Positions 1 to 31,776 of a DNA stretch of 31,776 bases are shown in pieces. Each line of letters begins with the position of its first letter. Positions within the stretch are counted from its first letter, which is position 1. Made by a program: the position numbers and the translations under genes. Under the pieces are notes generated by a model. The model saw only the letters and a list, made by a program, of their open reading frames with translations, made no database searches and had not been told where the DNA came from. Origin of the DNA: a virus; the IMG/VR virus record IMGVR_UViG_3300042691_030094, positions 1 through 31,776 of that record. One strand, written 5' to 3'.

Positions 1-588
1 CTGCAAATACAAACCGGACTCAAAGCAGACTTTTTGTGTGTGGATTACCTGGATCTCTTGATGCCTGTGAGTGCTAAGGTTTCGCCCAATGATCTGTTTG
101 TGAAAGACAAGTATGTGAGTGAAGAACTGCGCAATCTCGCACGTGAACTCAATATCCTGTTTGTCACAGCATCGCAGTTGAATCGTGCAGCAGTGGAAGA
201 AATTGAATTTGATCACAGTCATATCTCTGGTGGTATCAGTAAAATCAACACAGCAGACAATGTGTTTGGTATCTTTACTTCCAGAGCCATGAGAGAGAAA
301 GGCAGATATCAACTGCAACTGATGAAAACACGCAGCAGTTCCGGTGTGGGACAAAAAGTGGAACTGGAGTTTGATGTGGAAAGTTTAAGAATACGTGATC
401 TTGCGGAAGACACCGAATATCAAGAGTTCAAGAAACGTGCGCCCAGTATCTATGAATCAATCAAGGCCACTGCCAAGGTGTCAGATGACGAGTCCAATGC
501 CACAGTGGCTGACGAGCCAGGCAAGATATCTGCTGATGTACAAAGTGCCAAACTCAAACAACTGCTGGGCAAAATCAAAGCACAATGA
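1..588 (+). CDS. DnaB/gp41-type replicative helicase, C-terminal part (5' end outside window)
   Basis: The reading frame is open from base 1, so the N-terminus and Walker A lie upstream. What remains is the second half of a RecA-fold hexameric helicase that would unwind DNA 5'-3' at the phage fork. Visible are the Walker B strand (CVDYLDLL, about residues 13-20), the SQLNR motif typical of DnaB/T4 gp41, and a KTRSSSG segment matching the arginine-finger region. The last 60 or so residues look like a flexible charged tail. An in-frame TTG at 34 is only an internal codon. The stop overlaps the next gene as ATGA (585-588), implying translational coupling. Family assignment is firm; gp41 versus DnaB lineage is not decided. 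Confidence 0.85.
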   Translation: MQIQTGLKADFLCVDYLDLLMPVSAKVSPNDLFVKDKYVSEELRNLARELNILFVTASQLNRAAVEEIEFDHSHISGGISKINTADNVFGIFTSRAMREKGRYQLQLMKTRSSSGVGQKVELEFDVESLRIRDLAEDTEYQEFKKRAPSIYESIKATAKVSDDESNATVADEPGKISADVQSAKLKQLLGKIKAQ

Positions 589-1556
589 TCTGTCTTGATG
601 CTTTTAAAAACGTAAACATCACACGTGACAACGGTGAGCTACACATTTCCCCTTGTTGTATTGCACCTCTAAAAAAGGTAAATCAACTGGACTTTCAAAA
701 TGATCAATATCTTGTGGCTGTACGTGATGCCTGGAGCAAACAACAGTGGCCTGACGCATGTGTAAAATGCCTCAAACAAGAACAACAAGGACTGCCCAGT
801 AGAAGACAGCACAGCAACCAATGGTATAAAGATCACGGTGTTGATCAAGCTATGCCCGAACTCATACGCTTGGATTACTGGGTTGGTGACATTTGTAATC
901 TAGCCTGTGTGATGTGTGGACCATGGGCCAGCAGTGTGTGGAAACAAGAACTCAATCTTCCACAGAAACGATTTAACAACAATCAATACTGGCAAGAGCT
1001 GGATCTATCAAGATTGCAATATGTGCACTTTCACGGCGGTGAACCTTTGTTGAGCAAAGAACATCGTGATTTTTTAGCAGCCATTCCCAACAAACAGCAG
1101 GTGCATGTGTACTATAACACCAATGCCACTATTCAAGCTGATAATGATCTTAGAGACTTATGGAATGAATTTCGCTTGATAGAATTGGACTTCAGTATTG
1201 ATGCCATTGGTGATCAATTCAATTATATCCGATATCCTGCAGACTGGCATGCTGTGAGTGAAAATCTCACATGGTATCGGGAGCATGCTGGACACAATTG
1301 CCTGTTTGCAGTGACCACAGTGGTTAGTGTGCTTAATCAAGATCATGTGCCTGAGTTAGCTGCTTGGTTGCAATCAAACTTCGCCAGCTCACGATTTGGA
1401 GATCCTGTGGAGCATAGACTGCAACCCTGTGAAGGCGTGCTGGCAGTTGACAGTGTGCCTGAACACACTGTGAAATATCTTGATCAACTGGATCTACGTA
1501 GACAACTGGACTGGAGGAAATTGTTTCCCAGTGCAGCAGAAAAATTATTGAGCTAG
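585..1556 (+). CDS. Radical SAM protein with Cys-rich (twitch/SPASM-like) N-terminal segment
   Basis: A 323-aa protein with the canonical CX3CX2C motif (C104, C108, C111) that binds the 4Fe-4S cluster and S-adenosylmethionine, followed by HFHGGEP (residues 148-154), the usual GGEP SAM-binding motif. Before the core is a Cys-rich stretch (C24, C25, C59, C62) spaced like half of a SPASM/twitch auxiliary-cluster domain, here placed N-terminally. Such proteins recur in marine T4-like phages as 'twitch domain radical SAM' proteins of unknown substrate; peptide or protein modification is possible but not shown. The ATG overlaps the helicase stop. The 3' end overlaps the convergent polymerase gene by 12 bases. 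It needs Fe-S clusters, in line with iscU/iscA-like genes further on. Confidence 0.82.
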   Translation: MICLDAFKNVNITRDNGELHISPCCIAPLKKVNQLDFQNDQYLVAVRDAWSKQQWPDACVKCLKQEQQGLPSRRQHSNQWYKDHGVDQAMPELIRLDYWVGDICNLACVMCGPWASSVWKQELNLPQKRFNNNQYWQELDLSRLQYVHFHGGEPLLSKEHRDFLAAIPNKQQVHVYYNTNATIQADNDLRDLWNEFRLIELDFSIDAIGDQFNYIRYPADWHAVSENLTWYREHAGHNCLFAVTTVVSVLNQDHVPELAAWLQSNFASSRFGDPVEHRLQPCEGVLAVDSVPEHTVKYLDQLDLRRQLDWRKLFPSAAEKLLS

Positions 1557-3245
1557 ATATTGATCAATATTGATAGATTTCACATTGGTTCGATGGCATT
1601 GTAAAAACTGACTGTTGTCTCTACTGCGCATTTCCCCTTGTCCCACAATAACTGATCCATTTGAATATTTTATCGGACGATCCACAATTAGATCAACGTA
1701 TTCACCTTCACCCACGCCCAGAGTTATAAAATGAATATACTGTTGCCGTTCTCTGTGGAACACACGACTGTTGGCCACGATACCCGCAAATTCAAAGCGA
1801 TCCAAGTAGAGATTACGCACACCCATGTTGGGTAGAAAGCCGGGTGAGTTCCATGCTCCGTGTTCAAGAAAACTTTCCACAGGATCTTCAGTGATCCAGT
1901 TGCCAAATCCCAATTCACGCAGATCCCAGCCTGCACGTTTGGCTTCGTTACGATACACCCAACGTGCATAGGAACCTTGGCAGTGCATGAGAGCTGCCCG
2001 CCAGAACTCGCGAGGGTTGTGGGCCTTTTGATAGGCCAGGGCCCAGATCAATCTGCCAAGGTTCACTGCATGAGCACGACAAAGACCAAAGCCAGCAAGA
2101 CTTTGCATTTCCTGTCGTATGGCTTCACGTTCGGGATGATCCCCTAATCGGGTCATGAACTCCATGACTTTTTCTTCGTTGCGTTTGGCAAACGCACGTC
2201 GATACATGTCAGCTTCGTATGCGTTCACTGAAATCAATTTCATGATCTTTTCAATAGCATCATCTTCGCACACTATGGCAGATTCCTGTACCGAACGCTT
2301 GGTCCAATCATGGAAGAAGCTGGCCTTTTTGCGTCCTTCCACAGCCACTGGACGTACTAGTGCAGTGGCAAACACACAGTCGTCAACTGATGTGGGTCGT
2401 ATGGCTCTGAACAGTCTACGCATGGCAGGTGATTCGCCCTGTGTCACACCCAGCACATCGCCTCGTTGCAATAGGTCAGCAGTGAGTTCGTCTGTTCTAG
2501 GATATTCGTGAATCATGCGAGAGGAATCTATTTCCATGAGTTGGCTGAGTCCACGATTGGCTAGGATGTCAACTTTTAAATGTTCAAGGTCTTCAACTTC
2601 GTTTTTGTCTAATAGAATAAGATTGTCTTCACGGAATAGACTCTGTGGCAGTTTACGATCAAACACAATCACACCACCACAGTGCTTGCTCAAGCAGCGT
2701 TTTTTGCCTATGAGTTTTTTCTCTATGCGTTCAGCTTCTTCAACATCAATGCCCAGTTTTGCATAATTGATTTCTTTGGGCAAGCGTCCGCGCACACCCA
2801 GTCGTTTGGCAGCTTCGCGACGTGCTGATTTTTCCTTGTACATCACATAGTTTGATATGCGAGCTGTGCGCCCGGGCCAGGCATCAAATATGCGCTGCAT
2901 GGCCAGTTCTTGTCGGTGATGTGGAACGTCAATGTCCACGTCCGGCAAGTCGTCTCTAAATGGATTCAAGAAACGTGCAAGTGGTATGTTCCACTCCAAG
3001 GGATCAACATCAGTTATGCCCATGAGATAACACACCAGACTGGATCCAGCGGAGCCGCGTGTCATGTGTGGAATGTCTTGATTTAGATCTAGTACACGAC
3101 GTATTTTTAGAAAATAGTCTGTGAAACGCTGCTGTATAATAATGCCAAATTCTTCAGCTAGTCGTTCTTGATATTCTTCGTTCTCGGGGCAGGGTCTGCG
3201 AAATTCAGCCAGGAGTGATTCAATTTGTTCCAGTTCAGTTGCCAT
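1545..3245 (-). CDS. DnaE-like DNA polymerase III alpha subunit, PHP domain absent
   Basis: 566 aa, a C-family replicative polymerase core. Palm signatures are clear: GSAGSSLV (64-71), RFLNPFRDDLPDVDID (91-106) carrying the two catalytic aspartates, HCGGVIV (188-194), and LKVDILANRGL with the third aspartate D226. Later ALVRPVAVEGRK and AYQKAHNPREFWRAALM match the fingers region of bacterial DnaE. Bacterial DnaE is about twice as long; here the N-terminal PHP domain is missing and the C-terminal beta-clamp/OB part is short. It is the only minus-strand gene in the first 10 kb. The ATG has a weak AAAGG site and a candidate promoter lies at 3308-3336. Whether it is the main replicase or works beside a family-B enzyme elsewhere cannot be told here. 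Confidence 0.82.
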   Translation of the reverse strand: MATELEQIESLLAEFRRPCPENEEYQERLAEEFGIIIQQRFTDYFLKIRRVLDLNQDIPHMTRGSAGSSLVCYLMGITDVDPLEWNIPLARFLNPFRDDLPDVDIDVPHHRQELAMQRIFDAWPGRTARISNYVMYKEKSARREAAKRLGVRGRLPKEINYAKLGIDVEEAERIEKKLIGKKRCLSKHCGGVIVFDRKLPQSLFREDNLILLDKNEVEDLEHLKVDILANRGLSQLMEIDSSRMIHEYPRTDELTADLLQRGDVLGVTQGESPAMRRLFRAIRPTSVDDCVFATALVRPVAVEGRKKASFFHDWTKRSVQESAIVCEDDAIEKIMKLISVNAYEADMYRRAFAKRNEEKVMEFMTRLGDHPEREAIRQEMQSLAGFGLCRAHAVNLGRLIWALAYQKAHNPREFWRAALMHCQGSYARWVYRNEAKRAGWDLRELGFGNWITEDPVESFLEHGAWNSPGFLPNMGVRNLYLDRFEFAGIVANSRVFHRERQQYIHFITLGVGEGEYVDLIVDRPIKYSNGSVIVGQGEMRSRDNSQFLQCHRTNVKSINIDQYLAQ

Positions 3246-3307
3246 AATATGCCTTTGTGTGCCTTTTGGATATTTACGTAGGCCATGTGTGTGCTAGTAA
3301 ATATTTG

Positions 3308-3336
3308 AATATGATCAATACAAAACCAGCTGACAA
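3308..3336 (-). promoter_or_regulatory. Candidate sigma70-type promoter for the polymerase gene
   Basis: On the minus strand TTGTCA (3331-3336) is separated by 17 bases from CATATT (3308-3313). The -35 is close to consensus, the -10 matches four of six. It points into the polymerase gene 60-odd bases away. A TAAATA motif (minus strand, around 3271-3278) lies closer to the start and could be a late-type alternative. Confidence 0.42.
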
Positions 3337-3364
3337 TTGCTACGTGCAATACAAACTAAATTTC

Positions 3365-3372
3365 AATAAATA
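3365..3372 (+). promoter_or_regulatory. T4-late-promoter-like motif AATAAATA
   Basis: AATAAATA differs by one base from the T4 late consensus TATAAATA and sits 21 bases before the ATG of the next plus-strand gene, in the divergent intergenic region. No matching -35 is seen, as expected for a late promoter. Confidence 0.4.
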
Positions 3373-3392
3373 GAATACTGGGACGCAAAATA

Positions 3393-3641
3393 ATGCAAAA
3401 AAAGACCCGTAGTATCCTTGAAGAACTAGAGTCCATGTACATCGAGCGCGATCAGCGCCATGTTGTAGAGTCACGTGCAAACAATATAATAATGTCAGCT
3501 ATTAGATTAATGGAACAAATTGATGAAAGTTTTCCCGGCGAGCAGGCAGAAAATCTGCAACGCAAGTTCTTGAATGCAATTAAATTCCGCGACCCTACAA
3601 AATTCACAAGAACTGTTAGAAAAACTGATGAAACTATTTGA
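3393..3641 (+). CDS. Small protein of unknown function (82 aa)
   Basis: Not recognised. A short, mostly helical, charged protein with no Cys cluster, signal peptide or membrane segment. It is the first gene of the rightward run after the polymerase gene, preceded by an AATAAATA late-like motif, and its end overlaps the next gene by 14 bases. No strong Shine-Dalgarno is seen (GGGA 12 bases upstream). The close packing with the next two genes, which look like virion-associated proteins, makes a late role likely, but this is inference. Confidence 0.6.
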   Translation: MQKKTRSILEELESMYIERDQRHVVESRANNIIMSAIRLMEQIDESFPGEQAENLQRKFLNAIKFRDPTKFTRTVRKTDETI

Positions 3642-4350
3642 AATTACTCAAACTGTGAACGAGGTCAATTGGGGAGCAATACCCGGAGCTCTAGGCGGCA
3701 TAGCCAAACAGGCCATAACTGGACAGACTCCCAGTGCAGTGCCTGGGCAAGAAAGAAATGTTGCTTATGATGTCACAAATGATCTTGTGAAGAAGCAGGC
3801 AAACGCAGCATATCAGACCTGGCAACGGGCAGTTCAGGCCAAACTTAAAGAATTCAATCTAAGTGATGCTAGTAAATTGCCAAGACGAGAAATAGAAACC
3901 ACGCTCAAAAACTATGTTGAGCAGAGCCTATTGGGAGGTTTTCAAAGCATTGATTCCCTTCAGGGTCAGCCCGCTGTGACAAACAGTATCAAGCAGACCA
4001 TGCAGACCATTGTGCTAAACACCTTGGCTAATGACTGGAAAGATCCTAAAACTGGCGACGCTTGGATGAGATTGGCTAAAGGTCTTAGAATTGCTCAAGC
4101 ACAGGATGTTAAACAAATGGCCACTGTGGGTCAAAATGCAGGCGCTGCTGCTGCGGGTGGAGGTGGTATAACTCTAAATCCACAGACGCAAAGGATAGCG
4201 CAACAGATAGCACCTTATACTGCTCAAATGGCAAGACTGTTGCCATCAAACTACAATGCATCGCAAGTGCCACCCACTAGTAATGCCACTGTGAATGCAA
4301 TTTTGGCCAATCTTGGCCTATTAAAAGGTTATAATCCAGGAAAGCCATGA
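3628..4350 (+). CDS. Unknown protein, possibly virion-associated (240 aa)
   Basis: Not recognised. Begins MKLFEITQ and has an alanine/glutamine-rich helical middle, a Gly/Ala run (AGAAAAGGGG, near residue 172) and a proline-bearing end, the look of many phage structural or core proteins. An upstream ATG at 3574 in the same frame would give 258 aa but lies deep inside the previous gene; the ATG at 3628 leaves only 14 bases of overlap and is preferred, although neither has a good Shine-Dalgarno. The stop overlaps the next ATG by four bases (4347-4350), so the next protein is probably made by coupled translation. Confidence 0.6.
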   Translation: MKLFEITQTVNEVNWGAIPGALGGIAKQAITGQTPSAVPGQERNVAYDVTNDLVKKQANAAYQTWQRAVQAKLKEFNLSDASKLPRREIETTLKNYVEQSLLGGFQSIDSLQGQPAVTNSIKQTMQTIVLNTLANDWKDPKTGDAWMRLAKGLRIAQAQDVKQMATVGQNAGAAAAGGGGITLNPQTQRIAQQIAPYTAQMARLLPSNYNASQVPPTSNATVNAILANLGLLKGYNPGKP

Positions 4351-6215
4351 ACTTATTAGAAGGTGGAAACGTATTCAAAGATGCCAATGGCAATCCGCTT
4401 ACCCAGCGCATAGATCAGACCGATGTTAAAACCACTATTGCCTGGCTTGAACGTTTGTTACCCGGACTTGATCTACAGAACAACACGCTGGGAACCACAG
4501 GACTAAAGCCAACATCAGGCGATCTTGACATCGCCATTGACGCTGCGCAAATGACCAAAGAACAACTGGTAGCAGAACTCACTCGTTGGGCCACAAGCCA
4601 CAAACAGGAACCCAAAGACTGGATCAAAAAATCCGGTATCAGTGTGCATTTTCGTACACCCATAAATGGCACACCAGACCGAGGATTTGTGCAAACTGAT
4701 TTTATGTTTGTGAATAATCTTGACTGGGCCAAGTTCATGTTAGCAGGATCTCCACCTGACAGCAATTACAAGGGAGCAGATCGTAATATTCTCATGAACA
4801 GTATTGCCAAGAGCATGGGCTACAAAGTAAATCAAAACGTGGGCATTGTGGACAGAGCCACCAATCAATTGATTTCAAATGATCCAGATAAAATTGCAAA
4901 ACTGCTGTTAAATGGCCGAGCCACAAGAGAAAATCTACAGAGTGTGGAGTCAATTGTGCAGGCACTGGAACGCGATCCCAAACGTGATGCAAAATTAGCA
5001 GATGCTCGTGAACACTTTGCTAGAGAAGGTGTGCCATTCTTTGAAAATCGTGAAGAAGAAACCGAAGTATATTTCCTAGCTCGTTTGCGTGATAGAATTG
5101 TAAATCAAGGTTACCAGCCGCTTATTGAACAGCATGTGCTCACTGAAGCTGAAGCACGTATTCCGCACCTAGAAGACCTTGTGTTTGATTCTGGTTCTCG
5201 TGGCGCACAACAGGCCTTGCAGATTATTCTTGCTGGTGCTCAAGACACCGCAGGCACCACCACTGTGAAGTGGGATGGCAAGCCAGCAATTATCTGGGGG
5301 CGCAAGCCGACCGGTGAATTTGTGCTCACTGACAAATCTGGATTTGGTGCCAAGGGCTATGACGGCAAGGCCACCAGTCCTGCCATGCTGGGCGATATCA
5401 TGAGACGCCGCAGCGGTGATAGAGAAGAATTAATTGCCATGTATCAACAGTTGTGGCCGGCCTTGGAACAGGCTACACCGCGTGGTCTACGTGGCTATCT
5501 ACAAGGTGACCTACTGTACACACAAACACCACCTGAAGTGTCCGGTGCCTATGAATTCACACCAAACACTGTGCAGTATCGTATACCCGTTGACAGTGTT
5601 CTAGGACAAAGCATTGCCAACAGCGACATTGGCATCGCAGTGCACACTCAGTATGCAGATGAAAACAGTGCTCCACAGGCCATTCAAGACTTAAATACCA
5701 AACCCGTGCGTGGGCTGCTGTTGATACCACCCACGATCAAGGACATAAAAAGCGTCAAGCCAAATGCAAAACTGATAAAAGAAATTCGCAGCATAATTTC
5801 TGCGCATGGAAAAAATATTGATCAATTGTTCCGCCCGGATCTGCTGAGAGCTGCAAAAATCACAGACTTACCCGAGCTGTGCAAACGCTATATCAATTCA
5901 AGAATTTTTTCTAACTTTGACAATCTATTGCAAAATTTTGGCCCATGGCTAGAACAAGCAGTCACACCCAACAAGTATCGCAATATCATGGAATATCTAC
6001 AGAGTCCCAAAAGCAACATTGATGGACTGTCCAGTGCATTTGCACTGTTCTTGCTGTTGCACCAGTTAAAAATGGATGTGCTGCAACAATTGGATAGACA
6101 GCAGCCTGGGCAAGAGGGCTGGGTCATGGCCACAGATGCAGGCCGCGCCAAGCTGGTAAATCGCTTTGCTTTCAGTGCTGCCAATCGTTTAAAAAACAAC
6201 CCCGAACTGGCATAA
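4347..6215 (+). CDS. Two-domain nucleotidyltransferase: Pol-beta-like N-terminus plus DNA/RNA-ligase-like C-terminus
   Basis: 622 aa. The first 200 residues carry a Pol-beta-type nucleotidyltransferase signature: SGDLDIAID (57-65) with paired aspartates, then a third candidate D118 in VQTDFMFV. The second half has the ordered motifs of covalent nucleotidyltransferases: motif I VKWDGKPA with candidate adenylated lysine K308, a motif III-like QGDLLY (386-391), motif IV EGWV (590-593) and a motif V-like AKLVNR just after. Much of this resembles a phage family usually annotated as unknown function (DUF6267-like). A role in nucleic-acid end repair or ligation is inferred. It starts by ATGA overlap with the previous gene and is followed by a late-type promoter for the next one. 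Confidence 0.68.
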   Translation: MNLLEGGNVFKDANGNPLTQRIDQTDVKTTIAWLERLLPGLDLQNNTLGTTGLKPTSGDLDIAIDAAQMTKEQLVAELTRWATSHKQEPKDWIKKSGISVHFRTPINGTPDRGFVQTDFMFVNNLDWAKFMLAGSPPDSNYKGADRNILMNSIAKSMGYKVNQNVGIVDRATNQLISNDPDKIAKLLLNGRATRENLQSVESIVQALERDPKRDAKLADAREHFAREGVPFFENREEETEVYFLARLRDRIVNQGYQPLIEQHVLTEAEARIPHLEDLVFDSGSRGAQQALQIILAGAQDTAGTTTVKWDGKPAIIWGRKPTGEFVLTDKSGFGAKGYDGKATSPAMLGDIMRRRSGDREELIAMYQQLWPALEQATPRGLRGYLQGDLLYTQTPPEVSGAYEFTPNTVQYRIPVDSVLGQSIANSDIGIAVHTQYADENSAPQAIQDLNTKPVRGLLLIPPTIKDIKSVKPNAKLIKEIRSIISAHGKNIDQLFRPDLLRAAKITDLPELCKRYINSRIFSNFDNLLQNFGPWLEQAVTPNKYRNIMEYLQSPKSNIDGLSSAFALFLLLHQLKMDVLQQLDRQQPGQEGWVMATDAGRAKLVNRFAFSAANRLKNNPELA

Positions 6216-6227
6216 AATTTCAATCTG

Positions 6228-6235
6228 GATAAATA
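6228..6235 (+). promoter_or_regulatory. T4-late-promoter-like motif GATAAATA
   Basis: One mismatch to TATAAATA, 40 bases before a gene with a strong ribosome binding site and its own terminator. The likely transcript would start near 6241, where a small hairpin GGAC(6242-6245)/GTCC(6252-6255) lies. Confidence 0.5.
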
Positions 6236-6275
6236 AAAGTAGGACCAATGAGTCCACATATTAAGGAGATTAGAA

Positions 6276-6734
6276 ATGCCAACTTTATTTCGTCCAAATG
6301 GTGACGCACAATCAGTATTTGCTCTTGACGTAGCAAATGGCCACCCAACTGGTAATATCGGTAGCACCGACGCACTGGTGCAGATGCAAGGTCCTAAGCT
6401 GGACTTCTTTGCAGTGGTAGTAGAAAATGGTTCAAACCAAGCTATTGACCTGCGCAACGAGTGCGGTAATGTTACTGACCCAGGTGTGGTTCAGACCATT
6501 AACCAAACCATCCAAGAGAAAGCAACTATTGCTATCTATCAAGTTGAAGGCGCAAGCACTGGTCAAATCAGCTATGCTCTGTATCCAACAGGCGCATGGA
6601 CCACTTCAACACTAGACACAGCAATCACTGCTCTGGGCAACGTTCAGATCACTAACAGCAGCGGTCAAGTTCGTGGCGTAAACGTAAGTGGTTCACAAAC
6701 TACCAACGTTGGTTTCAAACTAGCATTATCGTAA
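6276..6734 (+). CDS. Small virion-type protein, probably abundant (152 aa)
   Basis: Function not recognised. The sequence is rich in Thr, Asn, Gly and Val with few charges (for example TNSSGQVRGVNVSG near the end), as in beta-rich capsid decoration or tail proteins; there is no signal peptide. It has every mark of a highly expressed single-gene unit: late-type promoter GATAAATA 40 bases upstream, a strong AAGGAG Shine-Dalgarno seven bases before the ATG, and a GC-rich hairpin with a T tract directly after the stop. A head-decoration or other high-copy structural protein is the best guess. Confidence 0.75.
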   Translation: MPTLFRPNGDAQSVFALDVANGHPTGNIGSTDALVQMQGPKLDFFAVVVENGSNQAIDLRNECGNVTDPGVVQTINQTIQEKATIAIYQVEGASTGQISYALYPTGAWTTSTLDTAITALGNVQITNSSGQVRGVNVSGSQTTNVGFKLALS

Positions 6735-6752
6735 TCAATTTGATTACCACAG

Positions 6753-6780
6753 AGCCCGGCTTTTATTGCCGGGCTTTTTC
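6753..6780 (+). terminator. Rho-independent terminator
   Basis: Perfect 8-bp stem AGCCCGGC (6753-6760) / GCCGGGCT (6768-6775), 7-base loop, then a run of five T. It ends the transcript of the small virion-type gene. A separate 7-bp inverted repeat GTAATCA/TGATTAC overlaps the stop codon (6731-6747). Confidence 0.9.
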
Positions 6781-6785
6781 TTGCC

Positions 6786-6793
6786 TGTAAATA
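6786..6793 (+). promoter_or_regulatory. Late-promoter-like motif TGTAAATA
   Basis: Sits right after the terminator and only four bases before the ATG at 6798, so a transcript from it would be nearly leaderless. The position after a terminator supports a new start of transcription. Confidence 0.35.
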
Positions 6794-6797
6794 CTGC

Positions 6798-7433
6798 ATG
6801 CAAACAATACCATCATGGAACGTGCCCATGTACATGTTTAACTGGGAGGCGCACGCTCAACATCAATCAAATCTTGTGGCCATCTGTAGACAGCATCAGC
6901 AGGATCAGCGTACCAGTGGTGTGGCTGCCACTGTGAAATCTGGCTTGTATGAAAGTGATTTTGATTTTTTACTTGATCCCAATCCCAGTACCGCAGCATT
7001 GTTACAATGGGGAAGATCCTGTTTGTTTGAAGCTGCCAAACATGCCAACCAAAATCGTTGGCCACCGGGTGCGAGAATTGGTGTAAACATTCACGAAAGC
7101 TGGTGCCATATAACCCAGAACGGCGGCTACCATGACATGCACATTCATCCCAACAGTGCATGGAGCGCGATATATTATGTGGATGCTGGAGATTCTGATG
7201 TGGAAACACGCAGTGGACTGAATAGATTTTATGCGCCCTGGACTGTGGCCTACAGTGATATCAGCACAAGATATTGCAGTGAAGTGAGCAGTATTGATAT
7301 TCAACCACAAGATGGCAGTCTAGTGGTATTCCCCAGTTGGTTACCACATGCTGCTACACCTTATCAGGGCACACGGCCTAGAGTGGTAATTGCTTTTAAT
7401 GCAGTGTTCATTGATGGAGGTCGCAGTGAATAA
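6798..7433 (+). CDS. 2-oxoglutarate/Fe(II)-dependent oxygenase (TIGR02466-like)
   Basis: 211 aa with a double-stranded beta-helix dioxygenase core. Metal ligand candidates lie in YHDMHIHPNSAWS (H112, D113, H115, H117), the distal histidine is H184 in WLPHAATPY, and R195 (RPRVVIAFN) would bind 2-oxoglutarate. The HIHPNS...YYV pattern is that of the phage and marine bacterial family called putative 2OG-Fe(II) oxygenase. Substrate unknown; proteins or nucleic acid bases are hydroxylated by relatives. Like the Fe-S proteins encoded nearby, it would need host iron. The start has no clear Shine-Dalgarno and a late-like motif just before it. The gene ends inside the ribosome binding region of the next gene. 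Confidence 0.83.
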   Translation: MQTIPSWNVPMYMFNWEAHAQHQSNLVAICRQHQQDQRTSGVAATVKSGLYESDFDFLLDPNPSTAALLQWGRSCLFEAAKHANQNRWPPGARIGVNIHESWCHITQNGGYHDMHIHPNSAWSAIYYVDAGDSDVETRSGLNRFYAPWTVAYSDISTRYCSEVSSIDIQPQDGSLVVFPSWLPHAATPYQGTRPRVVIAFNAVFIDGGRSE

Positions 7434-7668
7434 AAGTCATGTGTTTGAAAGTCCCGATGGCGGCAAAACCATTTATAGACGAACCATGGGCAATGCTCAT
7501 CGCGAGTTGATTTTTGAAGCTGATGAAGTGAAAACGCTACGCAATCGTGTGCGCGACGATCAAGTATGGCAAGAGATAAGACACGCAGCTGAATCAGATG
7601 CACAACTGGCAAGAATGCTAGAAGATGTCAAAGTTTATTATTTTTTAAAACGTGAAAATTCATATTAA
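7426..7668 (+). CDS. Small protein of unknown function (80 aa, GTG start)
   Basis: Not recognised. Starts NKSHVFESPDGGKTIYRR and is hydrophilic. A GTG at 7426 is chosen because GGAGG (7416-7420) lies five bases upstream; in-frame ATGs at 7390 and 7414 exist but are before or within that site. The gene overlaps the end of the oxygenase gene by eight bases and its own end overlaps the following gene by 17, which places it within a continuous operon. The beginning looks like a small domain seen in T4-like phages near the oxygenase gene, but no function can be assigned. Confidence 0.65.
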   Translation: MNKSHVFESPDGGKTIYRRTMGNAHRELIFEADEVKTLRNRVRDDQVWQEIRHAAESDAQLARMLEDVKVYYFLKRENSY

Positions 7669-8056
7669 AACTCAATTTGATTGCACCACTACAGGTGTGG
7701 TCGGACGCTATCGTGAAGAACGCGGAGCGTTTCAAGACAAAAGCGGCAGCTGGATACGGTCTATTCAAGATTGGGAACAGGCCCGCAATCAACAGCGCAA
7801 TTACGAAACTTTGATTCAAATTTTGAGTCTGCGTACACAACTGGTTGATACCCAGCCCTCACAGAAACTTGATGATTTTTGGTTTTTTGAAGTCACCAGT
7901 GATCGAGATGATGTGTTTGGAAATGAATTTCATGCCTTGCTAGACGACTGTGCCAATGTGCCCATGATCACAGGTCTATTGGAAAAAGGCCAGCTGGATT
8001 CCCACTTAGTTGCTCAAGGTCCAAACACTAATATTTGGTTTCAAGAAAAAGAATAA
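7652..8056 (+). CDS. Protein of unknown function (134 aa, GTG start)
   Basis: Not recognised. A soluble mixed alpha/beta protein with a central charged stretch, no Cys motif and no membrane segment. The GTG at 7652 overlaps the preceding gene by 17 bases and no good Shine-Dalgarno is seen, so coupled translation is likely. Gene order among small virion-type genes suggests a structural or assembly role, but that is inference only. Confidence 0.6.
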   Translation: MKIHIKTQFDCTTTGVVGRYREERGAFQDKSGSWIRSIQDWEQARNQQRNYETLIQILSLRTQLVDTQPSQKLDDFWFFEVTSDRDDVFGNEFHALLDDCANVPMITGLLEKGQLDSHLVAQGPNTNIWFQEKE

Positions 8057-8059
8057 ATA
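8052..8059 (+). promoter_or_regulatory. T4-late-promoter-like motif AATAAATA
   Basis: Overlaps the stop codon of the previous gene and ends seven bases before the ATG at 8067. A transcript from it would have almost no leader, and no Shine-Dalgarno is seen, so it is either a leaderless start or a chance match. Confidence 0.35.
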
Positions 8060-8066
8060 TACTATC

Positions 8067-8330
8067 ATGAGCGACACTACCGACATTGAAAAGAAAAGCC
8101 TAGAAGCCCACGTGGAACTGTGCGCCCAGCGTTATAGATTTTTAGAGTCACGTCTTGAAGACGTTGATGGAAAAATTGATGCCGTGGACGCGGTGGTAAG
8201 AGAAGTACATGACATGGTGCAGGCTATCACAGAAAAACGTAATGATCAGTTGGTTAAATGGGGTGTGGGGCTTATCACTTTTCTCACTGGCATCGTTGGA
8301 TATTTGCTTGCGCAATTATTGAGTCGATGA
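8067..8330 (+). CDS. Small membrane-anchored coiled-coil protein (87 aa)
   Basis: Begins MSDTTDIEKKSLEAHVELC; the first 60 residues are a charged helix with heptad-like spacing, and residues about 66-84 form one hydrophobic segment (GVGLITFLTGIVGYLLAQL) ending in SR, so a C-terminal membrane anchor with the N-terminus probably cytoplasmic. This layout (coiled coil plus tail anchor) is like the hemolysin XhlA-type and other small phage membrane proteins near lysis genes, but no lysis gene is visible beside it. The stop forms ATGA with the next gene. Confidence 0.65.
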   Translation: MSDTTDIEKKSLEAHVELCAQRYRFLESRLEDVDGKIDAVDAVVREVHDMVQAITEKRNDQLVKWGVGLITFLTGIVGYLLAQLLSR

Positions 8331-8821
8331 ACTTACCTGACAAAATAATTCGGTTCGCACAACGCGAGCTAGATCTGTTGAAAAACGAGTTAATTTTGCC
8401 CGTTGAACAGGGTTATTTTGTTTTTGGTCAATTTTCTATTCAAAAAGAAAATTCTGGATTTAGTGTGATTAAAAATGATGAATTTCTCGGCACTTTTTCC
8501 AGCGCCAAAATTGCCCTAAGCTATTGTATTGCTGAACGGGCACATAATCATAATTTATCCATTAAAATCCAGCAGCTGGATCAGCACTATTTGTCTGCTA
8601 CAAACAGTTTGAATAGCCGTAAACTCATGGCAAATCGCTGTCGTAACAGTGCTCTTAAAGAAATTCTACACACAAAAATACAGCATAGACGTCAACAGCA
8701 GTATTATCTAGAAAATCAACTTGAAGATTGTGTAAAAATGGCTAAATATTTTTATCTTAGAGGATTAAACAATGAAACTCACCGAACTAGACAAGCAACG
8801 CCCATTAGATCAAGTCACTAA
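8327..8821 (+). CDS. Protein of unknown function (164 aa)
   Basis: Not recognised. The ATG at 8327 overlaps the preceding stop by four bases; the upstream extension of the frame lies inside the previous gene and is rejected. The protein has a small mixed N-terminal domain (to about residue 75) and a long basic helical C-terminal half rich in Gln, Arg, His and Tyr. The end overlaps the next gene by 50 bases, a larger overlap than elsewhere, so the tail beyond about residue 148 is read through the next gene's start. Confidence 0.6.
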   Translation: MNLPDKIIRFAQRELDLLKNELILPVEQGYFVFGQFSIQKENSGFSVIKNDEFLGTFSSAKIALSYCIAERAHNHNLSIKIQQLDQHYLSATNSLNSRKLMANRCRNSALKEILHTKIQHRRQQQYYLENQLEDCVKMAKYFYLRGLNNETHRTRQATPIRSSH

Positions 8822-9467
8822 AGTATTTGAAAATTATTCGGGCACTGCTGCTAATTTTGACTCACTAAATCGTGCGCAAGCTCGCCACATGCTGGCAAGA
8901 GTACGCAACGTGATCAACGAAACTCGTCACAGTCCGCGCTTGCATCGCAGCGAACGCGACCCTGGCTATCTTAAACTCATGATGATGGAACAGGGCCTGT
9001 CACTGCGTATCCAAGAGCTGGATTCTCAGCGCATTGATGAAAGTGAAGTACAGCAAGCTCAGGTTGTGCTGGCTGCACAGGATCTTGTGGACAGCGTGCA
9101 GAGCATGCTTGAAGACGTGAGCGAGATGCAGTTTAAAGAACTACCAGCGCTGGTTGACAGTATTCGCAATCAAGTGGGCACAGCACAAGCAGATCAGTTC
9201 AACACTGACGCCACTGCTGCGCTTCAGGGCATGCTGCAAAATCTTCAAGGTGGCAAACAACAACTGGAGCAGGCGCTGTCTGTGGTAACCGGTCAACAGG
9301 TTGGCATGCCCGGGGATCTAGCAGGTGCTGTAGGCGGCGGAGATGCTGGCGCAGCCTTACCAGGTGCCATGCCCCCAGCAGGCGATGAACTGGATCTTGA
9401 ACTAGATGCCGAACTTGACAGCGATGACACTGGTCCAGCCAAGACCCTAGGACGTGAAAGACGTTAA
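8772..9467 (+). CDS. Virion-type or assembly protein with acidic C-terminus (231 aa)
   Basis: Function not recognised. A good Shine-Dalgarno (AGAGGA, 8760-8765) precedes the ATG by six bases. The first 150 residues are helical and charged; then comes a Gln-rich helix, a Gly/Ala/Pro linker (about 180-206) and an acidic repeat-like stretch (ELDLELDAELDSDDTG) before a basic end. An acidic flexible tail with a helical body is common in scaffold or core proteins of large phages, but the match is only by composition. The stop and the next start share one base (TAATG). Confidence 0.65.
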   Translation: MKLTELDKQRPLDQVTKVFENYSGTAANFDSLNRAQARHMLARVRNVINETRHSPRLHRSERDPGYLKLMMMEQGLSLRIQELDSQRIDESEVQQAQVVLAAQDLVDSVQSMLEDVSEMQFKELPALVDSIRNQVGTAQADQFNTDATAALQGMLQNLQGGKQQLEQALSVVTGQQVGMPGDLAGAVGGGDAGAALPGAMPPAGDELDLELDAELDSDDTGPAKTLGRERR

Positions 9468-9814
9468 TGCTGATTAAAGAAGTTGCAGGCATGGACAATG
9501 GAAAGTTGGCCGCGTTGGCTACGTTTTTGCTCAACCGCGCCAAGGATTCCAATGTTGAAAAAACCTTTCCCTTGGAAAGTTTTGTCAAGCTAGCAAACCA
9601 GATGGGCGTGGCTGTGGACACCGAATCGGTGCGGGATCTAAGCCAACGCCCTCCACTGAATAACATCATTTCAAATGTAACTGACAAAGAAGTTGTGTTC
9701 AAAGGTGCAGACACAGCAGATCAATCTGGTGGCATGCAGCCCATGGCAGTTGATCAAGCACAGGCCACTGTGGATCGCATGGCCAAACGTGCAGCATCCA
9801 AAAAAGGTCTTTAA
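9467..9814 (+). CDS. Protein of unknown function (115 aa)
   Basis: Not recognised. Begins MLIKEVAGMDNGKLAALATF and resembles a small helical domain (residues 1-60) with a low-complexity end rich in Asp, Gln, Ala and Lys. The TAATG junction with the previous gene implies translational coupling, so the two products are probably made together and may act together, for example in head or tail assembly. Confidence 0.62.
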   Translation: MLIKEVAGMDNGKLAALATFLLNRAKDSNVEKTFPLESFVKLANQMGVAVDTESVRDLSQRPPLNNIISNVTDKEVVFKGADTADQSGGMQPMAVDQAQATVDRMAKRAASKKGL

Positions 9815-9829
9815 TAAAACAACAGCAAC

Positions 9830-10246
9830 ATGGCTTATTCCCAACAGGTATTGGATCATTATGAAAATCCCAGGAACGTGGGCAGCTTTGACAAAAACGA
9901 TCCTGAAGTGGGCACTGGTATGGTAGGTGCTCCTGCCTGCGGTGATGTTATGCGACTACAGATAAAGGTGAATGATGCTACAGGTATTATTACAGATGCA
10001 AAATTTAAAACGTATGGCTGCGGATCGGCTATCGCGAGCTCCAGTCTGGTTACAGAGTGGGTCAAAGGAAAAACACTTGATCAAGCCAGAGAAATCAGAA
10101 ACACCAAAATTGCAGAAGAATTAGCATTACCTCCTGTCAAAATACATTGCTCAATTCTTGCAGAAGATGCTATCAAAGCAGCCATAGCAGACTACGTGTC
10201 TAAGCAGCACGTACCTGTGCCAGGCCAAACTTCTCAAACAATCTGA
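9830..10246 (+). CDS. iscU: IscU-type Fe-S cluster scaffold protein
   Basis: 138 aa, full-length scaffold on which Fe-S clusters are built. All ligands are present: C37 and D39 (APACGD), C64 (YGCGSA), H106 and C107 (KIHCS). The LPPVK motif (100-104), which in E. coli IscU is bound by the chaperone HscA, is intact. No IscS desulfurase or HscA/B is visible, so it would rely on host sulfur supply and chaperones. The C-terminus extends beyond the typical length by a few residues and overlaps the convergent desaturase gene by 47 bases. An IscA-type gene follows 1.5 kb on. It starts 16 bases after the previous stop with no clear Shine-Dalgarno. Confidence 0.93.
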   Translation: MAYSQQVLDHYENPRNVGSFDKNDPEVGTGMVGAPACGDVMRLQIKVNDATGIITDAKFKTYGCGSAIASSSLVTEWVKGKTLDQAREIRNTKIAEELALPPVKIHCSILAEDAIKAAIADYVSKQHVPVPGQTSQTI

Positions 10247-10907
10247 TATAAAACCATCCTATATCAAATTCCCATGGCTTCATAGATAGCCTTGGATTAG
10301 CAGGCGATAGATGATGATTATTGTGCAGCTCTTCACCGCCAATCCAAAAGCCAATAGGAAAAATATTTCTAGATCGATCCTGAGTTTCGCCATTTCTATA
10401 CCCCCACCAGTGTCCTAGGCCATTAATCACGCCTGCTGCCCAGAAAGGAATCCAGGCCATTTGCACCAACCACATCACAATACCCCAGCCATTAAACAGT
10501 GCAGTGAGCAAGATCAACAATATCACAATACCATGGCTGGGATATCGACTATAAACATGCTGTTCAATCCAATCATCTGGTGTGTGATGCCCTAGCCGGG
10601 CTATCAAGTCTTGATCTTTACTGGCTTCATGGTAAAGTCCAGCACCCCCAAACAGCACTCGCCAGATTCCAAAAATCTGCGGTGAGTGCGGATCTCCAGG
10701 CTGTTCGGTACGCTGATGATGCTGTCTATGAACAGCCACCCACTCACGTGTGACCATGCCTGTGGTCAACCAAAGCCAAAATCTCATAAAGTGAGCAATT
10801 ACAGGATGAAATTGGACAGATCTGTGCGCCTGGCTACGGTGCAAGTAAAGTGTTACTGACAGAATAGTGATATGGGTCATCACCAGGACCAAAAGTGTTT
10901 GTAGCAT
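10200..10907 (-). CDS. Acyl-CoA/fatty acid desaturase
   Basis: 235-aa integral membrane di-iron enzyme that would put a double bond into fatty acyl chains. The three histidine boxes are intact: H23-H28 (HRSQAH), H60/H63/H64 (HRQHH) and H195/H198/H199 (HNNHH), with an extra GLGHWWGYR like the Delta-9 family. Hydrophobic helices sit at the N-terminus (1-20), about 40-52 and 125-165. It is shorter than many bacterial desaturases but not truncated at any motif. It is alone on the minus strand, convergent with iscU, and divergent from the next operon. A product would change membrane fluidity of the infected cell; electron donor would be host ferredoxin or similar. Confidence 0.9.
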   Translation of the reverse strand: MLQTLLVLVMTHITILSVTLYLHRSQAHRSVQFHPVIAHFMRFWLWLTTGMVTREWVAVHRQHHQRTEQPGDPHSPQIFGIWRVLFGGAGLYHEASKDQDLIARLGHHTPDDWIEQHVYSRYPSHGIVILLILLTALFNGWGIVMWLVQMAWIPFWAAGVINGLGHWWGYRNGETQDRSRNIFPIGFWIGGEELHNNHHLSPANPRLSMKPWEFDIGWFYIRLFEKFGLAQVRAA

Positions 10908-10913
10908 TGGTGA

Positions 10914-10921
10914 TATTTAGT
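10914..10921 (-). promoter_or_regulatory. Late-promoter-like motif ACTAAATA (minus strand)
   Basis: Reads ACTAAATA toward the desaturase gene, six bases before its ATG, which has no clear Shine-Dalgarno. Same pattern as the plus-strand late-like motifs placed very close to starts. Confidence 0.3.
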
Positions 10922-10950
10922 TTGTAAAATTTTGTAAAAAATGTTAGCAT
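10922..10950 (+). promoter_or_regulatory. Candidate sigma70-type promoter with extended -10
   Basis: TTGTAA (10922-10927), 17-base spacer, TAGCAT (10945-10950) preceded by TG at 10942-10943. It would start transcription of the 47-aa peptide and the downstream amidotransferase-iscA-deaminase-exonuclease run. Confidence 0.45.
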
Positions 10951-10985
10951 AAGTAGCTATATCTAAACTACTCAACAGGACAATC

Positions 10986-11129
10986 ATGATATTAGAAATG
11001 GTAGTATGGGGATTTTTCTCTGCCTGGGGCTGGATTGGGGCAAATTATATCAAGGACCAGGTTTGGCCTGAAAAACCCGCCGCTGTGGTACAGCCGCAAA
11101 ACTCGCCAAAGGATACTGTATCTAAGTGA
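10986..11129 (+). CDS. 47-aa single-pass membrane peptide
   Basis: A short gene: ATG at 10986 with AGGA (10977-10980) five bases upstream, stop TGA 11127-11129. The first 22 residues are hydrophobic and Trp-rich (VVWGFFSAWGWIGANY), then a short basic/proline tail, so one membrane helix is expected. It is the first gene after a candidate promoter and its stop is overlapped by the GTG of the next gene (GTGA), so it is probably translated. Function unknown; small membrane peptides of this kind in phages include holin-like and superinfection proteins, with no evidence for either. Confidence 0.62.
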   Translation: MILEMVVWGFFSAWGWIGANYIKDQVWPEKPAAVVQPQNSPKDTVSK

Positions 11130-11761
11130 CCCGGGGCTGTATTGCACTGTTTGCGCATCAACCTAGATGTTCTGTACAGAGCATCAACGGTATCATGTTG
11201 GCGCTATCGCCACGCTATAGATTTAAAGTTTTTACTCGACATCCGTTAGAGCAAGATTTTTTTGATGATGTAGATGCTGTGTGCGTACCAGGCGGCATAG
11301 GCGACAGTGACAGTTGGGATTGGCTCATGCGTGAGCATAAGCGTCGTATACGTGAGTTTGTGCGCGATGGTGGTGCATATCTTGGCATCTGCATGGGAGC
11401 GTATTGGGCTGACTCTGACTACTTTGATATCTTGAATCAAGTGCGTGTGAAGCAGTACATTCGCAGTGCGGGCACATGCACACGACGTCCGCATGCAAAA
11501 CACATGCCCATAACCTGGCAAGGTCGGGCAGAGCACATGTATTTTTATGATGGTTGTACCTTTGAATCTCAAGTGCCTTTGAAAGTTGTGGCAAGATACA
11601 GTTCGGGTGCACCCATGGCAGTGATACAGAATCGTATAGGTCTGATTGGTTGTCATCCCGAAGCCGAGCATCATTGGTATCAAGACCATTCTTGGATGCG
11701 CAAACGCTGGAGTGGCACCCAGCATCATCTTTTAGTTGACTTTGTGGAGCAGTTGTTATGA
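11126..11761 (+). CDS. Class I glutamine amidotransferase-like protein (BPL_N family-like)
   Basis: 211 aa with a flavodoxin-like amidotransferase fold. The nucleophile elbow is GICMG with C89; the likely His/Glu partners are H177 and E179 in GCHPEAE. GGIGDSDSWDW (56-66) resembles the entry loop of the family linked to the N-terminal domain of yeast biotin-protein ligase. No synthetase partner domain is present, so the reaction is unknown; a stand-alone hydrolase or amide transfer is possible. The GTG start overlaps the previous stop, and AAAGGA lies about a dozen bases upstream. The stop forms ATGA with the following iscA-like gene. Confidence 0.78.
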   Translation: MTRGCIALFAHQPRCSVQSINGIMLALSPRYRFKVFTRHPLEQDFFDDVDAVCVPGGIGDSDSWDWLMREHKRRIREFVRDGGAYLGICMGAYWADSDYFDILNQVRVKQYIRSAGTCTRRPHAKHMPITWQGRAEHMYFYDGCTFESQVPLKVVARYSSGAPMAVIQNRIGLIGCHPEAEHHWYQDHSWMRKRWSGTQHHLLVDFVEQLL

Positions 11762-12084
11762 TTACACTTACAGAGCTGGCAGCACGAAAAGTGCAACAGC
11801 AGTTGAACAAGCGTGGCAAGGGCGTGGGCATCATGATTGGTGTGCGTACCACAGGTTGCTCTGGTCTGGCCTATAAGCTGGAATATGTTGATTCGCCGCC
11901 GGTGACCAGAGATTATATGACCTATGACAGTCATGGTGTGAAAGTTTACGTGAATGGCAGGGATCTGCCCTATGTTGATGGACTGACCATGGACTGGCGA
12001 CGTCAGGGCTTGAACGAAGGGTTTGATTTTATTAATCCGCAAGAACGAGACCGCTGTGGTTGCGGGGAAAGTTTCAGAATTTGA
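11758..12084 (+). CDS. iscA: IscA/HesB-type Fe-S cluster assembly protein
   Basis: 108 aa, full length. The three conserved cysteines are C34 (TTGCSGLAY) and C100/C102 (DRCGCGESF); GFDFINP before the last pair is also family-typical. Members bind iron or Fe-S clusters and pass them to target proteins. Together with the iscU gene it gives the phage scaffold and carrier steps of Fe-S biogenesis. Coupled to the amidotransferase-like gene by ATGA and to the deaminase by a TTGA overlap, so co-translated. HesB-like genes are known from cyanophages; pairing with IscU is rarer. Confidence 0.92.
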   Translation: MITLTELAARKVQQQLNKRGKGVGIMIGVRTTGCSGLAYKLEYVDSPPVTRDYMTYDSHGVKVYVNGRDLPYVDGLTMDWRRQGLNEGFDFINPQERDRCGCGESFRI

Positions 12085-12545
12085 AAGCAAAATTTATTCA
12101 ACTGTACATGGACTGGGCTGCTCGGGCTGCTGAACTCAGCCCGGCTAGACGTCTTCATGTTGGAGCTGTGATTGTTAAAGATGACACAGTCATCAGTTAT
12201 GGGTATAACGGCATGCCAGCTGGCTGGGATAACAATTGTGAAGATGAAGTGCTTGAAACCACCACAGAAGAAACACGAAATGCCACAGTGATCACAACTC
12301 GCAAGGTGCTGAAAACCAAACCAGAAGTGCTACATGCTGAGTCCAACGCCATAGCCAAATTGGCCAAGAGTAGTAATAGTGGGCGGGATGCAGAATTGTT
12401 TGTTACTCATAGCCCGTGCATGGATTGTGCAAAGCTGATATACCAATCAGGCATACGCAAAGTTTATTTTAAAAATCACTATAGAGATAATGCAGGATTA
12501 GATTTCTTAGAAAAATCAGGAGTTGAAATAGAACATGTTAGTTAA
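12081..12545 (+). CDS. Deoxycytidylate (dCMP) deaminase-type protein
   Basis: 154 aa, zinc-dependent cytidine/deoxycytidylate deaminase fold: HVGAVIVK near the start, HAESNAIAKL with the zinc His and catalytic Glu, and SPCMDCAKLIY with the two zinc cysteines. It would turn dCMP into dUMP, feeding dTTP synthesis beside the ribonucleotide reductase encoded 3 kb on. A TTG at 12081 is chosen because it overlaps the preceding stop (TTGA) and lies after GGGGAAAG; a TTG at 12060 in frame would overlap the iscA gene by 25 bases. A 30-residue acidic/Thr-rich insert (around 49-75) is where relatives carry an extra zinc or allosteric region. Confidence 0.86.
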   Translation: MKAKFIQLYMDWAARAAELSPARRLHVGAVIVKDDTVISYGYNGMPAGWDNNCEDEVLETTTEETRNATVITTRKVLKTKPEVLHAESNAIAKLAKSSNSGRDAELFVTHSPCMDCAKLIYQSGIRKVYFKNHYRDNAGLDFLEKSGVEIEHVS

Positions 12546-13257
12546 CAAATATGATTACACTCCTTTGAGTCGAACCACAGACCTAGATACCAATCGCCGT
12601 TTGTATCTCACGCCTGATGGCCGGCGAGTTCCCAGTGTGACCACGGTATTGGACCGCACCAAGCCCGCGGAAGCCAAACGAGCTCTGCAAGAGTGGCGCA
12701 ATCGCGTGGGCTACAGCCAAGCTCAAGCCATTACCACTGAAGCTGCCAATCGAGGCACACGGATGCACACTTATTTGGAAAAATATGTGCTGTATGGTGC
12801 CTCGCCAGAACGCAGTAAAAACCCTTTCAGTTGGGCCAGCGAAAACATGGCCGAAGTTGTGATTGACCAGGGTCTTAAAAGTCAAGTGTCAGAATTCTGG
12901 GGAGTGGAAATTCCTCTTTATTTTCCTAGGCTGTATGCAGGAACCACTGACGGCGCTGGTATTCACCTGGGCGAGCAAGCTATCCTGGACTACAAGCAAA
13001 CCAATAAACCTAAAAAACGTGAGTGGATTGGGGACTACTTCCTGCAACTTGCAGCCTATGCCCTAGCTCATAATGAAGTGCATGGCACAAACATACGCAA
13101 GGGCGTGATCTTGATGTGTGTTAAGCCCGAGCAAGATGCACAGTTGAACATCATCAACCCACCACAGTATCAAGAATTCATACTCGAGGGAGAGGAATTT
13201 GACCACTACTGCAACGAGTGGTGGAAACGTCTAGAGCTCTACTACCTGACCAGCTAA
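12535..13257 (+). CDS. PD-(D/E)XK-type exonuclease (Cas4/MGME1-like)
   Basis: 240 aa. The nuclease core is visible as GTTDGAG (first metal-binding Asp), AILDYKQTNK (D-x-K motif) and a following QLAAYALAH helix, the order found in the mitochondrial MGME1-like and Cas4-like exonucleases. An N-terminal segment PSVTTVLDRTKP is also typical of this phage family. It would trim DNA ends in replication or recombination. The ATG overlaps the deaminase gene by 11 bases. No Cys cluster for a Fe-S site is seen, so it is not a Fe-S Cas4. A TAAATA motif starts at its stop codon. Confidence 0.82.
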   Translation: MLVNKYDYTPLSRTTDLDTNRRLYLTPDGRRVPSVTTVLDRTKPAEAKRALQEWRNRVGYSQAQAITTEAANRGTRMHTYLEKYVLYGASPERSKNPFSWASENMAEVVIDQGLKSQVSEFWGVEIPLYFPRLYAGTTDGAGIHLGEQAILDYKQTNKPKKREWIGDYFLQLAAYALAHNEVHGTNIRKGVILMCVKPEQDAQLNIINPPQYQEFILEGEEFDHYCNEWWKRLELYYLTS

Positions 13258-13260
13258 ATA
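13253..13260 (+). promoter_or_regulatory. Late-promoter-like motif GCTAAATA
   Basis: TAAATA overlaps the stop of the exonuclease gene and lies 21 bases before the tail-fibre ATG. Two mismatches to TATAAATA; supported mainly by position. Confidence 0.35.
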
Positions 13261-13281
13261 CTGACAACGGGTAAAAAAAAC

Positions 13282-14892
13282 ATGGCTATAGTACAGATTT
13301 CAAGAATCACTCAACGAAAAGGTCTAGCGATTGACCTTCCACAGCTTTCTGGCGGCGAGCTGGGCTATGCAGTAGACGAGCGTAGACTGTTTATTGGTAA
13401 TGGAACTCTAGAAGAAGGTGCGCCTATCATAGGCAACACCGAAATTCTCACTGAATTCAGTAACATTTTTGGACTGCAAGGAACCTATACCTACAGGGGT
13501 GAAGCCGGCGGGTACGTGGTACAGACCGGTCCCAGTGTAGGCGATCCAGTTTCACAAAGTCTACAGGCAAGACTGGACAGTTTTGCTGTGGTCACTGACT
13601 TTGGTGCTGTGGGTGATGGTGTTACAGATGACACTGTGGCCATACAACGAGCCCTGTTCCAGTTATACTGTCGCAGCACTGCCACTAGCACTCGCAGAGG
13701 ATTGTTTTTCCCAGCTGGTGTCTATCTAATCAACGAAACCATTATAATTCCACCTTATGCTTATTTGTATGGCGAAGGTCCGCAGAGCAGCGTGATTAAA
13801 ATGGATCTTCAGTCGGATGTGAGCAGTCTAAATTCCTATGTGGTTAGAACCGGTGATAGCTTGCTACAAACCGGCGCACAGATAGGCAACAATGGTGGTA
13901 TTCGTCCGCAACAGATTGCAGTTGAGCACATGGGGTTTGAAAGTTTACAGGCAATTGATCTTTGCTTGGTAGACTGCGCACAAGGCGTAAGTTTCAGTAA
14001 CTGTGCATTCATTGGTCCAATAACTCAAACCATGTTGGCCACAGGTTTACAAAACAATATTTCTGGGCTCACATTCAACAGTGCCGGTGCATTTGTTACC
14101 AACGATGTGACCATTCACCAGTGCCAGTTCAGCAACACCACTCATGGTATCAAGTGTACAGATGCTACAGAAGCTGTGTCAGTAGACAGCAACAACTTCA
14201 ACACACTGTACGAAGGAGTTATTCTTGATACCTTGAATCCCGCAGTTGGTGGACCTAGAGGTTTCAAGATTACCAACAGCACGTTTGATGTGATTTTCAG
14301 ACGTGGTATTTTCATATCTGATGATGTCTCCATGTGCGGTTCAGTGCACAATTCATTCTTTGATGTGGGTACCAGTTTCACGGGCACGCCCACTGATCCA
14401 GTGATCAGTATCAATGCAGTGACCAACTGTAGTGTGGCAGATCTGTTTGAAAGAACTGATGCTGCGGTAATTGGGTCTGGTTATCCAAGGATTCAAAACA
14501 ACAATCTAGGTGTGATCAGCATTGATAATGGCCAAGTGTTAAGTCTTGGTAACTATCAACTGCAAGCAGCGGTGGTAACTCCTGCACTGGACAATCAAAC
14601 CAACACCACTTTGTTCACAACTGATTCTGGTGGCAGTGGCACTGCTATCACGGGTCAGTATCGTGCGTTCACCGTGAACTATACTCTGACCCGAGGTTCA
14701 GCTTATCGAACCGGTGTGCTTACTGTGGTAAGTGATCCTGGTGTGACTTGGTCAGAAGACTATACTGAAAATGCCACAACTGGTTTTAACTTTAGTGTGG
14801 TTCAAGCAGGCGACACAGTCACAGTTAGATACAGTACCACCAGTACCGGCACAGCAGGCAGTTTGACATACAACATTGAACATCTAGCTTGA
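13282..14892 (+). CDS. Tail fibre/tailspike protein with pectate-lyase-like beta helix
   Basis: 536 aa. The first 45 residues (ISRITQRKGLAIDLPQLSGGELGYAVDERRLFIGNG region) are the attachment module seen at the start of many T4-like and cyanophage fibres. TDFGAVGDGVTDDTVAIQRAL (about 105-125) is the opening of a Pectate_lyase_3 right-handed beta helix, followed by Asn/Ser-rich rungs to about residue 420, and a beta-rich C-terminal domain with TTGFNFSVVQAGDTV. It would bind or cut a surface polysaccharide of the host. No chaperone signature is seen. The next gene starts by TTGA overlap. Confidence 0.85.
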   Translation: MAIVQISRITQRKGLAIDLPQLSGGELGYAVDERRLFIGNGTLEEGAPIIGNTEILTEFSNIFGLQGTYTYRGEAGGYVVQTGPSVGDPVSQSLQARLDSFAVVTDFGAVGDGVTDDTVAIQRALFQLYCRSTATSTRRGLFFPAGVYLINETIIIPPYAYLYGEGPQSSVIKMDLQSDVSSLNSYVVRTGDSLLQTGAQIGNNGGIRPQQIAVEHMGFESLQAIDLCLVDCAQGVSFSNCAFIGPITQTMLATGLQNNISGLTFNSAGAFVTNDVTIHQCQFSNTTHGIKCTDATEAVSVDSNNFNTLYEGVILDTLNPAVGGPRGFKITNSTFDVIFRRGIFISDDVSMCGSVHNSFFDVGTSFTGTPTDPVISINAVTNCSVADLFERTDAAVIGSGYPRIQNNNLGVISIDNGQVLSLGNYQLQAAVVTPALDNQTNTTLFTTDSGGSGTAITGQYRAFTVNYTLTRGSAYRTGVLTVVSDPGVTWSEDYTENATTGFNFSVVQAGDTVTVRYSTTSTGTAGSLTYNIEHLA

Positions 14893-15323
14893 AGCTTGTA
14901 GAAAATTTTGAAACACGCCTGGTTCTCTGGGTCAATCTTCGTCAACGATTGGCCAACGCATCCTGTGATGAAATCTGTTCTGAAGTAAACACCTGGTGGT
15001 TCAAACGGCCTTGGTGCCCATATAGATTACACTGGGACGATATACACACTTGGCCAGATCCTTGGGATCTATTGGAAGAAACGGCCTATTGTGATCTTGC
15101 TCGCGGACTTGGTATAATGTATACTATAACCATGCTAGATCATCCTGAACTTCAAGATTGTGTGCTTTTTGAACATGAAACTCACAATTTAGTCCAAGTG
15201 CAGGCAGGAAAATATATACTGAATTATTCCCCCGACAGCATCGTAAATACCAGCCTCGATACTGGTGGCAACAAAAAACGCCGAAGTATAACGCAGGCGC
15301 AAATTAAAAATAGAATAAAGTAA
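14889..15323 (+). CDS. Protein of unknown function (144 aa, TTG start)
   Basis: Not firmly recognised. Rich in Trp and Cys (VNTWWFKRPWCPYRLHWDD, CDLARGLGIMYTI). The CDLARGLG segment and surrounding spacing slightly resemble a transglutaminase-like or lysozyme-assembly module but this is not convincing. The TTG at 14889 overlaps the fibre stop and is preferred because no ATG lies close by; the fibre and this protein are probably co-translated, so a fibre-assembly or fibre-associated role is plausible. It ends three bases before nrdA. Confidence 0.6.
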   Translation: MKLVENFETRLVLWVNLRQRLANASCDEICSEVNTWWFKRPWCPYRLHWDDIHTWPDPWDLLEETAYCDLARGLGIMYTITMLDHPELQDCVLFEHETHNLVQVQAGKYILNYSPDSIVNTSLDTGGNKKRRSITQAQIKNRIK

Positions 15324-15325
15324 AC

Positions 15326-17650
15326 ATGGCGATAATAACCGTAGTAAAACGCGATGGCAGTCGTGTGCCACTCGCATTGGAAAAATGGCAAAGTCAAATT
15401 GCCAAGGTGTGTCAAGGCATTGCTGACGTCAGTCAGAGCATGATTGAAATCAAAGCACAGTTGCATTTCTATGATGGTATTACCACTGAAGAAATTGACG
15501 CAGTAACGCTGCGTGCCTGTGTGGATTTGATTGACATTGATGCCAATCCTGATGTGGGGCATACCAACTACCAGTACGTTGCAGGCAAGCAACGACTGAG
15601 CATGTTGCGTAAAGATGTATATGGCAGTTACGAGCCTCCTCGTCTGTATGAAATCGTAAAACGCAATGTGGCCACTGGCTTGTATACACCTGAATTGCTT
15701 GAGTGGTACACCGAAGCCGAGTGGGATCGCATGCAAGAGTTTATTGATCACAGTCGTGACGAACAGTATACCTATGCAGCTATTGAACAGCTGATTGAAA
15801 AATATCTTGTGCGTAATCGAAGTACCAAGGAGATCTATGAAACACCTCAAGTTCGCTACATGGTGGCTGCGGCAACAGTGTTCCATCGTGAAGAGCCGCA
15901 TACCGCTCGCATGCGATACATTAAAGAATATTACACAGCAGCCAGTGATGGTCTTTTTACTTTGGCTACTCCCGTTCTTGCTGGTCTGGGCACGCCTACC
16001 AAACAGTTTAGTTCTTGTGTCCTTATTCGTAGCGATGACGACCTTGATAGTATCTTCGCTTCCGGAGAAATGATGGCCAAGTATGCCAGTAAACGTGCTG
16101 GCATTGGCTTGGAGATTGGTAGACTACGTCCGCTAGGATCACCTATCCGTGGCGGCGAAATCATGCACACAGGCATGATACCATTCCTGAAAAAATGGTT
16201 TGGTGACTTAAGGAGTTGTTCACAAGGTGGCATACGCAATGCCAGTGCCACTGTGTTCTATCCTATTTGGCATCATCAGTTTGATGATCTCATTGTGCTT
16301 AAAAACAATCAAGGCACTGAAGAAACACGAGTCCGACACATGGATTATGGCGTGGTATTGTCTGCGTTCTTTTGGCGTCGTTTCAAAAATAAAGAAAATA
16401 TCACTTTCTTCGATCCCAACGAAGTACCAGACCTGTATGAAGCTTTCTATAAAGATACCAAACGGTTTGAAGATCTATATGTGAAATATGAGAAAGACAC
16501 CAAGCTGCGCAAGAAAGTTATTGCAGCAGAAGAAGTTTTTAAAAGTGGTATTCTAAAAGAGCGCACTGACACTGGTCGTATCTATCTTGTGTTTATTGAC
16601 AATGTCATGAACCAAGGGCCGTTTGATCCTGAATGGCATACCATATATCAAAGCAATCTCTGCTGCGAAATACTGTTGCCCACCAAACCATTCAAGCGAT
16701 TGGATGATGCTAATGGTCGTATTGCACTGTGCACTCTTGGCAGCATCAACTGGGGTGCTTTCCGCCATCCCGAAGACATGCGTAGAGCCTGTCGTATCCT
16801 TCAGCGTAGTTTGTGCAACATACTTGACTATCAAGACTTTTTGAGTATACAAAGCAAGCTCAGTAATGATGAGATACAACCCCTGGGTATAGGTGTTACC
16901 AATCTTGCATACTGGCACGCCAAGCGTGGGTTACAATACGGTGAAACTGATGCACTGGCTGAGGTCAAGACATGGATTGAACATCAAGCCTATTATCTTA
17001 CCGAAGCCACAGTGGAATTGGCCAAAGAGCGAGGACGCTGTGTAGACAGTGATCGCACACGCTATGGACAAGGCATATTCCCTTGGGAACTTCGAGCCGA
17101 GGGTGTAAATGAACTAGTGGATTTTGCTCCTGAACTTGATTGGGAGCCGTTAAGAGAGGAAATGAAACAGCATGGAGTACGTAACGCCACACTTATGGCT
17201 ATCGCTCCCGTGGAGAGCAGTAGTGTTGTTATTAATAGCACTAATGGCATTGAAATGCCAATGAGTCTGATCACAGTGAAAGAAAGCAAAGCAGGCAGTT
17301 TTACACAAGTGGTTCCCGACTATCATAAAATGAAAAATCGCTATCAGTTGATGTGGGATCAAACCGATTGTGTGGGCTATTTGAAAACCGCTGCTGTGTT
17401 ACAGGCCTATGTGGATCAAAGCATCAGCACCAATACCTTTTATAATCCCGCACACTTTGTGAACCGCAAGGTCCCCACAACCTTGATTGCAAAGAATCTC
17501 ATGAACGCACATCATTGGGGTGTCAAGACTTTTTACTACAGCCTTATCAACAAACAAGGTGCCAAGAGTCTGGAAAGCGAAGACGTGGTATTGCCTGTGG
17601 CCATTGATGATGACATGTTGGAAGACGACTGCGAAGCATGCAAGCTTTAA
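15326..17650 (+). CDS. nrdA: Class Ia ribonucleotide reductase, large (alpha) subunit
   Basis: 774 aa. Reduces ribonucleoside diphosphates to deoxy forms with the NrdB radical. The ATP-cone regulatory domain occupies about 1-95 (TVVKRDGSRVPL). Catalytic residues are in place: C231 (SSCVLI), N444-C446-E448 (SNLCCEI) and C469 (LCTLGSINW), the radical-transfer Tyr pair (TFYYS), and the C-terminal redox pair C769/C772. These C-terminal cysteines would be reduced by glutaredoxin, encoded 2 kb downstream. An ATP cone means allosteric on/off control is likely kept. Its spacing to the previous gene (2 bases) and to the next (9 bases) suggests one operon. Confidence 0.96.
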   Translation: MAIITVVKRDGSRVPLALEKWQSQIAKVCQGIADVSQSMIEIKAQLHFYDGITTEEIDAVTLRACVDLIDIDANPDVGHTNYQYVAGKQRLSMLRKDVYGSYEPPRLYEIVKRNVATGLYTPELLEWYTEAEWDRMQEFIDHSRDEQYTYAAIEQLIEKYLVRNRSTKEIYETPQVRYMVAAATVFHREEPHTARMRYIKEYYTAASDGLFTLATPVLAGLGTPTKQFSSCVLIRSDDDLDSIFASGEMMAKYASKRAGIGLEIGRLRPLGSPIRGGEIMHTGMIPFLKKWFGDLRSCSQGGIRNASATVFYPIWHHQFDDLIVLKNNQGTEETRVRHMDYGVVLSAFFWRRFKNKENITFFDPNEVPDLYEAFYKDTKRFEDLYVKYEKDTKLRKKVIAAEEVFKSGILKERTDTGRIYLVFIDNVMNQGPFDPEWHTIYQSNLCCEILLPTKPFKRLDDANGRIALCTLGSINWGAFRHPEDMRRACRILQRSLCNILDYQDFLSIQSKLSNDEIQPLGIGVTNLAYWHAKRGLQYGETDALAEVKTWIEHQAYYLTEATVELAKERGRCVDSDRTRYGQGIFPWELRAEGVNELVDFAPELDWEPLREEMKQHGVRNATLMAIAPVESSSVVINSTNGIEMPMSLITVKESKAGSFTQVVPDYHKMKNRYQLMWDQTDCVGYLKTAAVLQAYVDQSISTNTFYNPAHFVNRKVPTTLIAKNLMNAHHWGVKTFYYSLINKQGAKSLESEDVVLPVAIDDDMLEDDCEACKL

Positions 17651-17659
17651 AGGATTATC

Positions 17660-18292
17660 ATGAGTTTTTTAGTAGCCAATCTGCCGCCTGTGCACTGTTA
17701 CATAAGAAAAGAATTTTTATATGACTTTGAAAAAGGCCACGGAGAATTTGAGCCCTGTATTTGGGTCACTATCAAAAGCATCAGAGGACAGGCGTTTAGA
17801 ATTGAATCCTATCTACCAAATTTTGGAGCATTATACGACAAACTGCCATTGCATGCTTATGTCAGCCGAACGGATAATCTGCCAGAGACTTTTCTACCTC
17901 TAGACACGCTGCAAATCTGGGACTGTTTTGATTATGATATAACAATAATTCAAAAGGCTTTTTTGAGTAATTTGTCTTGTAAGTTCTATGCAAAAGACAA
18001 ACAATTCTATCAAGGCAATTATCTCTTTACTGTGGATCATGCTCATCCTGACAGAAATATCATTGACATGGGCTACAGTGAATGGCCTGAAGATCACAAA
18101 AGTTTCAACTTCATTGAACTAGACAACGGGCAATATGCAGCACAACCCAACAATAGATGCTTGTTCTTGGATGCTGCAAGTAACCCAAAAGAACTAAAAT
18201 TTCCAGATTTTAAAGTTTGTACCAAGAAGTATATTGTGGAACAAAATCCAAAATGGGCTTTGGGTGATTCCGACTTGGTCACATACGACTAA
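17660..18292 (+). CDS. Conserved unknown protein between nrdA and nrdB (210 aa)
   Basis: Not recognised by function. Begins MSFLVANLPPVHCYIRKEFLYDF; a protein with a similar start occurs near the reductase genes of other T4-like marine phages. Beta-rich, hydrophilic, no cysteine pair or membrane segment. It has a fair Shine-Dalgarno (AAAGGAT, spacing six) and lies nine bases after nrdA, so it is likely co-transcribed. Position suggests a link to nucleotide metabolism but it may simply be a conserved passenger. Confidence 0.72.
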   Translation: MSFLVANLPPVHCYIRKEFLYDFEKGHGEFEPCIWVTIKSIRGQAFRIESYLPNFGALYDKLPLHAYVSRTDNLPETFLPLDTLQIWDCFDYDITIIQKAFLSNLSCKFYAKDKQFYQGNYLFTVDHAHPDRNIIDMGYSEWPEDHKSFNFIELDNGQYAAQPNNRCLFLDAASNPKELKFPDFKVCTKKYIVEQNPKWALGDSDLVTYD

Positions 18293-18299
18293 CTAAATA
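18292..18299 (+). promoter_or_regulatory. Late-promoter-like motif ACTAAATA
   Basis: Overlaps the stop of the preceding gene, 65 bases before nrdB. Two mismatches to the T4 late consensus. It shares the short intergenic stretch with a sigma70-like element. Confidence 0.28.
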
Positions 18300-18311
18300 T
18301 TCGCCAGGTCG

Positions 18312-18341
18312 TTCAGTAACACTATCAACCTGTGATATAAA
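18312..18341 (+). promoter_or_regulatory. Candidate extended -10 promoter for nrdB
   Basis: TATAAA (18336-18341) is preceded by TG at 18333-18334 (TGA-TATAAA, an extended -10), with a weak TTCAGT at 18312-18317, 18 bases upstream. It would give nrdB, and the genes after it, a start separate from nrdA. Confidence 0.4.
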
Positions 18342-18363
18342 CAGAATCAATAAGGCATTTATA

Positions 18364-19467
18364 ATGAGCAAACAACAATACAATCTCGCTACCAAAACAG
18401 ACTACATGCAACGTCGCATGTTCTTGGATCCTGCAGGTCCAGTTACCATTCAACGTTTTGAAGAAGTAAAATATCCCAAGATACAAAAATTTGAACAAGA
18501 AGCACGTGGATTTTTTTGGGTACCAGAAGAAGTGAACCTAACCAAAGACGCCCAGGATTTCAAAGAGTCCAGTGACACTGTGCGTCATATCTTTACCAGT
18601 AATCTGTTACGCCAAACAGCTCTAGACAGTATTCAAGGTCGTGGCCCAAGTCAAATCTTTACTCCAGTTGTGAGTCTGCCAGAGCTGGAAGCACTGTTAT
18701 ACAATTGGACATTCTTTGAAACAAACATTCACAGCCGTAGTTACAGCCACATCATTCGTAACATCTACAACGTGCCCAAGGAAGTGTTTAACACTATCCA
18801 CGACACTGAAGAAATAGTCAATATGGCCAGTAGTGTGGGCAATTACTACGATCAACTACACACTATTAATTGTGCGAAAGAATTAGGTAGTCCTCCTGTT
18901 TCAGAAGAGCAACATATCCGAGCAATTTGGCTAGCGCTCAATGCCAGTTACGCACTAGAAGCATTTCGCTTTATGGTTTCATTTGCCACAAGTTTGGCCA
19001 TGGTGGAGAACAAAATCTTTATTGGTAATGGCAACATTATCAGCTTGATACTACAAGATGAAATCTTACATCGCGATTGGACTGCTTTCTTGATCAATCA
19101 AGTGGTCAAAGAAGATCCACGTTTTGCACAGGCTAAGATCGCGTGTGAAGCAGAAGTGCAGGTCATGTACGCAGATGTTATCCGTGAAGAAAAAGACTGG
19201 GCAGACTATTTGTTTAGTCGTGGTCCTGTGATTGGGCTGAATGCCAATATTCTCAAAGACTTTGTGGACTACACTGCATTGTCGGCACTGAAAGAAATTG
19301 GTATCAAGTATTGGAATCCAGCACCAAAAAACACTCCAATACCTTGGTTCAACAAACACGTTGACACTCACAAGAAACAAACTGCACTACAAGAAAATGA
19401 ATCAACTAACTATGTTATTGGTATCATGAGTGATGATATCAACTACGAAGAATTACCCAGTTTATAA
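18364..19467 (+). CDS. nrdB: Class Ia ribonucleotide reductase, small (beta) subunit
   Basis: 367 aa. Carries the di-iron site and tyrosyl radical for NrdA. Ligands: D88 (LDSIQGRG), E119 and H123 (ETNIHSRSY), E199 (LEAFRF), E233 and H236 (DEILHRDW); the radical tyrosine is Y127 in SRSYSHI, matching Y122 of E. coli NrdB. Compared with E. coli ETIHSRSY, one residue is inserted (N121), giving E-x3-H rather than E-x2-H at the metal site. The C-terminus ending in NYEELPSL looks like the usual NrdA docking tail. Shine-Dalgarno TAAGG at about eight bases. Confidence 0.95.
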   Translation: MSKQQYNLATKTDYMQRRMFLDPAGPVTIQRFEEVKYPKIQKFEQEARGFFWVPEEVNLTKDAQDFKESSDTVRHIFTSNLLRQTALDSIQGRGPSQIFTPVVSLPELEALLYNWTFFETNIHSRSYSHIIRNIYNVPKEVFNTIHDTEEIVNMASSVGNYYDQLHTINCAKELGSPPVSEEQHIRAIWLALNASYALEAFRFMVSFATSLAMVENKIFIGNGNIISLILQDEILHRDWTAFLINQVVKEDPRFAQAKIACEAEVQVMYADVIREEKDWADYLFSRGPVIGLNANILKDFVDYTALSALKEIGIKYWNPAPKNTPIPWFNKHVDTHKKQTALQENESTNYVIGIMSDDINYEELPSL

Positions 19468-19485
19468 TTAGAGGAAAAAAGTAAA

Positions 19486-19722
19486 ATGAAAGCAATAGTT
19501 TGGAGCAAAGACAATTGTGCTTTTTGTGATCAAGCCAAGGCGCTGTTGAATCAGCGTGGTATAGAGTTTGAAGAACGACGTATTGGTCACGGTTGGAGCC
19601 GTGAACAGTTATTAGAATCAGTGCCCTCTGCTCGCACTGTGCCACAGATTTTTCTTGATGAAGAATTAGTAGGTGGTTTTACCGAATTACGACAAAGGCT
19701 AAAAGATGCAAATAACCAGTAA
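19486..19722 (+). CDS. Glutaredoxin
   Basis: 78 aa, thioredoxin fold. Redox motif CAFC (C11-C14) near the start, TVPQIF with the cis-proline, and GGFTEL near the end, all typical of class I glutaredoxins. It would reduce the C-terminal cysteine pair of NrdA, as T4 NrdC does. A strong AGAGGA site lies nine bases before the ATG, and the gene follows nrdB by 18 bases. It overlaps the next gene by 17 bases. Confidence 0.92.
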   Translation: MKAIVWSKDNCAFCDQAKALLNQRGIEFEERRIGHGWSREQLLESVPSARTVPQIFLDEELVGGFTELRQRLKDANNQ

Positions 19723-20005
19723 CGAAGTGTATTGTTTTAAAATTGCCAATGGTGATGAAATCATTGCCAAGGTAATCAGTACAGATGCAACCACTGTGAC
19801 AGTGGCAGATCCCTTGACTGTAATCCCCAGTGCTCAAGGCATACAATTAGTGCCTAGTCTTTTCACCGCTAGCCCAGGGGAAAATATCACTATAAATACA
19901 AACAATATCAGTATGCTGGCATTGGTTAGAGACGAAGTTAGAGATCGTTTTATTGAAGCCACAACTGGAATTGCTCCGGTACGTAACAAGATCTTGATGG
20001 GTTAG
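19706..20005 (+). CDS. Sm-like (LSm-type) small protein
   Basis: 99 aa. The start NEVYCFKIANGDEIIAKVIS followed by TVTVADPL looks like the Sm1 fold of short Sm-like proteins found in T4-like cyanophages; a second strand set SPGENITINTNNISMLALV fits Sm2. RNA binding is expected from the fold but not proven, and key RNA-binding residues cannot be judged. AAAGG lies about eight bases upstream of the ATG, inside the glutaredoxin gene. A tight operon with the next gene (1 base apart). Confidence 0.6.
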   Translation: MQITSNEVYCFKIANGDEIIAKVISTDATTVTVADPLTVIPSAQGIQLVPSLFTASPGENITINTNNISMLALVRDEVRDRFIEATTGIAPVRNKILMG

Positions 20006-20006
20006 T

Positions 20007-20219
20007 ATGCATCGGTTTGTTGTGATGAGGAACGGTGAATTAGAAACCTATCACGACTATGACCACATCCCGCTGGATTTTGATCACGTGATAGAATTCA
20101 TACCAGAAATACCACCCGGACCGCACACAGATGCACAGCATGAAGAAATTGATCTTTGGGATCAAAAACTACAACAGCTTATGAGGATTGAGTATGCCCG
20201 CAGTAGCCAGAAGGGGTGA
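20007..20219 (+). CDS. Small conserved phage protein (70 aa)
   Basis: Not recognised by function. Short acidic protein (MHRFVVMRNGELETYHDYDHIP, then DHVIEFIPEIPPGPHTDAQHEEID), of a type often seen beside structural genes in T4-like marine phages. No signal, Cys motif or membrane segment. It starts one base after the previous stop; its end overlaps the PAAR gene by 26 bases, so the two are in one transcript. Confidence 0.65.
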   Translation: MHRFVVMRNGELETYHDYDHIPLDFDHVIEFIPEIPPGPHTDAQHEEIDLWDQKLQQLMRIEYARSSQKG

Positions 20220-20484
20220 CACAGATGTTCCACACTGTTCCGGACACAATGTTCAAAATGCGTCAGGCGATGTGTTTGCCAATGGTATAGGTGTGGCTAG
20301 AAAAGGTGATCGAAACACTCCGCATGTGAAACCAGCGCCCAAGAAGTGCAGATTTTGTCAAGCATCTATTTCTACTGGAAGCGGTTCAGTGTTTGTGAAC
20401 GGTAGACCAGTGGCACGAGTAGGTGACCGATACAGTGGATGCACTTCAATTGCCCGCGGTAGTCCTAATGTGTTTGCCGCATAA
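20194..20484 (+). CDS. PAAR-repeat spike-tip protein
   Basis: 96 aa, the small cone that sharpens the central spike of contractile tails (T4 gp5.4 type). Repeats of the family pattern are clear: VARRGDTD, VARKGDRN and VARVGDRY, with HCSGHN, PHVKP and CRFC/CTSI supplying possible metal ligands at the tip. The ATG at 20194 is preferred over an in-frame TTG at 20188 because GAGGA (20183-20187) lies six bases before it. It is followed within three bases by two virion-type genes, consistent with a spike and baseplate-hub group. Confidence 0.9.
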   Translation: MPAVARRGDTDVPHCSGHNVQNASGDVFANGIGVARKGDRNTPHVKPAPKKCRFCQASISTGSGSVFVNGRPVARVGDRYSGCTSIARGSPNVFAA

Positions 20485-20486
20485 CA

Positions 20487-21479
20487 ATGACCACACCATT
20501 ACAGCTTATTGCTCTAGCAGGAATCAATCAAAACACAGCACTGCGTGTTAGTGCCAGTCTTACCAACGCTCTGTCAAGTTGGAATTCACAAACCTGGGTA
20601 GCAGACTGGAAGGCAGCGGTACTTGAAGGTGCTACACCTGTGCCCAGCCCTACTCCGCCATTTGCCAATGTTACCTTGTTAAGCAATGCCACATTGGGAA
20701 ACATGACCACTATTGGCAGTTCAACCTGTCCGGCTCTAGGTGAAGCATTTCCGGTTTCAGTAACTGGTGTGTCTGCAAACTATCTCACGCCAGGTGTTAC
20801 TGGTCTTATTGCTTCTCAGGCTGTGACCACCATGAGCACCAATGACCTCAGTAAATTTTGTCAAGCATTCAGCAGTGCCACTGGTTACGTTGCTGGAACC
20901 AATCAAACTATCAACGTGTCAATCAACAGTGGAAGTTTTCTTGGACCCACGTTCACGGGCATGGACAGTTTGACCACTGGTGATATTACCAAGATGAATC
21001 AAGCGTTGCCTGAATTCGCCGGGGATCTAAGAAAACTAGGATTCGTGATCAATCTGGCTAACTTAGGAGACATGGGCAGTCCTGCTGCATTGTTACAAAA
21101 CCTTTTCGCACGTGGTGTGTTGCCAACTGTGAGCAATGCGCTTGTGGCAGAAGGTATTCCGCTTGCTGACGTAAATGCTCTAGTTGATCCGGATTATGAA
21201 CTTGCTGACAGCTCACAACGCCTGGCCTATTTGGCCATGACCAAGATTGTAGGCAATGATCTAGAACAAGTACTGGCAGTGCTACAGTGTACCACAGCCA
21301 ATATCAAAACCATGGCGGATCTGCTGAATCCAGTAAAGCTGTTTCCAAACAGTTTTAGAACCATGACCACAACTACCAATGTGGGTGTGCGTGGCATCTA
21401 TCTAGACTCAAATGGCACTGTTAATTCCAATCTTGAAAGACAGTTGCCGCAATATTATATTCGAGAAATACCAGCATGA
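20487..21479 (+). CDS. Virion structural protein, probably baseplate/spike-associated (330 aa)
   Basis: Function not recognised. Low-charge, Thr/Asn/Ala-rich sequence with many alternating small residues, typical of phage structural proteins. It starts three bases after the PAAR gene and shares an ATGA junction with the next gene, so it is co-translated with a similar protein. PAAR proteins sit on the gp5/gp27-type spike complex, so one of this pair may be a hub or spike component; no lysozyme motif is visible. Confidence 0.65.
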   Translation: MTTPLQLIALAGINQNTALRVSASLTNALSSWNSQTWVADWKAAVLEGATPVPSPTPPFANVTLLSNATLGNMTTIGSSTCPALGEAFPVSVTGVSANYLTPGVTGLIASQAVTTMSTNDLSKFCQAFSSATGYVAGTNQTINVSINSGSFLGPTFTGMDSLTTGDITKMNQALPEFAGDLRKLGFVINLANLGDMGSPAALLQNLFARGVLPTVSNALVAEGIPLADVNALVDPDYELADSSQRLAYLAMTKIVGNDLEQVLAVLQCTTANIKTMADLLNPVKLFPNSFRTMTTTTNVGVRGIYLDSNGTVNSNLERQLPQYYIREIPA

Positions 21480-22405
21480 TCACTTATGAGCGCTTGAAGA
21501 CCATGATCCCTGCAGATCAAGCCTTGGCCAACAAGGCCTTGCAGGCCAGTTTTGAACAAGTGAAAGGTATCGCTCAAACTCCCATGTCTGCATTTGCCAA
21601 CACCGTGGCTGTACTGGAAACCAACAATGGGTTGAATTTGATCAACAGTCTCACTGAAGCAGTGCCTTCAACAGTTAGATCCTATATACAAAGCACAGTG
21701 GCCACTGGTACTGGTCCAAACGGCACACTTACTCTAGGCGATGTACTGGGTTGTGGTTCTGGATATAACATCACCAATCAATTAAACAATGTGCGTACCA
21801 ACGTGGCCAATATCAACATTGCCACTTTGACCATAGCCTATTCAAGAATGTTAGGTGTATTGGACGGCACATTTGGTAACACCAGTAACATCAACATACC
21901 AGCAGGTCCTGGATTTGGAAACTATGCCAATGCCAATGCAGCTATCAACAGTCTTTGTTCGTCGGCAAATAGTATTATTTCTGGCTTGGTGTCAAGTTAT
22001 CCTAATGCCATTGCCAATATCAATTCCAATTGGTTAACAGTGGCAACATCGCTGCGAAACCAAGTGGTGAATCTTGCTGCATCGCAAATTGATTATTCAA
22101 ATCTGTCAGCAAATCAATTCCAAAGTGTGCAGTCATTTGCATTTAGTTTACATGACTATGGTCTAGATACCGAAGCTGGAGGTCCAGCAGAGTATCTTGT
22201 GGCCGTGGCAAACACTGCCAACCAGGGTGGTCAAGCAGTGATTGGTGCCATGCGTGAAGGGCGTAATATAGCAGCACTGAACAACGGTGGTCTTGGTGTT
22301 GATTCCACTATTCCAGCAGTGCCCAGCAGCCCGCCCGGTCCTGGTAACATTGGACAGCCTAATTACACTTCTTCACAAGCAGTTGCTAATATCATAACCA
22401 GTTAA
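21476..22405 (+). CDS. Virion structural protein, partner of the preceding gene (309 aa)
   Basis: Function not recognised. Begins MITYERLKTMIPADQALANKA and is Ala/Asn/Ser-rich with a Pro/Gly-rich end (SSPPGPGNIGQPN). It resembles the preceding protein in composition and overall look, so the two could be diverged paralogs, but this needs an alignment. ATGA start overlap. It is the last gene before a sigma70-type promoter, so probably the end of this transcription unit; no clear terminator hairpin follows. Confidence 0.65.
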   Translation: MITYERLKTMIPADQALANKALQASFEQVKGIAQTPMSAFANTVAVLETNNGLNLINSLTEAVPSTVRSYIQSTVATGTGPNGTLTLGDVLGCGSGYNITNQLNNVRTNVANINIATLTIAYSRMLGVLDGTFGNTSNINIPAGPGFGNYANANAAINSLCSSANSIISGLVSSYPNAIANINSNWLTVATSLRNQVVNLAASQIDYSNLSANQFQSVQSFAFSLHDYGLDTEAGGPAEYLVAVANTANQGGQAVIGAMREGRNIAALNNGGLGVDSTIPAVPSSPPGPGNIGQPNYTSSQAVANIITS

Positions 22406-22420
22406 CAGATTAACAACTGG

Positions 22421-22449
22421 TTGATCAATAATTCAACTTGTGCTACACT
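22421..22449 (+). promoter_or_regulatory. Sigma70-type promoter for the DNA ligase gene
   Basis: TTGATC (22421-22426), exactly 17 bases, TACACT (22444-22449) with a TG-C extension just before it. It lies 33 bases before the ligase ATG, which has its own TAGGAG site. Probably an early promoter read by host polymerase. Confidence 0.65.
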
Positions 22450-22481
22450 ATGTCCATTGATGCATAATCTAGGAGCGATCA

Positions 22482-23879
22482 ATGGGACTCACACTATCAG
22501 ATATTAAATATACAATAGACATAGAAAGTGAACATTACCGGGGCCTAATAGTGGCAGATGAATGGATCAAGGATCTAGAAAGTTCGGACAGTCGCCTACA
22601 CAAAGAAAAGGTTATTGAAAAAGCTCTTATGGCTGCCAAACTGGGCAGCTACAATGCACAATGTTTTTTGTTCAATTGTTTTCTTGCGTACAATCCTTTT
22701 TACACATATGGTGTGAAAAAAGTTTCAGAGAGTCACGGACTGTCAGGACGAGACAACAATTGGGTGGCCTTTTGGGCCTTGTGTGAAGGCTTGCGTACTA
22801 GGAGCATCACAGGCAACGCTGCAAAGCTGGCCATTGATGCAGTGATGAATGACTTTGACAGCAATGAATGGAACATGGTTTGCCGTAGAGTATTGATCAA
22901 AGACCTACGCTGCGGCATCAGCGAAAAAACTCTAAACAAGGTATTAGGTCGTACCGAGTGGCGTATTCCAGTGTTCACATGCCAATTGGCACAGGACAGT
23001 GAAGGCAGTGCTCAAAAATTAACCGGTGTAAAACGATTGGAGTGCAAACTTGATGGTGTACGAGTGTTAGCAGCACTCACACCAAACAGTGTGACCTTGT
23101 ACAGTCGCAATGGCAAGGTGTTTGAAAATTTTGCTGCTATCGAACTGGCACTCAATGAACAGTTTGGCGCAATCAAGTCTGTGCTAAATCAAGCCAATGT
23201 GATCCTTGATGGCGAGATAGTTGGTGAAAGTTTTCAAACTCTAATGCGTCAAGCACACAGAAAATCCAATGCCAACACCACTGGTATGAAATATCACATT
23301 TTTGATTTTGTTCCAACCGCAGCGTTTACCAAAGGCATTTATGCATTGTCCTTGGAGGATAGAATTCAAAAGTTGCAAGAACTATCTGACAGATTTCAAG
23401 ACACAGATTGTTTGCGTATCATGCCAGGCCTATTGGTGGACCTGGACAGCGCAGAAGGACATGATGTTATGAGACGCTTTGCTCAAGATGTAGTGCAAGG
23501 CGGATTTGAAGGCATCATGATCAAGGACACTCAAGCACCTTACAAGTGTTCAAGAAACAGTTCGTGGCTGAAATGGAAACCCACAATCACTGTGGATTTG
23601 ACAATCAAGGGTTTTGAAGAAGGCACCGGTCGTAATCAGGGACGATTAGGTGCTATTATTTGTGAAGGAGTAGACAATGGACGCAACATCTCTGTTAATG
23701 TTGGTAGTGGTTTTAGTGACAGCGATCGGGATTCTTATTACGCCAATCGAGATACACTGCTTGGTAATGTGGTTGAAATCGAAGCTGATGCAATCACGCA
23801 AAACCAAGACGGATCCTACAGTTTAAGATTTCCAAGATTTGTAAGGTTTCGTGGTTTTGAAGCAGACGAAAAAATATAA
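22482..23879 (+). CDS. ATP-dependent DNA ligase (T4 gp30-like)
   Basis: 465 aa. Seals nicks in replication and repair. Motif I is ECKLDGVR with the adenylated lysine K189; motif III is ILDGEIVGE, motif IV FEGIMIKD and motif V WLKWKP, followed by an OB-fold end (VDLTIKGF, NVGSGFSD). An N-terminal helical domain of about 150 residues fits T4 ligase, and length is close to it. It has its own promoter and a good Shine-Dalgarno (TAGGAGCGATCA). The next gene follows one base after the stop. Confidence 0.95.
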   Translation: MGLTLSDIKYTIDIESEHYRGLIVADEWIKDLESSDSRLHKEKVIEKALMAAKLGSYNAQCFLFNCFLAYNPFYTYGVKKVSESHGLSGRDNNWVAFWALCEGLRTRSITGNAAKLAIDAVMNDFDSNEWNMVCRRVLIKDLRCGISEKTLNKVLGRTEWRIPVFTCQLAQDSEGSAQKLTGVKRLECKLDGVRVLAALTPNSVTLYSRNGKVFENFAAIELALNEQFGAIKSVLNQANVILDGEIVGESFQTLMRQAHRKSNANTTGMKYHIFDFVPTAAFTKGIYALSLEDRIQKLQELSDRFQDTDCLRIMPGLLVDLDSAEGHDVMRRFAQDVVQGGFEGIMIKDTQAPYKCSRNSSWLKWKPTITVDLTIKGFEEGTGRNQGRLGAIICEGVDNGRNISVNVGSGFSDSDRDSYYANRDTLLGNVVEIEADAITQNQDGSYSLRFPRFVRFRGFEADEKI

Positions 23880-23880
23880 C

Positions 23881-24207
23881 ATGCACCATCGTTTTATTAT
23901 CATGTGGAATCGGCTAGGTCTGCAATATGTTGCAGACCTGACTCGCATCGAAGGTGAGCGTGTGTGGAGTCGTATCACTGGAGCCAACGATAAGTGGAAT
24001 CCAAGTCTATTAAACCTAAGAACCATAGCCATGGGCTATCAACGAGACCATTATGAAATCTATGAGTTTTTGGCTGACGAAGGTATCACAGAAGAACAAA
24101 TAGTCACTATGTTTGAACAAAGTCCACAGTCTGCCGCTGAAATGATTAGACAATTGGGCGAATGTCTTTACACTGATCGTCCAAGCATGCCTGCTTTGAT
24201 TACATAA
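23881..24207 (+). CDS. Protein of unknown function (108 aa)
   Basis: Not recognised. Begins MHHRFIIMWNRLGLQYVADLTRIEGERVWSRI; helical and hydrophilic with no special motif. The ATG at 23881 comes directly after the ligase stop; the upstream in-frame ATG at 23851 lies inside the ligase gene and is rejected. No clear Shine-Dalgarno, so probably coupled to ligase translation. It could be a small regulator or replication accessory, unproven. The intergenic stretch that follows holds a promoter and a structured RNA. Confidence 0.62.
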   Translation: MHHRFIIMWNRLGLQYVADLTRIEGERVWSRITGANDKWNPSLLNLRTIAMGYQRDHYEIYEFLADEGITEEQIVTMFEQSPQSAAEMIRQLGECLYTDRPSMPALIT

Positions 24208-24211
24208 CCTG

Positions 24212-24240
24212 TTGCTTAATCATGCGCACTGTTGTATAAT
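24212..24240 (+). promoter_or_regulatory. Near-consensus sigma70 promoter
   Basis: TTGCTT (24212-24217), 17-base spacer, perfect TATAAT (24235-24240). Predicted start of transcription near 24247. It is the strongest-looking sigma70 promoter in the window and has no open reading frame for the next 240 bases. Confidence 0.8.
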
Positions 24241-24246
24241 TACTCT

Positions 24247-24486
24247 GCAGCGAATGGGCACGATGGAGTGCGTGGGATGGATCTACCCGGGAAGAGATCC
24301 GTGGCGCTATGAAACCCCATTAAGTCCTCAAGGTGTGGCACCGTCCTGAACAAGATTAGACCGTTTAGATCTTGTTCAAAACATACATGAAGTAACGGAT
24401 GCGTTTCCTCTCTGTATGTGTAAGCCAGTAAAGGTCGGTCACGGTGAAAGCAGATGTTTTGTATCTAAACTAGAGACCTCTTTTTT
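24247..24486 (+). ncRNA. Structured noncoding RNA or long mRNA leader, unidentified
   Basis: A 240-base region without a gene starting just after the near-consensus promoter. Pairings seen by eye: AATGGG (24253-24258)/CCCATT (24316-24321) closing a multi-branch, inside it GGATCT (24279-24284)/AGATCC (24295-24300); GAACAAGAT (24348-24356)/ATCTTGTTC (24369-24377), 9 bp; ACATACA (24381-24387)/TGTATGT (24413-24419) with AACG/CGTT inside. GTTTAGAT (24363-24370) is also fully complementary to ATCTAAAC (24463-24470), which overlaps the 9-bp stem and could be an alternative fold. AGGTC (24432-24436)/GACCT (24475-24479) then six T suggests a weak terminator right before the ATG of the next gene. No match to tRNA, tmRNA, 6S, RNase P or a known riboswitch was recognised. 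Confidence 0.6.
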
Positions 24487-24783
24487 ATGTCCGAGTCCCT
24501 TGATCCACTTAAAGTAACGACCCAGGAGTTGCACAGATTTTATTTTGAAGTTGCTACAGCACGTCAATGGTATAGTGTCATGAATGAATGTCGTAAGGAA
24601 TTTGGTAAGAATTGGAAGTGTCAAGGCAAGGTTTTGCACAAATTAAACCGAGCAAGCTGGAGACAGCCCACTTCACTGTTTGTCTGGTTTGATATACCAA
24701 ATGCCTCTTTAGCAACCTTTATAGCAGTAAAACTAGGATTGAATGTACGCAAAGATAAACCCAAGACACCAATAAATAATTAG
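24487..24783 (+). CDS. Protein of unknown function (98 aa)
   Basis: Not recognised. Starts directly after the six-T run of the structured region, with no Shine-Dalgarno, so its translation depends on what happens to the leader. Sequence is helical and basic, with MNECRKEFGKNWKCQGKVLH in the middle and a Trp-containing strand. Further in-frame ATG codons (from about 24580) would shorten it; the first ATG is used because it gives the whole conserved-looking stretch. If the upstream hairpin terminates, this gene is only expressed by read-through. Confidence 0.5.
   Translation: MSESLDPLKVTTQELHRFYFEVATARQWYSVMNECRKEFGKNWKCQGKVLHKLNRASWRQPTSLFVWFDIPNASLATFIAVKLGLNVRKDKPKTPINN
24771..24778 (+). 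promoter_or_regulatory. T4-late-promoter-like motif AATAAATA
   Basis: One mismatch to TATAAATA, located in the last codons of the previous gene and eight bases before the ATG of the membrane protein. A transcript would have almost no leader. Confidence 0.33.
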
Positions 24784-24786
24784 GCT

Positions 24787-26319
24787 ATGCTTCTAAGTTA
24801 TATCATGTTGATAGTGGCACTGTGTCTCAGCGCAGTTGCCGCTTTTTATTCCATAGTTGGTTTGACAGCCATATTTGCCGCGGCTGTGATTCCAATCATT
24901 CTCATGGGATCGATCTTAGAGGTAGCCAAGGTCACAGTGACCATATGGTTGCATGAATATTGGGCAAAATGTAGATTGGCCATGAAACTGTATCTAGTGC
25001 CTGCTGTGGGTGCATTAATGGTCATAACCAGCATGGGCATATTTGGATTTCTTTCCAAGGCCCACAGTGATCAAAGTTTGGTGAGTGGTGACAGTCTAGC
25101 CAAGATAGCCATATACGATGAAAAAATACAGACCTCTCGTGATAACATCGAAACCAACCGTAAGGCTCTTAAACAAATGGATGAGGCTGTGGACCAGATC
25201 ATGGGTCGCAGTGACGATGAAAAAGGAGCCGATAAGGCCGTGGCTGTGCGTAGGGCGCAACAAAAAGAGCGTCAAAGACTCCTTGCTGAAATTGCAGCCG
25301 AACAAAAGGTCATTACTCAACTTAATCAAGAAGCAGCGCCGCTTCGAGCAGAAAATAGAAAGATTGAAGCAGAAGTAGGACCTATCAAATACATCGCGGC
25401 CTTGATATACGGCGACAATCCAGACGCCAATCTGTTAGAACGTGCAGTGCGTTGGGTGATCATTGTGATCGTGGCTGTGTTTGATCCCCTGGCTATCATG
25501 ATGTTGTTGGCAGCAACAGAAAGTTTCAAATGGGAACGTGCAGCCAGAATAGAAAGACGGGTTCAAGATGAACTACACGCAGTTGCAGTCAATCCTATCA
25601 CAGTGCCCGACACATTACCAGATCCTCCGGAAACGCCGGTTGAGGAACCAAAGGCTCAAGAACAGCTAGAAGAAGACGAACCATGGCCATTCCCTATGGT
25701 GCGGCCGGTAGAAGGCAATGCCAGAATATCAGTGGGTTATCCTTCAGATAACACAAAGGAGCCGGTTAATGATGAAAAACCGCCAGAAGAAACACATGCC
25801 AATGAGTCTCCGGCAGTTGCAGTTGAAACTTTGGAAGAAATTGATGAGCACATCCAGGACCCAGATTCAACTGAAACAGCCACAAGCGATATTGAAAGCG
25901 ACGCAGAAAAAGCAGCCATGCGTGAGTGGAAAATCTCACACCCAGAAAGCACTATCAAAGAACAGCGCAGACTGGCGGATCTTGGTGTAATTCCCACAGT
26001 GCCTTGGCAAAACAGCGTGGCAATCAAGGCAGACAACGAGCCTGTTAATGGCAACGTCACAGGCTTTGGTATACAATTTCCAGACCAGCCCAACAAAGGC
26101 GATGTGTATTTGCGTGTGGATATGCTACCCACGGTGTTATACAAGTATAATGGTAAAAAATGGATTGAAATAGATAAAGACCTAACCGATACCTATGTAT
26201 GGGAAGAGGCATACATCGATTTCTTGATTGCACGTTTAGAATCAGGTGAATACGATGCAGAATTACTCACATACAGTGAACGTGAACAGATAGCCACACG
26301 TTTACAAAAAAACAGCTAA
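24787..26319 (+). CDS. Membrane protein with coiled coil and acidic linker (510 aa)
   Basis: A conserved T4-like marine phage membrane protein of unknown function. Hydrophobic helices at about 3-26, 28-48 and 68-90, then a long coiled coil (roughly 100-200, [19 protein letters not shown] onward), another membrane helix at about 222-245 ([21 protein letters not shown]), an acidic Pro/Glu-rich linker (about 275-385), and a compact C-terminal domain containing [28 protein letters not shown]. The C-terminal part looks like a small beta domain seen in other phage proteins. It may act on the cell envelope or in host takeover. Weak Shine-Dalgarno. Followed one base later by clpX. Confidence 0.75.
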
Positions 26320-26320
26320 T

Positions 26321-27529
26321 ATGACTCAAGACTACGCATCATCATGCTCTTTCTGCGGCAAGCACAAGGACGCAGTAAAAAAACTTATAGTAGGAGACAA
26401 AGTAGGCATTTGCAATGAATGTGTGCATCTCTGCGATGAACTTTTAGACAAAGATCTTCCTGCTGATACAGCGCCACGCCGTATTGAATTGGATCCAAAA
26501 GAAATCAAACAGTTCTTGGATCAATATGTGATAGGACAGGACAAGGCCAAGATTCTGTTGAGTGTGGCCATAGTAAATCATTACAAGCGAATCCACAATC
26601 CTGATCCAGCAGTGGAAATTGAAAAAAGTAATGTGCTTTTACTAGGACCCACAGGGTCTGGCAAAACACTATTGGCCAAAACAGTTGCTCGTTACCTTGA
26701 TGTGCCGTTTGCTATTGCTGACGCTACCAGCTTAACTGAAGCTGGCTATGTGGGCGATGATGTTGAAAGTTTGATCAGTAGATTGTATATCGAAAGCAAA
26801 GGTGACATTGAAAAAACACAAAGAGGCATTGTGTTTATCGATGAAATTGATAAAATTTCTAGAAAGAGTGAAAGCAGTAGCATTACTCGTGATGTCAGCG
26901 GAGAAGGTGTGCAACAGGCGCTGTTGAAATTGGTAGAAGGTACTAGATGCCGCATTCCTCCTACTGTGGGAAGAAAAAATCCCAATCAAGAATTCATTGA
27001 AATAGATACCACTAATATCCTGTTCATAGCCGGTGGCGCTTTTGTAGGACTGGAAGATATCATACAAAATCGCGTACAAGGCACCAGCATGGGATTTTCA
27101 GCTGAAATCAACAATAAGTCAACGCAGGACTTTATGTCACATGTGAATCCTGATGACCTTGTGAAATTTGGCTTGATTCCAGAATTCGTAGGACGCTTTA
27201 CCAATTGGGTGGTGCTACAAGAGCTAGATGTAGATCAGTTGGTGAATATCATGAAAGAAGTAAAAAACAGTCTGATCAGTCAATACCAATGGATATTTGC
27301 TCAAGACACAGTGAAATTATCGTTTGATTCCGCTGCACTGCTGGCCATAGCCGATCGTGCCAAGAAAAACAAAACCGGGGCTCGTGGATTACACAGTGAG
27401 CTTGAACGCATACTGCTGCCACACATGTATCATTTGCGCGATTATCAAAAACATGAAATACAAAAAGTCAATATAGACGTAGATTTGGTAAATAACCCTA
27501 CACATTTTAATGAGGGAACTAGTGCGTAA
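26321..27529 (+). CDS. clpX: ClpX, ATP-dependent unfoldase
   Basis: 402 aa, close to full bacterial length. Zinc-binding domain C9/C12/C31/C34; Walker A GPTGSGKT (109-116); Walker B FIDEID (172-177); pore loop GYVGDD (142-147); sensor-2 GARGL near the end. The ClpP-binding loop is present as MGF (257-259; IGF in E. coli), so docking to host ClpP is likely. The RKH loop that helps recognise ssrA-tagged substrates reads RKN (218-220), suggesting changed substrate choice. It starts one base after the membrane protein gene and overlaps the start of the bS21 frame if its early start codons are used. Phage ClpX could redirect host proteolysis. Confidence 0.96.
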
Positions 27530-27536
27530 AGGTAAA

Positions 27537-27740
27537 ATGATCGTGGTCCACGATGGAAACGTGGAAAAGGCTCTTAGAAAACTAAAGAAAAAAATACAGG
27601 AAAGCCGCCTGCTGATCAACTTACGCGAACGCGACCAGTACACCAAACCAACCACTCGTCGTAAACTCAAGGCCAATGCTGCTCGTAATCGCTGGCGCAA
27701 GTACCTTGACAGCCAAAAACTTCCACCCAAAAAATATTGA
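27537..27740 (+). CDS. rpsU: Ribosomal protein bS21
   Basis: 67 aa (from the ATG at 27537). The body ALRKLKKKIQES...RERDQYTKPTTRRKLK... matches bS21: basic helices, KPTTRRK box and a basic C-terminus. bS21 sits at the mRNA exit near the anti-Shine-Dalgarno and is one of few ribosomal proteins encoded by phages. In-frame alternative starts exist: GTG 27522 (with GAGGGA four bases upstream) and ATG 27510, both inside clpX. The 27537 start is chosen because it aligns with the N-terminus of bacterial bS21 (MIVVHDGN). The -35 of the next promoter overlaps its stop codon. Confidence 0.9.
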   Translation: MIVVHDGNVEKALRKLKKKIQESRLLINLRERDQYTKPTTRRKLKANAARNRWRKYLDSQKLPPKKY

Positions 27741-27767
27741 CTCAATTGTGAATTTGCTGTATAAATA
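27737..27767 (+). promoter_or_regulatory. Combined sigma70 and T4-late-type promoter for hsp20
   Basis: TTGACT (27737-27742), 17-base spacer, TATAAA (27760-27765), which is at the same time the perfect T4 late sequence TATAAATA (27760-27767). Either host sigma70 polymerase or a phage late sigma could use it. A hairpin begins four bases after, at the predicted transcript start (27772-27795: TGTAGC, bulged G, CCGA/TCGG, GCTACA). Confidence 0.72.
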
Positions 27768-27771
27768 TGTT

Positions 27772-27795
27772 TGTAGCGCCGATGGTCGGGCTACA
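27772..27795 (+). promoter_or_regulatory. 5'-terminal hairpin of the hsp20 leader
   Basis: TGTAGC (27772-27777), a bulged G at 27778, CCGA (27779-27782), loop TGG, TCGG (27786-27789), GCTACA (27790-27795): 10 bp in all. It lies at the expected transcript start and 33 bases before the hsp20 ATG. A role in mRNA stability, or in heat sensing, is possible; the Shine-Dalgarno AAAGGAG (27816-27822) is not inside the stem. Confidence 0.55.
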
Positions 27796-27828
27796 ACTTA
27801 GTCAACTTGCTTAATAAAGGAGAATGAC

Positions 27829-28269
27829 ATGACTAAAATCACATCTTTTGATCTTACCCCTTTCTATCGTAATACCGTTGGTATTGATAGACTTTTTGAT
27901 CGTATTACCAACCAAATTGATGCTGCTGCAACCGGAAACTATCCGCCATATGACATTGTACGTGTGTCTGAGGATCGTTATGAAATTCGTGTGGCCGCTG
28001 CTGGATTTGGACAGGGCGAAATTGACGTTGAGTTTCACGAAGGTAAGCTAACCATTCGCGGAGCCCACAAAGAAGACAGCGATGCTTCTGAAGTACAATA
28101 TCTTCATCATGGGATAAGTGCACGTACATTTGTACGTCATTTTACTCTTGCTGATTATGTTGAAGTTAAAGGTGCTGTGATGCGTGACGGAATTCTAACC
28201 GTGGAACTGGAGCGCATTATCCCTGAAAGTCAAAAACCCAAGTCAATTGCAATCACATACGCAGGTTGA
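27829..28269 (+). CDS. Small heat-shock protein (Hsp20/IbpA-like)
   Basis: 146 aa. Begins MTKITSFDLTPFYRNTVGIDRLFD, like IbpA/HspA N-termini, then an alpha-crystallin domain (about 38-130; PPYDIVRV, GFGQGEIDVEF, GILTVELER with the G-x-L signature) and a C-terminal tail with a K-SIAI anchor motif for oligomers. ATP-independent holdase that keeps unfolded proteins soluble. The strong Shine-Dalgarno (AAAGGAG) and its own promoter suggest high expression. T4-like cyanophages also carry Hsp20; here it is joined to clpX, bS21 and a ClpS-like gene. Confidence 0.94.
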   Translation: MTKITSFDLTPFYRNTVGIDRLFDRITNQIDAAATGNYPPYDIVRVSEDRYEIRVAAAGFGQGEIDVEFHEGKLTIRGAHKEDSDASEVQYLHHGISARTFVRHFTLADYVEVKGAVMRDGILTVELERIIPESQKPKSIAITYAG

Positions 28270-28274
28270 TATAG

Positions 28275-28282
28275 TGTAAATA
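28275..28282 (+). promoter_or_regulatory. Late-promoter-like motif TGTAAATA
   Basis: One or two mismatches to TATAAATA, followed two bases later by a strong hairpin and 43 bases later by the ClpS-like ATG. Confidence 0.4.
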
Positions 28283-28283
28283 C

Positions 28284-28303
28284 AAGGGGAGGCAACTCCC
28301 CTT
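28284..28303 (+). other. Strong GNRA hairpin (leader or terminator of hsp20)
   Basis: Perfect 8-bp stem AAGGGGAG (28284-28291) / CTCCCCTT (28296-28303) with GCAA tetraloop (GNRA type). It could end the hsp20 transcript (downstream T tract only interrupted: TTTAAATTT) or form the 5' end of the ClpS-like transcript starting after TGTAAATA (28275-28282). The same arrangement, late motif followed by a hairpin, occurs at 27760-27795. Confidence 0.7.
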
Positions 28304-28324
28304 TAAATTTCAAGGAATTTTCAA

Positions 28325-28636
28325 ATGTCTAATGCTGAAGCTGTAACCGAGACCAAAACACGTATCAACGAAGAAGTAAAAGAACCACCGATGTTTAAGG
28401 TCATATATCTAAACGACAATCAAACTTCTATGGAATTTGTGGTACAAAGTCTGGTGGAGTTTTTTGATTACAATGAAGACACAGCCACGGATATTACTCT
28501 TGACATTCATAACATTGGGTCAGCCACTGTTGCTGTGCTGCCTTATGAACTAGCGGAGCAAAAGGGTGTGGAAGTTACTCTTAGTGCAAGAGCAAATAAC
28601 TTTCCACTGCAAGTGCGTTTAGAGGCCGACGCCTAA
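28325..28636 (+). CDS. ClpS-like Clp adaptor
   Basis: 103 aa. After a 20-residue flexible N-terminus, PPMFKVIYLNDNQTSMEFVV matches the ClpS core. In E. coli ClpS the pocket that binds N-degrons uses N34, D35, D36 and H66; here N30, D31 and H62 (LDIHNIG) are kept but the second aspartate is N32. ClpS normally delivers N-degron proteins to ClpA; no ClpA is encoded here, but ClpX is, so it may redirect host ClpA or work with the phage ClpX (the latter speculative). Shine-Dalgarno AAGGAA seven bases upstream. Its end overlaps the convergent phosphoesterase gene by four bases. Confidence 0.86.
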   Translation: MSNAEAVTETKTRINEEVKEPPMFKVIYLNDNQTSMEFVVQSLVEFFDYNEDTATDITLDIHNIGSATVAVLPYELAEQKGVEVTLSARANNFPLQVRLEADA

Positions 28637-29424
28637 GAGATTTCAATACGTTTTGGAAAGAACACTGATTGTTTGAAGTCGGTGTCTCCTCTTCCTCTAC
28701 AATTGTTTACATAACGCACGTTGTCTAACACACGATCAACTGGCATGTGATAATGACCAAAACACCAAGTGTGAATTTTGCGTTCTGTATCGTTGGTAAG
28801 AGCAATGTTCATAAGACTGTTTACCATGGTGTTGAATCTATAGTTACCCACAAGATCAATGTCGTGGTCTATTAGATCTTTACGTGGCACTGTGTGAGTT
28901 ACGATCACAATCTTTTTAACGTCTTGATGTCTTTGAAGCTTTTGAACACTACGGATAATATAAGCAGCATCAGTGCGCGACAGTTCTTTAACAAGATCAC
29001 TACAGGCATCATAGCCATCGTTAAACATCTTGTTCAACCACCAGTGCTGTGTTTGATCTTCATCAATGGTTTCGTCGGCATCAAAACCCCACCAACCATT
29101 AGTGGCCAGCAGTGCAACACCGTTTAACACAACCACGTTTTCTTGAAGATATACCACATTCTTCATTTTTTTGATAGATCTATTGAGGTTGCGGTAGCTT
29201 TCAGCAAGGTCGGACATGTAAAGCTTGTGTTCATCATTGCCATCTATGTAAAATACCATATGATAGCATTTTGATAGATGTTGTAATGTATCTAGCAGTT
29301 GTTCTCGGTCAAGAGCGATGTCTCCGGCCACAACAGCAAATGGACTGGTAGCTTGTCCTGTCCAATCAAAATTGTTCCAGGTTTCGTGATGTAGATCAGA
29401 AATTAAATCAAACGTAAAAGGCAT
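28633..29424 (-). CDS. Calcineurin-like metallophosphoesterase
   Basis: 263 aa with the full set of two-metal phosphoesterase motifs: DLHHE (9-13), AGDIALD (33-39), GNDEH (62-66), VTHT (around 175-178) and GHYH (about 223-226). Substrate unknown; relatives hydrolyse phosphomono- or diesters, nucleotides or cyclic dinucleotides. Such genes are common in T4-like marine phages. Convergent with the ClpS-like gene (4-base overlap) and divergent from the next small gene, with a TTTAAATA-like late motif on the minus strand a few bases upstream (around 29431-29438) and no strong Shine-Dalgarno. Confidence 0.88.
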   Translation of the reverse strand: MPFTFDLISDLHHETWNNFDWTGQATSPFAVVAGDIALDREQLLDTLQHLSKCYHMVFYIDGNDEHKLYMSDLAESYRNLNRSIKKMKNVVYLQENVVVLNGVALLATNGWWGFDADETIDEDQTQHWWLNKMFNDGYDACSDLVKELSRTDAAYIIRSVQKLQRHQDVKKIVIVTHTVPRKDLIDHDIDLVGNYRFNTMVNSLMNIALTNDTERKIHTWCFGHYHMPVDRVLDNVRYVNNCRGRGDTDFKQSVFFPKRIEIS

Positions 29425-29448
29425 AATACATATTTAAAAGGAAATCGC

Positions 29449-29799
29449 ATGCACATAATATTTGATGAAGTGGCCAAAAGTGAATTATCCGACAAACACG
29501 TGGTGCTTGAACTTGACACCATAAGCACCAATGGGCGAATGGTCACAGCCTATTGCGTGGTTGAACACATACCATTCCAGGATCTTGGGCGCATTGGTGA
29601 ACTGTATGATCGACATCAGGACATGATAGGTAGATACAAAGCCGGGGAATGGGACAGCGCTCTAGAGTGCCTTTATGGTTTGCTAGGACAGTGGGGCGGT
29701 AGAGTTGATAGTTTTTATGAAATAATGAAATCAAGATTGCAAACATTTCAAGCAGAAGATCCAGGGCCAAACTGGAGTCCTGTGTTAACCAAGGATTGA
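29449..29799 (+). CDS. Small conserved phage protein (116 aa)
   Basis: Not recognised by function. MHIIFDEVAKSELSDKHVVLELDTI... with a helical Trp/Tyr-rich second half (GEWDSALECLYGLLGQWGG); a similar short protein is often found in T4-like marine phages. AAAGGAA lies six bases before the ATG. It stands between two minus-strand genes and overlaps the next one convergently by 15 bases. Confidence 0.68.
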   Translation: MHIIFDEVAKSELSDKHVVLELDTISTNGRMVTAYCVVEHIPFQDLGRIGELYDRHQDMIGRYKAGEWDSALECLYGLLGQWGGRVDSFYEIMKSRLQTFQAEDPGPNWSPVLTKD

Positions 29800-31032
29800 T
29801 TCTACTAGTGGTTGCATACTCAATACAGGTTGAGCGTCATGATGTGTGAGAAACTCAGGCCATTGTTGATACAAGTCAAGATAAGACCGCCATTCGTGTC
29901 CCTGGCGTGACTGCTGCACATTTGTCATGGCTGTTTGCATGTTAACCAGATATTCATTTATCACTTGATTAAAAAAGTTTAGACTGAAAAAATGTTTTCG
30001 ATTGTACTCCGCAATCGCATATAGTTCTGTGTAGAGATCATGTTTTTGATGTGCAGGCAGTCTGGCTATTCTTTTCATTTCAGCACTTATCTTGTGTAGT
30101 CTCTGCACAGTGTCAGTTTCTTGATCATATGTTTGGTCAATCAAATGATCAAAGGTTCTAAATCCATAATCGCGCAAACAATCAAGACTACCCGGTGGAC
30201 CAACCAGCATGAATGGTTTACCACAGGCAATTGGACGCAGTGTTTTTTCTGTAAGATGTACCTTTAAAGTATCACAAATGGTCTCCATCACAACGTCTAT
30301 GGCACAGTTGGAGTAATGGTCAGAACTATAACTAGCACTGCTATCGCTAGACACACTGCTATCACCAAAAAAGTTTTCTAGATCCAGATTGTGTATATTG
30401 AATTTGTCTTGATCAAATTGGTATTGGCTATAGTGTTGCCCATTATCCATAACTGAAAAAGTGGTTCGACAACGATACGCAATGTCCGATATCAAAGATA
30501 AAAAATACAATCTATATTCTCGTGTGCCGGTCCAAGCACGACTGTACACATTAAAATCAAACTGGGGATTGATACTGTTTGTCAATCTTGGATCAAGCAT
30601 GGCATATCTATACCAGTCTCTCGCCAGCAGAGCATGTGACCAAACATACACGGGTTCAAATCCATGCTGCTGATACAGTTCAACATCTACACTGCGATGC
30701 TCACTGTGTGTTAGAATACATCTGTCATGTATGTTGATTTCACACGCACTTCTCAGATTTCTTGATAGCCACCACTGTTTGAAATCTCTTGGCCAATGAT
30801 CGAACCAGGATGCAGATTGTATGTTGGTCAACTGATAATGCTGAAAGTTTAAGGGTTCTTGATCATGGCAGATCAATATGGGTTGTGTGACCAGTTGTTC
30901 CATGCTATAATTGCTTTTAGGCACCAGGTGCTCAATGTTTTTACTGCCGTGAGGCCAAAAGCGATAAATTACAAAGTCTTGGTCAACGATGTCTTCTAGA
31001 TAATCGTATAATACATCCAGCGGAATATACAT
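29785..31032 (-). CDS. Glycosyltransferase-like protein
   Basis: 415 aa from the ATG at 31032 (MYIPLDVLYDY); a GTG at 31089 would add 19 residues but overlaps the divergent gene. The C-terminal part has TEKTLRPIACGKPFMLVGPPGSLDCLRDYGFRTF, a donor-binding pattern like that of fucosyltransferase-type (GT10-like) enzymes and related phage proteins; the N-terminal half carries PILICHDQEPLNFQHY, also seen in that group. Acceptor unknown: it might modify virion proteins, DNA or a surface polysaccharide. No signal peptide or membrane helix. Confidence 0.6.
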   Translation of the reverse strand: MYIPLDVLYDYLEDIVDQDFVIYRFWPHGSKNIEHLVPKSNYSMEQLVTQPILICHDQEPLNFQHYQLTNIQSASWFDHWPRDFKQWWLSRNLRSACEINIHDRCILTHSEHRSVDVELYQQHGFEPVYVWSHALLARDWYRYAMLDPRLTNSINPQFDFNVYSRAWTGTREYRLYFLSLISDIAYRCRTTFSVMDNGQHYSQYQFDQDKFNIHNLDLENFFGDSSVSSDSSASYSSDHYSNCAIDVVMETICDTLKVHLTEKTLRPIACGKPFMLVGPPGSLDCLRDYGFRTFDHLIDQTYDQETDTVQRLHKISAEMKRIARLPAHQKHDLYTELYAIAEYNRKHFFSLNFFNQVINEYLVNMQTAMTNVQQSRQGHEWRSYLDLYQQWPEFLTHHDAQPVLSMQPLVESILG

Positions 31033-31055
31033 TACCCTACTTATAGGACGGCGAA

Positions 31056-31776
31056 TTGAAACTAAAAGTTTATCAACATTGGGATCCACTTAAAGTTTGT
31101 GTGGTTGGCGCTTGCTGGCCACCAGAAGCATTTGCATATATCAAAGATGCTCAACTAAGAGCTACATTTGAAAAGATCGCAATTGAAACCGAAGAAGATC
31201 TTGGTGCATTGAGCAAATTTTTAGAACAGCGTGGAGTAACTGTTTTGCGACCCGATGTTTCTAGGTGGACAAAACTGGATTTCTCTAAAGAAATGGCCAT
31301 GCCACCTGTTACTCCAAGAGACTATCATATCATGATAGGTGATCAATTTTATCGCAGTGCCTCCTGGAAAAGAATAGTATACGCAGACAGTTTTGATGAG
31401 TGGCCCGGATGGCGTAATTTCTACCGTGACATCAAACAACCAGACTGGCCTGACTGTGCAAGAGAAAAAGACTTTGTGAAACTACCGCAGCGTGTGCAAG
31501 ATTTGGTTTACCAGTGTAACTATCTACGCATACGCAACAGTGAATGGTATAGTTTTGCTGAAAAGCTGACCAATCCTGCAGGAGTGTTTGACAACATATA
31601 CAAGTATCTTGCACAGGCAGGCAATGAAGTAATAGACACAGCGCAACATGAATTAATTAACGGTAGCATGATCACGCGAGTGGGCCGTGATTTGTATTTT
31701 GCTACCGAATGGTATGGTGGTGTTACCAACGGAATGACCTTGGTAGCGCAAAACATTGCAGGCAAAAAATTCAAAG
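31056..31776 (+). CDS. Amidinotransferase-like protein (3' end outside window)
   Basis: The frame is open from a TTG at 31056 to the last base (240 codons, no stop), so the C-terminus is cut off. AGGA (31045-31048) lies seven bases upstream of the TTG; an in-frame stop at 31044 bars an earlier start. DPLKVCVVGACW near the start and PVTPRDYHIMIGDQFYRSA fit the glycine/inosamine amidinotransferase family (arginine:X amidino transfer); the catalytic His and Cys would lie beyond the window. If correct, it is a metabolic gene acting on arginine. It diverges from the glycosyltransferase-like gene across about 23 bases. Confidence 0.58.
   Translation, partial: MKLKVYQHWDPLKVCVVGACWPPEAFAYIKDAQLRATFEKIAIETEEDLGALSKFLEQRGVTVLRPDVSRWTKLDFSKEMAMPPVTPRDYHIMIGDQFYRSASWKRIVYADSFDEWPGWRNFYRDIKQPDWPDCAREKDFVKLPQRVQDLVYQCNYLRIRNSEWYSFAEKLTNPAGVFDNIYKYLAQAGNEVIDTAQHELINGSMITRVGRDLYFATEWYGGVTNGMTLVAQNIAGKKFK

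What the first reader, a model, noticed from the sequence alone, without database searches (positions are those of the whole stretch)
26321..28636. Phage proteostasis and translation cluster: ClpX, bS21, Hsp20 and a ClpS-like adaptor in a row
Four genes that act on protein fate lie together in 2.3 kb: an unfoldase, a ribosomal protein, a holdase and a proteolysis adaptor. Seen in sequence: intact Walker motifs and MGF loop in ClpX, bS21 core, alpha-crystallin domain, ClpS core. Single genes of this kind are known in phages (established knowledge: bS21 and Hsp20 in marine phages); the grouping suggests a coordinated programme that rebuilds host ribosomes and redirects Clp proteolysis (inference).
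Basis: partly seen in the sequence, partly recalled or inferred. Interest (0 to 1): 0.82.

Follow-up and report, generated by a model that had tools for sequence, protein, structure and literature searches.

The report
Phage chaperone cluster with heat-sensor-like RNA
A large aquatic virus of bacteria carries a tightly conserved set of genes for folding, unfolding and degrading proteins plus one ribosome protein, and its chaperone genes are headed by an RNA leader of the type bacteria use to switch on heat-shock chaperones, which is new for phages as far as I could find.

Summary
The four genes are real and intact: ClpX 26321-27529, bS21 27537-27740, Hsp20 27829-28269, ClpS 28325-28636. All 90 related viral contigs in which the four are visible keep this order. 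Cultivated Pseudomonas phages PA5oct and Paride have it too, with small genes inserted. The grouping is therefore not new, and the literature half-reports it (bS21 near Hsp20/Clp, PMC9723584). All four genes are under strong purifying selection. (1) hsp20 has its own promoter-like sequence and a two-hairpin 5' leader with the UUGCU/Shine-Dalgarno core of ROSE RNA thermometers. It is the only Rfam hit in the window (ROSE_3, below cut-off; a relative passes), with strong covariation. A model of it, run over 3.3 Mb of related phages, hits only in front of hsp20, dnaK, groES and one small helical protein gene. The anatomy argues against a single operon. Thermosensing itself is not shown: nearest-neighbour folding does not predict temperature-dependent opening. 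Best reading: a conserved phage proteostasis/translation island whose chaperones are under ROSE-type translational control.

The parts
24787..26319 (+). 510-aa membrane/coiled-coil protein directly upstream of clpX (function unknown); conserved companion of the island
   Evidence: homologue directly upstream of clpX in most relatives (both genes seen in 107 loci, gap <400 in 95), also in distant loci without clpX and in Salicola SCTP-2
26321..27529 (+). clpX: full-length ClpX AAA+ unfoldase with zinc-binding domain and MGF ClpP-docking loop
   Evidence: Pfam/NCBIfam; residues; phage clade 100/99 with PA5oct+Phosso+Atu_ph07 as sister 98/92
27537..27740 (+). rpsU-like gene for ribosomal protein bS21 (67 aa; alternative start 27510)
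   Evidence: Pfam PF01165, TIGR00030 above cut-off; SD aaaggt before 27537
27737..27767 (+). promoter-like sequence of hsp20: TTGACT-17-TATAAA; TATAAATA also fits the T4-type late motif
   Evidence: conserved at this place; TATAA[TA] in 83 of 99 distinct leaders, exact TATAAATA in 61 of 135 vs 2% in shuffles
27772..27795 (+). hairpin I of the ROSE-type leader (10 pairs, conserved bulged G27778)
   Evidence: 9 of 10 pairs show changes on both sides, 99% of cells paired; fold z-score -3.4
27806..27822 (+). hairpin II: U(U/C)GCU motif (27807-27811) facing the Shine-Dalgarno AGGAG (27818-27822) with bulged G27809
   Evidence: near-invariant pairs, U.G to C-G changes in 6; Rfam ROSE_3 29.7 bits E=0.02 over 27770-27834
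27829..28269 (+). hsp20: small heat shock protein of the IbpA type, with IXI tail and the Arg that IbpA needs to bind its own mRNA
   Evidence: Pfam PF00011 and PHROG 432; Arg93 equivalent in 135/135 (PMC10474464)
28284..28303 (+). 8-bp stem-loop between hsp20 and clpS (leader or terminator)
   Evidence: fold -14.4 kcal/mol; a stem-loop of different sequence at the same place in most relatives printed
28325..28636 (+). clpS: N-degron adaptor with intact substrate pocket and ClpA-contact residues
   Evidence: Pfam PF02617; N34, D35, H66, E79 139/139, K84 138/139
28633..29424 (-). metallophosphoesterase on the opposite strand, conserved right border of the island
   Evidence: PHROG 1649; follows clpS in 94 of 94 loci that show both

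Best explanation
This is a conserved protein-fate island of a lineage of large T4-like phages. ClpX and bS21 are made from one tightly packed stretch; bS21 replaces host bS21 in ribosomes (inferred), and ClpX, with the ClpP that the lineage encodes elsewhere, unfolds and degrades chosen proteins (inferred). Hsp20 is transcribed from its own promoter, with a ROSE-type 5' leader that folds over the ribosome-binding site, so that the holdase is made mainly when heat or protein aggregation calls for it; the same leader stands before dnaK, groES and a small helical protein gene in relatives, making an RNA-controlled chaperone regulon (placement shown, switching inferred). ClpS delivers N-degron substrates to ClpAP, phage-encoded in large relatives (partners shown, activity inferred). 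The likely use is to keep the overproduced virion proteins soluble and to clear host or phage proteins in the productive phase.
For: Order kept 90/90, shared with PA5oct and Paride and loosely with Phosso. Catalytic and contact residues intact in ClpX, ClpS and Hsp20, bS21 core kept; dN/dS 0.025-0.09. Chaperones DnaK (11 loci) and GroEL (3) are inserted between clpX/bS21 and hsp20 of relatives. ClpP in 19/22 and ClpA in 11/22 large records, triads and docking loops intact. Leader: only Rfam hit of the window; relative L124 46.5 bits above the cut-off of 43; covariation 148 cells vs 30 in shuffles; 0 hits in 683 kb of cellular DNA; 39 of 39 hits in 3.3 Mb of phage DNA lie directly before hsp20 (20), dnaK (4), groES (1) or the small helical protein gene (14). 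Weaker matches before hsp20 of Methylophilales phage Melnitz-1, Phosso and cyanophages S-RSM4, P-TIM40, S-SRM01.
Against: No expression or biochemical data. Nearest-neighbour folding gives SD openness of about 0.45 at 5-42 C, no lower than upstream-shuffled controls, while the ROSE_3 consensus stays closed at all temperatures; so the switch is not predicted by this method, which ignores the non-standard pairs of ROSE elements. The window's own leader is below the Rfam cut-off. The window is a fragment and shows neither ClpP nor ClpA. About 20 distant loci keep bS21-Hsp20-ClpS without ClpX. The loci are relatives, not independent gains, and alignment A3 leans toward the model's structure.
Confidence: 0.68

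Rival explanations
1. The leader is not a thermometer but the binding site for Hsp20 itself: the protein represses its own translation and is titrated away by aggregated proteins, so the phage senses aggregation (an IbpA-type feedback), possibly also acting on host ibpA mRNA.
For: Arg93, essential for IbpA mRNA binding (PMC10474464), is conserved in 135/135 phage Hsp20; leader hairpins conserved; cool aquatic habitats make heat an infrequent cue (inference).
Against: No binding data; Arg93 may be kept for the fold; dnaK, groES and the small helical protein carry the leader too, which would need regulation in trans.
Confidence: 0.3
2. Plain neighbourhood: the four genes are late auxiliary genes that happen to sit together by descent in one phage lineage and act separately.
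For: Separate promoter-like and leader elements; ClpX and ClpS are not partners; the same genes are scattered in Phosso and Atu_ph07 (PMC6102473).
Against: Order kept at 55-70% protein identity and in PA5oct; repeated insertion of further chaperones (DnaK, GroESL), peptide deformylase and Fe-S genes into the same interval suggests functional clustering.
Confidence: 0.25
3. Host takeover: phage ClpX and ClpS dock on host ClpP and ClpA and change their specificity.
For: Docking loop and ClpA-contact residues intact; the window itself shows no ClpP or ClpA.
Against: 19 of 22 large relatives carry ClpP (most of them two) and 11 of 22 carry ClpA, including all but G008, G011 and G014 of the 14 contigs over 125 kb, so host partners are not required; mixed complexes remain possible.
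Confidence: 0.2
4. The proteins are packaged in the virion and act at entry.
For: A possibility raised for bS21 in PMC9723584.
Against: In the PA5oct record several neighbouring genes carry an 'ESI-MS/MS' note but ClpX, S21, Hsp20 and ClpS do not; that note is only an indirect sign.
Confidence: 0.07

Closest known systems
Pseudomonas phages PA5oct / Paride (Wroclawvirus, Arenbergviridae)
   Same: ClpX-bS21-(2 genes)-Hsp20-ClpS in the same order and strand, bS21 start overlapping the clpX end
   Different: 44% ClpX identity; two extra genes before hsp20; leader match weak (16.6 and 12.1 bits); no metallophosphoesterase border
bS21-encoding phages of Chen et al. 2022 (PMC9723584)
   Same: bS21; their survey of 900 bS21 phages notes Hsp20 (127) and Clp (50 and 47) within ten genes
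   Different: their own clades carry bS21 on the reverse strand among structural genes; no ordered island, ClpS or leader is described in the sections read
Short ROSE-like RNA thermometers of Pseudomonas ibpA (Rfam ROSE_3, RF02523; PMC3669281)
   Same: two hairpins, about 60-nt leader, U(U/C)GCU facing the SD, small heat shock gene, a G-C/C-G swapping pair in hairpin I
   Different: phage-borne; hairpin II weaker; window score 29.7 below the cut-off 43; also placed before dnaK, groES and a small helical protein gene
Agrobacterium phage Atu_ph07 (PMC6102473)
   Same: ClpX, ClpA, ClpP and ClpS in one genome
   Different: genes scattered, no island
FourU thermometer of prophage SPbeta blyA (PMC10586365)
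   Same: RNA thermometer on a phage gene
   Different: different thermometer class, lysis gene, not a chaperone

Membership tests
ROSE-type RNA thermometer (ROSE_3) | 5' leader of a small heat shock gene | tested here: met
   window 27770-27834 ends at the hsp20 start
ROSE-type RNA thermometer (ROSE_3) | two hairpins supported by covariation | tested here: met
   helix I 9/10 pairs changed on both sides; helix II mostly invariant, 1 pair changed on both sides
ROSE-type RNA thermometer (ROSE_3) | U(U/C)GCU motif opposite the SD | tested here: met
   UUGCU 27807-27811 and AGGAG 27818-27822; UCGCU in some relatives
ROSE-type RNA thermometer (ROSE_3) | Rfam gathering score 43 bits | tested here: not met
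   window 29.7 bits, E=0.02; relative L124 46.5 bits passes
ROSE-type RNA thermometer (ROSE_3) | melts with temperature and frees the SD | tested here: inconclusive
   nearest-neighbour folding shows no clear opening; the consensus control is not informative either
ClpX | zinc domain, Walker A/B, GYVG pore loop, Arg finger, sensor 2 | tested here: met
   NCBIfam equivalog cut-off passed
ClpX | ClpP-docking IGF-type loop | tested here: met
   MGF in window; [IM]GF 110/110
ClpX | unfolds and degrades ssrA-tagged proteins with ClpP | not testable with these tools
   RKH loop reads RKN in the window; needs biochemistry
ClpS | N-degron pocket (Asn34, Asp35, His66) and ClpA contacts | tested here: met
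   139/139 for N34, D35, H66, E79
ClpS | NCBIfam ClpS equivalog cut-off | tested here: not met
   81.9 vs 149 bits; Pfam ClpS cut-off is met
IbpA-type small heat shock protein | alpha-crystallin domain and IXI tail | tested here: met
IbpA-type small heat shock protein | NCBIfam IbpA equivalog cut-off | tested here: not met
   132.6 vs 212 bits
Ribosomal protein bS21 | S21 family domain above curated cut-off | tested here: met
   PF01165 48 bits, TIGR00030 56.4 bits
Ribosomal protein bS21 | incorporated into 30S subunits | not testable with these tools
   shown for pelagiphage bS21 in E. coli (PMC6375957)

The most novel reading that the evidence does not exclude
Large aquatic phages, and weakly also T4-like cyanophages, run a chaperone regulon of their own in which hsp20, dnaK, groES and a small helical protein are all controlled in translation by ROSE-type RNA leaders, with phage Hsp20 as temperature or aggregation sensor (possibly also acting on host ibpA mRNA), next to a self-contained phage ClpXP/ClpAPS system.
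Probability: 0.4. Interest if true: 0.82.

Novelty: new variant of a known kind. Interest (0 to 1): 0.64.

Why it matters
Phage chaperones are usually filed as incidental auxiliary genes. Here a whole phage lineage keeps a protein-fate island over deep divergence, encodes most or all of a Clp system, and places its chaperones behind RNA leaders of the kind bacteria use to sense heat and aggregation. That makes two questions testable: whether phages sense proteotoxic stress during infection, and whether infection outcome depends on temperature through an RNA switch. The leader model also gives a search tool that finds phage chaperone genes by their RNA.

Tried and rejected
Single operon under one promoter: rejected as the default, because a promoter-like sequence and a 5' leader stand between bS21 and hsp20. 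Recent acquisition of clpX from a host: rejected; the phage sequences form one clade (100/99) with other jumbo phages as sister (98/92), best cellular identity about 54-56%. Dead genes: rejected. MAFFT alignment A1 with RNAalifold gave no consensus structure because the bulge shifts register; a seed of equal-length hairpins (A2) and a covariance model were used instead. 15 relatives scanned at the Rfam gathering threshold: no hit. In silico melting: no temperature switch predicted. Phasin identity of the small helical protein: not supported by Pfam or NCBIfam. The 'Acinetobacter phage MD-2021a' hits were set aside: one contig carries bacterial chromosomal genes.

Full report
WHAT IS THERE. The window is a 31,776-base fragment of an uncultured phage (virus record) with T4-like replication genes, ribonucleotide reductase and tail genes. 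The four genes of the finding are real: ClpX 26321-27529, bS21 (best start 27537) to 27740, Hsp20 27829-28269 and ClpS 28325-28636, all on +. NCBIfam accepts ClpX and S21 above equivalog cut-offs; Hsp20 is closest to IbpA and ClpS to ClpS, both below the equivalog cut-offs but above the Pfam ones.

CONSERVATION. ClpX and ClpS searches of viral contigs gave 160 hits in about 149 contigs. All four genes are visible in 90 contigs, and all 90 keep the order and strand; a metallophosphoesterase on the other strand follows in 94/94. These loci are relatives, so the count measures maintenance, not independent gains. Cultivated Pseudomonas phages PA5oct and Paride show ClpX-bS21-two genes-Hsp20-ClpS, Sinorhizobium phage Phosso shows the same order spread over 17 kb, and Salicola SCTP-2 keeps the upstream membrane protein, ClpX and ClpS together. 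In a ClpX tree the phage clade has 100/99 support, with PA5oct, Phosso and Atu_ph07 as sister (98/92), so the gene is an old jumbo-phage gene. dN/dS to the nearest relatives is 0.025-0.09 where synonymous sites are not saturated. About 20 distant loci keep bS21-Hsp20-ClpS without ClpX.

PROTEINS. Over 110 phage ClpX the zinc cysteines, pore loop, Walker B, Arg finger and sensor 2 are invariant and the docking loop is [IM]GF; over 139 ClpS the N-degron pocket and ClpA-contact residues are kept; over 135 Hsp20 the IXI tail is nearly invariant and the Arg needed by IbpA to bind its own mRNA (PMC10474464) is invariant.

PARTNERS ELSEWHERE IN THE LINEAGE. Of 22 large related records, 19 carry ClpP, most of them two copies, and 11 carry ClpA. 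The copies examined have complete Ser-His-Asp triads, and ClpA has two Walker A motifs and an IGF-type loop. In the records I located, the ClpP pair lies roughly 15-20 kb from clpX. The window itself is too short to show these genes.

THE LEADER. Between bS21 and hsp20 lie TTGACT-17-TATAAA(TA) at 27737-27767 and a 60-nt leader: hairpin I 27772-27795, then UUGCU facing AGGAG (hairpin II). A search of all 4227 Rfam families gave one match in the whole window, ROSE_3 at 27770-27834, 29.7 bits, E=0.02, below its cut-off of 43; in relative L124 the same element scores 46.5 and passes; Methylophilales phage Melnitz-1 scores 34.1. A covariance model from 26 leaders found 81 matches in 69 sources and none in 683 kb of cellular DNA. 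Helix I has changes on both sides at 9 of 10 pairs (148 cells in the whole structure vs 30 in shuffles; 98.6% paired vs about 60% when slid). Run over 22 large phage records (3.3 Mb) the model gave 39 hits. All lie directly before a start codon: hsp20 20, dnaK 4, groES 1, and a 72-93-aa helical protein 14 (with coordinates). Weaker matches stand exactly before hsp20 in cyanophages S-RSM4, P-TIM40 and S-SRM01 and in Phosso. The design matches the short ROSE thermometers of Pseudomonas ibpA (PMC3669281).

WHAT IS SHOWN AND WHAT IS INFERRED. Shown: gene identity, conservation, intact residues, placement and covariation of the leader, ClpA/ClpP in relatives. Inferred: thermosensing or aggregation feedback, incorporation of bS21 (shown only for a pelagiphage protein, PMC6375957), partners and clients of ClpX and ClpS, timing. 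Against thermosensing: nearest-neighbour folding gives an SD about 45% open at all temperatures, though such folding omits non-standard pairs and the control is not informative.

LITERATURE. Chen et al. (PMC9723584) report Hsp20 and Clp within ten genes of bS21 in many phages and late expression of bS21; jumbo-phage surveys list ClpX, ClpS, Hsp20 and Hsp10 (PMC7824862); Atu_ph07 has a broad Clp set (PMC6102473). Ten searches of the held library found a fourU thermometer in prophage SPbeta (PMC10586365) but no ROSE element on a phage gene and no phage DnaK under such control; subscription papers and preprints are not held, so this is absence in one library only.

VERDICT. The new part is the ROSE-type chaperone leader and the wider Clp set.

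Noticed in passing
L055, L062, L063, L087, L089, L091, L124, L127 between clpX/bS21 and hsp20; L134:10923: Phage-encoded dnaK genes (618-633 aa; the L134 frame is shorter, 455 aa), each preceded by the ROSE-type leader; 11 of 130 loci have dnaK in the bS21-hsp20 interval.
   Followed up: partly
L258:345, L257:1337, L254 and L280-L290 (next to the ClpP pair of several genomes): A 72-93-aa helical protein gene with the same ROSE-type leader in 14 genomes; looks phasin-like by eye, but no Pfam or NCBIfam match for those tested.
   Followed up: partly
L018:7179-7436 and 35 other loci: Unknown 84-90-aa protein family beginning MYIEF between clpX/bS21 and hsp20; it stands where bS21 would be in L018, L037, L070 and others.
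   Followed up: no
window 28270-28324: clpS leader with GTAAATACA and a stem-loop whose stem sequence changes among relatives while the stem-loop persists: a second candidate regulatory RNA or terminator.
   Followed up: no
L080:8641-9738: NifU-like, peptide deformylase and Fe-S assembly genes inserted at the same bS21-hsp20 interval.
   Followed up: no
window 1545-3245 (-): DNA polymerase ORF of 566 aa matching only an inner part (357-843 of 1190) of the phage polymerase profile: possibly a split polymerase.
   Followed up: no
window 15326-19467: Ribonucleotide reductase large subunit, ferredoxin-like PHROG 3704 and small subunit in a row; NifU-like Fe-S protein at 9830-10246.
   Followed up: no
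L243 and L277 (PA5oct, Paride): Phage FtsH and an FtsH-interacting membrane protein lie 2-4 kb downstream of clpS in PA5oct: a further protease next to the island.
   Followed up: no
CAKLQH020000043 (L296): A record in the phage collection named Acinetobacter phage MD-2021a carries bacterial chromosomal genes (argC, aroF, clpA): contamination.
   Followed up: yes
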